Shown piece after piece: positions 1 to 64,000 of a DNA stretch of 64,000 nucleotides. The notes under the pieces were generated by a model. The model had not been told where the DNA came from. It did no database searches and saw only the letters and a program-made list of their open reading frames with translations. Source of the stretch: Vreelandella neptunia (GTDB taxonomy: Bacteria; Pseudomonadota; Gammaproteobacteria; Pseudomonadales; Halomonadaceae); the NCBI RefSeq assembly GCF_000712975.1, contig NZ_JHQL01000002.1, positions 1-64,000 of the forward strand, read 5' to 3'. A program made the translations under genes and the position numbers. How positions within the stretch are numbered: position 1 is the stretch's first letter; each line of letters begins with the position of its first letter.

Positions 1-1620
1 GTTGGTCGTGTTGGTCGTGACATTTTCATTCGTCGCGAACAGCTGGCTGCCATTGACGGCATCCGTCGATGTCGCGCTTAGGTCACCCGCTTGCACGTTG
101 GTGATCTTGTCACCCCCCACGTCCAGGCCATCCACCGTACTGGTGATCACGGTGTTATTGGTAGCGTCACCAATCGTTACCTGAGTGAACTCAACTTCAT
201 CAGCAGTCGCGACTTCAATCACCTGATCGGCATTGCGGCTTATCTCGATATTCTTGCCATCGATAAACTGAACCGTTTCACCCGGTGCGACGTTATCCGC
301 GGTTTCAGCATTAACCTGAACATCCCAGCCAGCATTGGCAACATTGCTAACGCTTGTCAGCTGCTCCTGTGTCGCTGCTTGGCCACCAGTGTAAGTGGCG
401 TTCGGGTCAAAGGTGGTGTTGGTCAGGCCACTGATCGTGCCGGCATCGCCATCAATCGAGACAGGGTTGGTAGACCCCACACTGAGCACGTCCGCTAGGC
501 CAAGCTGTACACCGTCTGCCGTGGTGGTAGAGGTAACGTTGGCATCACCGTTAACATTAATGGTGTCGCCTAACGCGTACTTGTTCGATGTAGCACCGTC
601 GCCAAAGTTAATGCCTTTGTCGATCTCGGCAGCATTGTTGGTGATGTTGGTCGTGTTGGTCGTGACATTTTCATTCGTCGCGAACAGCTGGCTGCCATTG
701 ACGGCATCCGTCGATGTCGCGCTGAGATCACCCGCTTGCACGTTGGTGATCTTGTCACCCCCTACGTCCAGGCCATCCACCGTACTGGTGATCACAGTGT
801 TATTGGTAGCGTCACCAATCGTTACCTGAGTGAACTCAACTTCGTCAGCAGTCGCAACTTCAATCACCTGATCGGCATTGCGGCTTATCTCGATATTCTT
901 GCCATCGATAAACTGAACCGTTTCACCCGGTGCGACGTTATCCGCGGTTTCAGCATTAACCTGAACATCCCAGCCAGCATTGGCAACATTGCTAACGCTT
1001 GTCAGCTGCTCCTGGGTCGCTGCTTGGCCACCAGTGTAAGTGGCGTTCGGGTCGAAGGTGGTGTTGGTCAGGCCACTGATCGTGCCGGCATCGCCATCAA
1101 TCGAGACAGGGTTGGTAGACCCCACACTGAGCACGTCCGCTAGGCCAAGCTGTACACCGTCTGCCGTGGTGGTAGAGGTAACGTTGGCATCACCGTTAAC
1201 ATTAATGGTGTCGCCTAACGCGTAGTTATTTGACGTCGCACCGTCACCAAAGTTGAGACCTTTATTGATCTCGGTGGTGTTATTCGTCACGTTGGTATTC
1301 GTCGCGAACAGCTGGCTGCCGTTAACGGCGTCCGTCGATGTCGCGCTGAGATCACCCGCTTGCACGTTGGTGATCTTGTCACCCCCCACGTCCAAGCCAT
1401 CCACCGTACTAGTGATAACGGTGTTATTGGTAGCGTCACCAATTGTTACCTGAGTGAACTCAACTTCGTCAGCAGTCGCAACTTCAATCACCTGATCGGC
1501 ATTGCGGCTTATCTCGATATTCTTGCCATCGATAAACTGAACCGTTTCACCCGGTGCGACGTTATCCGCGGTTTCAGCATTAACCTGAACATCCCAGCCG
1601 GTATTCGCTATATTTTCAAC
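1..1620. repeat. Long tandem repeats (645 bp, 624 bp and a partial unit) coding the adhesin stalk
   Basis: The GSQLFAT-coding segment recurs at about 31, 676 and 1300. The first two units are 645 and 624 bp (215 and 208 codons). The shorter one lacks seven codons of a TTNITNN-type coil. The third unit, nearest the head, keeps only the WDVQVN-to-GSQLFAT part. Units are nearly identical over most of their length and diverge only near the coil. Such near-identity suggests recent duplication or gene conversion, and the repeat count may vary between strains or be wrong in short-read assemblies. Confidence 0.9.
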
Positions 1621-4600
1621 AGCGACCAACTGAGCGACGTTAACGGCATCATCTAATTGGGTACCAGCGGCAACGCTAGTGATTTGACGACTACCAATGT
1701 CAACCGCACCAAGAGCGGCAACGGTGCCCGCAATATTAGTCGAATCAGCAACGGTAGCACCGGTGGGAACGTAGCCAGCTACACCTGATTCAACAGTGGC
1801 AGCTGAACCAGCACCCAAGGCTACGCCGTTAACTGCTGTCACGTTCGAACTAAGACCAAGCGCAATGCCATTAGTTGCTGTTGAATCAACCGTCGCTGAA
1901 GTACCAAGAGCAATACCGGCATCAGCATTAGCTTTTGAGCTAGCGCCCAATGCCATGCCGTTTGTTGCTGTTACGTTCGCACTATTACCAAGCGCAATGC
2001 CACTATTTGCTGCCGCATCAACCGCCGCTGAAGCACCAAGAGCAATACCGCCATCAGCAGCAGCACTAGTAAGCGCACCAATTGCTACTGAACCACTTCC
2101 TGGGGAACGCGCATCAAGACCTTGAGCAATGGAGCTATCGCCTTCAGCGATGGCAGGCGCGTAAGCAGCAGGCGAGATGGCAATAGAAGCATTTCCTGTC
2201 GCCTGCGCACCGCCACCAATGGCTGTACCAGTATTGACAGTAGCTCCGCCGACATCTTTTCCGGCTACCGCGTCAAAACCAATGGCTGTTCCAGAGACTA
2301 CCTTTGCGCCTGCACCAACAGCAGTTGAAGCTAAATTATCACCGACTGCATAACCATTGGGGTTAGTAACACCAGTTAGCGCACCAGCAGAAATGGTTGA
2401 AGAACCAGCGTCTGCCCCATCACCGACGGCAACTGCACTCTCCCCTGAAGCGCTTGCATTGGTGCCCGCCGCCAGGGCGTTAACCCCAGAAGCGCCGTCA
2501 TTATTGAAGTTGGCTTGCTGCGTACCGTTATCGTTGACACTGAAGTAGTGGGTTTCGCTGGCCCTTAGCTGCGCGACGTTAACGGCATCATCCAATTCGG
2601 TACCAGCGGCAACGCTAGTGATTTGACGGCTACCGATGTCTACTGCAGCACGTGTTGCGATCGTGCCTGCAACATTAGCTGATTCAGTAGCAGTGGCGCC
2701 AGCGGGAACGTAGCCTGCTACGTTTGCTGCTATCGTGGCCTTTGAACCACTACCCAAAGCAACACCGCCAAAAGCCGTCACTTCAGTGTTAGTCCCCAAT
2801 GCCGTGGCTCCCGAACGGTTGGCAAGGGCATTTTTGCCTAGCGCTACACCAGCTTCAGCATAAGGGGTGGGTAATAATGTTGTATCTGTATTATTATTGT
2901 CTACGCGCCAAGTGGCTTGCGCACCATCACCGACGGCAGTACCACCATTAGCTGCAACAGTGGGGTCGGTGGGATCATTACCAATGGCAACGGAACCTGT
3001 TGCTCGGCTGCCTGAGCCCAGCGCCATGGCATTTTTACCCGTGGCTTGCGCGCCGGTACCCATGGCGATGGTGTTTTCAACCGAGGCAAGGCTTTCCTTA
3101 CCAATAGCAATACCATTATTGCCCTGTACATTGGCAAAATCGCCTAGCGCAATGGCGCTATTGGCAGAGCCAGTTGCATCGCCATTGGTATCATAGGTAC
3201 CCACCTTGGCATCCTGGCCAAGGGCGATACTTCTCTCACCTGATACTTGGGACTGACGACCCATAGCGATGGAGTGCTTGCCATCCACAAGCGTGGTAGC
3301 ACCCAACGCAATCGCAGAAGTAGAAGCCAGGGTTGTGGTTGCATTTGTGCCAGCGGCTATAGAAGAATTCCCTTCTGCCTTTGCAGGCCAGTATTCAGCG
3401 CCTGACAACGCAATAGCGGCATTACCTGCTTGCGCACCACCGCCAACCGCCGTGCCTGTAACAAGTCCGCCAGTTGAGTCACCTACCTTTGCATTAGCCC
3501 CGATGGCGGTTCCAGACGTGGCCTCTGCACCGGCACCCAGCGCGACTGATTGCATTAAAAACTCGGGCCCTGCAATCGGCGGGCTAAAACGCGACTCGGC
3601 TTTCGCATTATGCCCAATGGCAATTGCGCCTCCTGAATTTGCCGTCGCAAAAACCCCCAAGGCAATCGTCTGTTCATCTTGTGCGGTACTGTTCCGCCCG
3701 ATAGCGACTGACTCAGAGCCTATGGCTTTAGCGGTGCTACCTAGGGCTACAGTACGTTCAGACGACGCTGCAGCATTAGGACCTATAGCAATCGCTCTCT
3801 CTTTCGTCGCATCTGAGAAACCCAAGGCAATAGAGCTGTTACCGCTGGCAGTAGCATCAATGCCAACAGCAAGGGAATTCACTCCACTTGCAATGGAAGA
3901 AACATCTCTATTCCCGCCAATAGAGATGGCGTTCGCTGCAGTCGCTTTTGCGCCTGCCCCTACTGCAGTGGAAGTAACACGAGCTGCTTGCGCTTGTACC
4001 CCTATCGCTACACCACCAGTGGGAACATCAACTGATGCCAATGGCGGTTCGTTTTCTCCCACCTTAGCACCAGCACCAATGGCAACACCTCCATTTCCAT
4101 TCTCGTAAGCCTTGGCATTAACACCCAAGACGATGGACTGATCGCCTACAGACAACGCATTCCTACCAACCGCGATGGATGACACCCCTAATGCCCTTGT
4201 CGTTTCACCTGCAACGCTAGACCCGCCACCAATGGCAATTGAGTAGTCAGCGCCACCTTCTGCTCTGGCCCCTATTGCAACAGCGCGGTTAAAGTTTGCT
4301 CTGGACTGAGCACCCAAGGCGGTAGCAAAATTCCCTGCTTGCGCATTAAAGCCAAGTGCTGCCCCACCTGCATTGGATCTTGAAAACGAGCCAACCGCTG
4401 TTGCAGCCAACGAACCAGTACCTGATGAGCCGCACCCAGCAATCGTTGAATAAGTTCCACTACCATCTATGGGGTTACCCGCTAAACCGTAAGCCGTCCC
4501 ATCAACTGTCCCCGTGTTAGCATTACTACAATTAGCAGCGCCGGCAAAAACTCTTGCATCCACATCGGTAATGGAGAATGGCAGTGAGGCAAGTGCCACA

Positions 4601-4773
4601 GCAATAACGGCTGGGCGCAACAAGGCAGAAATACTGGAGGAGGTTTGCGGCGCTGGCAGTTGGCCAACGAGCCCTTGCCGGGTGGCGGCTTTATCACGGC
4701 TGCGGGCCGCTTCAGAAGTTACCACTAACCGGCCAAGCGTACGGTTCCAGATTAAGCGAAATACGTTATTCAT
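1..4773 (-). CDS. Trimeric autotransporter adhesin (YadA/Hia type), N-terminal 1591 codons, 3' end beyond window
   Basis: The frame is open from an ATG at 4773 to the left edge with no stop. A GGAG ribosome site lies at 4783-4786. The protein begins with an extended signal peptide region (MNNVFRLIWNRTLGRLVV, then SEAARSR) typical of type V secretion adhesins, a hydrophobic core at about residues 50-66 and likely cleavage after Ala73. Residues about 110-1040 are a YadA-like head: many 14-residue repeats of the form SxAxGxxAxAxG, with two neck motifs (DAVNVAQL) near residues 730 and 1045. The rest is a stalk of long repeats ending in DAVNGSQLFAT necks. The C-terminal membrane anchor is not in the window. 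Role by family: surface trimeric adhesin for attachment or biofilm. The ligand is unknown. Confidence 0.93.
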   Translation of the reverse strand, partial: MNNVFRLIWNRTLGRLVVTSEAARSRDKAATRQGLVGQLPAPQTSSSISALLRPAVIAVALASLPFSITDVDARVFAGAANCSNANTGTVDGTAYGLAGNPIDGSGTYSTIAGCGSSGTGSLAATAVGSFSRSNAGGAALGFNAQAGNFATALGAQSRANFNRAVAIGARAEGGADYSIAIGGGSSVAGETTRALGVSSIAVGRNALSVGDQSIVLGVNAKAYENGNGGVAIGAGAKVGENEPPLASVDVPTGGVAIGVQAQAARVTSTAVGAGAKATAANAISIGGNRDVSSIASGVNSLAVGIDATASGNSSIALGFSDATKERAIAIGPNAAASSERTVALGSTAKAIGSESVAIGRNSTAQDEQTIALGVFATANSGGAIAIGHNAKAESRFSPPIAGPEFLMQSVALGAGAEATSGTAIGANAKVGDSTGGLVTGTAVGGGAQAGNAAIALSGAEYWPAKAEGNSSIAAGTNATTTLASTSAIALGATTLVDGKHSIAMGRQSQVSGERSIALGQDAKVGTYDTNGDATGSANSAIALGDFANVQGNNGIAIGKESLASVENTIAMGTGAQATGKNAMALGSGSRATGSVAIGNDPTDPTVAANGGTAVGDGAQATWRVDNNNTDTTLLPTPYAEAGVALGKNALANRSGATALGTNTEVTAFGGVALGSGSKATIAANVAGYVPAGATATESANVAGTIATRAAVDIGSRQITSVAAGTELDDAVNVAQLRASETHYFSVNDNGTQQANFNNDGASGVNALAAGTNASASGESAVAVGDGADAGSSTISAGALTGVTNPNGYAVGDNLASTAVGAGAKVVSGTAIGFDAVAGKDVGGATVNTGTAIGGGAQATGNASIAISPAAYAPAIAEGDSSIAQGLDARSPGSGSVAIGALTSAAADGGIALGASAAVDAAANSGIALGNSANVTATNGMALGASSKANADAGIALGTSATVDSTATNGIALGLSSNVTAVNGVALGAGSAATVESGVAGYVPTGATVADSTNIAGTVAALGAVDIGSRQITSVAAGTQLDDAVNVAQLVAVENIANTGWDVQVNAETADNVAPGETVQFIDGKNIEISRNADQVIEVATADEVEFTQVTIGDATNNTVITSTVDGLDVGGDKITNVQAGDLSATSTDAVNGSQLFATNTNVTNNTTEINKGLNFGDGATSNNYALGDTINVNGDANVTSTTTADGVQLGLADVLSVGSTNPVSIDGDAGTISGLTNTTFDPNATYTGGQAATQEQLTSVSNVANAGWDVQVNAETADNVAPGETVQFIDGKNIEISRNADQVIEVATADEVEFTQVTIGDATNNTVITSTVDGLDVGGDKITNVQAGDLSATSTDAVNGSQLFATNENVTTNTTNITNNAAEIDKGINFGDGATSNKYALGDTINVNGDANVTSTTTADGVQLGLADVLSVGSTNPVSIDGDAGTISGLTNTTFDPNATYTGGQAATQEQLTSVSNVANAGWDVQVNAETADNVAPGETVQFIDGKNIEISRNADQVIEVATADEVEFTQVTIGDATNNTVITSTVDGLDVGGDKITNVQAGDLSATSTDAVNGSQLFATNENVTTNTTN

Positions 4774-6228
4774 TGCTTAGAACTCCACTAACTGTTCAGT
4801 GAGGAGGCGCATTTACCTCGCACAACTATCTTTCCCTTGGCCATTTCGGTGTGGTGCTGAAGCGTTGAGGCGTAACACCTCACCTGGCAACATCCATCCG
4901 ACCGGGCAACCACTGACTACCAACGCGCAGAGCCACCTGAGTAAGCAACACTGCACTGCGTGATATGCGGTTTCCAAAGCACTAACGCCCCTGTGTTAAA
5001 ACACAGAAGTTAGTTAATACCGTTCAAGGCGTTTATTTAGTGGGTTCATTCTCGTACTTAGATTAGTGCTAACTCAATACAGTGAAATTATTGTTCATAT
5101 TTAACCAAGATATACACAATTATTAACAAACACATAAAAACATTATTTAACCTTTATTAGAATAATAAAAATAAAAACACTCATAGATATTTAAAAAATA
5201 GTTATAAAAAACTTCATTTCGATAAAAAATCGCGAGAAAATACCAGTAAAATATTACAAAGAGTTAAATAATCACCTCAAACTGGTTGCAGAACTCAAAT
5301 ACAACACTGTCTTTGGCAGTGCCTTTTTAATTTAGAAACACTGTTTTAATATTTAATGATTATTTATAGTTTTATTTTCTGCCCTACCATACTCTCAGAT
5401 TAACTATTGTTCACAAACAAGTTCTGTGCTGAAACAGTAAAACGGCTTTCACTACTGCTATCACAGCGTGGTGGATTTCTTAACTCTAATTGTGTGGATA
5501 AAATCAAGCAGTCACAGACCATGGACAATCACTGATGTCACCTCCATTAACGCACTCAATGAATGGTGCTATCATGCCATAATCAGCTGCTGGGTAACCT
5601 TTAGTGTCCATCGTTTGGATTAATTAAGGTATTATATTTCTAATTTAGATAGCTTGCTTAGCGCTAGTTCTATTTCCGTCACGCTCCTCTTACACCAATA
5701 GAGCGAATGTTAAGCAACGCAATTTTTTGACAGTACTTAACATTTGAAAGCATAAAGGTTAGCTTACTCACCGTTTGATATTTGCATGATCTTAATTTGA
5801 AAAATTGTTGCTCGATTTTTTGGGAGAAATCTGCGACAACTATAGTACTAGCGTTTTACTACTAGGCGGGCTTAATTTTTCGATAGTTTATCCTTAAGAT
5901 AACGCACGGAAACCGTCTATCTTATGGTCGGCTTTTCTACAAGCACGCTAACAAAATTGCAGTTGAACTGATGTTTAATCACTAAAATAAACCATTTTCA
6001 ACGATAAATGAGCAGATTAGTAATTTTATCTTATTGTTACATTAAGACGAGCCACCCTATGATTCAGATAACACAAACGACTAATTAACAGAACTATCTG
6101 CGCTTGTATTGCTGATATCGAGGAAAACATATCGGACGACCGCACTTTTGTTCTCGTTGAACTCTATGGATAGACCTACACAGCATGCTGCTTACTTTCA
6201 CTGACAAGACACGACTTGGATATGGCCT
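4774..6228. promoter_or_regulatory. AT-rich 1.45-kb intergenic region between adhesin and response regulator
   Basis: No convincing coding frame exists on either strand. The stretch from about 5040 to 6110 is markedly AT-rich compared with the flanking genes. It holds a 7-bp-arm palindrome, CTGTGTTAAAACACAG, at 4991-5006, about 220 bp upstream of the adhesin start. A weak hairpin (5305-5321) followed by five T lies further up. Inference: it carries both divergent promoters and may be a target for H-NS-like silencing or for the neighbouring regulator. Confidence 0.5.
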
Positions 6229-6969
6229 ATGCGTATTGCAATAGTAGAAGATGAGAAGGTGGGTTCAGAGCGCATTGAAAAGGCGCTTTTGGATGGGTTT
6301 GCCGAACGAGGCATCGAAGCTAATATCTTCTCCTTTGAAACCAGTAAAGCCTTCATACATACCGCCAGTCGTAACACGTTCGACTTGGTGGTGCTTGATT
6401 GGCACTTGCCTGATGGAACAGGCATCGCTCTGCTCAACTGGATGAAAACGTATCTGCAGATCCTTCCTGCCGTCATTATGGTTACCCTGAGGCAGGAGGA
6501 AGTAGATGTCATTCAGGCGTTGAATGCAGGTGCTGATGACTTTATTAGCAAGCCTTTCAGACCCCGTGAGCTTGCTGCAAGAGCCTATGCTTCCACACGC
6601 CGCCACTCATTACGCACACCTAGCGTGGCGCAACAGCAAGCACTTGAATTTGGCCGTATTAAGCTGAATGCCAACCGTGAAACGGCTTATGTAGACGGTG
6701 AAGAAGTGACGTTGACTCGGCAGGAATTTCGTTTGGCATTCCTTCTACTCAACCAGCTTGGCAGTCCGCTTTCACGCTCTTACTTATATGAATATGTTTG
6801 GGGGAAAAGTGACCCGCCGGGCACACGCACGCTAGATGTCCACATACACCGGGTACGCAAAAAACTGAATCTAACTTCAGAATTTGGCTGGAATCTTGTT
6901 TCAGTTTATGGATATGGCTACCGACTACAGGCGCTTGACGAAATGACTGAGGCAACCGTAAGCAAATAG
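6229..6969 (+). CDS. OmpR/PhoB-family response regulator, orphan
   Basis: This is a 246-residue two-domain regulator. The receiver domain (1-120) has the acidic pair E7/D8, phosphoacceptor D57 in VVLDWHLPDG, T86 and K108 in SKPF. The C-terminal winged helix (about 145-235) ends with the usual VRKKL...VYGYGYRL pattern. It should bind DNA as a phosphorylated dimer. No histidine kinase is adjacent, so its sensor is elsewhere or it is an orphan. It is transcribed away from the giant adhesin gene across a long AT-rich region, which makes the adhesin its most obvious candidate target (inference). The ribosome site is weak. A strong hairpin follows the gene. Confidence 0.92.
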   Translation: MRIAIVEDEKVGSERIEKALLDGFAERGIEANIFSFETSKAFIHTASRNTFDLVVLDWHLPDGTGIALLNWMKTYLQILPAVIMVTLRQEEVDVIQALNAGADDFISKPFRPRELAARAYASTRRHSLRTPSVAQQQALEFGRIKLNANRETAYVDGEEVTLTRQEFRLAFLLLNQLGSPLSRSYLYEYVWGKSDPPGTRTLDVHIHRVRKKLNLTSEFGWNLVSVYGYGYRLQALDEMTEATVSK

Positions 6970-7018
6970 AGGGGCTATTGAGCTATTGAATTGAGGGCGA
7001 AAGCCATTACACAATAGC

Positions 7019-7058
7019 AAAAAACCCGCTTTGGAAATTGATTTCCTAAGCGGGTTTT
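7019..7058. terminator. Bidirectional rho-independent terminator
   Basis: Inverted repeat AAAACCCGCTT...AAGCGGGTTTT (7021-7031 and 7048-7058) with an inner GGAAAT/ATTTCC extension. It lies between the convergent response regulator and purC genes. A runs and T runs on both sides allow use in both directions. Confidence 0.85.
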
Positions 7059-7095
7059 GCTGTTAAAGCCACTCAACCATGGGGGGCTATGCTAT

Positions 7096-7809
7096 TCAGT
7101 CAATATGAATACCAATGCGCCGAGCGACTTCCTCATAAGCCTCAATGACGCCTCCCAACCCTTGGCGGAAACGGTCTTTATCAAGTTTCTCACGGGTGTT
7201 GGCATCCCATAGACGGCAACCATCCGGAGAGAATTCATCGCCGAGTACAACCTCGCCTTTAAAGATGCCAAACTCTAGCTTGTAATCGACAAGCAAAATA
7301 TCACCTTCGGCAAATAGCTGCTTGAGGACATGGTTCACTTTAAAAGTGAGTGTCTTCATTTTTGCCAGTTGCTCTGGGGTTGCCCAACCAAAGGTTTCTG
7401 CTAGCGACTCATTAATCATTGGGTCGCCTTTTTCATCATTCTTTAAGAACAGCTCAAAGGTCGGAGGAGACAGTGCCATCCCCTCTTCAACGCCCAACCG
7501 TTTAACCAAACCGCCAGCCGCAATGTTGCGTACTACACATTCAACAGGAATCATCTGCATATTTTTTACTAAGCTTTCGTTATCCGAAAGCTGTTTTTCA
7601 AAATGCGTAGGGATTCCCGCTTCTTGTAGACGTTGCATAATGTATGCGTTAAAGATGTTGTTCACCTTGCCTTTACGGGCCAGTGACTCTTTCTTTTTGC
7701 CATCAAACGCGCTGGTATCATCACGAAAATGCAGTACCAACAAATCTGGATCGTCGGTGGTATAAACAGATTTTGCTTTACCAGCATAGAGCTCTTGGCG
7801 CTTTTCCAT
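7096..7809 (-). CDS. purC: Phosphoribosylaminoimidazole-succinocarboxamide synthase (SAICAR synthetase)
   Basis: This cytosolic purine enzyme joins CAIR and aspartate with ATP to make SAICAR. The 237-residue length equals that of the E. coli enzyme. Visible motifs are [12 protein letters not shown] (28-39), the substrate loop VECVVRN (89-95) and VDYKLEFG (174-181). A GGAG site precedes the ATG. It is the last gene of a dapA-bamC-purC run, 31 bp after bamC, the order known from E. coli. Confidence 0.97.
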
Positions 7810-7840
7810 GGGGACTCCGAAAAGGTTACAAAATTAGACG

Positions 7841-8836
7841 TTAACGTAGATAGCCGGAGACACGCTCAAGCAGCTCGCGCTGATCATCAGCACTAAAGCT
7901 ACGTTCACTGGCATTAATGGCGCGCAGAATCGTCTTATCACCGTTAGGCTGAAGAGCAAGACGAATTTGCTGTGACATACGGCGTACATCGGGGCTAAAG
8001 ACGATCTGCAGTGGATTACGTCCCCGCTCTGTCTCCGTCATATACTCAACCAAAAACTCATAATTATCAGCGGAAGTTGCTAATAAGTCACGTTCGCCCT
8101 CTACACTAAAATCAAGTTCCAGATAATGATCAAGTTCCGCCCAAACACGATCTATCGGTTGAGGAATTACCACTTCCCACTCGTCGCCTTGCTGTTGCAA
8201 CTGAGGCGTTTGCTGTTCTGCAAGTCGTTGAGCTGTCCAAGAAGAAGCGCTAGCGGTGGCACTACGTGCACCTAGGTACTGTTCTAACGCGTCAAGACAT
8301 GCTGCTACGCTTTGCCCTGATTGTTCGCAGCGTACCTCACTACTGCCCGACCTCAACGCACTCTGCAGCGTCAATGTGGCTTGCGAGGTCACTATAACGC
8401 CTTGGCTTGCATTACTTTGCTGTACACCTAGCTGGCGACTACGCGCAAACGCTTCTAACTGTGGCCAAACGGCTCCCGTGTCTGCCGCGACTACTAGCCA
8501 TGTCTGGTTACCTACCTGACGACGCTCTACGAACTCTGGTTCTAAGCCACTGCCAATCGCTAATGACGGAGGCGCAGAAATCTCAGCGGCCTGTTGAGGA
8601 CGCGTATCTTGTGCAGTAACTTGCGGCACAGGCATAGCATCGCGGTAACGCTGGGTATTGCGCGTGTCAGGAAGTACTAGGGGGGGCGCTGGGGCGGCTT
8701 CAGTGTAGTCTAAATTGCGGTCATGGTAGTAACCATCGCGCGAGCATCCGGCAAGTACAACAGCTGTTGCGAGTGCCAGCGGTATCCATTTAAGCGCACG
8801 TTTTTCAAGCAAGCGTTTTTCAAGAACAGGGCGCAT
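7841..8836 (-). CDS. bamC: Outer membrane protein assembly factor BamC (lipoprotein)
   Basis: BamC is a lipoprotein subunit of the BAM complex that inserts beta-barrel proteins in the outer membrane. The 331-residue protein has a basic N terminus, a hydrophobic stretch and lipobox LAGC with the lipidated Cys at residue 31. A proline-rich unstructured segment follows (about 45-90), then two helix-grip domains. Length and position between dapA and purC match the family. AAGGTGG precedes the start. Sequence between BamC homologues is generally poorly conserved, so the call leans on context as well as architecture. Confidence 0.9.
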   Translation of the reverse strand: MRPVLEKRLLEKRALKWIPLALATAVVLAGCSRDGYYHDRNLDYTEAAPAPPLVLPDTRNTQRYRDAMPVPQVTAQDTRPQQAAEISAPPSLAIGSGLEPEFVERRQVGNQTWLVVAADTGAVWPQLEAFARSRQLGVQQSNASQGVIVTSQATLTLQSALRSGSSEVRCEQSGQSVAACLDALEQYLGARSATASASSWTAQRLAEQQTPQLQQQGDEWEVVIPQPIDRVWAELDHYLELDFSVEGERDLLATSADNYEFLVEYMTETERGRNPLQIVFSPDVRRMSQQIRLALQPNGDKTILRAINASERSFSADDQRELLERVSGYLR

Positions 8837-8915
8837 CGAGCCACCTTAACAGTCAACAGATCGAGTACCCGGCGAGTCAACAACGACCACCGGGTAACAG
8901 AGGGGTTGCGTCGAA

Positions 8916-9800
8916 TTACTCCTCTACGACGCCCGCCAACTGCAGCGCTTCACTCACAGTGGCGTGGTACTTTTCAGACAACCAAGTTAACGGCAGACGA
9001 ATCCCTGCGTCCATATACCCCATGCGATGCAGTGCCCACTTAACTGGGATTGGGTTAGCTTCGATGCCTAAATTAGTATGTAACGGCATCAAACGCGTAT
9101 TAATTTGGTGCGCTTTGTCTGCATCACCGGCCACTGCTGCAGCACATAAATCATGCATTGCTTTAGGCGCTACGTTCGCAGTAACGGAAATATCACCGTG
9201 GCCACCCATCAACATAAAATCACAGGCAGTGGCATCGTCTCCGGAGTAGAGCATAAAATCGCTGCCCTTCAAGCGAGTAATTAGATCCTCGGCACGCTCA
9301 AGGTTCCCCGTCGCATCTTTCAAACCAATGATATTTTTCACTTCTGCCAAGCGCACTACCGTTTCATTGTAGAGATCAGAGCAGGTACGACCAGGAACGT
9401 TGTACAGAATTACTGGAAGATTACTGCCTTCAGCAACGGCTTTAAAGTGTTGGTATAGCCCTTCTTGGGTCGGCTTATTGTAGTAAGGGCACACCGATAG
9501 GCAATAGTCTGCGCCCACTTCACTGGCATAGCGTGCCAGCTCAACCGCCTCTGATGTGGCGTTAGCCCCGGTGCCGGCAATCACTGGAATTCGGCCATTC
9601 ACCTCTTCTACCACGCTGCGAATCACATCGAAGTGCTCGGCAAATGACATGGTAGTAGGCTCGCCGGTGGTACCCGCTGCAACGATGGCATCAGTGCCAT
9701 TATCGAGGTGGAAGTTCACCAGACGACGAAGCGCCTCCCAGTCGATGTCGCCATTGATCTTCATCGGCGTCGCCAGGGCGACAATGCTGCCTGTGATCAT
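8916..9800 (-). CDS. dapA: 4-hydroxy-tetrahydrodipicolinate synthase
   Basis: This enzyme condenses pyruvate and aspartate semialdehyde, the first step towards diaminopimelate and lysine. I start it at the ATG at 9800 ([13 protein letters not shown]), giving 294 residues. The five-codon-longer GTG frame begins inside the ribosome site GTGAGGA and is unlikely. With this start, catalytic Lys161 (GLKDATG) and Tyr133 (LYNVPGR) carry the same numbers as in E. coli DapA, which supports the choice. The TTGEPTTM loop is also present. bamC follows after 79 bp. Confidence 0.97.
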
Positions 9801-10140
9801 CCGCTTGTTCCTCACCTACAAAATTATAAAATTACGCGGCAAACGATATTCATTCAAAGAAATCGAGTAGCCACGACCATTAGCCTGGGTATCGCATGGG
9901 CATACATTGAGCATACATAGTGGGGCAATTCGACTAGCTGCCATTTTATGCCTTTCGCCTTCTGCTGTGCTCCAAGGGGTTCTACAAAAAACAAATGGTA
10001 CTCAGGCGACTCGAACCTGTACAGCGCAAAGCACTGAGAGTTTTTATAGCCCTTCGCTATTAGGCGCTTATTCGCTTTGACATAAGCGCGTTACTTGCGT
10101 GTAATCAACTCACTATATTATCCCATTAAAGGAGCTTTAC
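9801..10140. promoter_or_regulatory. Divergent intergenic region dapA/bcp with inverted repeat
   Basis: 340 bp without a gene. An inverted repeat GCGCTTAT...ATAAGCGC spans 10064-10089, about 50 bp upstream of bcp. It is not followed by T residues, so it is not a simple terminator. Weak sigma-70-like hexamers (TTACTT and TATATT, 17 bp apart, 10091-10119) could serve bcp. gcvR, which sits between dapA and bcp in E. coli, is absent here. Confidence 0.4.
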
Positions 10141-10614
10141 ATGTCAGTGCGCCTTAACCAATTGGTACCTGACTTTTCCGCCCCAGCCACCGGTGATACA
10201 ACGGTGACGCTGTCTGAACTGCGCGGTAAACAGGTAGTTATCTATTTTTACCCAAAAGCCAGTACACCCGGTTGTACTACCGAAGGTGGCGATTTCAGAG
10301 ACCGCAAACCGCGTTTCGATGCTGCCAACACAGTCATTATCGGCGTTTCTAGAGACGGTATCCGTGCTCAGGAGAACTTCAAGGCGAAGCAAGAGTTCAA
10401 TTTCGAGCTTATCTCCGATAAGGATGAAACTGTGTGCCAGCTTTTTGACGTTATCAAGCTCAAAAAAATGTACGGTAAAGAGCACCTTGGCATTGAGCGT
10501 AGCACCTTCCTGATTGACAGTGAGGGTAAGCTTGCTCAAGAGTGGCGTGGCGTTAAAGTTCCAGGGCACGTTGATGACGTATTGGCAGCCGCAGAAGCAT
10601 TAAATGCCAGCTAA
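10141..10614 (+). CDS. bcp: Thioredoxin-dependent thiol peroxidase Bcp (peroxiredoxin Q)
   Basis: This cytosolic peroxiredoxin reduces H2O2 and organic hydroperoxides. The 157-residue protein has the active-site motif YPKASTPGCTTEGGDFRD, with the peroxidatic Cys at residue 45. Position 50, where E. coli Bcp has its resolving Cys, is Gly here. The only other obvious Cys is C99 (DETVCQLF), so resolution may use that residue or an external thiol. A strong AAAGGAG site lies just before the ATG. It is divergent from dapA. Confidence 0.95.
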   Translation: MSVRLNQLVPDFSAPATGDTTVTLSELRGKQVVIYFYPKASTPGCTTEGGDFRDRKPRFDAANTVIIGVSRDGIRAQENFKAKQEFNFELISDKDETVCQLFDVIKLKKMYGKEHLGIERSTFLIDSEGKLAQEWRGVKVPGHVDDVLAAAEALNAS

Positions 10615-10702
10615 CAAGACCAAGACTGCCGTATCCCTTGTGGATGCCATCTCCGCTCGTTTCTCTTATTCGTTCACATGCATTACGAGTAGATAGCGCC
10701 TA

Positions 10703-11800
10703 TTAATGTTCAACCACTGGTAGCTGCTTTTTTCCTTCTCGTTCTTCAATCCCTCTTGGCCAAGCGTAAACCAATGCTTTTAGCAATGTAGCCAGGGGGA
10801 TTGCAAAGAAAACGCCCCAAAACCCCCAAATACCGCCAAAAAACAGCACCGCAACAATAATTGAAACGGGATGGATATTATTCGTTTCTGAAAACAACAC
10901 TGGTGCAAGCACATTCCCGTCAAGTGCTTGAATCACACCATAGGCAATCAGCACATAAGCAAATTGCTCACTGATTCCAAAATGAAACCCTGCGACCGCC
11001 GCCACAGGAATAGTGACAACTGCCGCTCCAATGTAAGGCACCAGCACAGAGAAACCCACAAGCACTGCTAATAACGCGGTATAAGGCAAGCCAAAGAAAG
11101 CGAAGGTAAAGAAAGAAACCGTACCAACAATAATAATTTCAATCGATTTGCCGCGTATGTAATTCGCAATTTGACGATCCATTTCATGCCAGATGCGGGT
11201 CAACAGCGTGCGCTTTTGTGGTAGCAGCGACAGCGTAAAACCTACCAATGACTGGCGATCCTTGAGCATAAAGAATACCAGTATCGGCACTAACACGAGA
11301 TAAATAATCAGCGACATAATGTTGCCCAGCGACGCCAGTGAAAGTGTTAATGCACGCTGCCCTAGCTGGCTGATTTCTCGGCTTGCAACGCCTATCCAGC
11401 TTTGCATTTGATCGGGGGTTATTAAATTTGGATAGCGCCCCTGTAGGTCGTCTAACCACCCCTGGCCACTAGCAAACATTCGGGGAGTTTCCTGAACAAG
11501 GCCAACAAGCTGATTCCAGATTAGTGGCATTAAGATGAAAGCAAGCGTCAATAACACGCTAACAAATGCTACAAACACAACAATAACCGCTAGCAAATGA
11601 GGCACCCCGCGCCGGGTCAGCGCACTCACTACCCCCTGCAGCAAAAACGCTAGCACAAGCGCAGTGAAAAACGGCGCTAGCATTCTGCCAAACCAAATAA
11701 TGGCTGCAAATCCAGCTACTAACACAAGCAAAAGGATTAACGCCTCTTCGTCTGAAAAGTAGCGTTCTACCCAACTTTTCAGAATGGTACGCACGGTCAT
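10703..11800 (-). CDS. perM: AI-2E family transporter / PerM-like permease
   Basis: A 365-residue integral membrane protein with about eight hydrophobic segments, beginning with two close helices (LILLLVLVAGFAAIIWFG, FFTALVLAFLLQG). The pattern fits the PerM/YfgO/TqsA family of AI-2E exporters. Substrate is not known for this member. The ATG overlaps the tusA stop by 4 bp, so the two are translationally coupled. The bepA gene lies divergently upstream, as for yfgO and yfgC in E. coli. Confidence 0.88.
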   Translation of the reverse strand: MTVRTILKSWVERYFSDEEALILLLVLVAGFAAIIWFGRMLAPFFTALVLAFLLQGVVSALTRRGVPHLLAVIVVFVAFVSVLLTLAFILMPLIWNQLVGLVQETPRMFASGQGWLDDLQGRYPNLITPDQMQSWIGVASREISQLGQRALTLSLASLGNIMSLIIYLVLVPILVFFMLKDRQSLVGFTLSLLPQKRTLLTRIWHEMDRQIANYIRGKSIEIIIVGTVSFFTFAFFGLPYTALLAVLVGFSVLVPYIGAAVVTIPVAAVAGFHFGISEQFAYVLIAYGVIQALDGNVLAPVLFSETNNIHPVSIIVAVLFFGGIWGFWGVFFAIPLATLLKALVYAWPRGIEEREGKKQLPVVEH

Positions 11801-12075
11801 GAGCGAGATATCCCTGCTTTGCGTATCCAGAAGTAGTAAATATCGCCGCGTTGTTCGCGCCCTTCAAGCGTATGGTCGCTTAGCTCAGTAAATGATGCCA
11901 TATCGCGCCATGAGCCAGCATCGGTTGACCTCACCTCTAGTCGTTGACCTGGGGCCATCCCAGCCAGTACCTGCTTGGCTTTTAATAGCGGTAGCGGGCA
12001 ATGTAATCCGGTGGCATCTAACACGGTGTCTGGCTGAAGGCTATTAACTGGCCTAGAATCTGTTTGCTCGGACAT
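11797..12075 (-). CDS. tusA: TusA-family sulfurtransferase
   Basis: A 92-residue protein with the conserved LDATGLHCPLPLLKAK motif, persulfide-carrying Cys at about residue 26. TusA proteins carry sulfane sulfur for tRNA thiolation or other sulfur transfer. I use the ATG at 12075 because it has a GGAGAGGGT site just upstream. A longer in-frame extension to 12243 has no family support and runs into the bepA promoter region. It overlaps perM by 4 bp. Whether it is the tRNA 2-thiouridine TusA or a paralogue cannot be told from sequence. Confidence 0.88.
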   Translation of the reverse strand: MSEQTDSRPVNSLQPDTVLDATGLHCPLPLLKAKQVLAGMAPGQRLEVRSTDAGSWRDMASFTELSDHTLEGREQRGDIYYFWIRKAGISRS

Positions 12076-12241
12076 ACCCTCTCCTGAAAAATATTTGCTC
12101 GAATACGGTATTGTTACAACCACTATTTCTTTCAAATCCTCATTGAGAATTTGATTTAACGGCACTTCCCTGCCTGAATCAATGTCACACCGCTGTTTGC
12201 TGCGTATATTACTTGAACTCAGGAACACCAATGAGGATGCC

Positions 12242-13702
12242 ATGCCGCACCTTCGACTCGTACCTTTTCGCCGAACCTATGCACTGGCACTTATGCTGAG
12301 CATCGCCAGCGTTAGCTCGCCCAGCCTTGGCTTCGACGATTATCAGCTCCCTAGCCTAGGCGGCGCTTCAACTTCTGTTAGCAACGAGGAGTATCGTCTA
12401 GGTCGCGCTTGGCTTCGTCAATTTCGTGCTCAGGCACCACAATGGCAAGACCCTATCGTAAATGACTACCTAAATAGCCTAGTTGCACGCCTTGCTCCTC
12501 ATAGTCAGCTTGGCAGCCTTCGCACAACGACCGTGATGGTTGATAACGGTTCTCTCAATGCTTTCGCAGTTCCTGGCGGGGTCATAGGCATCAATTCTGG
12601 ATTATTCGCCTTTGCTGAAGATGAGGGAGCCTTTGTGTCGGTTATCGCCCATGAGCTAGGCCATCTGTCTCAGCGACACTACGCCAGGGGCAGTGCACGA
12701 GCAGAGCAAACGCAGCTACCCGCGATGGCCGCTATGCTTGCAGGCATGCTCATTGCCGCTAGCGGTGGCGGTGATGCAGGCATGGCCGCTGCCATGGGTT
12801 CTCAAGCGGCGCTAATTCAAGATCAATTGTCTTATTCACGACGTTTTGAACAAGAAGCTGACCGTATTGGTCTGCAGGCAATGGCAAGTGCCGGTTACAA
12901 CCCAGATGCGATGGTACGAATGTTTGGTGCTATGCAGCGAATGGCACGGCTCCAGGGCGGCACCCCACCAGAATTCTTACTTACCCACCCAGTGAGCGAT
13001 AGCCGGCTAAGCGATGCTCAGGCACGCGCATCACAGCTAACAATTGCCGACACTTATACTAGCGACACGTTATACGACATGATGCGCGCTCGCGCACTTT
13101 TGAGCATTTACCACAACACACCGCAACAAGCTGCATCACGCCTTGCCCAAGAAAATGGTGAAGAGCAAGCGCAGCGCTATTTATCGGCGCTAATCGCAGC
13201 TCGAAACGGCCAAACTGACAACGCGCTGCAAACTATCGATCAACTGGCCCGTGAATTACCCGACTACGGTATGCTACCTGCCTCTGCCGCTACAGTTGCG
13301 TTAGAAGCCCAACGCTATGAGGAAGCTATTACGCGTAGCCAGCGTCTACTGCGAATCATGCCCAATTACTTACCGGCGCAATTGGTGTTAGCCGAAGCTC
13401 AGCTGCAGCGCGACCCACAGGCTGCTTATGAATTGCTACGTGATATTACTGCGCAGCACCCTGAAAGCCCCCAGGGATTCAACCTACTTGCCGAAGCAGC
13501 GGGACGAAGTGGTTATAACGGTTGGGGTCACTTAGCACGAGCAGAGCACTTACAGCTAACCGGTAGAGTTGACCGCGGTATTCGCCAGTTAAATATCGCT
13601 AAAGATGCCGCACAGCAAGAGAACGATCAGCAGGTATTAGCGCGTATTGAACAACGCAGGGAAGCGTTCATTGACTATCGCGAGGCATTAGACAAGTTTT
13701 GA
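12242..13702 (+). CDS. bepA: Beta-barrel assembly-enhancing protease (M48 family)
   Basis: This periplasmic zinc metalloprotease/chaperone degrades or helps mature stalled outer-membrane proteins such as LptD. From the ATG at 12242 (site GAGGA) the protein is 486 residues, close to E. coli BepA (487). It has a signal peptide ending near SLGFDDY, the zinc motif HELGH at 137-141, and a third ligand in RRFEQEADRIGL. The C-terminal half is TPR-like. An upstream in-frame ATG at 12182 would add 20 residues before the signal peptide and is rejected. Confidence 0.94.
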   Translation: MPHLRLVPFRRTYALALMLSIASVSSPSLGFDDYQLPSLGGASTSVSNEEYRLGRAWLRQFRAQAPQWQDPIVNDYLNSLVARLAPHSQLGSLRTTTVMVDNGSLNAFAVPGGVIGINSGLFAFAEDEGAFVSVIAHELGHLSQRHYARGSARAEQTQLPAMAAMLAGMLIAASGGGDAGMAAAMGSQAALIQDQLSYSRRFEQEADRIGLQAMASAGYNPDAMVRMFGAMQRMARLQGGTPPEFLLTHPVSDSRLSDAQARASQLTIADTYTSDTLYDMMRARALLSIYHNTPQQAASRLAQENGEEQAQRYLSALIAARNGQTDNALQTIDQLARELPDYGMLPASAATVALEAQRYEEAITRSQRLLRIMPNYLPAQLVLAEAQLQRDPQAAYELLRDITAQHPESPQGFNLLAEAAGRSGYNGWGHLARAEHLQLTGRVDRGIRQLNIAKDAAQQENDQQVLARIEQRREAFIDYREALDKF

Positions 13703-13710
13703 CATTTCTA

Positions 13711-13741
13711 AAAAAGCCCGAATGCCTATCGCATTCGGGCT
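13711..13741 (-). terminator. Rho-independent terminator of nadA
   Basis: Perfect 11-bp stem AGCCCGAATGC/GCATTCGGGCT (13715-13725, 13731-13741) with a 5-nt loop. It is followed on the minus strand by six T. It sits just after the nadA stop. It may also help end bepA, although the plus strand lacks a T run. Confidence 0.9.
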
Positions 13742-13774
13742 GTACCCTTCGAGCTATCATAGTGAGTTTATACG

Positions 13775-14803
13775 TTAGGCATTGAAACTCAGCATTCGCT
13801 CTAGTGGTTTTAACGCCTGCAGCCGCAGCGTGTCATCAACAAAAATTTCGCCACTACCGTCGCGCAGCGCTCCCGCGAGGTTATCCAGAGCATTCATCGC
13901 CATCCATGGGCAGTGGGCACAGCTACGACAGGTTGCACCGTTGCCCGCTGTGGGCGCCTCAAACAGGGTTTTATCGGGCACGGCCTGCTGCATTTTAAAG
14001 AAAATGCCGCGGTCAGTGGCAACAATTAATTTGTCATTAGGTAGCGTTTGTGCAGCCTTAATCAGTTGCGAAGTAGAGCCTGCCACGTCAGCCAAAGCAA
14101 CGACTGCATCCGGTGACTCAGGGTGCACCAGCACCGCAGCTTCCGGATAAAGGCGCTTGAGATCTTCAATACCTTTCGCTTTGAACTCTTCGTGAACGAT
14201 ACAAGCACCATCCCACATCAGCATATCTGCGCCGGTTTTTTTCTGAATATAACCGCCTAAATGCTTATCCGGTGCCCACAGTATTTTTTCCCCTTTCGCT
14301 TGAAGGTGCTCAATAACTTCAACCGCAATTGAGGAGGTAACAACCCAATCAGCACGGGCTTTCACGGCGGCAGAGGTATTGGCGTATACCACCACGGTAC
14401 GGTCAGGATGAGCATCACAAAAAGCACTGAATTCATCGGCAGGACAGCCAATATCCAGCGAACAGGTCGCTTCCAGAGTAGGCATTAAAACGCGTTTTTC
14501 TGGCGATAGAATTTTCGCCGTTTCTCCCATGAAGCGCACACCTGCAACGACCAGCGTTGTCGCATCATGTCGTGCACCAAAGCGTGCCATTTCAAGAGAG
14601 TCTGCAACACAGCCACCCGTCTCTTCAGCCAACTGTTGAATGGCATCATCGGTATAGTAATGAGCGACAAGCACTGCATTATTTGCGTTGAGTAGTTGCT
14701 TGATTTCAGCCACCCGTGCCTCATCTTCCGCAGGAATACGAGTGGGGCAATATGGGCTGGGGAGCGGAGCGCTAAGCTCAGCTTGAGTAGTCATAATAGT
14801 CAT
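13775..14803 (-). CDS. nadA: Quinolinate synthase A
   Basis: A 4Fe-4S enzyme that makes quinolinate from iminoaspartate and dihydroxyacetone phosphate for NAD synthesis. Cluster-ligand contexts are visible: [20 protein letters not shown] and [13 protein letters not shown]. The start is uncertain. In-frame GTG (14815), ATG (14803) and ATG (14794) all lack a clear ribosome site; the first ATG is used, giving 342 residues. It is a single gene with its own terminator, next to tRNA-Lys. Confidence 0.95.
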
Positions 14804-15051
14804 CGTGTCTACCACTGTGACGAACAGGGAATCCCCCTGTTAAACACCGGTCACGGCGTGTGCACTTTGCAAACGCCGCACTCGATGCGATAAGCCGCTG
14901 CGTCTTTCGCGGGGACTCATCGCTCTGCCCACCATAAGTGGACAGCGCTACCATGACATCATTGGTAGCTATAACTAGGACTATTGTGGTGTTAAATCGT
15001 TGCCCGCTGCAAGCATAAAGTGTGCGTTAGTTGGCTTCATCACCAAATAGC

Positions 15052-15086
15052 AAAACGCCCCTGGCAGCAAGCTACCAAGGGCGTTA
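15052..15086 (-). terminator. Terminator downstream of tRNA-Lys
   Basis: On the minus strand AACGCCCTTGGTAGC pairs with GCTGCCAGGGGCGTT (two G-U pairs), then TTTTG. It lies directly after the tRNA 3' end. Confidence 0.8.
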
Positions 15087-15090
15087 AATT

Positions 15091-15166
15091 TGGTGGGTCG
15101 TGTAGGATTCGAACCTACGACCAATTGATTAAAAGTCAACTGCTCTACCAACTGAGCTAACGACCC
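15091..15166 (-). tRNA. tRNA-Lys (anticodon UUU)
   Basis: The 76-nt minus-strand sequence begins GGGTCGTTAGCTCAGTTGG and ends in an encoded CCA. The anticodon stem-loop GACTTTTAATC gives anticodon TTT, and the T arm is GTAGGTTCGAATCCTAC. Acceptor arms GGGTCG and CGACCC pair. All family-invariant positions are in place. Confidence 0.98.
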
Positions 15167-15182
15167 CCTCGAACGGATGCAT

Positions 15183-15211
15183 ATAGTACGGATAGAGCTT
15201 GCTAATAGCAA
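15183..15211 (-). promoter_or_regulatory. Sigma-70-type promoter of tRNA-Lys
   Basis: On the minus strand TTGCTA (15206-15211) and TACTAT (15183-15188) are separated by exactly 17 bp. The -10 box lies 16 bp before the mature tRNA 5' end. The -35 box overlaps a GCTTGC/GCAAGC hairpin (15197-15213) that also has six T on the plus strand. Confidence 0.6.
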
Positions 15212-15284
15212 GCCTTTTTTACCTTTTACCAATACACATCCGTCAAAAACACTTCTTCGAACTACTACCAACCATACTTAATTA

Positions 15285-16160
15285 TTAACCACGCTTAGGC
15301 TTTGGCTTGCGCATAGCTTGAACCGGGCGGCGCTTGTGCTTATCGCGGCTCCAACGGTTCTTCTCATCTGGCGTTAATGCGGGCACTTTGCGGGTTTCTA
15401 GATTTGCCAACGTGGCCAAGTCATCGACCTCGTCCTGGGAAAGCTCTACCCACTCGCCTGCTTTGGCGCGCTTATCAAGGAAGATATTGCCATAGCGCAC
15501 CCGCTTTAAGCGGCTAACCGTGAGCCCTTGGGATTCCCACAGGCGACGCACTTCGCGGTTACGACCTTCTAAAATCACCACGTGAAACCAGGTGTTAATG
15601 CCTTCACCACCGAACTCTTGTACGTCGGTAAAACGCGCCGGGCCATCCTCTAGCATCACGCCGTCGACCATCGCAACAATGTGTTCGCGCTTGACCTCAC
15701 CCATCACCCGCACCGCGTATTCACGCTCTACCTGGGTTGATGGGTGCATTAAGCGGTTAGCAAGCTCGCCGTCTGTGGTGAAGAGCAACAAGCCACTGGT
15801 GTTAATATCCAGGCGGCCAATGGCAATCCAGCGCTCGCCTTTCAGGCGCGGTAGGCGTTCGAACACCGTGCGACGCCCTTCTGGATCTTTACGGGTGCAC
15901 AGTTCGCCTTCTGGCTTGTTGTACATAATCACCCGGCGCGGCACTTCCTCTTCGGGCCGCAGTGACACGGGGCGATCATCAAAACTTACCTTGTCGCGGG
16001 CTTCTACCCGGTCACCTAGCTTGGCGACTTGGCTATTCACCTTTACTCGGCCGTCGGAAATGGCAGTTTCCATCTCTCGGCGAGAACCCAGCCCTGCCCG
16101 AGCCAATACTTTTTGCAGCTTTTCGCTGGTCGGGGGCGTGGTGTTATTACTCTGACTCAT
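15285..16160 (-). CDS. rluB: 23S rRNA pseudouridine(2605) synthase RluB
   Basis: This enzyme isomerises uridine 2605 of 23S rRNA (E. coli numbering). The 291-residue protein has an N-terminal S4 RNA-binding domain (about 14-60, [17 protein letters not shown]) and the RsuA-family catalytic domain with [14 protein letters not shown], whose Asp is the nucleophile. The basic lysine/arginine-rich C-terminal tail (KPKPKRG) is usual for RluB. The start overlaps the end of scpB by 14 bp, a common scpA-scpB-rluB arrangement. RluE or RluF are less likely given length and neighbours. Confidence 0.93.
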
Positions 16161-16992
16161 GGTCGTCTGACCTCACATCGTTAGTCTGCGTGCGCGCATC
16201 ATCGTCGTTACGCTGCGCACGTGCCGCTAGGCGCGCCTCTAAATCGGCGAAACTCAGCGGCTGGGTTAACGCCGTCTCGGCGTGTTTATCAGCTATCTCT
16301 GCTGTAACAATCTCTGTTGTAACAATCTCTGCTGCAACACTCTCAGCAGCAACACTCTCAGCTGAGGTTATCTCTTCACTCTGGGGTGGCGCATCCTGCA
16401 CGGTTTCAGGCGTTTCGTCCAGTGCTGGTTGCGCTTCATCTTGCCCAATATCCGTATCGCGATCATCAGCATTGACCAGTTCATGCATGGGCGGCAATGC
16501 ATCCAAGGTTTTCAGGCCAAAATCATCTAAAAAGCTACGAGTAGTGGCATAAACAGCGGGGCGTCCGGGCACATCTCGATGGCCTACTACGCGAACCCAC
16601 CCTCGCTCCATCAACGTACGCATAATCGAACTACTAACACTGACGCCGCGCACGTCTTCAATATCGCCTCGCGTTACTGGCTGGCGATAGGCAATCAGCG
16701 CCAGCGTTTCTAGCAGCGCCCGTGAGTAACGCTGCGGCCGCTCATCCCATAGCCGCGACACCCAGTGCGAAAGCCGTGGCCGAATACGTAGCTGAAAGCC
16801 GGATGCCGTTTCCACCAGCTCCAGCGCCCCGTTTTCATGGCGCAGTTCAAGACGAGCCAATGCATCCCGCAGCGCTTTTCTGGGCGGGCATTCGTCTTCT
16901 AAAAACAGCGTTTCAAGCCGCTCTAAGGAAAGCGGTTCGCCAGCGGCAAGCAGCGCTGCTTCAATAATATCGTCTAACGTGGTGTCTCTCAC
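16147..16992 (-). CDS. scpB: Segregation and condensation protein B
   Basis: ScpB dimerises and, with ScpA, joins SMC to form the condensin that organises the chromosome. The two winged-helix domains occupy about residues 1-170 ([29 protein letters not shown] is the typical core). The 110-residue acidic tail is not conserved in the family and contains five pentapeptide repeats. The protein is 281 residues, long for ScpB because of the tail. Start and scpA stop overlap by 4 bp. Confidence 0.93.
16291..16365. repeat. Five 15-bp tandem repeats in scpB
   Basis: Five imperfect 15-bp units lie end to end, for example AACAATCTCTGTTGT and AACACTCTCAGCAGC. They encode the pentapeptides [20 protein letters not shown] and TAEIA in the unstructured tail of ScpB. 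Copy number is a whole number of codons, so length change would not shift the frame. Confidence 0.9.
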
Positions 16993-17966
16993 GGCGACTC
17001 CTCGTCAGGTTCAAACGCTGGCTCTTCAAACACCACTTCGTCAAACGCAGACTCAGAGGCATCGTCTTCGCTGTCTACGTCTACAAACGCGCTCTCTTCG
17101 CTATCTGCCAAGGCCGCTTGACGCGCACGCACATGAATGGGCGACAGCGGCGCATTCTGGACAATTTCAATCATGGCTTCTTTGGCTAATTCTAAAATGG
17201 CCATAAACGTCACTACGACGCCAGCGCGCCCCTCTTCCAACGTAAACAGCGCTTCAAAGGGGGTATAGCGTTGGTGCTCAGCGTCGTGACTTAGCTGCTC
17301 CATAATTTTCAGCATGCGCTCTCGGGTAGACAGCACCTCGCGGCTGATCTGGTGGGACTGTGTCAGCTCAGCGCGCTTCAGAATGTCCGACAGCGCCCCT
17401 AACAGTTCGTCTAACCCCACGTCAGGGTGAATCACTCGCGCTTCCAGCGGTGGCAACCCTGCCTGAACGCTGAACCAGTCACGCCCAACCCGAGGCAGCG
17501 TGTCTAACGTTTCGGCTGCTTCTTTTAAACGCTCGTACTCTTGCAGGCGGCGAATCAGCTCAGCCCTGGGATCTTCTTCCTCTTCGCCTTCCGCCTTCGG
17601 CGGGCGCGGCAGCAGTGAGCGCGACTTAATTTCCGCCAGCGTCGCTGCCATTAACAGGTACTCACCGGCCAGTTCAATCTTCATGGCTTTCATCAGCTCG
17701 ACGTACTCAATGTACTGGTGCGTAATGGTTGCCACGTTAATCGTGAGAATATCCAGGTTTTGGCGCCGAATCAGATAGAGCAACAGATCAAGCGGCCCCT
17801 CGAAGGCTTCCAAAAACACGCGCAGCGCTTCCGGTGGAATATACAGATCCTCCGGCAGCTGCATGATGGGCTCATCAAACAGACGCCCTAGCACTTCCGC
17901 CATGGGTGCTGTGGCGAGGGCGTCGAGAGAGTCATGGTCAACGGTAGCGCTTGGCGTCTCGCTCAC
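16989..17966 (-). CDS. scpA: Segregation and condensation protein A
   Basis: ScpA is the kleisin subunit bridging the SMC head domains. The 325-residue protein carries the family core FEGPLDLLLYLIRRQNLDIL (about 54-73) and the C-terminal winged-helix segment (FEALFTLEEGRAGVVVTFMAILELAKE), then an acidic 50-residue tail. The start codon is GTG with AAAGGA upstream. It follows radD after 71 bp and overlaps scpB by 4 bp. Confidence 0.94.
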   Translation of the reverse strand: MSETPSATVDHDSLDALATAPMAEVLGRLFDEPIMQLPEDLYIPPEALRVFLEAFEGPLDLLLYLIRRQNLDILTINVATITHQYIEYVELMKAMKIELAGEYLLMAATLAEIKSRSLLPRPPKAEGEEEEDPRAELIRRLQEYERLKEAAETLDTLPRVGRDWFSVQAGLPPLEARVIHPDVGLDELLGALSDILKRAELTQSHQISREVLSTRERMLKIMEQLSHDAEHQRYTPFEALFTLEEGRAGVVVTFMAILELAKEAMIEIVQNAPLSPIHVRARQAALADSEESAFVDVDSEDDASESAFDEVVFEEPAFEPDEESP

Positions 17967-18037
17967 GCAGGGCGTATTCCTTTATCAGTTAAACATCCAT
18001 GATGGCCAGTGTAACAGCGTGCAAGCCGTGGCGGCAC

Positions 18038-19867
18038 CTAGCCTGCCTCGGCGGCTTTACGGTAGCGCCCTTGGTAGTCAAACAGCTTATCGCGAAGCTG
18101 CCAGTGCCGCCCAACTTTACGGCCCACCACAAAGTCTGGGTGGCGTAGGCGGCGCTGTTCTTCGACCACCTCAGCTGGCGAAGCAGGCTGCCACTTAGTC
18201 CCTGGCGCACGCAAATGGTGACGTAAGAAAACCGCATAAAATGCCCGCCGCTGAGCCGGCGTTTCCAGCGCAAACCACTCGGCCAAGCTGGCGCCATCTT
18301 CATCGTAATAGGTCACTTTTAATCGCGGCAGCCCTCGCCCATTCGTGATGGCCTCTAACTGCATACCGCTGACTCGCAGCACGTTGGCATCTTTTAATTT
18401 AAGCGCATCTTTGAGCTTATCGTCAGCATCTACCAACAATTGCTCGCAACCGTGGCAGCGGCGGGCGGCAATATCATTTTCAGCGCCACATTGCTCGCAG
18501 ACTTTAAAGCGAAAACGAAAGTCACACTGCTTTTGATTGGTGCCCCACCTGCCCTTGCCTGGCTTAGCAGGTGGATTGGGATTATCTACCAGCCCTTGGC
18601 ATCGACGGCCAAAATGCTCAATTACCAGCTCACCATCACGTTTACCCCAGAATAGATTGGCATGACCACAGGCCGGGCACTCAACCTGTACTGGCTCGCT
18701 GTCACTGTCCGGCTTTGGCTCGCCGACCTCTGGCGCATAGAGGTCCCAGGGGTTTCCGGCATAATCCAACACTAGACAGTCGGCTTTATCCGGCGAAAGA
18801 CGCAGCCCTCGGCCAACAATTTGCTGATAAAGGCTTACCGATTCTGTGGGCCGCAGAATGGCGATTAAATCCACATGGGGCGCATCAAATCCAGTCGTCA
18901 GCACGGCGACGTTAACAAGAAATTTAAGTTCACGCGCCTTGAACGCCTCAATCAGCGCTGTACGTTCGTGAGAGGCCGTCGCACCGGTAATCAGCGCTGA
19001 CTGGTTGATGGGTAAATAACTGATAATTTCTTCGGCATGGGCGACCGTGGCGGCAAAAATCATCACCCCTTGACGCGCGGCGGCATACTCAACCACCTGG
19101 GCAATAATCCCTGGCGTAACGCGGCTACCGGCAACAACACGGTTGAGTTCTTCCTCACGAAACAGCCCACTGGAGGCAGGAGCCAAGGCGGAAAAGTCGT
19201 AGCCTTCAATGGCCATATCCAGCCGTTTAGGCTCCGCCAAAAAGCCTTGTTTCACCATTAGCCGTAGCGGCTGTTCAAAGACGCAGTCGGCAAAGAAGCA
19301 CGCGTCATCACCGCGCACCATGCCATGGTGGTGACGGTGGTAGATAAACCCCTGCCCCAACCGAAACGGCGTGGCAGTTAAACCGAGAATTTTTAGCTGC
19401 GGGTTGTGATGCTGAAGATGTTCAATCACCTGGCGATAGCTGGCGTCTTTTTCCAGCGAGACCCGGTGGCACTCGTCTATCACTAGCAGCGTAAAACTTG
19501 CATCGCTGAAACGCTCTAGGTTGCGCACCACCGACTGCACCGAGCCAAACACCACCTGTCGGCTGGCTTCTTTACGCTTGAGACCCGCGCTAAAAATATC
19601 TGCCTCAAGCCCATAGGCTTGATATTTAGCATGGTTTTGCTCGACCAGCTCACGTACGTGGGCCAGCACCAGAACGCGGCCACGGGCAAGCCTGGCAAGC
19701 TCAGCAATGACCAGCGACTTGCCACTACCGGTAGGCAATACCACCACCGCGGGCGCACTGGTCGCGCGGAAGTGCTCCACCACCCGCTTGACTGCCTCTG
19801 TTTGGTAAGGGCGCAAGCTGGGCGGCGAAGCGGAACTAGCGCTGCTGGACGAGCTGAATGAAGACAT
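18038..19867 (-). CDS. radD: Superfamily 2 helicase RadD (YejH-like)
   Basis: A 609-residue protein; E. coli RadD has 586. The N-terminal helicase core has Walker [10 protein letters not shown] (about 46), DECH box [13 protein letters not shown], and the motif VI segment [10 protein letters not shown]. The C-terminal half has two Cys clusters ([11 protein letters not shown], and [18 protein letters not shown]), probably zinc-binding. RadD takes part in recombination and repair of double-strand breaks, with stalled forks and crossover intermediates as proposed substrates. The first residues are Ser-rich low complexity. The start lies 1 bp after the crotonase stop, so it is coupled to it. Confidence 0.88.
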
Positions 19868-19868
19868 A

Positions 19869-20660
19869 TTAGTCGAAGCGCGGGGCGCGACGCTCCATCC
19901 GTGCGCTTACCGCCTCGCGATGCTCGGCACCCGCCAACAGCTGCTGCTGCAAATGCGCTTCAAGGGCCAGCCGCTCGCCATGGGCTAGATCCGGCGCGCG
20001 AGCGAACAGCTCACGAGCAGCCGCCACCGCCCGAGGTGAGCGCGAGGCGATAAGCGCTGCGGTTTCACGAGCTGCTTCCTGGGGCACATCACTTAGGCGG
20101 CTGCCTAACCCCAGCTGGTACGCCTCTTCCCCTGATACCTTGCGCCCGCTTATCGCCAGTTCTTGAAGCACATCCTGACGCAGCCCCATGCCTGTCACGC
20201 TAATCGCCATATCGGGGATAATGCCCCAGTCGATCTCCAGCAGCCCCAGGCGCGCGTGAGGGTGAAGAATGCGTATATCGGCACCCAGTGCTATCTGCAG
20301 GCCACCACCGTAAACATGCCCATGCAGAGCAGCCACCACGGGCACGCCCGCCTCGCGCCAGCCTAGCGCCAAGCGCTGAACTGGGTTGATACCCGCGTCG
20401 TCAGGCGCCAGCAGGGTGGGCAGCCGCTCCGCCTCGCTCATGATCGACGCCATATCTAGCCCTGCGCAAAAGCTATCACCATCACCGCTTAAAACCACCG
20501 CCCGCAGCCCAGCAAGCTGGGGCAGGTGCTGCTGGGCTGCCAGCAGGCCATCGATCATGGCCCAATCCAAACCATTATGATGGACGGGGCGCGACAACAT
20601 AACGTCGGCTACATGGTCGGCAAAGGTTAGCGCTACACGCTCATTGAAGATGTGATGCAT
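19869..20660 (-). CDS. Crotonase/enoyl-CoA hydratase family protein
   Basis: A 263-residue crotonase-fold protein, started at the ATG at 20660 because AGGGAG lies just upstream. The oxyanion-hole segments are present: [13 protein letters not shown] near residues 60-72 and [21 protein letters not shown] near 105-125. The Glu pair of true enoyl-CoA hydratases is not evident, so hydratase, isomerase or other crotonase chemistry on acyl-CoA is possible. It is the first gene of the crotonase-radD-scpA-scpB-rluB run. Confidence 0.88.
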
Positions 20661-20852
20661 TCGGGCTCCCTGAAACTTTCTTTGGCTCGCCACCGATGGG
20701 CGATCGCTGCGTGTGTGGGCTAATCCGCTGATAAACTGATCACCGCGTCTATGAAGTGAGTGTGGCGCGAAGATGAACGCTTTTCAAACAAACGTTTTAT
20801 TTTACTTTCGCCATTGCTGTACTGCTTTGCCCTCCTAGAGCTCCCCCCTAGC

Positions 20853-20877
20853 AAAAAGCGGCCCGCAGGCCGCTTTT
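20853..20877 (-). terminator. Rho-independent terminator of purL
   Basis: Stem AAAAGCGGCC/GGCCGCTTTT (20854-20863, 20868-20877) with tetraloop CGCA, just after the purL stop. On the minus strand the stem ends in five T. The plus strand also has a T-rich tail. Confidence 0.88.
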
Positions 20878-20897
20878 CTTTAGCATGGCAGGGCGTA

Positions 20898-23800
20898 TCA
20901 GCCCAGCCATACGCGGGCATTACGGAACAAGCGTAGCCAAGCGCCGTCCTCCGTCCATTCAGCCGGACGCCAGGAGTTAGTGACCGCACGGGTCACCCGC
21001 TCTGGGTGAGGCATCATAATGGTGACGCGGCCATCCGGCGTGGTGAGGCCGGTGATCCCTGACGGCGAGCCGTTGGGGTTGGCCGGGTAGCGGGTCGTTA
21101 CCTGGCCGTAGTTATCGATATAACGCAACGCTATCTGACTACTGGACTGCATACTGCGCAAGTGTGCAGTATCGCGGAACTCGGCACGCCCTTCGCCATG
21201 AGCCACCGCAATCGGCAGCTTAGAGCCTTCCATACCGGCCAGCAGAATCGATGGGCTTTTCTCTACCCGCACCATCGCCACGCGAGCTTCAAACTGCTCG
21301 GACTCGTTACGCTCAAACGCAGGCCAACTTTCAGCGCCCGGAATCAGTGATTTCAGCTGCGAGAGCATCTGACAACCGTTGCACACGCCCAGCGAGAAGC
21401 TGTCATCACGGGTGAAGAAGTTGGCAAATTGCTCACGGGCACGCTCATTGAACAGCACCGATTTCGCCCAACCGCCGCCTGCACCTAGTACATCGCCATA
21501 AGAGAAACCACCGCAGGCGACGAGCCCTTTGAACTCATCAAGGGAAACACGCCCTTCAAGGATGTCGCTCATGTGTACATCCACTGCGTCAAAGCCTGCT
21601 TTGTGGAACGCCCAAGCCATCTCGACTTGGCCATTCACGCCCTGCTCACGCAGCACGGCAACAGCGGGCTTGGCAGTGTTAATAAACGGCGCACTGATAT
21701 CATCATTAATATCAAAGCTAGGCGCAGCGCTTAGGCCAGGGTCACGGACGTCCAGCAGATTATCGAATTCGTTCTTGGCACATTCGGGGTTATCACGCAG
21801 CGCCTGCATGCGGTAGCTGGTTTCCGCCCAGGTGCGCTGGGTCAGTTGGCGGGTGGTTTCCAACAGTGGCTCTTCAAACAGCGTTACCCGCACCTGATCG
21901 TCATAACGAGGGCGCGCAATAACACCGCATGTTTCGATACCTGCAACAGCAAACTGAGTGAGCACTTCTTCAGTGTGCTCACGGCTCACCTGGATGACCG
22001 CGCCTAACTCTTCGGAGAACAGTGCGTTGAAAGCTTCCACCGGCTCGTCAATCAGCCAATCCAGTTTAATCTCAAGGCCCGCGTGGGCCGCAAAGGCCAT
22101 TTCCAACAGCGTCACTAGCAGGCCACCATCGCTACGGTCATGGTAGGCCAACAGTTTACCGTCGCGGTTGAGCCCCTGAATGACTTCAAAAAACGCTTTC
22201 AGGTCTTCTGGGTCATCAACATCAGGACACTCGTTACCGACTTGACCATAGACTTGCGCCAACGCAGAGCCGCCTAAGCGGTTTTGGCCATTCCCCAGGT
22301 CAATTAGAATCAGGTCGGATTCGTCTTGGTCTAGGTTGATTTGCGGCGTTAACGTCGCCATTGCATCGGTGACCGGCGCGAACCCAGTTACCACCAGCGA
22401 AAGCGGCGATGTAATGCTCTTTTCGTCAGCACTGTTTTCGTCAGCCTCATCACTTTCCTGCCAAGCGGTGCGCATGGACATGGAGTCCTTACCCACCGGA
22501 ATGGCAATGCCTAGCGCCGGACACAGCTCCATACCAACAGCATGCACAGCGTCATAAAGCGCTTGGTTTTCACCAGGATGGTCAGCGGCGCTCATCCAGT
22601 TCGCTGAGAGCTTAATATCCGACAGCTTGGCAATGGGCGCAGCGGCTAGGTTAGTAATCGCTTCGGCAACGGCTAGACGGGCGCTGGCAGCAGGGTTAAT
22701 TAATGCTACCGGCGGACGTTCGCCCATTGCCATGGCTTCACCAGCGTGGGTGTCGAAGCTTGCGGTGGTAACGGCAACGTCGGCCACCGGCACTTGCCAA
22801 GGGCCAACCATCTGGTCACGGGCGACTTGACCGGTAATTGAGCGGTCGCCAATGGTAATCAAGAAGCTTTTCGATGCCACCGTAGGTAGACGCAACACCC
22901 GATCCATCGCTTCGCGTAGATCTAGGTTATCGAGCATAACGCCAGACAGCTCAGGCGTTTGACGTTCAAACGAGCGCGTCATTTTCGGCGGTTTGCCAAA
23001 CAGCACGCTCATCGGCAGATCGACCGGTTTGGTATCAAAATGGCCGTCGCGCACTTCCAGGTGATGATGCTCCAGGGCCTCACCAACCACCGCATAGGGG
23101 CAGCGTTCGCGCTTGCATAGGGCATCAAAAGTATCCAGGTCTTCAGGGGCAACGGCCAGCACATAGCGCTCTTGGGCTTCGTTGCACCAAATTTCCAGCG
23201 GGCTCATGCCCGGCTCGGCGTTAGGCACTGCACGCAGATCGAACACACCACCGCGATTGCCGTCTTTGACCAGCTCCGGCAGGGCATTGGAAAGACCGCC
23301 GGCGCCTACATCGTGAATAAAACGAATCGGGTTTTGATCGCCCAGAGCCCAGCAGCGGTCGATGACTTCTTGGGCGCGACGCTCAATTTCTGGGTTTTCT
23401 CGCTGCACCGAGGCAAAGTCCAAGTCCGCGCTAGACTCGCCAGAGGCCATGCTAGACGCGGCGCCACCGCCCAAACCGATCAGCATGGCCGGACCACCCA
23501 TCACGATGAGCTTGCCACCAACGGGAATTTCACCTTTTTGCACATGGTGAGCACGAATATTGCCATAACCACCGGCCAGCATAATCGGCTTGTGGAAGCC
23601 ACGACGTTCTATGCCATCGTCGCTCAGCGTATCCTGCTCATAGGTGCGGAAGTAGCCCGTCAGGTTAGGACGGCCAAACTCGTTATTAAATGCGGCACCG
23701 CCGATAGGGCCATCCAACATAATTTGCAGCGCTGACTGCATACGCTCAGGCTTGCCGTAGTCAAAGGCTTCCCAGGGCTGCACAAACTCCGGGATACGCA

Positions 23801-24839
23801 GGTTAGAGACGGTAAAGCCTGACAGACCCGCCTTCGGCTTACCGCCGATACCGGTCGCCCCTTCATCACGTATTTCACCGCCAGAACCGGTCGCTGCGCC
23901 TGGGAATGGCGCAATCGCTGTGGGGTGGTTGTGGGTCTCCACCTTCATCAAAATGTGGATCGGCTCTTGATGGGCATCATAGCTTGCCCGCTCGCCCTCA
24001 GCGCCGACCAGAGGCGTGGGGAAAAAGCGCCCACCATGACTTCCTTTGATCACCGCCGCGTTGTCGCTATAGGCCGAGAGCACATTATCTGGCGACGTCG
24101 CAAAAGTGTTTTTAATCATTTTAAACAGCGAATGACTCTGGGCTTCACCGTCGATAACCCAGTCTGCGTTAAAGATTTTATGGCGGCAGTGCTCAGAGTT
24201 GGCCTGAGCGAACATCATTAGCTCGACATCACTAGGGTTGCGGCCAAGCTCAACAAACGCAGCCACCAGATAGTCGATTTCATCGTCGGCAAGCGCCAGC
24301 CCTAATTCACGGTTGGCGGTTGCCAACGCTTCGCGGCCGCCTTCCAAAATATCAACACTGCCCAGCGGGGCAGGTGCGTGATGGGCAAACAGTTTGACCG
24401 CATCAGCGACGTCAGCCAGCACGTTCTCTGTCATACGGTCATGCAGCAGCGCACTGACCGCTTCCAGGTCGTCGCTAGTTGGTTCGCCGCTCAGCGCCAC
24501 CCGGTAATCGACCCCACGTTCGATGCGGCTGATTTGATGCAACCCGCAGTTATGGGCAATATCGGTTGCTTTAGAGGACCAGGGAGACTGGGTACCCAAG
24601 CGAGGCACTACCAAAAAGCGCAGGGCGTTTTCCGGTACGTCTTGGCTAGCGTGGCTTCCATAGTCAAGCAGCTGGGCCAAACGCTCTTGGGCGGCGTCAT
24701 CCAGCGTGTCTTGGTGATCAATGAAGTGGACGTAATGGGCGGACAGCGCCTCCACCTCGGGAACACGTTCACGCAACACCGTTAGCAGCCGTTCATGGCG
24801 GAAGGCAGAAAGGGCAGGTGCGCCTCGCAGTTCGAGCAT
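20898..24839 (-). CDS. purL: Phosphoribosylformylglycinamidine synthase (large, single-chain type)
   Basis: This enzyme converts FGAR, glutamine and ATP to FGAM in purine synthesis. At 1313 residues it is the large PurL of proteobacteria: an N-terminal PurS-like domain, a linker, two AIR-synthase-like domains ([15 protein letters not shown] near 212; [20 protein letters not shown] near 300), and a C-terminal class I glutamine amidotransferase with nucleophile in GVCNGCQML and His/Glu in [13 protein letters not shown] precedes the ATG. It is divergent from mltF, as in E. coli. Confidence 0.98.
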
Positions 24840-25021
24840 ATCTGGGAGCCTCTAAAGCAGGAAGAGTTCGTGCAGGAAATCAACAGGCCGCAGCGCGGCC
24901 CTCTTTAATGACACTAATAGGGGCTATGATACTGGAAAGCGGCGGCCACACGAAATCAACAAGGTGACAGCGTCACTCAGGCTGGGTATCGTGGCAGCCT
25001 GTTTCATGCCGACAAGACGCC

Positions 25022-26485
25022 ATGCTGACGTTGATTTGCCGACATTTTATGAAGCGTTTACACGCTTATTTCGCAGTGACTGCCACGCTTTTCCTAGTGT
25101 TAGTTCCGCGCGTCTCTTCGCAGCTGCCCGGTGAACATTTAGCTCAGATCACTGCAAAAGATTTTATTACTATTCATACCCGTAATACGCCCACCACCTA
25201 TTACGAAGGCCGCCAAGGCCCCACAGGCTTTGAATATGAATTAATGCATCGGTTTGCTGACTACCTAGGCGTTAGCCTAAACCTTAATGCCAGCCATCAC
25301 CCTGAAAGCGTGCTTCCTGCGGTGCGAAAACAAGGTGACCTGGGCGCTGCAGCATTGCCACTGCTACCCGACTCGCCTGGTATTCATTACACTCGTTCGA
25401 TTATTCAAATGCAGCCGCTGGTGGTCTATCGTCGCGGCTTGAACGGTATCAACGGACCGGAAAATCTAGTTGGCTTGGAACTGGGCACGCTGAGTGAAGC
25501 AGGCACTAGCCAAGCGCTTCTTGCTTTGCAACGCGATTACCCAAGCTTAAGCTGGAAAGAGTCCCATGAACTTGAAGTGGCAGAGCTGCTGGCGCGGGTG
25601 GAAAACGGCACGCTGGATGCGGCCGTTATTTTTGATCACCAGTTTCGTCTCAACCGGCTTTTTTTTCCTAACGTCGAACGCGGCTTCTTCTTAGGTGAGC
25701 CACTGTCATTAACCTGGGCGGTTCCCAGTGGGCGCGGGCTGGGGTTATTGGACGCAGCCAACCAGTTTCTTCAAGAGCTGCAAGAAAATGGTACGTTGGA
25801 ACAGTTAGTCAGCCGTTATTTTGGCCATGATGACTATCTAGAGTACGTCGGAACACGCACGTTTTTAGCCCATCTTGATGAACGACTGCCCACCTATACC
25901 GAGCTCTTCAAAGAAGCTGCTCGAAGCACTGGCTTTGACTGGAAGCTGTTGGCGGCCGTAGGCTATCAAGAGTCTCACTGGGACCCCGACGCCGTCTCTC
26001 CTACCGGCGTACGCGGCCTGATGATGTTGACTAACCCAACCGCCAAAGAGATGGGCATTGCCGATCGTACAGATGCGGCTCAAAGCATCGACGGTGGCGC
26101 ACGCTATTTACGCAGTATTAAAGATCGCCTACCAGAAAGCATTGTCGGCAATGATCGGCTCTACATGGCGATGGCAGCCTACAACGTGGGACTTGGGCAC
26201 TTATACGATGCCCGTAAGATAGCTGAAATGCGCGGCGGTGACCCAAATAGCTGGCAGGATGTACGCGCAGCGCTACCCTTACTTCAGCAACGGGAGTGGC
26301 ACAGCCAAACTCGCTATGGCTATGCGCGCGGCGGCGAGCCTGTCATCTATGTGCGCAATATTCGTCGTTACTACGAGATGATTGAGTACGTTGAGCGCAG
26401 TCGTCAGCAATTTTTCCAGTTGGAACAGACATTAGTTAGCGACGAGCCGCTGTTACTCTTTGATATTATTCCGCCAGTGGAATAG
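25022..26485 (+). CDS. mltF: Membrane-bound lytic murein transglycosylase F
   Basis: A 487-residue two-domain protein. After an N-terminal signal or anchor (about residues 10-33) comes a periplasmic solute-binding-like domain (40-270), then a lysozyme-like SLT domain with the catalytic Glu in VGYQESHWDPDAVSPTGVRGLMML. It cleaves peptidoglycan strands to 1,6-anhydromuropeptides at the outer membrane in the family. No lipobox is seen. A second in-frame ATG (MKRLHAYF, residue 10) is a possible start. The purL/mltF/tadA order is conserved in enterobacteria. Confidence 0.93.
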   Translation: MLTLICRHFMKRLHAYFAVTATLFLVLVPRVSSQLPGEHLAQITAKDFITIHTRNTPTTYYEGRQGPTGFEYELMHRFADYLGVSLNLNASHHPESVLPAVRKQGDLGAAALPLLPDSPGIHYTRSIIQMQPLVVYRRGLNGINGPENLVGLELGTLSEAGTSQALLALQRDYPSLSWKESHELEVAELLARVENGTLDAAVIFDHQFRLNRLFFPNVERGFFLGEPLSLTWAVPSGRGLGLLDAANQFLQELQENGTLEQLVSRYFGHDDYLEYVGTRTFLAHLDERLPTYTELFKEAARSTGFDWKLLAAVGYQESHWDPDAVSPTGVRGLMMLTNPTAKEMGIADRTDAAQSIDGGARYLRSIKDRLPESIVGNDRLYMAMAAYNVGLGHLYDARKIAEMRGGDPNSWQDVRAALPLLQQREWHSQTRYGYARGGEPVIYVRNIRRYYEMIEYVERSRQQFFQLEQTLVSDEPLLLFDIIPPVE

Positions 26486-26534
26486 GTCACGATGACGAAT
26501 CCTAGCGCTTTTATCCACAGAGGATAGCGGCACC

Positions 26535-27077
<543 letters not shown>

Positions 27078-27116
27078 TCATCAGCGGCAAAACAGACAGC
27101 ACCAAGGATACCGAGA

Positions 27117-27938
27117 ATGAACGATGCGCTGAAGTCACTGGTAAGTTTACTAGAACTAGAAATGCTTGAAGAGACACTATTTCGCGGCCAAAGCCAGGAC
27201 TTAGGCTTTCCTCAGCTATACGGCGGACAGGTATTGGGCCAAGCACTGGCAGCCGCCGCCCGCACAGTGCCCGATGAACGCCGACCACACTCCCAGCATG
27301 GCTATTTTCTGCGTCCCGGCGACCCTCATCGCCCGGTAGTCTACCAAGTAGATACCATTCGCGACGGCGGCAGTTTTACGACTCGCCGCGTCACCGCCAT
27401 TCAAAAAGGACGACCAATCTTTTTCTGTAGCGCCTCATTTCAAAGCGATGAAACGGGCATGAGCCACCAGCGCGCAATGCCCACCGTGCCTACGCCGGAA
27501 GCATTAATTGAAAGTGGCGACGTTAAACACGCGCGCTTTCCAGGACACCCTATCGAATTTCTGCACTTGAAGGGCAATCCAGATAATGCGTCACCTGCAG
27601 GCCAGTGCCTATGGTTTCGCTTAGCAGGCGGCACGCTGCCTGATGATCCAGCACTGCATCGCCACTTGCTCTCCTATGCTTCAGACTTCAACCTGCTAAC
27701 CACTGGGTTGATTCCCCACGGGGTCAAATACACCGACCCTAAACTGCGCATTGCCAGCTTAGACCATTCTCTTTGGCTACACGAAGATACCCGTTTGGAT
27801 GACTGGTTACTGTATGTGATTGACTCTCCCTGGGCAGGCAGCGCCCGCGGGTTAGCCCGTGGCCATATTTACCGCCGTGATGGGCGTTTAGTGGCCTCTA
27901 GCGCTCAAGAGGGATTGGTACGCTACCCTTCTCATTAA
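27117..27938 (+). CDS. tesB: Acyl-CoA thioesterase II (TesB family)
   Basis: A 273-residue double-hotdog thioesterase that hydrolyses medium/long acyl-CoA. Typical segments are LFRGQSQDLGFPQLYGGQVLGQAL near residues 20-43, HSQHGYFLRPGDP near 60, and the second-hotdog segment ASLDHSLWLHEDTRLDDWLLY near 220. Length fits TesB (about 286). It is transcribed away from tadA. Confidence 0.93.
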   Translation: MNDALKSLVSLLELEMLEETLFRGQSQDLGFPQLYGGQVLGQALAAAARTVPDERRPHSQHGYFLRPGDPHRPVVYQVDTIRDGGSFTTRRVTAIQKGRPIFFCSASFQSDETGMSHQRAMPTVPTPEALIESGDVKHARFPGHPIEFLHLKGNPDNASPAGQCLWFRLAGGTLPDDPALHRHLLSYASDFNLLTTGLIPHGVKYTDPKLRIASLDHSLWLHEDTRLDDWLLYVIDSPWAGSARGLARGHIYRRDGRLVASSAQEGLVRYPSH

Positions 27939-27975
27939 TTACACACACCAATTACATACACGCTAAAAACACCAA

Positions 27976-27994
27976 CGCCCGCAATTAGCGGGCG
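27976..27994 (-). terminator. Hairpin terminator downstream of the malic enzyme gene
   Basis: Stem CGCCCGC/GCGGGCG with loop AATTA, 23 bp after the maeB-type stop. On the minus strand GTTGGTGTTTTT follows, so the T run is offset. It may also serve the convergent thioesterase gene. Confidence 0.6.
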
Positions 27995-28016
27995 CGGGTG
28001 ACACATCAGCAGATAA

Positions 28017-29297
28017 TTAACCTACTGATTTACCGTAAACGTCATTGATGGTTTTCAGCGGATAGTGGGCAGGATAAGGCTTACGTGCCACGCCAGAATC
28101 TACCGCTGCTTGAGCCACTGCAGAGGAAACTCGGTCTAGCAAGCGAATATCGACGGGCGTCGGGATAATATACTCACGCCCAAAGCTCATTTCAGTGCGC
28201 TCGTAGGCGTCTAACACTTCCTGAGGAACAGGTTCACGGGCCAGATCCTTCAGGGCGTGGACCGCAGCCAACTTCATGGCTTCATTAATACGTGTCGCCC
28301 GAACATCCAAGGCTCCCCGGAAAATAAACGGGAAACCCAACACGTTGTTTACCTGGTTCGGATAATCCGAACGGCCTGTCGCCATAATCACATCAGGACG
28401 TGCTTCACGAGCCACAGCGGGATGAATCTCCGGGTCGGGGTTTGTACAGGCGAAAATAACCGGATCTGCGGCCATTTTTTTCACTTGTTCGGCAGAAAGA
28501 AGCCCAGGACCGGAAAGGCCAATAAATACATCAGCGCCATCGATGGCATCGTCTAGCGTGCGCATGTCGGTAGCACGGGCGAACTCCGCCTTGTACTCAT
28601 TAATACCGTCACGGTCAGTGTGAATGACTCCACGGCGATCCAGCATCACTAGGTTTTCTTTGTTAGCGCCACAAGAGACTAACAAACGCATACAGGCAAT
28701 TGCCGCAGCGCCCGCACCCATACAGACAATTTTTACATCTTCAATACGTTTACCCGCGATATCCAGCGCATTCAGCATGCCGGCTGCGGTTACAATGGCG
28801 GTGCCGTGCTGATCATCGTGGAATACCGGAATACTGCAGCGATCAATCAAGGCTTTCTCAATTTCAAAACACTCAGGCGCTTTGATATCTTCCAGGTTAA
28901 TACCACCCCAAGTGTCCGCAATACGCGCAACTGTATCGATAAACGCCTGCGGACTTTCAGCATCCACTTCGATATCAACAGAGTTAATGCCTGCAAAGCA
29001 CTTGAACAGTACGCCCTTACCTTCCATTACCGGCTTACTGGCCAGCGGGCCAAGGTTGCCCAGACCCAAAATGGCGGTCCCGTCGGAAATAACAGCAACC
29101 AGATTGCCTTTACCAGTGTAGCGATAGGCATTTTCCGCTTCACGAGCGATTTCGCGAACCGGCTCAGCAACGCCAGGGCTATACGCCAGCGCCAGATCAC
29201 GCGCGGTAGCCGTGGGTTTGGTTAACTCCACAGATAGCTTACCGGGAATCGGTTTAGCGTGATAATCCAAAGCCGCTTGCTTATTTGCATCTATCAT
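28017..29297 (-). CDS. maeB: NADP-type malic enzyme, single-domain
   Basis: Oxidative decarboxylation of malate to pyruvate with NAD(P)+. The protein starts at the ATG at 29297 (426 residues; a TTG two codons earlier is possible). Visible features are YSPGVAEPVREI (about 39), SDGTAILGLGNLGP, the metal-site segment FHDDQHGTAIV and the nucleotide-binding IVCMGAGAAAIACM. E. coli MaeB is about 759 residues with a C-terminal phosphotransacetylase-like domain. That domain is absent here, and the gene ends normally. Confidence 0.93.
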   Translation of the reverse strand: MIDANKQAALDYHAKPIPGKLSVELTKPTATARDLALAYSPGVAEPVREIAREAENAYRYTGKGNLVAVISDGTAILGLGNLGPLASKPVMEGKGVLFKCFAGINSVDIEVDAESPQAFIDTVARIADTWGGINLEDIKAPECFEIEKALIDRCSIPVFHDDQHGTAIVTAAGMLNALDIAGKRIEDVKIVCMGAGAAAIACMRLLVSCGANKENLVMLDRRGVIHTDRDGINEYKAEFARATDMRTLDDAIDGADVFIGLSGPGLLSAEQVKKMAADPVIFACTNPDPEIHPAVAREARPDVIMATGRSDYPNQVNNVLGFPFIFRGALDVRATRINEAMKLAAVHALKDLAREPVPQEVLDAYERTEMSFGREYIIPTPVDIRLLDRVSSAVAQAAVDSGVARKPYPAHYPLKTINDVYGKSVG

Positions 29298-29947
29298 GGT
29301 CAAGGTCCAATCAGCCTAAAGTAGAAAAGTCACTCCAGAATATAGAAAAAACCTATGCGTCTCAAGCACGTAGTAAACTTTGCAGAAAAACAGTCGTTTT
29401 AACTCTGTTTCCTTCATGTTCGTAACTTTTCAGCGTTATTTGCTGCAACTTATGCATAAACACACCAGCCATAAAGGTTTGCTTATTGATGCAACGCATT
29501 ATTTTATGGAAATAAATTCCACTAAAACCTGCAAAAAAAACCAACTTTTCAACAGGGTAGGTTGTGCAGAAACGCTTGTGGAAAAATAGGTGTTAAAGCA
29601 CCTAGTAAAATTTGCTGCCAATAAATCGCACAATACGCATTGAATGTATATGTGAACCGAATGCTTATGGAGACCAGGCCGGTATCCAACACGGCCCCCT
29701 TCTAAACCCACTTATGGCAAGCTTAACTGACAAGCATTACACCTCAAGGTGCCATTTTTCGTATAGCCCACGTCTATACAGCTAAACAAAAGCGTTACCA
29801 TTATTTAGCGCTGTGAATTTTCGTGCATTAAACGAGTCTGCGCTCTTCTGCCGCGTCTTAATCACTTTTTCTTGATAACCGTGTAAGGTTGGTACAAGAA
29901 CAGCCACTCACTGGCATTGCTAAACATATATCGACGCGGATGAGGCT
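29298..29947. promoter_or_regulatory. 650-bp intergenic region upstream of the accessory cluster
   Basis: No supported gene. The region is more AT-rich than either flank. Short frames on both strands lack ribosome sites and family features. A short imperfect direct repeat (GCACGTAGTAAACTTTGC near 29367 and GCACCTAGTAAAATTTGC near 29597) is the only pattern seen. It must carry the promoters of maeB and of the cluster that follows. Confidence 0.4.
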
Positions 29948-30982
29948 ATGCCGACACCAACTGAGGCACGTTTACAAGCACTGAAAAATGCCCTGCAACA
30001 GGCGGGTATTACCTACCAAACACTCTCGCTGATGGCGGACACCGGCTTGGCCCACGACCATATCTGGATTCACCGCACCGGCAATGACTGGGTTGCTCGG
30101 CTTCCCAAACAGAGCCAGATGGATCTGGGCCCCGCCGATAACCTGGCCTATGAAGCCGCCTGCTATGAGCGCGCCAGCGCCGGTGGCCATGTTCCCCGCC
30201 TGCACGGCATTCTGCCGGTAAGCGAGACGCTGCCCCGTGGCGGCCTGGTGGTCGACGCCATCGAAGGCCGATTGGCGCAACTGCCGGAAGATCTCCCTCG
30301 CATCGCGGAAGCGCTGGCCAGTCTTCACAAACTGCCGTTGCCCGCGCAGACAGCGCCGCTGCTGGCCCCCAACGACCCCTGGCAGGCGATGCGCGAGGAG
30401 GTCAGCCGCCAGGCCGAATGGCTGGACAAGGCCGACCTGAACCCGGACACCATTGCCCGGGTACGTGACGAACTCGACGCCCTGCCGGTTACTCTGCCGG
30501 ATTCAAAGCGCTGCCTGATCAGTTTTGATACCCACCCCGGCAACTTCCTCATCACTCAGGATGGCCGGGCCGTGCTGGTTGATCTGGAAAAGGGCCGTTA
30601 TGGCCTGCCGGGGATTGATCTAGCTCACACCTCGCTTTACACCTCAACCACCTGGGATGTGAACAGCCAGGCGGTGCTCACCCACGATCAGATGATTGAG
30701 TTTTATCGCCGCTGGCAGGCGCGCATGGGCCAATCACCCAGCGCACAAACCCTGATCGCCTGTCGCCGGGCCACCTGGTTATGGTCGCTGACCTGGTGTG
30801 CCAAATGGCGCGCCCAGCATTTACACAGCAAAGATGCTGAGCACCGCGGCCAGGACTGGTCGGCAGAGCTGACCGATGCCAGCGTGATTGCCCATGTGCG
30901 CGACCGGGTCGAACACTATCTATCGCCAGCGGCCATCGAACACGTTCACAACGAACTGCTGAACCTGCAAACGACGCTCTAG
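29948..30982 (+). CDS. Aminoglycoside-phosphotransferase-fold kinase-like protein
   Basis: A 344-residue protein of the APH/choline-kinase superfamily. The catalytic loop is SFDTHPGNFLI, with likely catalytic D194 and metal-binding N199. The second metal Asp is D212 in LVDLEKGRYGLPGIDLAH. The usual HGD of the loop reads SFD, so the first His is lost. It likely phosphorylates a small hydroxylated molecule. Antibiotic resistance is not implied. As first gene of the cluster, 21 bp before an ABC importer binding protein, it may act on the imported compound (inference). Confidence 0.8.
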   Translation: MPTPTEARLQALKNALQQAGITYQTLSLMADTGLAHDHIWIHRTGNDWVARLPKQSQMDLGPADNLAYEAACYERASAGGHVPRLHGILPVSETLPRGGLVVDAIEGRLAQLPEDLPRIAEALASLHKLPLPAQTAPLLAPNDPWQAMREEVSRQAEWLDKADLNPDTIARVRDELDALPVTLPDSKRCLISFDTHPGNFLITQDGRAVLVDLEKGRYGLPGIDLAHTSLYTSTTWDVNSQAVLTHDQMIEFYRRWQARMGQSPSAQTLIACRRATWLWSLTWCAKWRAQHLHSKDAEHRGQDWSAELTDASVIAHVRDRVEHYLSPAAIEHVHNELLNLQTTL

Positions 30983-31003
30983 CACCTGATTTTTACGAGG
31001 CTC

Positions 31004-32236
31004 ATGATGAAATCAAGACCCCTACTCTCGGCGGTTATCGCCACGGCCATGCTGGCTCTTTCACTGCCCGGCGCACTCCCTGCTGTGGCCGCACCTGCCC
31101 CGGATAACTGGCAGAAGGTGCTGGAAGAGGCCAACGGCCAGACCGTCTACTGGAACGCCTGGGGCGGCGATGCGCGCACCAACCGCTATATTGCCTGGGT
31201 CGCCGAACAGATGCAGGCAGACTTCGGGATCGAGGTGGAGCACGTCAAACTGGACGACACCAGCAGTGCGGTGGCACGGGTGCTGGGGGAAAAACAGGCT
31301 GGCAATGACGACGAGGGCAGTATCGACCTGATCTGGATCAACGGCGAAAACTTCGCCGCCATGCGCGAACAGGATCTGCTGTTCGGGCCCTTCGCCGATG
31401 CGCTGCCTCACTTTGCCCTGACCGACCCGGACAACAACCCGGAAGTAGTTACCGACTTCACCTTGCCCACTGACGGCTACGAATCCCCCTGGGGCAAGGC
31501 GCAGATCACCTTCTATTATGACAGCGCCCAGGTGGACGCACCGCCCCAGAGCATTGACGCCCTGCTGGAATGGGCTAAACAAAACCCCGGCCAATTCAGC
31601 TACCCGCGGATTCCCGACTTTACCGGCAGCACCTTCCTGAAACAGGCGCTGATCGAACTCAGCGACCAGGACGATGCGCTTTACCAGCCGGTGGAAGATA
31701 GCGACTTTGAAGAAATCACCGCGCCGCTATGGGCCTACCTGGATGAGCTTCATCCCCACCTGTGGCGCAGCGGTCGCAGCTTTCCCGATTCCGGCCCCAA
31801 CCTGCGCACCCTGATGAGTGATGGCGAGCTCAGCCTGGCGTTTTCCTTCTACCCCACCGATGCGGCCGTGGCCGTCATGGAGTATGAGCTGCCCCCCAGC
31901 GTGCGCAGCTATGTGTTGGAAGATGGCACCCTGGGCAACGTTCACTTTGTGGCCATTCCCTACAATTCACCCCACAAGGCAGGCGCCATGGCGCTGGCCA
32001 ACTTCCTGCTGTCGCCCGAGGCCCAGGCAAGAAAGCAGTCGCTGGACATGTGGGGCGACCGCAGCGTGCTGGCCATCAGCCAGCTCGACGACAGCGACCA
32101 GGCCCTGTTCGAGCAAGGCGAGCAGCACCCCTCAGCGCTGCCGGTGGATGCACTTTCCAACACCCTGGCCGAACCTCACCCCAGCTGGATGACCGCGCTG
32201 CAGGACGCCTGGCTTGAGCGTTATGTTGTCAACTGA
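31004..32236 (+). CDS. ynjB: ABC transporter substrate-binding protein, YnjB-like
   Basis: A 410-residue periplasmic binding protein with a signal peptide (1-30, ending near PAVAA). The segment VYWNAWGGDARTNRYIAWV and overall length match the YnjB family (COG4134), whose ligand is unknown. Two adjacent ATGs (31004, 31007) share the site GAGG. The gene is GC-rich with strong preference for C/G third bases. Its stop lies within a triplicated 16-bp repeat before the permease gene. Confidence 0.85.
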   Translation: MMKSRPLLSAVIATAMLALSLPGALPAVAAPAPDNWQKVLEEANGQTVYWNAWGGDARTNRYIAWVAEQMQADFGIEVEHVKLDDTSSAVARVLGEKQAGNDDEGSIDLIWINGENFAAMREQDLLFGPFADALPHFALTDPDNNPEVVTDFTLPTDGYESPWGKAQITFYYDSAQVDAPPQSIDALLEWAKQNPGQFSYPRIPDFTGSTFLKQALIELSDQDDALYQPVEDSDFEEITAPLWAYLDELHPHLWRSGRSFPDSGPNLRTLMSDGELSLAFSFYPTDAAVAVMEYELPPSVRSYVLEDGTLGNVHFVAIPYNSPHKAGAMALANFLLSPEAQARKQSLDMWGDRSVLAISQLDDSDQALFEQGEQHPSALPVDALSNTLAEPHPSWMTALQDAWLERYVVN

Positions 32237-32272
32237 TAGGGGTGTCAACTGATGATGGTGTTAACTGATTGA
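32225..32272. repeat. Three tandem 16-bp repeats at the ynjB-ynjC junction
   Basis: Units GTTGTCAACTGATAGG (32225-32240), GGTGTCAACTGATGAT (32241-32256) and GGTGTTAACTGATTGA (32257-32272) follow each other directly. The first contains the ynjB stop, and the last abuts the permease ATG at 32272. The pattern suggests slippage duplication of the stop/start junction. Confidence 0.85.
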
Positions 32273-33945
32273 TGCTGCGGTATGTGCCGATACTGATGAT
32301 TGCCCTGCTGGTGATCCCGGTCACCGCGGGGCTGGGCATGGTATTGCTGCCTGCTTTTGGCTATCTGCCGGTGCTGGGTGGCGAGCAGTTGAGCCTGGCG
32401 CCCTGGCAGGCCCTGTTCAGCCAGCCGGGGCTATGGCGCTCGGTGGCTTTCAGCTTTACCAGCGGCCTAGCTAGCACGGCGCTGGCCCTTTTGATCGTGG
32501 TGCTGTTTCTGGCCGCCAGCCAAGGCACCTGGTTGGATCGCAGCCTACGTCGCCTGGTCTCACCCCTGCTGGCGATTCCCCATGCTGCCGTGGCCTTTGG
32601 TTTTGCCTTTCTGATCGCTCCTTCCGGGCTGATGGCCCGGTTGATTTCCCCCTGGCCGTCCGGTTGGCAAAGCCCGCCAGATGCGCTGATTGTCAATGAC
32701 CCCTGGGGGCTGGCATTAACCTTTGGCCTGGTGCTCAAGGAAGCGCCCTTTCTGCTGCTGATGAGCCTAGCGGCACTGCCACAGCTGCAGGCTGACAAGC
32801 GCCTGCAGCTGGCGCGTTCACTGGGTTATGCCCCGACCATTGCCTGGCTGAAAGTGATCCTGCCTTCGCTCTACCCGCTGATTCGCCTGCCGGTGTATGC
32901 CGTGATAGCTTATGCCACCTCGGTAGTGGATATGGCGCTGATACTCGGCCCACGGCTGCCCTCGACCCTGAGTGTCTCGATTCTGGGCTGGTTCAACGAC
33001 CCAGATATCACTCGGCGCTTTATGGCGTCAGCGGCCGCAGTACTCCAGCTTGGCGTCACCCTGGCCGCCCTTATCGGCTGGTGGCTACTGGAACAGCTGA
33101 TCTGCCGATGCAGCCGCCACTGGCTAACCAACGGCAGCCGCCGCCGTGGCGCGGCAACGCTAACAGTGGCAGGCCGTAGTGGCCTGGCCTTGACCAGCCT
33201 GAGCGCCCTTGCGGCTTTGGTGGGCCTGGCGCTGTTTTCAGTAGCCGGTTTCTGGCGCTTCCCGGAGTTTTTGCCCCAATCCCTGGTCCTCGATCACTGG
33301 CAGCGCAGCGCCGCCATGCTGGCAGCGCCCCTGGTCACCACTGGGGTGATTGCACTGGTCGCCACCGGCCTGGCCACCCTGCTGGTAGTTGCCGCGCTGG
33401 AAAACGAACAGCGCCAGCACCTTCATCCACGCCGGGCACTGTGGCTGTTATATTTACCCCTGTTGGTACCGCAGATCGCCTTTCTGTTCGGCCTGGTGGT
33501 GGCCGCGGAACAGATCGGCGTTCGCCCTCAGCTGTCGTTGGTCATCGCCGGCCATGCACTCTTTGTACTGCCCTATGTCTATCTCTCGCTGGGCGAGTCT
33601 TACCGGCGCTTGGACCCACGCTGGTTGCAGATAGCTCAGTCGCTAGGCGTCTCCCGCAACCGGGCATTCTGGAAGGTTCGCCTGCCGCTGCTGCTGGCGC
33701 CACTGCTGACGGCAGTGGCGGTCGGCCTGGCGGTGAGCATCGGCCAGTATCTGCCGACTCAACTTCTTGGCGCAGGAAGGGTCACAACGGTAACCACCGA
33801 AGCCGTCGCTTTGGCCTCTGGCGGCAACCGTCGGCTGATCGGCGTCTGGGCGCTGGTACAGGCAGGCCTGCCGCTGATCGGCTTTATCATCGCCCTGACG
33901 CTACCCCGCTGGCTAGGTGCTCCCCAGCGAGGATCAGCCCGTTAA
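32272..33945 (+). CDS. ynjC: ABC transporter permease, YnjC-like, fused double permease domain
   Basis: A 557-residue inner-membrane protein with two binding-protein-dependent permease domains in one chain. Each has its own coupling (EAA-like) loop: ARSLGYAPTIAWLKVILP near residue 184 and AQSLGVSRNRAFWKVRLP near 459. This is the YnjC (COG4135) layout and gives a complete pore from one gene. The ATG at 32272 is used. A TTG lies just before it. No clear ribosome site is seen, so coupling to ynjB is likely. Confidence 0.87.
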   Translation: MLRYVPILMIALLVIPVTAGLGMVLLPAFGYLPVLGGEQLSLAPWQALFSQPGLWRSVAFSFTSGLASTALALLIVVLFLAASQGTWLDRSLRRLVSPLLAIPHAAVAFGFAFLIAPSGLMARLISPWPSGWQSPPDALIVNDPWGLALTFGLVLKEAPFLLLMSLAALPQLQADKRLQLARSLGYAPTIAWLKVILPSLYPLIRLPVYAVIAYATSVVDMALILGPRLPSTLSVSILGWFNDPDITRRFMASAAAVLQLGVTLAALIGWWLLEQLICRCSRHWLTNGSRRRGAATLTVAGRSGLALTSLSALAALVGLALFSVAGFWRFPEFLPQSLVLDHWQRSAAMLAAPLVTTGVIALVATGLATLLVVAALENEQRQHLHPRRALWLLYLPLLVPQIAFLFGLVVAAEQIGVRPQLSLVIAGHALFVLPYVYLSLGESYRRLDPRWLQIAQSLGVSRNRAFWKVRLPLLLAPLLTAVAVGLAVSIGQYLPTQLLGAGRVTTVTTEAVALASGGNRRLIGVWALVQAGLPLIGFIIALTLPRWLGAPQRGSAR

Positions 33946-33968
33946 CCGTATGCTTATCAAGGATTTCT

Positions 33969-34607
33969 GTGAACAACGCTGCGACTGAATCACTGACTCT
34001 GGAAGAGGTCTGCATCCGCCTGGCGGGGCAAGCATTGCTGCAGGTCAACACCCGGATTGCACCCGGCGAGGTGCTGACGGTGATGGGGCCTTCCGGCTCG
34101 GGCAAGTCCACCCTGCTAGCCTTTGTGGCAGGCTTTCTGGATAGCGCCTTTGACGCCCAGGGCCAGGTGCGGCTGGGTGAGCAGAATCTGTTGACCTTGC
34201 CCGCCGAGCAGCGCGGCATTGGCCTGCTGTTTCAGGACCCGCTGCTGTTTCCGCATTTAAGCGTGGCGGGTAATTTGCGCTTTGGCCTCCCCAAGCGCAC
34301 TCACAATAAGCAACAACAGATCGCCCAAGCGCTGGAGCAGGTCGGGCTGGCAGGCTTTGAAAACCGCGACCCGGCGACCCTTTCCGGTGGCCAACAGGCC
34401 CGAGTAGCGCTGATGCGCTTGTTGCTATCACAACCCCGCGCCGTGCTGCTGGATGAGCCGTTTTCCAAACTGGACACCGCGCTGCGCCAGGAAATGCGCG
34501 CCCTGGTATTTGGCCAGCTGCGCGAGGCGGGCTTGCCTACCCTGCTGGTCACCCATGACGAAGCCGATGCCGCCGCTGCCGGAGGGCCGATCATTGCCCT
34601 TGGCTAA
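33969..34607 (+). CDS. ynjD: ABC transporter ATP-binding protein, YnjD-like
   Basis: A 212-residue ATPase. Walker A is GPSGSGKSTLLAF, Q-loop LLFQDPLLFPH, signature LSGGQQARVAL, Walker B AVLLDEPFSKLD, and the switch His lies in LVTHDEADA. The start is GTG at 33969 with AAGGA five bases upstream. The open frame extends far 5' into the permease gene, but that part overlaps ynjC and is not coding. Together with ynjB and ynjC it makes a complete importer of unknown substrate. Confidence 0.88.
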   Translation: MNNAATESLTLEEVCIRLAGQALLQVNTRIAPGEVLTVMGPSGSGKSTLLAFVAGFLDSAFDAQGQVRLGEQNLLTLPAEQRGIGLLFQDPLLFPHLSVAGNLRFGLPKRTHNKQQQIAQALEQVGLAGFENRDPATLSGGQQARVALMRLLLSQPRAVLLDEPFSKLDTALRQEMRALVFGQLREAGLPTLLVTHDEADAAAAGGPIIALG

Positions 34608-35301
34608 CCCAGACGCTGACACGCCGACACTCAGCATTATCATCCCCATGCTCAATGAAGCAGCTGACATTCAGACCGCCCTGGCGCCGCTGCAAGTGCT
34701 ACGCGAAGCTGGCACAGAGATCATTGTGGTCGATGGTGGCAGCAGTGATAACAGCGTGGCGCTGGCCACCCCGCTGGCAGATGCGCTGTTGATCAGCGAC
34801 CCCGGCCGAGCCCGACAGATGAATCTGGGGGCCGAACACGCCCGCGCAGCGGCGCTGGTGTTTTTACATGCCGATACCCAGCTTCCCGCAGGGGCTGTTG
34901 AACTGATCACCCAGGCGCTTAACACCCACTGCTGGGGGCGTTTTGATATTCATCTGGAAGGCCAGAGCCGCTGGTTACCCCTGGTCAGCCGGATGATGAA
35001 CCTGCGCTCGCAGCTGACAGACATTGCCACCGGCGATCAATGCCTGTTTATCCGCCGCACAACATTCAACACCGTTGGCGGCTTTCCCGATCAGCCGCTG
35101 ATGGAAGATATCGAGTTAAGCAAACGGCTAAAGGCACTTGCCTCCCCCAACTGCCTACGCACCAAAGTGATAAGCTCAGGCAGGCGCTGGGATAAGTTCG
35201 GCGCCTGGAAAACTATTTGCCTGATGTGGCGGCTACGTTACCGCTACTGGCGTGGCGTCAGCGCCAGCCAACTGGCCAAGGAGTATCGTAATGCCCGTTA
35301 A
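34594..35301 (+). CDS. Family 2 glycosyltransferase, rSAM/selenodomain-associated transferase 2 type
   Basis: A 235-residue GT-A fold protein: LSIIIPMLNEAADI, IIVVDGGSSDNS, the FLHADTQLP acceptor/metal segment and MEDIELSKRL. The set and small size match TIGR04283-type proteins. A TTG at 34594 is preferred since GGAGGG lies at 34581-34586. An ATG at 34567 and a TTG at 34600 are alternatives. It overlaps the ATPase gene by 14 bp and the next gene by 11 bp. GC-rich like the genes before it. The sugar donor and acceptor are unknown. Confidence 0.8.
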   Translation: MPLANPDADTPTLSIIIPMLNEAADIQTALAPLQVLREAGTEIIVVDGGSSDNSVALATPLADALLISDPGRARQMNLGAEHARAAALVFLHADTQLPAGAVELITQALNTHCWGRFDIHLEGQSRWLPLVSRMMNLRSQLTDIATGDQCLFIRRTTFNTVGGFPDQPLMEDIELSKRLKALASPNCLRTKVISSGRRWDKFGAWKTICLMWRLRYRYWRGVSASQLAKEYRNAR

Positions 35302-35923
35302 GCCATCCGTGCAGCCCCATTTACATCTGCTGGCCAAAGCGCCACTGCCTGGACAGGCGAAAACGCGCTTAATTCCTTACCTGGGGCCAGAAGGTGCGGC
35401 GCAAGCCCATGCCACCATGGTTCGCCACTGCGTTGCCACCGCCTGCCAAGCACTGGGATCGCAGCACGTCACACTATGGACTTCCTTAGAGCATCAGCAT
35501 CCGCTATTCATGGAACTGCAGACACACTACGGGATAGCACTTGCCGCTCAACAGCAAGGTGATGTGGGAATGCGCGTTCGTCACGCACTTAATAGTACAC
35601 AAGGTGCGTCAATGGTGATGGGCACTGATTGCCCAAGCATCACCGTTGCCATGCTTAGGCGGTGCAGTTCAGCACTTGAAAACGTACCGGTTGTGATTCT
35701 ACCCGCCGAAGACGGCGGTTACGGACTGATCGGCACTCATAACGACTGCCCTAGCTTGTTTGAGGATATTCCATGGGGAACCGAGCAAGTGCTCAAGGTC
35801 ACTCGTCAGCGGCTTGCCGCGCTGGGCCTGGACGCCGCTTTTCCCGATACCATGTGGGATATTGACCGACCGGAAGATTGGCAACGCTGGCAACAAGCGC
35901 TGAAGCACGCAAACAGCATGTAA
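35291..35923 (+). CDS. Nucleotidyl/glycosyltransferase of the DUF2064 / TIGR04282 family
   Basis: A 210-residue protein started at the ATG at 35291 (AAGGAG 8 bp upstream). Motifs are LLAKAPLPGQAKTRL near residue 12, VMGTDCPSI and ILPAEDGGYGLIG, as in rSAM/selenodomain-associated transferase 1, also called arsenosugar-biosynthesis glycosyltransferase-like. It is the usual partner of the TIGR04283 protein just upstream. Base composition is visibly less GC-rich than in the five genes before it. Confidence 0.82.
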   Translation: MPVKPSVQPHLHLLAKAPLPGQAKTRLIPYLGPEGAAQAHATMVRHCVATACQALGSQHVTLWTSLEHQHPLFMELQTHYGIALAAQQQGDVGMRVRHALNSTQGASMVMGTDCPSITVAMLRRCSSALENVPVVILPAEDGGYGLIGTHNDCPSLFEDIPWGTEQVLKVTRQRLAALGLDAAFPDTMWDIDRPEDWQRWQQALKHANSM

Positions 35924-35999
35924 GGATTCCGCTCTTTACGTCACTGTTACTGAACGAATGTTCTGTTTCTAACACCACCTTGCCCCAACGGAGCCTGCC

Positions 36000-38177
36000 A
36001 TGAACCGTCAGCGCCTGATGATTATCGCCCTGCTGCTACTGGCCGTGTTCGGCTTTTACGTGAGCGGTGCTCACACGTTTTTTACCTTGGAAACTCTGCA
36101 AGCCTATCGCAGCGATTTCCAGACAGCATTTCAGCAATCACCTTGGCAGGTTGCGGGCATATTCTTTGCAGTGTATGTCGTCATGACAACACTATCGCTA
36201 CCTGGTGCAACCCTGCTAACCCTGTTGGGTGGCGCGCTATTTGGCCTTGGCTGGGGGCTGTTGATTATCTCTTTTGCCAGCACCATCGGTGCCACACTGG
36301 CCTTTTTACTCTCGCGGTTTCTATTTCGCCAGCCAATTGAAAAGCGTTTTCCCCGCCAGTTCGAAACGGTGAATCGTGGCGTCGATAAAGATGGTGCTTT
36401 CTATCTCTTCACCCTTCGCCTAGTGCCAATATTCCCCTTCTTTATGATTAATTTAGTGATGGGGCTAACGCGGCTTAAAACCGTCACCTTCTACTGGGTG
36501 AGCCAGCTTGGCATGCTGCCCGGCACCGTGGTTTACGTGAACGCTGGCGGCCAATTAGGTGAACTTGAAAGCCTGGGAGGTATTATTTCTCCTGGGCTTT
36601 TGGCTTCATTTGCGCTGCTGGCAGTATTTCCTTGGATAGCTCGCCGTATTGCGCTACTGGTGCAAAAGCGCAATGCCTACCGTGGTTTTAAGCGCCCGTC
36701 CCGCTTTGATTATGACATTGTGGTCATCGGCGGCGGCTCGGCGGGCCTCGTCACTAGCTACATCGGCAGCGCGGTAAAAGCCAAAGTGGCACTGGTAGAA
36801 AAGCACAAAATGGGCGGCGACTGCCTGAACACTGGCTGTGTGCCCTCCAAAGCGCTGATCCGTGCCGCCCATGCCGCTCATGAAGTACGCACGGCCTCCC
36901 GCTTTGGGGTCAACGCTGGCGAGCCAGAGATCGACTTCACCAAGGTGATGGGACATATACACCAAGCCATTACTGATATTGAACCCCACGATAGCGTCGA
37001 GCGTTACACCAAACTGGGCGTTGAGGTGTATCAGGACCACGCTACCCTAACGTCTCCTTGGGAAATTAAGGTCGGTGATAAAACCCTTACCGCCCGACAT
37101 ATTGTGCTGGCTACCGGCGCACGCCCTCGCGTGCCATCGCTGCCTGGTATCGAGCATGCGCCAGTGCTCACTTCGGAAAATCTTTGGTCACTCACTGAGC
37201 TGCCTAAACGCTTGGTCGTACTGGGTGGTGGGGCCATTGGCTGCGAGCTTAGCCAGAGCTTTGCTCGCCTAGGCAGTCATGTCACCTTAGTGGAAGGTAT
37301 GACACAGCTGCTAGGTCGAGAGGATCAAGATGTAGGCGAACACGTTGAACGCACGCTAACCCAAGAAGGCGTCAATGTAATGACCGCCGCCAATGCCTTG
37401 GAAATAAGCCAAGATGGCCCGGGGCATCAGCTGGTGGTAGAGCATAACGGCGAGCGCACCACCATTGAATTCGATTATTTGCTAGTTAGCGTTGGCCGCC
37501 AAGCCAATGTTGAAGGTTTAGGCCTGGAAGCGCTAGGTATCACCACCACTAACACAGGAACATTAGAACTCAACGAACGTCTGCAAACTCGTTTACCCAA
37601 CATTTGGGCTTGCGGCGACCTAGCAGGCCCCTATCAGCTTACTCATGCGGCCGCCCACCAGGCGTGGCATGCTGCCGTGAACGCTCTGTTTGGCGAACTG
37701 AAGAGCTTTGCTGTGGATTATCGCTTTATGCCTGCGGTCACTTATCTCCAACCGGAAGTAGCACGGGTCGGGCTGAACGAAAAAGACGCCCAAGCTCAGG
37801 GCATCGCCTTTGAGGTGACCCGCTACGCCATGGCCGAAAGCGACCGCGCCATTGCCGAAGGGGCCACCCAGGGCTTTATTAAGGTGCTGACCGTTCCTGG
37901 CCGCGACAAGATTCTCGGCGCTACCATCGTTGCCGAACACGCCGGTGAGTGGCTGGGTGAATTTACGATTGCCATGAAGCACGGTCTGGGTATGAACAAG
38001 CTGCTTGGCACCATTCACCCCTACCCGACTCTCGGGGAAGCGGCCAAGGCCAGCGCCGGGGTTTGGAAAAACGCCCACAAGCCTGAACGTGTTCTCACAC
38101 TACTGGAACGCTACTTCCGCTGGCGGCGGGGTCATCAGAATACCCAGAAAGAGCGAGAGCAAGGAGATCAAGCATGA
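36000..38177 (+). CDS. VTT-domain membrane protein fused to mercuric-reductase-like FAD disulfide oxidoreductase
   Basis: A 725-residue fusion. Residues 1-230 hold about six membrane segments with the TVP38/TMEM64 (VTT) signature, e.g. LFTLRLVPIFPFFMINLVMG. From 238 on is a class I disulfide oxidoreductase: FAD site VVIGGGSAGL, redox pair C275/C280 in GGDCLNTGCVPSKAL, NAD(P) site LVVLGGGAIGCEL, second FAD site IWACGDLAG. The C-terminal catalytic segment reads HPYPTLGE (673-680): the second His of the lipoamide-dehydrogenase HxHPT motif is Tyr, as in mercuric-reductase-like members. Substrate is unknown. It is probably anchored at the inner membrane facing the cytosol. GGAG precedes the ATG; the stop overlaps the next gene by 4 bp. 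Confidence 0.87.
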   Translation: MNRQRLMIIALLLLAVFGFYVSGAHTFFTLETLQAYRSDFQTAFQQSPWQVAGIFFAVYVVMTTLSLPGATLLTLLGGALFGLGWGLLIISFASTIGATLAFLLSRFLFRQPIEKRFPRQFETVNRGVDKDGAFYLFTLRLVPIFPFFMINLVMGLTRLKTVTFYWVSQLGMLPGTVVYVNAGGQLGELESLGGIISPGLLASFALLAVFPWIARRIALLVQKRNAYRGFKRPSRFDYDIVVIGGGSAGLVTSYIGSAVKAKVALVEKHKMGGDCLNTGCVPSKALIRAAHAAHEVRTASRFGVNAGEPEIDFTKVMGHIHQAITDIEPHDSVERYTKLGVEVYQDHATLTSPWEIKVGDKTLTARHIVLATGARPRVPSLPGIEHAPVLTSENLWSLTELPKRLVVLGGGAIGCELSQSFARLGSHVTLVEGMTQLLGREDQDVGEHVERTLTQEGVNVMTAANALEISQDGPGHQLVVEHNGERTTIEFDYLLVSVGRQANVEGLGLEALGITTTNTGTLELNERLQTRLPNIWACGDLAGPYQLTHAAAHQAWHAAVNALFGELKSFAVDYRFMPAVTYLQPEVARVGLNEKDAQAQGIAFEVTRYAMAESDRAIAEGATQGFIKVLTVPGRDKILGATIVAEHAGEWLGEFTIAMKHGLGMNKLLGTIHPYPTLGEAAKASAGVWKNAHKPERVLTLLERYFRWRRGHQNTQKEREQGDQA

Positions 38178-39322
38178 CCCAGCTATTACTGATCGGCGCA
38201 GGCCATGCCCATGCCTTTGTGCTGGAAGCCTTTGCAGAGACACCTGACCCTGAGGTGACGATCACCGTGGTCAGCGATAGCTCCCTGGCCGCCTACTCCG
38301 GCAGCGTGCCTGCTTGGCTGGCGGGAGATTGCTCACTACGCGATACCCAGCTTGATGTCGCAGCGCTCTGCCAGCGAGCAGGCGCAACGCTGATTGAATC
38401 CCCGGTGGTCGCCCTGGATCACAAGGCACGTCAGGTCAGCCTGGCCAACGGCCAGATACTCACCTTTGACGTTGCCTCGATAAACGTCGGCTCGACGCTG
38501 GAACTCCCCGCGACCCACGGCGACAGCTTGCCCTACCTGCTGGCCATGCGCCCGTTAAGCTCACTGCATCACCGCTGGCAAGCACTGCAGGAACGTATCC
38601 AGACGTTGCCTGGTGGTTCGACCCAGCAGATCGTCAGCGTTGGCGGCGGCGCAGCCAGCTGCGAAACCCTGATGAGCGTGCTGGCCCAGCTTCGCCACCA
38701 TCGCGCAGATATTGATTGGCAGGGGCATCTTCTTAGTGCATCACCCAACCTGCTCGGCGACGCTGGCTGGCTGCCCCGTCAGTTAACCTTCCGCGCTCTT
38801 AAGCGAGCCGGTATTCAGGTGCATCGTGGGCGTGGTACCGAACTGGTTGATGGAGGCGTGCAGGATGACCAGGGCCAGACTTTACCAGCAGATATCGTGC
38901 TCTGGGCCACCGGCGCGGTCGGGCATCCGTGGCTATCCAAAACCACGCTCCCTTTAAACGAAAAACGCTTTATTCCTACCGGACGAACATTAGCGGTTAC
39001 CGGCATACCTCAGCTTTTTGCCGCAGGCGACTGCGCTCAGTTTAACCCGCCGCTACCCAAAGCCGGGGTATACGCCGTACGCCAGGGGCCAGTATTAGCA
39101 GGGAATCTGCGCGCCGCCTGCCACGGACAACCCTTGGCTAACTGGCAGCCACCCAAACGGGTGCTGGCGCTGATTGGCACGGGCGACAGCCGCGCAATTG
39201 CCAGCCGCGGCCAGATCGGCTTCGCGGGGAAATGGGTATGGGAGTGGAAAAAGCGAATTGATGCGCGCTTTATAACCCGCTTCAATCCGCCCGGCGCTAT
39301 CAAGCTCGATAAACACTCTTGA
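38174..39322 (+). CDS. FAD/NAD(P) oxidoreductase resembling the N-terminal half of SelD fusions
   Basis: A 382-residue NDH-2-like flavoprotein. It has the dinucleotide site LLIGAGHAHAFVL, SVGGGAASCE, and the second FAD segment LFAAGDCAQF. GHAH in the first motif and overall plan fit the pyridine nucleotide-disulfide oxidoreductase family fused or linked to selenide water dikinase. No SelD domain or gene is present here. It is translationally coupled to the VTT fusion (ATGA overlap). The 3' end of this gene recurs as a decayed copy at 42772-42870. Confidence 0.82.
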   Translation: MTQLLLIGAGHAHAFVLEAFAETPDPEVTITVVSDSSLAAYSGSVPAWLAGDCSLRDTQLDVAALCQRAGATLIESPVVALDHKARQVSLANGQILTFDVASINVGSTLELPATHGDSLPYLLAMRPLSSLHHRWQALQERIQTLPGGSTQQIVSVGGGAASCETLMSVLAQLRHHRADIDWQGHLLSASPNLLGDAGWLPRQLTFRALKRAGIQVHRGRGTELVDGGVQDDQGQTLPADIVLWATGAVGHPWLSKTTLPLNEKRFIPTGRTLAVTGIPQLFAAGDCAQFNPPLPKAGVYAVRQGPVLAGNLRAACHGQPLANWQPPKRVLALIGTGDSRAIASRGQIGFAGKWVWEWKKRIDARFITRFNPPGAIKLDKHS

Positions 39323-39356
39323 AGCCCATTTTTTCACGATGCTCAGGCTCAAGCGT

Positions 39357-39974
39357 TTAGCGAGATGACACAGCCAGCAATGTTCCAGCAGATACGAATA
39401 TTCCGCCAAAAACACGGTTCTGTAAGCGCAACATCCGAGTATCTTGAAACCAGTTACGAAACCGACCAGCCAGCAAGGCATAGGCCGTCATTATGAAAAC
39501 ATCCACCCCTACCATGGTTGCGCCAATGATCAGATACTGTGGTAGTTGAGGGGCATTGGCGTTGATGAACTGTGGCACTAAAGCAGCAATAAAGATGACG
39601 GCCTTGGGATTAGTTAGGTTGACGAGCAAGCCTTGGCGAAACAGCTGTCTGTTGGCGGCAATGTGGAACTGGCTTGTATCAATCGGCTCAACGCTAGCTC
39701 GCCATTTTTGAATGCCCAGCCAGACTAGGTAAACTGCGCCGATGATCTTCATCACAAGAAAGGCGGTACTCGAAGCCGTCAGTAAAGCGCCCAGCCCGAG
39801 TGCGACAATACCAAGGTGAACCAACAAGGCAAGTTCTAAGCCCAAAAGTGCTATAAAAACAAAAGAGTAACGATAGCGTAGGCCAGTTGATAACACAAGA
39901 ATAGACCCAGGGCCTGGGGTAATTGCAATAACCCCAGCAGCAACCACAAAAGCAAGCCAAAGGCTTAAACTCAT
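39357..39974 (-). CDS. LysE/RhtB-family amino acid exporter
   Basis: A 205-residue protein with six hydrophobic segments. The start (WLAFVVAAGVIAITPGPGSILVLSTGLRY cut across the first helices) carries the TPGP motif, and NLTNPKAVIFIAALVPQF is the typical mid-protein segment. Family members export amino acids such as threonine, homoserine or lysine. The gene follows a small lipoprotein gene by 14 bp and converges with the flavoprotein gene. It is AT-richer than the upstream cluster. Confidence 0.9.
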   Translation of the reverse strand: MSLSLWLAFVVAAGVIAITPGPGSILVLSTGLRYRYSFVFIALLGLELALLVHLGIVALGLGALLTASSTAFLVMKIIGAVYLVWLGIQKWRASVEPIDTSQFHIAANRQLFRQGLLVNLTNPKAVIFIAALVPQFINANAPQLPQYLIIGATMVGVDVFIMTAYALLAGRFRNWFQDTRMLRLQNRVFGGIFVSAGTLLAVSSR

Positions 39975-39988
39975 AGCAAAACAAGCTC

Positions 39989-40318
39989 CTACAACAGGCT
40001 GTCCCGATTAGCTAGATAGCGCTCAATAGCATCAACCGTCTTATCATCAAGAATACCCAAACGCGGTCCGTCAAAATAGTCTAATTGCTCTAAACAAGAC
40101 TGTAACGTACGCAATTCCATACGCATGCCTACGCGCCCCAGGTTAACCCCCACCTTACCATTACTGTACTCAAGCCGACTTAAAGCACTGTCTATTTTCC
40201 CAACTAGCTCAGCAACACTTAAATGTAATAGTTCGGAGGTTATAGGGGTTGGACGCATATTGTCGCAGCCCATCATCAAGGGTAAGAAAGCAAATAAAAA
40301 CAATAACAAGTGACGCAT
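39989..40318 (-). CDS. Small putative lipoprotein, unknown function
   Basis: I do not recognise the family. The 109-residue product has a signal sequence ending in a lipobox-like LMMGC (Cys18), then a soluble domain ending in DGPRLGILDDKTVDAIERYL. That last part resembles a peptidoglycan-binding-type helical motif only loosely. It precedes the LysE gene by 14 bp and is AT-rich. Confidence 0.65.
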   Translation of the reverse strand: MRHLLLFLFAFLPLMMGCDNMRPTPITSELLHLSVAELVGKIDSALSRLEYSNGKVGVNLGRVGMRMELRTLQSCLEQLDYFDGPRLGILDDKTVDAIERYLANRDSLL

Positions 40319-40341
40319 AATGCTATTTTTTCCTAAATAAC

Positions 40342-40365
40342 AAAAGGCGCCTCCTTGCGCCTTTT
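40342..40365. terminator. Rho-independent terminator after the AGCS symporter gene
   Basis: Stem AAAAGGCGC/GCGCCTTTT with loop CTCCTT, 4 bp beyond the symporter stop. The symmetrical A/T ends would work in either direction. Confidence 0.88.
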
Positions 40366-40369
40366 ATCT

Positions 40370-41887
40370 TTATTTTACTTTTTTGATTTCACCACTTTCT
40401 ATTTTAGCCCAATACTTATTCACCTCACGCTTAACAACAGGCATTAATAGATAAATACCAATAATATTTGGAATAGCCATCGCGAACAGCATAGAATCCG
40501 AGAAGTCGATCACAGGCCCCAAACTCATGCTGGCACCAATAATGATAAATAAGCAGAAAACGAAATTGTAGGCATTCTCTTTAGCCTTACCTTCGCCAAC
40601 CAAATAAGTCCAGCTTTTTAGACCATAGTAAGACCATGCAAACATGGTTGAAAGTGCAAACAAAACGACCGCAATCGCAAGAACTATCGGGAACCATGGA
40701 AGGACAGTCGCATAAGCTGCTGAGGTCAATTCAACTCCTGTTAAGTCAGTTAACAACGCACCAGAAATAATAATCACAAGCGCGGTCATTGTGCAGATCA
40801 CAACGGTATCGATAAATGGCTCAAGTAGGGCAACAAAGCCTTCAGACACTGGCTCACTAGTACGAGCTGCGGAGTGAGCAATCGCTGCTGAACCTATACC
40901 TGCTTCGTTTGAAAAAGCAGCCCTTCTGAAACCTTGTATTAAAGCGCCCAGAACACCACCAACGACACCTTCACCAGTGAAAGCTCCGCGGAAAATTTCA
41001 CCAAAAGCCCATCCAACCATATCAATATTGACAGCGATAATAACAAGACCAGCAATAAAGTAGAGGCCAGCCATAGTAGGAATCAGCTTTTCGGTAACAC
41101 GGCCAATAGATTTGATACCGCCAATAATGACACTTCCAACAACGACTGCCATAATTAAACCAAACAACCAGCCTTTACCAACCCAGAAGCTCTCAGCACC
41201 ACCGGTAACATTAACAATTTGAGAATAAGCTTGGTTGGCCTGAAACATATTGCCGCCACCTAGCGCACCACCAATACAACAAATAGCGAAAACAGTCGCA
41301 AAGAACTTTCCCAAACCACCTAGATTACGTTCTTCTCGCAGGCCACGCTCTAAATAATACATTGGACCGCCAGAAACTCTGCCATCAGGTAGTTCGTTTC
41401 GGTATTTCTGGCCAAGTATGCATTCGGTAAATTTAGATGCCATTCCCAGCAGGCCCGCGAGAATCATCCAGAAAGTTGCACCCGCTCCACCAATAGAAAC
41501 AGCAACAGCAACACCCGCAATATTTCCTAGCCCAACCGTACCAGACAACGCCGTAGTCAGCGCCTGAAAGTGGGATACCTCTCCTGCATCTCCTGGTTTA
41601 GAGTAACAGCCGCGTACCAAGTCAATGGCGTGTTTAAACCCCCTAAACTGAACGAATTTAAAAAATAAAGTTGCAACAAGACCACAAATAACTAGCCACC
41701 CTACGATAAGCGGAAATTGCACACCGCCGATAGGTACCGAATAAAAAATAACATTTACAATAGGGGTAGCAATAGGTTCGAAAACACGACTAATTGCTTC
41801 ATCCAAACCACCACTTTGAGCAAAAGCTTGAGAGGAAAAACCAAAAAGTACTGCAATCGCAATTATGCGGGTTAGTAGACTATGCAT
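40370..41887 (-). CDS. Sodium:alanine/glycine symporter (AGCS family)
   Basis: A 505-residue transporter with about 10-11 membrane segments. The family signature NEAGIGSAAIAHSAART and the preceding GAL-rich segment are clear, as is the N-terminal ALSGTVGLGNIAGVAVA. It should take up alanine or glycine with sodium. The first 23 residues look like a cleavable signal (FGFSSQAFAQ), found in many AGCS members. GGAG lies 9 bp before the ATG. It follows the UspA gene by 92 bp in the same direction. Composition is AT-rich compared with the chromosome around it. Confidence 0.93.
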   Translation of the reverse strand: MHSLLTRIIAIAVLFGFSSQAFAQSGGLDEAISRVFEPIATPIVNVIFYSVPIGGVQFPLIVGWLVICGLVATLFFKFVQFRGFKHAIDLVRGCYSKPGDAGEVSHFQALTTALSGTVGLGNIAGVAVAVSIGGAGATFWMILAGLLGMASKFTECILGQKYRNELPDGRVSGGPMYYLERGLREERNLGGLGKFFATVFAICCIGGALGGGNMFQANQAYSQIVNVTGGAESFWVGKGWLFGLIMAVVVGSVIIGGIKSIGRVTEKLIPTMAGLYFIAGLVIIAVNIDMVGWAFGEIFRGAFTGEGVVGGVLGALIQGFRRAAFSNEAGIGSAAIAHSAARTSEPVSEGFVALLEPFIDTVVICTMTALVIIISGALLTDLTGVELTSAAYATVLPWFPIVLAIAVVLFALSTMFAWSYYGLKSWTYLVGEGKAKENAYNFVFCLFIIIGASMSLGPVIDFSDSMLFAMAIPNIIGIYLLMPVVKREVNKYWAKIESGEIKKVK

Positions 41888-41979
41888 CTAAGAATCTCCA
41901 GCAGCTTGCACGGATCAGGGAATTAACAATTGAAATACATTCGACATAGAGAGCATTACTTTTTTAAGTAAAAAGCAAC

Positions 41980-42411
41980 TTAGGGTACAATAGTAACTGG
42001 TACCGGTGAACTCTGAATCAACGACATACCAACACTTCCCACCAATAACTTAGTTAGCTTAGAAGCTCCCTTACGACCAACAAAAATCTGCGAATCTGGT
42101 TTATTCTTTGAAATTCTACATATAATTTCGGTAGGATTACCATGCTGAACTTCACTGGTAATCTTAACACCATCTTTACGCATCTTTTCGACAATTGGCT
42201 TGATAAACTTTTCTGCACTAGCCACTTCTTGTTGCTTACGTTCGTGGCGTTCGCGCATTTCTTCGCTAGACATAAATTTATAAGGAGACCACTCCAAAAC
42301 ATGCACAAGATGCACTTCAGCAGATTGATGTTTAGCACAGGCTACTGCAAAGTCCACAGCACGCTGACATGCATCTGTGCCATCGAAGCCGACAATAAAA
42401 GTCTTTACCAT
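41980..42411 (-). CDS. Universal stress protein, UspA family, ATP-binding type
   Basis: A 143-residue protein started at the ATG at 42411, where AGGA lies six bases upstream. A longer in-frame extension lacks family similarity. The C terminus has the ATP-binding G-2x-G-9x-G-S motif (GRKGASKLTKLLVGSVG), placing it with nucleotide-binding Usp proteins. It lies directly upstream of the AGCS symporter gene. In Halomonas elongata the UspA-type TeaD sits with and modulates the TeaABC ectoine transporter; a like role here is inference. Confidence 0.9.
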   Translation of the reverse strand: MVKTFIVGFDGTDACQRAVDFAVACAKHQSAEVHLVHVLEWSPYKFMSSEEMRERHERKQQEVASAEKFIKPIVEKMRKDGVKITSEVQHGNPTEIICRISKNKPDSQIFVGRKGASKLTKLLVGSVGMSLIQSSPVPVTIVP

Positions 42412-42771
42412 TTTCTTTCCTAATATTCTTTTTTTAATAAAGGAATACCTGACATAAAACCAGCAGCCAATAAAGACAGTCTGGCATCCTCCCGTAAAAG
42501 ACCATAGTTGATTTTTATCGCTGGCCTTTAAACCACAATAATTCTGCCTAGAATTACTGTAAAGCAGTTTTTTCAAGTCAATAATACTTTAGCATTACGA
42601 ATTGACTCGAAATTTACTAATGTTATTGTTTCAACCCAAATGGTTGAACGGTAATGACAAAAGAAACTGCAACTTCCTTAATTCTTAAGGTTTAGTTAGC
42701 AACGAAGAGCGATATTTTTTACGTTCCAGAGTGCACTATCGCAGTTCGGAAACAGTCATATAATTTCCAGA
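42412..42771. promoter_or_regulatory. AT-rich upstream region of the uspA-symporter unit
   Basis: No gene seen in 360 bp. The sequence is AT-rich to about 42720 and should hold the promoter for uspA. No box could be assigned with confidence. Confidence 0.35.
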
Positions 42772-42870
42772 AGATGCGCCTTCGACTTTTCCAGCCGCTG
42801 GGCATGAGAATGGAAAAGGCGGATTGATGCGCGCTTTATCGCCCGCTTCAATCCGCCTTTTGAACGCTAG
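42772..42870 (+). pseudogene. Decayed 3' end of a second SelD-type flavoprotein gene
   Basis: In one plus-strand frame this reads ...FDFSSRWA, stop, EWKRRIDARFIARFNPPFER, stop (42868-42870). The intact flavoprotein ends FAGKWVWEWKKRIDARF then ITRFNPPGAIKLDKHS. At DNA level 42811-42857 matches 39245-39291 in 43 of 47 positions by eye. Upstream of it similarity fades at once and an in-frame TGA interrupts (42805-42807). It is best explained as a remnant of a homologous gene. Confidence 0.75.
42814..42861. terminator. 13-bp inverted repeat inside the gene remnant, probable terminator
   Basis: AAAAGGCGGATTG (42814-42826) and CAATCCGCCTTTT (42849-42861) pair perfectly over 13 bp around a 22-nt loop. 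On the minus strand TTTT ends the stem, 39 bp after the META-domain gene stop. The intact gene copy at 39248 has only an imperfect version, so the perfect stem seems to have evolved from coding sequence. Confidence 0.6.
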
Positions 42871-42899
42871 CTAATTGAGATCAAATACTGATCTCAAGC

Positions 42900-43352
42900 T
42901 TAGTTGGCTTCGCGCCAGCCGCCTAATACACGGCTATCTGGTCCAAAAAATACCAGCCTGTCGTGGTCAATCAGGTAGCGGTAGGCCGTATCGAGCATGT
43001 CGGTTACCCGCTTGGCATCTTCCATATTGGGGCAAGCCATGCGTGTCGAGGCGAGCTGGCTAAACTCGATACGTTGGTTTTCACCCAACTCCACACTGCC
43101 GGTAAATCGGTTACAACCATCCGAACCGCTCACGCTGCCGTCGCGTTCAATTTTAAAGAATGGCGTATCGGGTAACGATACCCGCTCATCGGTACCTATT
43201 AGCAGTAAATTCCAACGCTGATCGACTATCGCGCCTGATAGCGACATGCTTTCCGGCGCTGTTGTACTCTCTTGCTCTGGTGAACTGCTACACGCACTGA
43301 TCAGTAGCGCGGTAGCGACACCGGCTAGCATTGCTCCAAATTTGACCGTCAC
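42900..43352 (-). CDS. META-domain (HslJ-like) lipoprotein
   Basis: A 150-residue lipoprotein with lipobox LISAC (Cys21), a short Ser/Thr/Glu linker and a META domain (about 45-147): DQRWNLLLIGTDERV, GSVSGSDGCNRFTGSVEL and TRMACPN. META proteins such as HslJ are envelope stress proteins of unclear biochemical role. It lies 23 bp downstream of the glyoxalase gene in the same direction. Confidence 0.87.
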   Translation of the reverse strand: MTVKFGAMLAGVATALLISACSSSPEQESTTAPESMSLSGAIVDQRWNLLLIGTDERVSLPDTPFFKIERDGSVSGSDGCNRFTGSVELGENQRIEFSQLASTRMACPNMEDAKRVTDMLDTAYRYLIDHDRLVFFGPDSRVLGGWREAN

Positions 43353-43375
43353 TGTCTTATGCTCCTTATTGAAAA

Positions 43376-43816
43376 TTACCAGCTTCCGCTATTTTCCATT
43401 GACACCCATGGTTCCTGAGGCGGCAACGCATCGCCTTTTTGCAGCAGCTCAACAGAAATACCGTCGGGCGACTTCACAAATGCCATATGACCATCCCGCG
43501 GCGGACGGTTAATAGTGACCCCATTATCTTGAAGCTTTTTGCATAACGCATAGAGATCGTCAACTCGGTAAGCTAGGTGGCCGAAATTGCGCCCACCGCT
43601 ATACTCTTCCGGATCCCAATTATAGGTCAGTTCAAGCTCTGGTGCGGTTAAGCGTTCAGAGCGCGCTTCATCTTCTGGGGCAGCGAGAAAGACCAAGGTG
43701 AAACGGCCTTTTTCGTTTTCTTTACGGCGTACTTCTTTTAAGCCTAAGAGATCGCAGTAAAAATTTAGCGACACGTCTAGGTCGCTCACCCGCACCATAG
43801 TATGCAAAAACTGCAT
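43376..43816 (-). CDS. gloA: Lactoylglutathione lyase (glyoxalase I)
   Basis: A 146-residue VOC-fold protein that isomerises the methylglyoxal-glutathione adduct. Metal ligands by alignment with E. coli GloA are H5, E62 (in ELELTYN), H80 (NFGHLAYRVDDL) and E123 (GISVELL). Length is close to the family's 135. It precedes the META lipoprotein and follows a DUF411 gene, all on the minus strand with short gaps. Confidence 0.93.
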   Translation of the reverse strand: MQFLHTMVRVSDLDVSLNFYCDLLGLKEVRRKENEKGRFTLVFLAAPEDEARSERLTAPELELTYNWDPEEYSGGRNFGHLAYRVDDLYALCKKLQDNGVTINRPPRDGHMAFVKSPDGISVELLQKGDALPPQEPWVSMENSGSW

Positions 43817-43831
43817 GTCACTCTCCCTTCA

Positions 43832-44284
43832 TTATTTCTGGGTGTAGTCGCTAAAAATTTCGGGCGTGCTGTTACTTCGGCTCCAACTGAGCACAGCATA
43901 ATCATCCACTCGGCCTGTCTCCATGCCTGGAGAACCATGCGGCATGCCTGGCACCGTTAGCCCAACCACCTCTGGTTGCTCTTCCAGCAGTCGCTTGATA
44001 TCGGATGCGGGCACATGGCCTTCAATGACATAGCCATCAATCAAGGCTGTATGGCAAGAAGCTAGTTCTGGTGGAACGCCATTAGCCATTTTAATAGATC
44101 TTAGATCGCCATCTCGCTGATGATTCACTTCAAACCCAGCCTCTTCGAGATGACTCACCCAGTCGCTGCAACAACCACAGTTAGGGTCGCTGTGCACATC
44201 AACAGTGGGCGCTGCTAATGCGTTGAGTGAATACGCAGCAAAAAAACTGGCTACCAGACGCTTAGTTAGACGATTTTTTGACAT
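43832..44284 (-). CDS. DUF411 periplasmic metal-binding protein
   Basis: A 150-residue protein with a signal peptide ending near NALA and the family motif DPNCGCCSDWVSHLEEAGF. Conserved HVPASDI and MPHGSPGM follow. DUF411 proteins often occur with copper-resistance genes and probably bind copper. GGAGGA lies nine bases upstream of the ATG. No copper transporter is adjacent here, only gloA downstream. Confidence 0.9.
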   Translation of the reverse strand: MSKNRLTKRLVASFFAAYSLNALAAPTVDVHSDPNCGCCSDWVSHLEEAGFEVNHQRDGDLRSIKMANGVPPELASCHTALIDGYVIEGHVPASDIKRLLEEQPEVVGLTVPGMPHGSPGMETGRVDDYAVLSWSRSNSTPEIFSDYTQK

Positions 44285-44361
44285 TTAAACATCCTCCTCA
44301 CAGATCTGTATAATAATACATTTATTGTTTAGTCGTCGGGGAACACCCCAAGGAGACATTC

Positions 44362-45432
44362 GTGGATTCAATTACACAAGCTACTCTTGGGGCTGCCATT
44401 GGGGGTGCGGTGCTAGGTAAACGACTGGGCCGCAAAGCCGTGTTTATTGGCGCGCTGCTTGGCACACTGCCGGACCTAGACGTTGTGCTCGACTATGGCG
44501 ATGCTGTGGCCAATGTGACAGAGCATCGCGGTTTTAGCCACTCGCTGTTTGTGCTAACCGGCTTAGCTACCGTCTTGGCACTGCTGTGTCATCGTTTTGC
44601 GCCTGCTCGGGATATATCCTTGGGAAGATGGTGGTGCTTTTTTGCGCTCATTTTGATCACCCACCCGCTACTGGATTCACTGACCACCTACGGCACACAG
44701 TTGTTCTGGCCGCTCGATATGCCACCTGCAGCGTGGCCTATCGTGTTTATTATCGATCCTTTTTATACCCTGCCACTATTGTTAGCACTGATTATCGCCA
44801 TTGCCACAAAAAAAGTACGTAAGGCTTGTACGATCGGATTAGCAATATCCAGCCTATATTTGCTACTGGCAGCAGGCACAAAATGGAGCATTGAGCAGCG
44901 CTTAGCACCAGCATTAGCGGACGCTGGTTTGCAAGCAGCCCCTATATTGATTCAACCAACACCGTTTAATATTGCATTGTGGCGCGCCACTGTTATTGAC
45001 GGAGATCGCTATTTTGAGAGTTTGATCAGCGTGTTTGATGGCCAGCGAGAGCCAATATTTGAGCCTATCAAACGCAACGTTGCACTGGAGGAAAGTGCCC
45101 TGGCAGAGCCGCTAGGACAACGGCTAGTATGGTTTACAGGTCCATTTCTGCGTTATGACACACAGTGGGTTGATGGCCAGGAAACGTTGATCGCCACGGA
45201 TATTCGACTTGGCTTTCCCGGGTTTCATCCATTCAGTTTTACCCTGGCAACCCGGGATGGTGACCTTTGGCAACCAGTAGAGATTAGCGAAGAAGTAGAC
45301 ACATCACGCGGCCTTCGTTTTGCGACACTCTCCAGACTTGCTGTGAGAGCTACGGGCAATGTCACCGCACTATGCGCTAGCGACTTTATCGAACCCCACT
45401 GGCGTGTCGAGCCTTTCCTTTACCGCTGCTAA
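44362..45432 (+). CDS. Membrane-bound metal-dependent hydrolase, YdjM/DUF457 family
   Basis: A 356-residue protein. The N-terminal half has several membrane segments with the motifs MDSITQATLGAAIGG, GTLPDLDVVL and EHRGFSHSLFVL, whose His/Asp residues define the family. The C-terminal 170 residues are soluble and uncharacterised. The start is GTG with AAGGAGA just before it. A perfect -10 hexamer TATAAT lies at 44309-44314. It is divergent from the DUF411 gene. The reaction is not known. Confidence 0.85.
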   Translation: MDSITQATLGAAIGGAVLGKRLGRKAVFIGALLGTLPDLDVVLDYGDAVANVTEHRGFSHSLFVLTGLATVLALLCHRFAPARDISLGRWWCFFALILITHPLLDSLTTYGTQLFWPLDMPPAAWPIVFIIDPFYTLPLLLALIIAIATKKVRKACTIGLAISSLYLLLAAGTKWSIEQRLAPALADAGLQAAPILIQPTPFNIALWRATVIDGDRYFESLISVFDGQREPIFEPIKRNVALEESALAEPLGQRLVWFTGPFLRYDTQWVDGQETLIATDIRLGFPGFHPFSFTLATRDGDLWQPVEISEEVDTSRGLRFATLSRLAVRATGNVTALCASDFIEPHWRVEPFLYRC

Positions 45433-45462
45433 CACACCAGTGAATTTAAAAGTTCGCGCCAA

Positions 45463-46203
45463 TTAAGGGGCAATACCCTGGCCGCAGCCTTTGTACTGCT
45501 CCCCGCCGATGGTCAATGTGACTCGGGCGGGATATGGCTGGCCTTTCATATCATCAAAACAGGCGCCTGATTCAATACGTACACGGAAAAACTGATCAGC
45601 GTTGGCATTCTCAATCACCACCCTACCCGCTTCGTTATCCATGACACTCACCATATAGGGCATCGTTTGCGTCTCGCTACCGTAGGCTGTTGTCCAGGTC
45701 ATGATCGGCGCATCATGGGCAAGCTCAATCGACCAACCTGGCTCATTACCACGCCCCAAGAACATCACGCCGGGGTGATCCGCCCGTGTGGCTGCTGCTC
45801 GGCGCTGCCCCTGTCGACATTGAAGCTGACCACGCGGTGTTTCCACCTGCGCCTGATCGCCACGGTTCCAGAAGCTGACCTCTCCATCCTGATAGCGCGC
45901 ACCGCTTGCCACGACCGCTTCTGGTAAACGCCAGGCACCATGCAGTGACCAAAGCCGCAAATTATCGTCGTTCACCGCGGTGACCAAGTTTTGGTTGGCG
46001 GGCTGACACTCCCAGGCGTCAAAGTACGACGCGCTACCAGGAAACAGGACAGCAGGCAGTAATGGTGCACTGCTGTGTACCGTTGTTTTAGACACTTCAG
46101 CAGTAGAATCAGCAGGTGTTGCCCCAGTATTTGCACAGCCTGCCAGCACAACCGAGGCAGTCAGCGCAATTAAACCAGTTAACCGATTAGGTAAGTAAGT
46201 CAT
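45463..46203 (-). CDS. Lipoprotein with MliC-like and COG3650-like domains
   Basis: A 246-residue lipoprotein, lipobox VLAGC (Cys23). Residues about 62-132 resemble the MliC lysozyme-inhibitor fold: YFDAWECQPANQ, then SGARYQDGEVSFWNRGDQAQV and a closing Cys. The second half (GNEPGWSIELAHDAPIMTW ... RVTLTIGGEQYKGCGQ) resembles COG3650-type domains. It may protect peptidoglycan from lysozyme or act in envelope homeostasis. Both are inferences from weak domain likeness. It converges with the DUF457 gene. Confidence 0.7.
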   Translation of the reverse strand: MTYLPNRLTGLIALTASVVLAGCANTGATPADSTAEVSKTTVHSSAPLLPAVLFPGSASYFDAWECQPANQNLVTAVNDDNLRLWSLHGAWRLPEAVVASGARYQDGEVSFWNRGDQAQVETPRGQLQCRQGQRRAAATRADHPGVMFLGRGNEPGWSIELAHDAPIMTWTTAYGSETQTMPYMVSVMDNEAGRVVIENANADQFFRVRIESGACFDDMKGQPYPARVTLTIGGEQYKGCGQGIAP

Positions 46204-46352
46204 GCATCCTGCTCCCTGTTGTTATCACTGTTGTTACCACTATTACTATTCATGCCGCTATCTTTGTGATGTTTTTCATTATCATAAACATCGTCAATGG
46301 ACGCCTACTTAGCGTTCAGCGCATTTCTTCTGAATAAACAAATTCAATTCGT

Positions 46353-46865
46353 TTAGCGGCGCTTAAATGCTTTTAAGTCCTGTGGATCAAAACTGTCAAC
46401 CTGGGCTGGCAGCCCTAATTCTTCGCGTTTCAGCCTTATCTGCATTTTTTCAGCGAGACGTTCTGAATCATCATCGGTAGTACGACCGTTGAGTTCAGCG
46501 AGCTGCGTCATCCCCTGATGGTAAAACGTCACAATATCCAGCGCTACGCGATTATCTTCTTCCACTCCCCGGCGCAGTGGCTGTAGGTAACCACTAATAT
46601 GGGAAAGGTGATGCTTGAGCTGCCAAACATAGCGCATTTCAGTCATCCAAGGCCGATCCTTGAGAACTGCAAACATCGCGCTAGTGGCTAATAGACCTAG
46701 AAACACACCCAGCGCATTAAGCCATAGACTACTGCCAAAAGCAGATGTTAAAAGCATTGAGAACAGTAGCCCAAAGACGATCAACTGCCCTGCCATGGCA
46801 ATGCTGATCATTCGCGCCTTGCGCTGATAACTGCTAGGGTCATGCTGCTCAAGAGTGAAAACCAT
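46353..46865 (-). CDS. DUF3087 membrane protein
   Basis: A 170-residue protein started at the ATG at 46865 (MVFTLEQHDPSSYQRKARMI) because GAGG lies six bases before it. Earlier in-frame ATGs exist. Two membrane helices at about 20-40 and 48-66 are followed by a cytosolic helical tail. The pattern fits DUF3087, common in marine gammaproteobacteria and of unknown function. It lies downstream of the DAHP synthase gene. Confidence 0.8.
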   Translation of the reverse strand: MVFTLEQHDPSSYQRKARMISIAMAGQLIVFGLLFSMLLTSAFGSSLWLNALGVFLGLLATSAMFAVLKDRPWMTEMRYVWQLKHHLSHISGYLQPLRRGVEEDNRVALDIVTFYHQGMTQLAELNGRTTDDDSERLAEKMQIRLKREELGLPAQVDSFDPQDLKAFKRR

Positions 46866-46955
46866 GGCCAACCTCATCATCAAAAGTAGTCCCTTATGAT
46901 ACGGGGCTGACCAGGGCAAACAAGTGATTATCAAGCTCGCCGTAGATAACCAGTA

Positions 46956-48035
46956 TTAACTCATTCGCTCGGCAGCAGTTTTAAGCAACCGTTCGGTCGT
47001 TTCCCAACTCACACAGGCATCGGTCACCGACACGCCGTAACGCATCGCGTTGGGTGACAGCGCTTGCTTACCTTCATACAAATGGCTTTCGAGCATTAAT
47101 GCGACCAAATTAGCATCGCCCGCTTTACGCTGCGCCAGCACGTCGAGCATAACCTCACTTTGGCGTCGGTGATCTTTTCGCGCATTGGCATGACTGCAGT
47201 CCACCATTAAGCGAGGATTCTGTCCGGCGTCTCGTAAGGTATTCACCGCTGCTCGCACATGATGCGCTTGGTAGTTTGGTTCGCCATGACCACCTCGTAA
47301 CACCACATGCGTATTGGGGTTACCAGCGGTTTCCTGCATGACCGGCCGCCCTTCACTATTCATTGCGAAACGCTGGTGGGAATGCGCCGCTGCCTGCATA
47401 GCATCAATAGCAACCTGGACGTCGCCACTAGTGGCATTTTTAAACCCCACTGCTGCCGTGAGATCGCTGGCCAGCTCGCGATGCAGCTGTGATTCCGTGG
47501 TACGTGCGCCAATAGCGACCCAGCTCAACAGATCATCTAAGTAAGGTGCCAACATGGGTTGTAAAAGCTCAGTAGCCACCGGCAAGCCCCGTGAGGCTAC
47601 GGCATGCATCAACTCACGAGAGAGCGATATGCCCTTTGGCATATCGCCACTGCCGTCTAAATCAGGGTCATATGCCAAACCTTTCCAACCCACTGTAGTT
47701 CGTGGTTTTTCAACGTAAACACGCATTACCGGTAGCAGTTGCTCGCTCACTTCTTCACTAAGCGCAGCCAGCCGATCGGCGTACTCTAGCGCGGCATGCG
47801 GGTCATGGATAGAACAAGGGCCAACTACCACTAATAAGCGGCTATCTTGACCATTCAAAATGCGCTGAACCGCTTGGCGCTGATGGGCAATTTGCGCATT
47901 CAATTGGCTATCGATACCTACACTGCGGCGTAGCTCTGCTGGCAAAGGCAACGGCTGCGATGAGTTCGTGGGGCCATTCGTTAATGACGCTAGATTTGAC
48001 AAGGTTGCGCAAGCAGGGCTGACATGGGCATTCAT
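46956..48035 (-). CDS. 3-deoxy-7-phosphoheptulonate (DAHP) synthase, class I (AroF/G/H family)
   Basis: First enzyme of the shikimate pathway: phosphoenolpyruvate plus erythrose 4-phosphate to DAHP. The 359-residue protein has LLVVVGPCSIHDP near residue 67, RVYVEKPRTTVGWKGL, GARTTESQ and VGFKNATSG, plus metal-site segments LMVDCSHANARKDHRRQ and ESHLYEG. Which aromatic acid inhibits it (F, G or H type) cannot be told. GGAG lies 9 bases upstream inside the end of a 58-aa leader-like ORF whose stop is 3 bp before the ATG. An attenuator lies further up (48273-48493). Confidence 0.94.
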   Translation of the reverse strand: MNAHVSPACATLSNLASLTNGPTNSSQPLPLPAELRRSVGIDSQLNAQIAHQRQAVQRILNGQDSRLLVVVGPCSIHDPHAALEYADRLAALSEEVSEQLLPVMRVYVEKPRTTVGWKGLAYDPDLDGSGDMPKGISLSRELMHAVASRGLPVATELLQPMLAPYLDDLLSWVAIGARTTESQLHRELASDLTAAVGFKNATSGDVQVAIDAMQAAAHSHQRFAMNSEGRPVMQETAGNPNTHVVLRGGHGEPNYQAHHVRAAVNTLRDAGQNPRLMVDCSHANARKDHRRQSEVMLDVLAQRKAGDANLVALMLESHLYEGKQALSPNAMRYGVSVTDACVSWETTERLLKTAAERMS

Positions 48036-48038
48036 AAC

Positions 48039-48215
48039 TTAACTCTCCGGAAGCGTATGACATCGTGATAACAACAACATGCCACCCTGGCTTGCACGGT
48101 CGGAGGTGGCAGCTTGCACCGACCGCGCGTCGCTAAATCGCCAGCCATAGCCATAACCGATATAGTTAGCAACGTTGGCGAGCAGATTAGCGAGAGAGTT
48201 TGCGCGGTACATCAT
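48039..48215 (-). CDS. 58-aa leader-like ORF upstream of DAHP synthase, aromatic-rich
   Basis: It begins with two ATGs (48215, 48212) behind a perfect AAGGAG (48223-48228, 7-bp spacing). Residues 18-27 read YIGYGYGWRF: three Tyr, one Trp and one Phe in ten. The stop is 3 bp before the enzyme ATG. Just past the aromatic codons (ending 48135), a 10-bp stem with one G-U pair (48119-48128 with 48094-48103) can form. A rival 7-bp stem (48105-48111 with 48080-48086) precedes TTGTTGTT. Likely a second regulatory leader. A functional small protein is the alternative. Confidence 0.65.
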   Translation of the reverse strand: MMYRANSLANLLANVANYIGYGYGWRFSDARSVQAATSDRASQGGMLLLSRCHTLPES

Positions 48216-48272
48216 GATGCAGCTCCTTGATGAAAGTCCTGTGAAATCTGAGCAATTAACCTAAATAAACAG

Positions 48273-48318
48273 TTAAAACAAAAGAAGCCTCGGTTGGGCT
48301 ACCAACCGAGGCTTCTTT
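48273..48318 (-). terminator. Attenuator terminator upstream of DAHP synthase
   Basis: A perfect 17-bp stem, AAAGAAGCCTCGGTTGG (48281-48297) with its complement at 48302-48318, loop of four. On the minus strand it is followed by TTTTGTTTT. It lies 43 bp after the leader peptide stop and 238 bp before the enzyme gene, so full activity would stop transcription before the gene. Confidence 0.9.
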
Positions 48319-48339
48319 GCATGCGGCAGGCAACCTAGT

Positions 48340-48386
48340 CGGTGTGCCTGATGACGCGACGCTACTGGTCGGCCAGGGGCACACCG
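48340..48386 (-). promoter_or_regulatory. Attenuator pause stem (1:2) and antiterminator arm
   Basis: CGGTGTGCC (minus strand, 48378-48386) starts at the last aromatic codon of the leader and pairs with GGCACACCG (48340-48348). That second arm can instead pair with the 5' arm of the terminator: GGC with GCC, ACCGA with TCGGT and AGG with CCT. This gives the standard choice between terminator and antiterminator. Confidence 0.75.
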
Positions 48387-48493
48387 TAGCTAAACCAATA
48401 GACAGCATAAAAGAACGCAGCAACACACGCCCACACACCAGCCGCCGATGCTGGCTTTGCTTGTGTGTGTTGAATGCATTGTGCTGTGTGCAT
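48362..48493 (-). CDS. Aromatic leader peptide of the DAHP synthase attenuator
   Basis: A 43-residue ORF from the ATG at 48493, preceded by AGGA at 7 bp. A longer frame to 48574 is possible, but this start has the ribosome site. Residues 27-36 are FFYAVYWFSY: three Phe, three Tyr and one Trp, and Trp21 lies earlier. These codons (48415-48386) run into the first arm of the pause stem. Ribosome stalling when charged Phe, Tyr or Trp tRNA is scarce would mask that arm and favour readthrough into the DAHP synthase gene. The mechanism is inferred from the sequence layout, as in trp and phe attenuators. Confidence 0.85.
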   Translation of the reverse strand: MHTAQCIQHTQAKPASAAGVWACVAAFFYAVYWFSYGVPLADQ

Positions 48494-48577
48494 GGCTACG
48501 TCCTGATTCACATTAATTGTCGAGAACAGTGCTTCTAATGGGTTAATCCTGCCTGCATAGAGGCAAAATGGCAACCA

Positions 48578-48706
48578 TCAACCGCCAAACGCTTGTATCC
48601 AACCAATAGTAGCGGGCAGTGCGCTCATACTCACCAGCACAACAACACCGAGCACAATAGCAAGCAAACCTGATTCGTCTTTAAAGTTGTCGTCATGGTG
48701 GGCCAT
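48578..48706 (-). CDS. 42-aa single-helix membrane peptide, unknown function
   Basis: A strong AAAAGGAGG lies just upstream of the ATG at 48706. The product has an acidic/His N terminus (MAHHDDNFKDESG), one hydrophobic helix (about residues 14-34) and ends WIQAFGG. I do not recognise the family. It lies between fre and the aromatic leader peptide, same strand. A palindrome CGGCATATGCCG (48737-48748) is 31 bp upstream. Confidence 0.7.
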   Translation of the reverse strand: MAHHDDNFKDESGLLAIVLGVVVLVSMSALPATIGWIQAFGG

Positions 48707-48772
48707 GAAAGCCTCCTTTTTATCAGTATCGGTTACCGGCATATGCCGAACACCAGTTATTGGCCAGCTATT

Positions 48773-49555
48773 TTAGTGAGGACGAGGCGCGTAAGCAAAC
48801 ACATCTGAGAACATTCGCTCACTGTCAATACCTTTCCGTTCTAAGATATTAACACAGGCGTACACCATACCCGGCGAACCCGACAAGTAGATATCACAGC
48901 CGCTGGGCGACCCAGCCATTCCACTCTCAAGCATGTTCTCAAGATCACTCTCTAACACCAAGTCAATGCGCCCTTGATGATGCGTGATACGCTCGCCTTC
49001 TGCTAGCGGCTCAGTCAGTGGAAACTCTGTCACCGCTTGGAAAGAAATATTGGCATACTGCTGTGCCCATTCGCAGGCCAGATCTTCCGCATAAAGATCA
49101 CGATGTTCGCGATTGGCCCACCATAGTGAAATGGGCCGTTCAGGCTGCTGTCTTAGTACCGCCTCAACAATCGCCTTCATTTGTGCAAAGCCTGTACCTG
49201 CAGCAATTAGCAACAGAGGACGCTCGCTTTGCGTGTCTAATACACATTCACCGCTGGGTAGGCGAACAGTCAACTGATTAGCTACCTGCAATAACTCTCG
49301 CAGGCGAGCAGAGTTATCTCGCTCAGGCCAGTGCTGAATATGTAATTCGATAATACCGTCACCGCGTTCCGCGCTGGCAATAGAAAACGGTACCCAAGTG
49401 TTATCGTCTAGTTTGAGCTCTAAATACTGCCCAGGCGCATGCTGCATGGCCTCGGGCCGCCCTTCCAGGGTCACCCCAAAGACATCGGGATTTAAATCCT
49501 CAACGGCGGTTACCTGGCAGATTAACGTTCTGCAAGTTAACGTGCTTGCGCTCAT
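48773..49555 (-). CDS. fre: NAD(P)H-flavin reductase (Fre/LuxG-like)
   Basis: A 260-residue ferredoxin-reductase-fold protein without an iron-sulfur domain. The flavin-binding segment is VPFSIAS (about 55-61), the nucleotide site is LLLIAAGTGFAQMKAI (114-129), and the C-terminal YLSGSPGMVYACVNIL closes the NAD domain. Fre proteins reduce free flavins with NAD(P)H. It follows ubiD by 42 bp, as in E. coli. GAGG precedes the ATG. Confidence 0.9.
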   Translation of the reverse strand: MSASTLTCRTLICQVTAVEDLNPDVFGVTLEGRPEAMQHAPGQYLELKLDDNTWVPFSIASAERGDGIIELHIQHWPERDNSARLRELLQVANQLTVRLPSGECVLDTQSERPLLLIAAGTGFAQMKAIVEAVLRQQPERPISLWWANREHRDLYAEDLACEWAQQYANISFQAVTEFPLTEPLAEGERITHHQGRIDLVLESDLENMLESGMAGSPSGCDIYLSGSPGMVYACVNILERKGIDSERMFSDVFAYAPRPH

Positions 49556-49597
49556 GAAAGCCTCTATATAGAAAGTCGCCCGACCTGCGCCACTGGG

Positions 49598-51091
49598 TTA
49601 GCCGTGGCGAGGAGTGGGTAATGGGATATCAATGCCCAGCTCGTCCCAGCGCTCATCAACGCGGGTTTTTATCGAATCATCCATCACAATGGGCGTTCCC
49701 CACTCACGATCCGTTTCGCCTGGCCATTTATTGGTAGCATCGAGCCCCATCTTGGAACCTAACCCAGACACCGGCGACGCAAAATCGAGGTAGTCAATAG
49801 GGGTGTTTTCCACCATCACCGTATCCCGCGCCGGGTCCATGCGCGTGGTAATGGCCCACATCACATCTTCCCAGTTACGCGCATCGATATCGTCATCTAA
49901 TACAATGACAAATTTGGTGTACATGAACTGACGCAGAAAACTCCACACCCCCATCATGACGCGCTTGGCGTGACCCGGGTACTGCTTCTTCATGGTCACA
50001 ACAGCCATTCGATAGGAGCACCCTTCCGGTGGTAGGTAGAAATCGACAATTTCGGGGAACTGCTTACACAGAATGGGAACAAACACCTCGTTAAGCGCAA
50101 CCCCTAAAATGGCTGGCTCATCGGGTGGGCGGCCGGTGTAGGTGGAGTGATAAATCGCGTCCCGCCGCATGGTCATCCGCGTCACGGTGAACACAGGGAA
50201 GTGATCAACTTCATTGTAATAACCGGTGTGATCGCCAAACGGTCCTTCTGGTGCCATATCGTCGGGGTAGAGAAACCCTTCAAGAATGATTTCAGCCGAC
50301 GCAGGCACATCCAACTCTGCATGACCGCACTTGACCAGCTCGGTGCGCGAGCCTCTAAGCAACCCAGCAAAAGCGTATTCAGACAGCGAATCAGGAACCG
50401 GCGTCACGGCACCTAAAATTGTTGCAGGATCAGCCCCCAACGCCACTGCCACAGGGAATGGCTCACCGGGATGCGCTTTTTGAAACTCAAGAAAATCCAG
50501 CGCACCACCGCGATGGGAAAGCCAACGCATGATCAGACGGTTTTTACCGATTTTCTGCTGACGATAAATGCCAAGATTTTGGCGCTTTTTATGCGGGCCT
50601 TTGGTAATTACCAGCGGCCAAGTTACCAGCGGCGCGGCATCACCTGGCCAGCAGTGCTGGATCGGCAAACGGCCTAAGTCAACCTCATCACCTTCATACA
50701 CCACTTCTTGCACGGGGGCTCGCTTGACATTTTTGGGCCCCATGCTGAGCACCTGCTTAAAAATCGGCAGCTTGTCCCAGGCGTCTTTAAGCCCTTTCGG
50801 CGGATCAGGTTCCTTTAGGAACGCCAGTAGTTTACCTACCTCGCGCAGTGCTTCTACTGAATCTTGACCCATACCGAGCGCTACCCGCCTAGGCGTACCA
50901 AACAGGTTGCCCAATAGCGGCATATCATGGCCCTTCACATTCTCAAACAATAGTGCAGGGCCACCAGCGCGCAGTGTACGGTCACAAATTTCAGTAATTT
51001 CGAGATAGGGGTCGACTTCTGCTTTAATCCGCTTCAGTTCACCCTGCGCTTCAAGCGCTGCAATAAAATCGCGCAAGTCGTGGTACTTCAA
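49598..51091 (-). CDS. ubiD: 4-hydroxy-3-polyprenylbenzoate decarboxylase
   Basis: A prenylated-FMN enzyme of ubiquinone synthesis that decarboxylates 3-octaprenyl-4-hydroxybenzoate. The 497-residue length equals the usual UbiD. Recognisable segments are [40 protein letters not shown] and [19 protein letters not shown], the last near the cofactor site. The start is TTG at 51091 with GGAG six bases upstream. It follows rho after 72 bp. Confidence 0.96.
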
Positions 51092-51163
51092 GGCACTCTC
51101 CTCAAGGCACTTACCCGGCTGTCAGCCATTACTGTTGCCAGTGCTTGGCTGCAAATGAAGCAC

Positions 51164-52423
51164 TTAGCGTCGCTTCATCGCTTCAAAGAACTCCAGATTC
51201 GTCTTGGTATCTTTCAGACGATCAATCAAGAACTCTGTCGCAGCGGTGTCTTCCATCGGGTTAAGCAGCTTGCGAAGGATCCACATGCGCTGCATTTCGT
51301 CTTCAGACGCCAGCAGATCTTCGCGGCGAGTACCACTACGGCGAATGTTGATTGCAGGGAACACGCGTTTCTCAGCTAGCTTGCGGTCAAGGTGCGCTTC
51401 CATATTACCGGTGCCTTTGAACTCTTCGAAGATGACTTCGTCCATTTTCGAGCCAGTATCAACTAGCGCGGTGGCAATAATCGTCAGGCTACCGCCCTCT
51501 TCGATATTACGCGCGGCACCGAAGAAACGTTTAGGCTTCTCAAGGGCATGAGCGTCCACACCACCGGTGAGCACTTTGCCGGAGCTGGGCACCACGGTGT
51601 TGTAGGCACGCGCTAAACGGGTGATAGAGTCGAGCAGAATCACCACATCTTTCTTGTGCTCTACCAAGCGCTTGGCTTTTTCGATGACCATTTCGGCAAC
51701 CTGCACATGGCGAGCGGGCGGTTCATCGAAAGTAGAAGCAACCACTTCGCCACGCACGGTGCGTGACATTTCGGTAACTTCCTCAGGGCGCTCATCGATC
51801 AGCAATACAATCAGATGGCACTCAGGATTATTGCGCGTAATCGACGTCGCGATGTTCTGCAGCATCAGTGTCTTACCCGCTTTAGGGGGTGACACCAATA
51901 GACCACGTTGACCTTTACCAATTGGCGCCGTCAGATCAATGATGCGCGCGGTAAGATCTTCGGTAGAGCCGTTACCGATCTCCATGCGCATCCGATCATC
52001 TGGGAATAGCGGCGTTAAGTTCTCAAAGAGAATCTTATGCTTGGCATTTTCCGGACGATCAAAGTTGATCTGGCTAACTTTGAGTAGGGCAAAGTAGCGC
52101 TCACCTTCTTTTGGCGGGCGGATTTTGCCGGAAATGGAATCACCTTTACGCAGATTGAAACGGCGAATCTGCGACGGCGATACGTAAATATCGTCCGGTC
52201 CGGCGAGGTACGAGCTGTCGGCGCTACGCAGGAAGCCAAAGCCATCCTGAAGTATTTCCAGCACACCATCGCCGTAGATATCCTCACCGCTTTTTGCATG
52301 CTTTTTGAGGATAGCGAAGATGATGTCCTGCTTGCGCGAACGGGCTAGGTTGTCGATACCCATTTCACGGGCGATATCGAGCAGCTCGGGAACGGTTTTT
52401 TGCTTGAGTTCAGTGAGATTCAT
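51164..52423 (-). CDS. rho: Transcription termination factor Rho
   Basis: Hexameric RNA-dependent ATPase that ends transcription. From the ATG at 52423 (MNLTELKQ) the protein has 419 residues, the E. coli length. Features are the Rho N-terminal helices, the RNA-binding cold-shock domain ([20 protein letters not shown] near residue 60), P-loop [11 protein letters not shown] near 178 and Walker [21 protein letters not shown] 13 codons upstream has no support. trxA, which precedes rho in E. coli, is not here. Confidence 0.98.
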
Positions 52424-52903
52424 CGGTGTGTTAGAAAGTTGCTCATGAAAGCTAGGCGACAAGCGCCGGGAATAAGACAGGAGGCGTGGCCTAAATAGTA
52501 GGGCTAAGCGCCGAGTGATGCGTTCAGAACCCCACTAAGCACACGCTCAGATACTGATCGCTAGAGAGTTATCATAGCTATGCCTAAGAAGGAGTAGCGG
52601 CATAATTGACTGCTCAGCGTGAGGGTGCTAGCAAACTAGTTAATCTGATTAGCACAGAAAGGTGCTGTTTCAGGGGTTATCTGACGACTTGGACATCTGG
52701 CTGATGTCAATTGGATACGTACCACTCAAAATATCTGAGCAATACACTCGCTTAAATACACTTGTTTAATAGACAAACAAGCTAACTCGGATCAAGCCAG
52801 TAGCTCGATGGTAGTCAAGGCCCGAGATAAACGCAAGCCTTTGACAATTGACAATACTAATGAGGCACCGCAACCTTGGCATAGCCACTAGGAAGGAACG
52901 CCC
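52424..52903. promoter_or_regulatory. Divergent promoter region between rho and ppx
   Basis: 480 bp with no supported gene and no trxA remnant on either strand. TTGACAATTGACAATACTAATGAG (starting about 52841) contains -35-like hexamers for ppx. Its length may include a rho leader used in autoregulation, but no structure could be assigned. Confidence 0.35.
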
Positions 52904-54451
52904 ATGCCCAAGGAAATTTCATTCCCTCTCGCCGCGTCGCCGGCTGAATTGGATAACACCGAACCGCAGCGCTTAGCCGCCATTGATCTGGGTTCTAATA
53001 GCTTTCATTTGTTGGTCGCCAACTATCAACATGAGCGCCTGCAAGTCGTCGCTAGGATGGGTGAAAAGGTTCAATTAGCCGCTGGGCTAGATGAAAACGG
53101 TTATTTAAGCGAAGCCGCGATGCAGCGAGCGTTAGATTGCCTAGGCCGCTTTGCGCCGTTTCTCACCGACATTGAGAGTGCCAACCTTCGCATTGTTGGA
53201 ACCAATGCGTTGCGTGATGCCTATAACAGCCAAACATTTATTGAGCGTGCCGAAGCGCAGCTTGGACACGCCATCGAAATTATTGCTGGTCGTGAAGAGG
53301 CTCGCCTGATCTATTTGGGGGCCGCCCACGCATTGGCTGAGAATGGACGCCGTTTAATTGTCGATATCGGCGGTGGTTCTACCGAGTTCATTATTGGTGA
53401 AGCGTTTGAGCCTAAAGCACTTGAAAGCCTACGCATGGGCTGCGTCACTTTCAGCAGCCGTTTCTTTCGTGACGGCGAGCTCAGTGAAAAACGTATGCGT
53501 CGCGCTGAGCTCGCCGCCCTGTCAGAACTGGCCAATATTCAGCGACCCTACCAACGCCTTGGCTGGCAGGATCCAGTAGGTTCTAGTGGCACGATTAAAG
53601 CCGCTGCTAGCGTGCTATATGCCTATGGCGATACGCCTCAGGAAGGTGTTATCACTCGCAGCGGATTAAAAAAGCTGCGCGAACGCTTACTCAAATGCAA
53701 ACAGCTAGACAAAGTTGAGCTAGATGGCCTAAAACCTGATCGAGCAAAAGTTTTTCCGGCAGGTATTGCCATTTTAAACGCTATTTTTGAAGCCTTTAAT
53801 CTTTCCCAAATGCGCTTCGCGGATGGAGCCCTGCGCGAAGGGGTGCTTTATGATATGGCGGGCCGAAATAGCGCAGAAGATACCCGTTCTAAAAGCTTAG
53901 ATGCATTGAAGCGGATTTATGATGTTGACTCTCGGCAAGCCGAAAATGTTGCCGACACTGCCCTTCGGCTATTTAACGACGTAAAAAAAGCCTGGGCGCT
54001 ATCCCAAGAGCAAGGCCACTACCTTGTCTGGGCAAGTCATGTGCATGAAATTGGCCTAGCTATTTCTCATAGCCAGTTTCATCGCCATGGCGCCTACTTG
54101 CTAGAACATTCCGACTTAGCTGGCTTTTCGCGCCCTGAACAGCGCTTACTGGCGTTTTTAGTGCGTGCCCATCGCCGCAAGTTTCCCACCAAAGAGTGGC
54201 AGGCGTTACCCGCCTCCCATCAGGAAGGCTGCGCCAAACTTGCCCGCCTGATGCGTCTTGCTGTGCTTATTAATCACTCGCGATCTGAAGTTGCTCCACC
54301 GTTACCGGCTATTAAAGCAGAAGGCGAAACGCTGACGATAACGCTACCTGCCAGCGACGAGCCGACACTGCTAAGTACCGATATGGAGCAAGAACAAGCC
54401 TATATGACAGCGGCTGGCTTTACGTTTTTGGTAGTAGAGGCAAATCAATAA
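52904..54451 (+). CDS. ppx: Exopolyphosphatase
   Basis: Ppx/GppA enzyme that releases phosphate from polyphosphate ends. The 515-residue protein has LAAIDLGSNSFHLLVA near residue 24, LIVDIGGGSTEFIIGE near 150 and the third ATPase-fold segment. A C-terminal HD-like domain begins near 310. E. coli Ppx has 513 residues. AGGAAGG lies 7 bp before the ATG. The 3' end overlaps tilS by 32 bp on the opposite strand. Confidence 0.94.
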   Translation: MPKEISFPLAASPAELDNTEPQRLAAIDLGSNSFHLLVANYQHERLQVVARMGEKVQLAAGLDENGYLSEAAMQRALDCLGRFAPFLTDIESANLRIVGTNALRDAYNSQTFIERAEAQLGHAIEIIAGREEARLIYLGAAHALAENGRRLIVDIGGGSTEFIIGEAFEPKALESLRMGCVTFSSRFFRDGELSEKRMRRAELAALSELANIQRPYQRLGWQDPVGSSGTIKAAASVLYAYGDTPQEGVITRSGLKKLRERLLKCKQLDKVELDGLKPDRAKVFPAGIAILNAIFEAFNLSQMRFADGALREGVLYDMAGRNSAEDTRSKSLDALKRIYDVDSRQAENVADTALRLFNDVKKAWALSQEQGHYLVWASHVHEIGLAISHSQFHRHGAYLLEHSDLAGFSRPEQRLLAFLVRAHRRKFPTKEWQALPASHQEGCAKLARLMRLAVLINHSRSEVAPPLPAIKAEGETLTITLPASDEPTLLSTDMEQEQAYMTAAGFTFLVVEANQ

Positions 54452-55709
54452 CAACCCCTTCTGCCTGCCAGAGCACATTAGCAGGCGGCAGGATAACGGC
54501 CAAACATACCTTTCCATCCATCACGACAATCAAACGCTCACGCTCCCAGGGCGGTATTCCCCGCTCTTGGAGTAAGCGCTTAATATCTCGCCTTCCGCGC
54601 TCTTTTAACGCAATAACCTCTCCACCCCGTCGCCAACGCAGCGTTACGCGGCGTGGTGGTGTCAACGCTACTTGCAGCGGTCCTAAGGGCGTTGTCTGCT
54701 CCAGTACACCGTCCCATTCAACTTCCCAACTAGGCAACGGCGTCAGCGGAGGCATGAGGTAGAGACGGCGCTGCCACATGCGTGCTTCTGCACCCGGCCA
54801 TACCACTTTGACCTGGGCATCGTTTGCCGCACCTAGTTGCGAAAGCAAGCTTTCCAGACGTTTCTGCGGCGGCGTTGGGAGCGCTAGCTGCTCACAAAGT
54901 GTACGCACGAGCAGTCGTTGGCGCGGTAAAGAGCATTGGCTAAGCAGCGTAGCATCCATGCAGCGCTCTCCTCGCATTAGCGTTGCTAGCTCTTCCGCGG
55001 CATAGGACGCCAACAGTTGGTCTGCCTCGCCGGCATGTTGGGCGCTGTTGGCAAGGGCCCGTGCAGCGTCAGGCCAACGTAGCTGTAAGGCTGGCATCAC
55101 CTGATGGCGTAAGCGGTTGCGATCAAACGCGATATCGCGGTTGGTTGGGTCCTCGCACCAACTGATTGATAACCCATGCGCTGCATCAGCCAACGTCTGT
55201 CTACTGATACTCAGCCAGGGCCGTAGCAGGGTCAGCCCCTGCCAATCACGGCGAAAAGGCATACCCGCCAACCCACGCACGCCACTGCCGCGTAGCGCCG
55301 CCAACAGCAACGTCTCCGCTTGATCATCTTGGTGCTGGGCTAGCCATAGCGTATCGCCAGCGGGAATATGCGTCATGAACGCCTGATAGCGTGCTCGCCG
55401 TGCCGCCCCCTCAACGCCCTCGCCGAGTGTGTCTACCGCGACGCTTGCCGTCACCAGCGTTACGTTAAGCGCATCACACAGCGCCAGACAATGCGCTTCA
55501 AAGGCACTAGCTGCGGCCTGCAAGCCATGGTTAATATGAATCGCCTGCAGTGGGCGTCCTGCATCTCGACAAACTTCAGCGGCCAACGTCAGCAGCAGCG
55601 AAGAATCCAGCCCCCCAGAAAGCGCCACCCAAATAGTACGCCCCGGCGGGGTTTCCGCCAGGGCGTCATTTAGCAAGCGTAACAGCGGCTTAGGCGGCTG
55701 GAGCGCCAT
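54420..55709 (-). CDS. tilS: tRNA(Ile)-lysidine synthetase
   Basis: It modifies C34 of tRNA-Ile(CAU) to lysidine, using ATP and lysine. The 429-residue protein has the PP-loop [13 protein letters not shown] near residue 28, [18 protein letters not shown] near 124 and [10 protein letters not shown]. The C-terminal domain carries the typical [23 protein letters not shown]. Its start overlaps the accA end by 20 bp (accA-tilS coupling), and its end overlaps ppx antisense. Confidence 0.95.
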
Positions 55710-56646
55710 AGCTCATCAACCGTTTGTAGCGACGCTCTAGCAGTGCATCGCTATCAAAGCTTTGCAGACGTTCCAGACTGTTAGCCAACGCCTCTTTAAC
55801 GCGCTCGGCGGTAGTCATTGGATGTCTATGAGCGCCACCTAACGGCTCTTTAATTAGCTCATCAACAAAGCCAAGCTCTTTAAGGCGCTCGGCGGTGATA
55901 CCCATGGCTTGGGCGGCGTCAGATGCTTTTTCAGCGCTCTTCCAAAGAATCGACGCACAGCCTTCCGGTGAAATCACCGAATAAGTGGAGTACTGCAGCA
56001 TATGTAGCTCGTCGCATACGCCAATGGCTAGCGCGCCACCGGAGCCACCTTCACCCACCACGGTGGAGATAATCGGCGTTTTTAGGCGCGACATCACTGC
56101 CAGATTGTAGGCAATGGCTTCCGACTGCCCCCGCTCTTCCGCATCGATCCCAGGGTAGGCACCAGGCGTATCGATAAAGGTTAGAATGGGCATTTTAAAA
56201 CGCTCTGCCATCTCCATTAAGCGACAGGCTTTGCGATAACCTTCTGGCCGCGGCATGCCAAAGTTACGGCGCACCTTTTCTTTTACATCACGACCTTTTT
56301 GATGGCCAATGACCATCACCGGTTGATCGTCCAGACGCGCAATGCCACCAACTAATGCGGCGTCATCAGCAAAGTTACGGTCACCATGAAGCTCATCAAA
56401 GTCAGTAAAAATATGCTCAAGATAATCCAGCGTATAAGGACGCTGGGGGTGACGAGATATTTGAGAAACCTGCCAGGGCGTTAAATCCTTGAAGATCGAT
56501 TCGGTTAACTTACGGCTCTTCTCCTCTAAACGAGAAATCTCGTCAGAAAGATTAACCTGGCTATCGGAGCTAACCAAACGCAGCTCCTCAATTTTTGCCT
56601 GAAGCTCGGCAATGGGCTGTTCAAAATCGAGATAATTAGGATTCAT
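55690..56646 (-). CDS. accA: Acetyl-CoA carboxylase carboxyltransferase subunit alpha
   Basis: With AccD it transfers the carboxyl group from biotin to acetyl-CoA, the first step of fatty acid synthesis. From the ATG at 56646 ([15 protein letters not shown]) it has 318 residues, matching the family (319). Typical segments are [37 protein letters not shown] and the oxyanion region [20 protein letters not shown] 29-residue N-terminal extension upstream is unsupported. It lies 172 bp after dnaE. Confidence 0.97.
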
Positions 56647-56818
56647 CGGCTCTGCCTGTAAGCTGCCTATAAAAAAAGAAGCCTTGTTGAAACGGGCATG
56701 TATAGGGGCATTATCGCACCCTGAACTTGCCACGCAAGGCAGTACCCTTTCAATTAGCGTGCCGCACGGTCATTTAGTCTTCCATCTGACACCGGCTCGT
56801 ATACGTTTAGTGCATTTC

Positions 56819-59800
56819 CTAACGGTAGCGTAGCTGAACACCTACCTGCCCTTGCACATCACGAAGGGCTAACAGCAGATCATCGCTGGGAGCTACTTTC
56901 CAGTCATCCGCCAATGCTAACCAACCGACCGCTTCTGAGTGACGATACTGCAGCCGAACTGGCAATCCGCCGGTATCGCGGTATGGCGTAAGGCTCTCGC
57001 GTAGGCTATCGACTAGACGTCCGTTGATCTGTTCAGCATCCAATGCTAATTCCACCGCTTCGCCATAGCGAATACGTGCGGTCACCATCGGCGTCACGTC
57101 TTTGCCCCGCAAGCGCAAACCGCCGGAAAAGTCATCGTTGGATACTTCACCTTCAACGATGATCACTTGATCAGACTCAATTTGGCCCCGCAGTTGATCA
57201 AATAGTTCGCCAAATAGCGAAGCTTCGATGCGCCCAGTACGATCATCTAGTGTGATAAACGCCATGGTATCGCCACGCTTGGACTTCATGGTGCGCATAG
57301 CTACCACTAATCCCGCCACCCGCTGCGGCTCACGCGAAGCCTTCAAATCACTAATGCGAGTAGAAACAAAGCGTTTTAGCTCACGCTCATATTCATCAAT
57401 GGGATGACCGGTTAGATAGAGGCCCAGCGTATCTTTTTCCCCAGAAAGGCGCTCACGATCCGTCCACTCACGAGCGCTTTGATACTCAGCGTAAGGGTCT
57501 GTCGCTTCCTCTTCTGCGCTAAACGCATCGCCAAACATATCCAGCATACCCAGGTTTTGATTGGCGTGGTTTTGCGCAGCGGCTTTCAAGGCATCTTCCA
57601 TCGCAGCGGATAACACCGCCCGATTCGGACCCAAGTTATCTAACGCACCCGACCGAATCAGCGCTTCCAGCGTACGCTTGTTCATGCGCTTGGGATCCAT
57701 GCGCCGACAAAAATCGAACAGGTCTTTAAACGGACCATCCGTATTACGAGCTTCAACAATCGCCCCAATCGGGCCTTCACCGACACCGCGAATGGCACCT
57801 AAGCCGTACACCACGCGCCCTTCGGTATCTACGGTAAACTTGTAGCCACCGACATTAACATCCGGCGGTGTAACCGTCAGTTTGAGGTGGCGACACTCTT
57901 CTATCAGCGGCACCACCTTGTCCAGGTTATCCATTTCCGTTGACATAACGGCGGCCATAAACGGCCCAGGATAGTGCGCCTTCAGCCAGGCAGTTTGATA
58001 CGACACCAAAGCGTAAGCGGCTGAGTGCGACTTGTTAAAGCCGTAACCAGCAAATTTTTCAACAAGATCAAAGATATTTCCAGCAAGGTCTTTATCGATA
58101 CCGTTAGCCGCACACCCTTCCATAAAGCCTGAACGCTGCTTGGCCATCTCTTCGGGCTTTTTCTTACCCATGGCGCGGCGCAGCATGTCGGCCTGACCCA
58201 ATGAATAGCCAGCCATTACCTGAGCAATCTGCATGACCTGCTCTTGGTACAAAATAATGCCGTATGTCGGGCTGAGCACCGGTTTTAGAAGGTCATGCTG
58301 ATAATCTGGGTGTGGATAAGAGACTTCGGCACGGCCATGCTTACGGTTGATAAAGTCATCCACCATGCCCGACTGTAGCGGGCCTGGGCGAAATAGCGCT
58401 ACCAAGGCGATCATATCGTCGAGAGAGTCTGGCAGCAGGCGCTTAATCAGCTCCTTCATACCACGAGATTCCAGCTGGAAAACAGCGGTGGTTTCCGCTC
58501 GTTTCAGCATCTCAAACGTTTTACTATCGTCTAGCGGGATAGCGTCGATATTGAGCGGCGCTTGACCGTTTACCCCACGCACTTTATCGACCATTTCCAG
58601 CGCCCAGTCGATAATCGTCAGCGTCCGCAGGCCCAAGAAGTCGAACTTCACTAGCCCGGCGTCTTCGATGTCGTTTTTATCGAACTGAACCACGAGACCT
58701 GAACCATCTTCATCGCATAACAGCGGCGAGAAGTCGGTTAGCTTGGTGGGGGCAATGACGACGCCCCCCGCGTGCTTACCAGTCCCCCGCGTGGTGCCCT
58801 CAAGCTTAAGGGCCATTTCCCAGATCTCTTCCGCTTCTTCGTCGTTGCCAATAAACTCTTTCAGGGCTGGTTCTTGCTCAATCGCTTTGGCAAGCGTCAT
58901 TCCCACTTCAAAGGGAATCAGCTTGGAGAGCTTGTCGCCCAACGAGTAGGGCCGCCCCTGGGCACGCGCCACATCGCGCACCACCGCTTTCGCGGCCATG
59001 GTGCCAAAGGTAACAATCTGAGATACCGCATTGCGGCCGTAGCGATTCGCCACGTATTCAATCACCTTGTCACGCTTTTCCATGCAAAAATCGACGTCAA
59101 AGTCAGGCATGGAGACACGTTCAGGGTTAAGAAAGCGCTCAAATAGCAGGTCGTAGCCAATCGGATCAAGATCGGTAATTTTTTGCGCGTAAGCCACTAA
59201 GGAGCCCGCACCAGAACCCCGCCCTGGGCCAACTGGCACGTTGTTATCCTTGGCCCACTGAATGAAGTCCATCACGATCAGAAAATAGCCAGGGAAGCCC
59301 ATCTGGATAATAACGTTCAGCTCAAATTCAAGCCGGTCACGGTAGCGCTGATTAATCTCGCGATAAGCATCGCTATCGCGAGGGTACTGTTCAGCTGGGA
59401 ACAAAAAATCTAACCGTTCAGTGAGACCGTCATGGGAGACTTTGCGGAAAAACTCATCCTGGGTCATCCCGTCGGGTATTTCGAACTCCGGCAGAAAAAT
59501 TTCCCCCAGGCGCACGTCAACGCTACACCGCTCAGCAATCATGACGCTGTTTTCAAGCGCTTCAGGAATATCGGCAAACAGTGCTGCCATCTCCTCAGGG
59601 CTTTTCAGGTACTGCTCTTCGGTATAGCGTCGTTCACGGCGAGGATCATCCAAGGCCTTGCCTTCACCAATGGCAACGCGGGTTTCGTGGGCCCAGAAGT
59701 CTTCCCGCTCTAAAAAGCGCACGTCATTGGTTGCGACCACCGGGGTATTTGATGCGATCGCCAGCTTCACACTCGCGTGAACACACTCTTCTTCAAGCGG

Positions 59801-60322
59801 CCGCCCGGTACGGATTAACTCCAGATAAAAACGTTCTGGAAAGGCGCGCTGCCACTCTTCTAACAGCTCCCGGGCTTCGCGCTCATGCTCAGACAGCAAG
59901 TGACGACCTATTTCGCCTTCACGCCCGCCTGATAGTGCAATCAATCCTTCGCTTTGCGCTAGCACCCACTGCTTGTCCAGAATGGCTCGCCCGTGGCGCT
60001 GGCCATCCGTCCAACCTTTAGAAATCAATTCAGTGAGATTGCGATAACCAACATCGTTCATCGCCAGCAGCGTAATGCGATATGGATGAGCCTCATCATG
60101 AGGGTTGTGCAGCCATAAGTCGCTACCGATGATCGGCTTAAGGCCAGCACCCTGGGCCGCTTTATAGAACTTAACCAGACCAAACAGGTTAGCTTCATCG
60201 GTTAAGGCCAGTGCTGGCATCCCACGCTCCGCGGTGGTGCTGACCAGTGACTTGAGTTTTACCAAGCCATCAACCAGGGAGTATTCACTGTGCAAACGTA
60301 GATGAACAAACGGAACCGTCAT
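56819..60322 (-). CDS. dnaE: DNA polymerase III subunit alpha
   Basis: Replicative polymerase, 1167 residues (E. coli 1160). The PHP domain begins [18 protein letters not shown]. The polymerase core has [14 protein letters not shown] and the catalytic PDFDVDF segment. [20 protein letters not shown] and the C-terminal OB-fold ([22 protein letters not shown] cut by residue) follow. It lies 38 bp after rnhB in the standard lpxB-rnhB-dnaE-accA order. Confidence 0.98.
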
Positions 60323-60360
60323 GGGACTCTCAGCAACAAGGCTAGATAAATAGAAAAAGC

Positions 60361-60978
60361 TTACAGCAGCGCTAACTGACGCTGAACTGGCGCAAAGCTC
60401 CGGCGGTGCTCGGCAAGCGGCCCGTGGGCAGATAGTGCCGCCAAATGTTCTTTCGTTGGGTACCCTTTGTGACGGGCAAAGCCATAGTCAGGATAGCGCA
60501 GATCCAGCTCGGCCATCTGTGCGTCGCGGGCGACTTTAGCCAAAATCGATGCAGCAGCGATCGCAGGATGACGAGCATCGCCTTTCACTACCGCTTGCCC
60601 AGGCAGCTCATGCCCAGGCAGCCGATTACCATCTACCAATAAATATTCTGCTGCGGGTGTTAAGGCATCAATGGCACGCCGCATAGCAAGATGAGTGGCA
60701 TGATAAATATTTAGCTGGTCGACTTCAGCAGCGCTGGCTTCTGCCACAGCAAACGCTAATGCGCACTCACGAATCTGTACATCCAGCGCTTCGCGCTTTT
60801 TAGCGGTAAGTTTTTTGGAATCCGTTAGCCCCTCAATCGGGCGACTAGGATCAAGAATTACCGCCGATGCAACAACACTGCCGATCAGAGGCCCACGCCC
60901 GACTTCGTCAACGCCTGCTAGAAAGTCGCCATGGTAGTCGATCACTAAAGGAGGGTAGGCAGTCGGCTTAACGGCCAT
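60361..60978 (-). CDS. rnhB: Ribonuclease HII
   Basis: It removes ribonucleotides and RNA of RNA-DNA hybrids. The 205-residue form starts at the ATG at 60978, where AAGGA lies seven bases upstream, and overlaps lpxB by 11 bp. Catalytic acids are in [10 protein letters not shown] (Asp/Glu pair), in LLVDGN and further on in the [10 protein letters not shown] segment. Ten extra upstream codons are possible but less likely. Confidence 0.96.
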
Positions 60979-62167
60979 GATGGCTTCCTTCTTGGGCAAC
61001 TTCGCCACTGCAATCCAATGGCTGGCCCACCACCAGAGAGGCTATAGCCTGCGCGGCACGTTGGCTGGCATTGCGCTGTAAACCACGGTGCATATCGGCA
61101 AAGCGCGCTTCTAGGGCGTGGCGTTCTGCTGCATTATTAATCATTTCGTCGAGCTGCTCAGCAATCCCTTCTGGCGTTGCCGCATCCTGAATCAGTTCTG
61201 GCACCACACTCTCTTGAGCGATTAAGTTAGGTAATGAAATCCATTTAGTTTTCACTAAGCGTTTTGCCAGCCAGTGGGTCATCGGTGCCATTTTGTAAGC
61301 TACCAGCATTGACCGATGGCATAACATGGCCTCTAGTGCCGCGGTGCCCGAGGCAAGCAATACAGCATCGCTGGCTACCATTGCCTCTCGTGCCTGACCT
61401 TCCAAGAGCATGACCCGCTTGCTTAACATAGGGTAGCTTGCCAGAAGCTGGATGATTTCTTGATACCGCTGATGGGTCGCTGCGGGAATGACCACATGCA
61501 GCGCTTCATTACGCTGACAGAGCAATTCGGCAGCGCGTAAAAATGTATCACCCAAAAAGCGTATTTCATTGCCCCGCGAACCAGGCAATATTGCCAAAAC
61601 AGGAACTTGAGCAGGCAATGCGAGTGTTTGGCGAGCCGTTTGGCGATCATTCTCAAGCGGTAATTCATCCGCTAATGGATGACCAACGAAAGCAACCGGC
61701 ACCTGATGCTGATGGTAAAAATCAGCTTCAAACGGCAGCAGTGTTAACATGCCATTAACCGCCTTGGCGATCTTTTTCACACGCCCTTGCCGCCATGCCC
61801 ATACCGAAGGGCTCACATAGTGGGCTGTCTTCAGTCCGGCAGCGCGTAGCTGTTTTTCAAGGCCAATATTGAAGTCGGGCGCGTCGATGCCAATCATAAT
61901 ATCCGGCTGCCAGGCGAGTGCTTCTTCGCGCAGTATGCGGCGCACGCGAATGAGTTCAGGCAGGTGCTTGACGACCTCCACCAGGCCCATCACCGATAAT
62001 GTTTCAAGGGGAAAGCGGCTCGTCAGCCCATGCGCTTCCATACGTGGGCCGCCTAGACCTCGAAACTCAACGTTGGGATGCATCAGCGTAAGCTCATGCA
62101 TCAACCCTGCACCGAGAATATCGCCAGAGAGTTCGCCTGCGACAATGTATACGCGCTGAAGTGTCAT
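60968..62167 (-). CDS. lpxB: Lipid-A-disaccharide synthase
   Basis: Glycosyltransferase joining UDP-diacylglucosamine and lipid X at the inner membrane in lipid A synthesis. Motifs: [17 protein letters not shown] at the N terminus, [20 protein letters not shown] near 100, and [19 protein letters not shown]. The ATG at 62167 fits family alignment (399 residues). An in-frame ATG at 62203 would add 12. Neither has a clear ribosome site, and the sequence before 62167 is pyrimidine-rich. Confidence 0.95.
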
Positions 62168-62231
62168 GATGAGAAAGGAAGAGATATGAGCATTTGAGTC
62201 CATCGTTGATGCTAACTAGCCATCAACGTTG

Positions 62232-62999
62232 TTAGCGGATGATACCGCGCGTAGACCGCTCAATTGAGTCGGCAAACGTGGTGACTTCTGGCAAATCGAA
62301 CCGGCTGCGCATTTCGCTAACTGCCTGCTCAACGGTTAAACCTTGGCGATACACTAACTTATAAGCACTGCTTAAGGCATTGATTGCATCACGGCTAAAA
62401 CCACGCCGCTTCAAGCCAACCAGATTAAGGCCTCGTGCTTCAGCAGGATTGCCATTGATCATCACGTAAGCGGGGGTATCTTTGGTAATAATAGACCCAC
62501 CCCCGGCCATCGCATGTTCACCAAAGTGGCAAAACTGATGAACAGCCGCCAAACCACCTAAAATAGCATGGTCGCCGAGTACAACATGACCTGCCAAAGT
62601 GACTTGGTTCGCTAGAATACAGTCGTTGCCAATCACGCAGTCATGGCCGACATGAACATACGCCATAAACAGGTTACGCGATCCAATGGTGGTTTCACCG
62701 CGATCTTGTACGGTACCACGATGGAGGGTAACGCCTTCACGAACAACGTTATCATCCCCCATAATTAAGCGTGTTGGTTCGCCAGCGTATTTTTTATCCT
62801 GGCAATCCTCGCCTACCGAAGCAAATTGAAAAATTCGTGTACGCTCGCCTAGAACGGCAGGTCCTTTAATAACGACGTGAGAGCCAATCACAGAGCCAGC
62901 GCCAATAGTGACATTTGGCCCAATCACACTAAATGGCCCCACCTCGACATCATCAGCAAGCTGCGCTTTAGGATCAACCAGTGCAGTAGGATGTATCAA
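62232..62999 (-). CDS. lpxA: UDP-N-acetylglucosamine acyltransferase
   Basis: First step of lipid A synthesis, adding a hydroxyacyl chain from ACP. The 255-residue left-handed beta-helix shows hexapeptide repeats from residue 1 and the catalytic His segment [15 protein letters not shown]. The C-terminal helical domain begins [13 protein letters not shown]. Its start overlaps fabZ by 4 bp (ATGA). Confidence 0.97.
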
Positions 63000-63439
63000 G
63001 CTACCTTCCTCTCAGCACAGATAATTTCTGCCTCGCAGGCTAGCTCACCGTTAACCGTCGCACGGCAGGCGAACTTCCAAATACCACGCTTACCACGAAT
63101 CACATTTGCCTCCAGCACTAATTGGTCACCGGGCATCACGGGGCGCTTGAAGCGTACATTATCACTTCCTACCAAATAATAAACATAGCCATCAGCTGGC
63201 AGTTTATTGACTGTTTTAAAACCTAAAATTCCGCACACCTGAGCCAGCGCTTCTAGTACTAAAACACCTGGCATAATAGGGTGATGAGGGAAATGGCCAT
63301 TAAAAAACGGCTCGTTGATGCTAACATTCTTATACGCAACGATGGTTTCGCCCACGGTTAATTGCGTTACTCGATCCACCAGCAAGAATGGGTAGCGGTG
63401 GGGCAAGTATTCGCGAATTTCGTTAATATCCATAACCAT
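62996..63439 (-). CDS. fabZ: 3-hydroxyacyl-[acyl-carrier-protein] dehydratase FabZ
   Basis: Dehydrates 3-hydroxyacyl-ACP in fatty acid elongation. From the ATG at 63439 (GAGG upstream) it has 147 residues. The hotdog signatures [14 protein letters not shown] and the active-site [20 protein letters not shown] are clear. Fifteen extra upstream codons are possible but lack support. It competes with LpxA for hydroxyacyl-ACP, and the genes are adjacent as usual. Confidence 0.96.
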
Positions 63440-63577
63440 CGTAACGACCTCTAAATGACAAAAGGCCTGAGTAATATCAGGCACGCACCAGCAAGTTTGC
63501 TGGTAAAAAAGCAGTGAATTATAACCTGCTGCTATACAGCCTCAAGTTACCTGCCTATAAATTGCTGGCATAACGTC

Positions 63578-64000
63578 TCATAACGACTCACTGCGCTGGC
63601 TTTTCTCTAGTCGAGACAAGCGCTTGGCTATTTCATCGAGCTGTTTGAATCGCACCGCATTTTTACGCCATTGGGTATTGTTCATAGCACCAGTACCCGA
63701 CGAATAAACACCTGGCTCATGAATCGAATTGGTCACTAAGCTCATACCCGTTACCTGCACACCATCGCAAATGGTGAGGTGACCAGAAAGCCCAACGCCA
63801 CCGCCGAGCATGCAGTGCTTGCCCACCTTAGTAGAACCAGCAATACCAACGCAGCCTGCTAAAGCGCTGTGATCCCCAATCGTCACGTTATGGGCAATTT
63901 GTACTTGGCTATCAATTTTGACATCGTTACCAATCACCGTATCGCCTAAGGCACCGCGATCAATACTTGAACAACTGCCAACCTCAACGTCATCACCCAG
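63578..64000 (-). CDS. lpxD: UDP-3-O-acylglucosamine N-acyltransferase, C-terminal part, cut by right edge
   Basis: The last 140 codons of LpxD. Hexapeptide-repeat beta-helix ([14 protein letters not shown]), catalytic His segment [21 protein letters not shown], and a C-terminal helical tail ([14 protein letters not shown]). The frame is open to base 64000. It precedes fabZ by 138 bp, as in the lpxD-fabZ-lpxA-lpxB operon. Confidence 0.96.

Follow-up and report, generated by a model that had tools for sequence, protein, structure and literature searches.

In Vreelandella neptunia (assembly GCF_000712975.1), a type I DAHP synthase gene on the minus strand of contig NZ_JHQL01000002.1 is preceded by a leader region in which, along that strand, a first leader ORF, a 9-bp stem, an intrinsic terminator and a second leader ORF follow one another up to the gene. 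All coordinates refer to the window, which is the whole stretch of 64,000 nucleotides that was analysed (positions 1 to 64,000 of the contig), and the features are the following.

48543..48574, minus strand: promoter-like block TTGCCATTT..GCAGGCAGGATTAA, visible in the alignment of 22 genus loci including the window
48362..48493, minus strand: leader ORF 1, 43 aa, MHTAQCIQHTQAKPASAAGVWACVAAFFYAVYWFSYGVPLADQ followed by the stop codon (ORF translation)
48389..48400, minus strand: core of leader 1, TATTGGTTTAGC, Tyr-Trp-Phe-Ser codons (59 aligned rows)
48378..48385, minus strand: segment 1, GGTGTGCC, can pair with segment 2
48341..48350, minus strand: segment 2, CAGGCACACC, can pair with segment 1 or 3
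48324..48335, minus strand: segment 3, GGTTGCCTGCCG, can pair with segment 2 or 4
48297..48308, minus strand: segment 4, CGGTTGGTAGCC, upper part of the terminator 5' arm plus loop, putative antiterminator partner of segment 3
48281..48318, minus strand: intrinsic terminator, perfect 17 bp with a 4-base loop, T-rich tail to 48273 (covariation)
48039..48215, minus strand: leader ORF 2, 58 aa, MMYRANSLANLLANVANYIGYGYGWRFSDARSVQ.., stop just 5' of the DAHP synthase ATG
48135..48164, minus strand: aromatic codon cluster of leader 2, YIGYGYGWRF (ORF translation)
48119..48128, minus strand: predicted pseudoknot stem S1, 5' arm (leader 2 alignment)
48105..48110, minus strand: predicted pseudoknot stem S2, 5' arm (leader 2 alignment)
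48094..48103, minus strand: predicted pseudoknot stem S1, 3' arm (leader 2 alignment)
48081..48086, minus strand: predicted pseudoknot stem S2, 3' arm (leader 2 alignment)
46956..48035, minus strand: DAHP synthase, type I, aroFGH type (PF00793, 2e-79; aroFGH, 2.5e-131)

Leader ORF 1 ends in ..FFYAVYWFSYGVPLADQ (also written ..AAFFYAVYWFSYGVPLADQ) and contains FFYAVYWFSY, an AGGA sequence is located 7 nt 5' of its ATG, and the stem CGGTGTGCC/GGCACACCG lies directly 3' of its aromatic codons. The original prediction for this DNA had described a 43-aa leader with seven aromatic residues in ten codons, a 9-bp stem after them, a perfect 17-bp terminator with a T tract and a DAHP synthase gene downstream, all of which were recovered (the ORF at 48493-48362, the terminator at 48318-48281, and the stem and protein matches given above); leader ORF 2, between the terminator and the gene, was absent from it. 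The leader RNA fold of the window sequence is more stable than 200 of 200 shuffles (z -6.0).

The promoter-like block lies approximately 50 nt 5' of leader 1 in the window and has diverged in one genus locus (L049). A consensus promoter was sought at this block and none was found, the match to sigma-70 being poor; judging from the alignment, the block is probably a promoter or a regulator site. A small, partly hydrophobic ORF of 42 aa (MAHHDDNFKDES..FGG, 48578-48706, minus strand) has no Pfam or NCBIfam match, and its 3' half is present just upstream in several relatives. Further upstream on the same strand are a flavin-reductase-like gene (48773-49555) and a UbiD-type decarboxylase gene (49598-51091), and genes for a DUF3087 protein and an MliC-like protein are found 3' of aroF, also on this strand (region 45463-51091).

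The first leader and its conservation

Sixty-one genomes of the genus were drawn, among them that of the window and one of the same species (loci L001-L061); all 61 contain a DAHP synthase gene, and the upstream DNA was read for each. The leader 1 motif is present in 61 of 61, in 60 by motif search and in L040 by inspection, where YWFG replaces YWFS and GGA replaces AGC within an unchanged layout, so that the originally proposed aromatic cluster is indeed conserved in close relatives. Leaving aside L002, which is identical to L001, and L040, which falls outside the motif, 59 distinct aligned rows were obtained, in which TTT and AGC of the core are invariant (59 of 59), TAT being kept in 58 of 59. 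An aromatic cluster as such is not rare, since five stop-to-stop segments in the six frames of the window reach seven aromatics out of ten, and its significance therefore rests on conservation. Selection for slow codons is not supported, TTT (0.65) and TAT (0.52) being the commoner codons in the 37 long ORFs of the window. Neither leader motif was found within 500 nt upstream of the genome's other DAHP synthase gene or of two paralogues in relatives.

The sequences YWFS and WRFS are conserved in nucleotides as well as in peptide, and AGC, for Ser, equals the aromatic codons in conservation, which would fit a leader peptide that itself arrests the ribosome, its nascent chain sensing a free amino acid, as opposed to a codon-specific shortage of charged tRNA. 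TnaC is an example of such sensing. We consider this unlikely here, because leader 1 is free to vary among relatives in its N-terminal half, and the number and order of the aromatic residues vary among leaders (FFYAVYWF, FYGYWF, SYWYWF), as expected for codon counting. Another reading takes leader ORF 1 for a small membrane protein gene ending a flavin-reductase operon, with the terminator closing that operon and leader 2 alone regulating aroF; the leader 1 sequence looks hydrophobic, and a small ORF and a reductase-like gene lie upstream on the same strand. Such an arrangement is hardly probable at all, given that leader 1 has no Pfam or NCBIfam match and an N-terminal half that is not conserved, that the element precedes aroF in other families, and that in one genus locus (L056, genome G030) leader 1 and its terminator stand directly before the DAHP synthase gene without the leader-2 motif. 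By its sequence, this last locus is a natural single-leader version. An aromatic attenuator of the DAHP synthase gene with mixed Phe, Tyr and Trp codons, as originally predicted, is strongly supported by conservation and by gene association, and from the conserved Y-W-F codons it is plausible that leader 1 senses Tyr, Trp and Phe.

Alternative helices and proposed switch logic

Judged by sequence pairing, the transcript can adopt four overlapping helices, 1:2, 2:3, 3:4 (the antiterminator) and 4:5 (the terminator). Helix 1:2 is paired in 98.4% of cells over the 59 rows, with three pairs changed on both sides; on four of five measures none of 500 shuffles came up to it, and on the fifth 22 did. 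For helix 4:5, with 89.2% of cells paired and nine pairs changed on both sides, only 1 of 500 shuffles was as high. Helix 2:3 (CAGGCA.ACC with GGTTGCCTG) is paired in 99.1% of cells without any both-side change and is equalled by the shuffles; its support is pairing alone. Helix 3:4, which by its pairing is mutually exclusive with the terminator, is likewise paired in 99.1% of cells and shows one both-side change in the 59 rows, a value reached by 33 of 500 shuffles.

Segments 3 and 4 were also compared in 181 elements from all loci (some genomes contributing twice), which yielded 61 distinct combinations. A 3:4 duplex forms in each of the 60 combinations listed (e.g. GGGCTGCC:GGCAGCCC and GGTGACC:GGTTACC), with a mean z of -3.25 against base shuffles and 89% below -2. 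The native 3:4 duplex beats the cross-species duplexes in 47 of 61 cases (mean -19.0 versus -17.4 kcal/mol), as do the native helices 1:2 in 105 of 110 and 2:3 in 108 of 110, an advantage of which relatedness could produce part.

The second arm of the stem had been proposed to switch to the 5' arm of the terminator (2:4), as in a classical four-segment attenuator, where a stall masks segment 1 and 2:4 pairing blocks termination. This part of the original prediction did not hold up, since 2:4 is paired in 78.9% of cells across the 59 rows and the conserved antiterminator uses segment 3. Helix 2:4 is the lowest-energy fold of the window when the transcript is cut before the terminator 3' arm with a ribosome at the stop codon; that is, however, the state in which termination is wanted, and five of its 18 pairs, mostly mid-helix, are present in just 8-26 of 59 relatives (for one of them, 24 of 43), compared to the 99.1% of 3:4. 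In addition, the Tyr and Trp codons lie 5' of segment 1, and a ribosome stalled on them covers little or none of segment 1. The four-segment layout of the trp type, with 2:3 as antiterminator and 3:4 as terminator, does not fit either, the terminator being 4:5 and the conserved antiterminator 3:4. The classical arrangement thus appears distinctly unlikely to us. The covariation of stems expected in relatives is seen as both-side changes in 1:2 and 4:5.

The five-segment switch was further modelled by folding the 59 sequences at equilibrium, as growing transcripts with an assumed ribosome shadow of 13 nt; the probabilities (P) given are means over the 59 unless the window is named. In leader 1, the aromatic codons lie just 5' of segment 1, and the distance from the stop codon to segment 2 is 11 nt. 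With a ribosome stalled on Tyr, P(1:2) is 0.90-0.96 and P(3:4) reaches 0.96-0.97 at columns 112-120, before most of the terminator 3' arm is made. A Trp stall gives P(3:4) of 0.94-0.97 at the same columns and P(1:2) of only 0.43-0.73 up to column 108, while segment 4 is still incomplete; in the window itself 2:3 leads at columns 84-92 (0.77-0.96), with P(1:2) at 0.02-0.19. When the ribosome is at the stop codon, P(1:2) is 0 and P(2:3) 0.94-0.96 to column 104, P(3:4) is then 0.60-0.80 at columns 112-116 (0.11 in the window), and later 2:3 and the terminator win. A stall at the last Phe codon resembles this state early on (2:3 at 0.85-0.94 to column 104, 3:4 at 0.81-0.89 at columns 112-116), and Phe sensing would therefore rest on the upstream Phe codons. 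Without a ribosome, P(3:4) is 0.96-0.97 at columns 112-116, and the window prefers 2:3 (0.74-0.75) at columns 92-100. In these models the window agrees less well with the five-segment scheme when the ribosome stalls on Trp or is absent. Since the terminator dominates the full-length transcript in every ribosome state, the 3:4 antiterminator must act kinetically, by timing, and since at equilibrium 3:4 competes even in the stop-codon state, the scheme depends on 2:3 forming first and holding. We infer that the model predicts antitermination on starvation for Tyr, less surely for Trp, and for Phe via the upstream codons.

The best explanation, to which we assign a probability of about 0.7, is that segments 1-5 constitute a ribosome-mediated transcription attenuator controlling this DAHP synthase, with leader 2 likely as a second step. 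When aromatic aminoacyl-tRNAs are scarce, the ribosome would stall on the aromatic codons just 5' of segment 1 and leave hairpin 1:2 intact, so that segment 3 would be free to pair with segment 4; once 3:4 is formed, the terminator would come too late and RNA polymerase would read through. With ample supply, the ribosome would reach the stop codon, mask segment 1 and end about at segment 2, upon which 2:3 would form and segment 4 would be released into the terminator, stopping transcription. The chain being one segment longer than the textbook four, a stall should spare and not break hairpin 1:2, and by the same five-segment parity a loss of leader translation should give readthrough and not extra termination.

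Occurrence beyond the genus and relation to sRNA P15

At E 0.001, a covariance model built from the 59 genus rows (R1) found matches in 72 of 293 genomes belonging to the order, Pseudomonadales in GTDB; three-quarters are without a match, and some weak matches cover the terminator only. Thirty loci of the order were fetched, being the best per genome (a second match of 44.6 bits in G020 was left out), and a DAHP synthase gene lies downstream, on the strand of the element, in 30 of 30, with the leader-2 motif within the next 330 nt in 21. A wider model (R2) matched 113 of 121 family genomes, 106 of them with at least 40 bits, and 74 of 321 genomes of the class (E 0.001). Among the 27 loci fetched outside the order, a DAHP synthase was found in only two (L214 and L216, of one family); the other 25, without a DAHP synthase, look like terminator matches. 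One genus of the family, g360 (G668, G689, G702, G712, G722 and G732), contains 11-16 R2 matches per genome compared to 1-8 in other matching genomes of the family, perhaps repeated terminators or more copies of the element.

Scanning named genomes with an exact pattern returned at least 119 stretches, a scan that is uninformative on the conservation of the core letters because these are fixed by the pattern. The genera among the matches listed include Pseudomonas, Stutzerimonas, Halomonas, Vreelandella, Chromohalobacter, Salinicola, Halotalea, Alcanivorax and Denitrificimonas, and the element extends beyond Halomonadaceae. The downstream check covered 80 among the matches listed: 75 have a DAHP synthase gene 136-374 nt downstream and the other five have less than 600 nt of sequence left, while the leader-2 motif occurs in 71 of the 76 listed matches with more than 420 nt downstream. 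The remaining 39 stretches (L175-L213) were used only in the analyses of the leader-2 block and of segments 3 and 4.

The element is homologous to the Rfam family RF00627, 'Pseudomonas sRNA P15'. P15 was reportedly first described in P. aeruginosa by Livny and colleagues. RF00627 passes its cut-off at 12 of 21 loci, 3 of 6 in one set and 9 of 15 in another, with 70.6-128.7 bits, the Pseudomonas and Stutzerimonas loci scoring 100-129 bits; it stays below cut-off at the Halomonadaceae-type loci L100, L105, L122, L152 and L215 and also at L136, L080, L093 and L214. In 194 order genomes it gave 15 matches, one per genome, 10 of them above cut-off and all on places found by R1, and in 14 named control genomes it gave no match. 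The window copy scores 32.7 bits (E 5.9e-5) and does not reach the gathering cut-off of 70 bits; by way of intermediates and the same genomic place, its sequence marks it as a homologue of RF00627 and not as an Rfam-grade member. Matches to the Rfam families His_leader and BSnc120 were below cut-off and taken as chance.

Termination would leave a short RNA, which in Pseudomonas would be 'sRNA P15'. Rfam catalogues RF00627 as an RNA gene, its entry lines stating no leader peptide, attenuator or target, and the name P15 could suggest that the short RNA acts mainly in trans, as a small RNA to which the downstream gene is incidental. This we hold to be highly unlikely, as DAHP synthase lies downstream in 30 of 30 fetched loci and in 75 of the 80 matches listed (the other five having too little sequence left), an ORF within the element ends in the motif, and conservation extends to the antiterminator pairing.

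The second leader and possible two-stage control

The leader-2 TGGCGATTTA motif (searched as TGGCGNTTYA) is present in 60 of 61 genus loci, L056 being the one without it, and a stricter search for motif plus ORF found it in 50 of 61. Beyond the genus the second leader is not uniform: in Stutzerimonas and in part of the Pseudomonas loci, leader 2 is present without the 69-nt block described below, the Alcanivorax loci L136, L142 and L170 lack the motif, and in L080 and L081, placed with Alcanivorax by genus label, it is degenerate. The number of Tyr-Gly codons before WRF varies (GYGYGYGYGW to GYGW) in L035, L016 and L019, as if the repeat slipped and thereby tuned the number of Tyr codons.

The alignment of a 69-nt block starting with TGGCGATTTAGC is gap-free over 107 distinct sequences, which may be because the block is also coding. 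It is predicted to form two crossing helices, S1 and S2, that together make an H-type pseudoknot. Over the 107 rows, S2 is paired in 100% and S1 in 83.9% of cells, the sequences having been collected by a pattern that fixes part of the block and favours part of the S2 pairing; the outer two pairs and the sixth pair of S1 are unpaired in 61, 52 and 47 of 107 rows, respectively. Both-side changes affect 7 pairs and 68 cells, compared to means of 4.7 and 33.9 in 500 shuffles, of which 14 reached the 7 pairs and none the 68 cells. A control slide by +3 gave 6 both-side pairs and 72 cells with only 44% paired. S2 is retained by RNAalifold, a program that cannot represent pseudoknots. Folding of 53 sequences gave no clear switch in the masking of the gene's ribosome binding site by leader 2 structures: its mean unpaired probability is 0.51 when free and 0.43, 0.31, 0.55 and 0.56 with the ribosome at four successive places. 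A frameshift at TTTAGC into the aroF frame was rejected on inspection, a -1 slip hitting a stop at once and the frame being closed in some relatives. Leader 2 with its predicted pseudoknot is a probable second control step, in which the readthrough RNA would meet a further set of aromatic codons and the pseudoknot.

In enteric bacteria, the trp, pheA and pheST attenuators have four segments and one leader and sense one amino acid, whereas here five segments and the codons of three amino acids are found. These enteric systems share with the present one the leader peptide, the alternative hairpins and the terminator (PMC11802643). For aroF of E. coli, too, an attenuator has been proposed in the past. 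Corynebacterium glutamicum aroR is a leader peptide that controls aroF, a DAHP synthase gene, by transcription attenuation (PMC4046766, PMC11802643); it resembles the present system in its aromatic codons (Phe-Tyr-Phe) and its target, but is reported to respond to limitation for Phe and not Tyr, consists of one leader for which the parts covered mention no Trp codon, and belongs to another phylum. The Acholeplasma uORFC-13-1 motif, a proposed attenuator, likewise has a uORF, tied to Phe, before an apparent terminator upstream of aroF, but is described from Acholeplasma and environmental sequences only, with no second leader mentioned in the part of the source covered (PMC8632094). Among the matches of the literature search that were listed, the open-access titles and abstract openings, subscription papers being outside this scope, describe no such leader in Pseudomonas or Halomonas; PA1750 is mentioned only as a protein in the part covered of PMC4263517, and neither aroF nor DAHP occurs in the main text of PMC2965389, which deals with premature terminators. 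P15 is not named in the main text of the papers in which it was looked up. Leader-peptide attenuation of a DAHP synthase is as such already known, while the architecture, the second leader and the P15 identity look new.

Taken in full, our tentative proposal, whose chances we put at somewhat less than even, is that the orphan 'sRNA P15' is the terminated leader of an odd-segment DAHP synthase attenuator, in which the stalled ribosome protects the first hairpin and which acts in series with a second leader and a pseudoknot, providing two-stage control by all three end products. If true, this would explain how the first step of aromatic synthesis is controlled in Pseudomonas, Halomonas and relatives, assign an identity to a small RNA whose role Rfam does not state, and extend the known forms of attenuation by a five-segment, two-leader design. 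Since Pseudomonas putida and Halomonas are production hosts, the leader would as such also be a practical engineering target.
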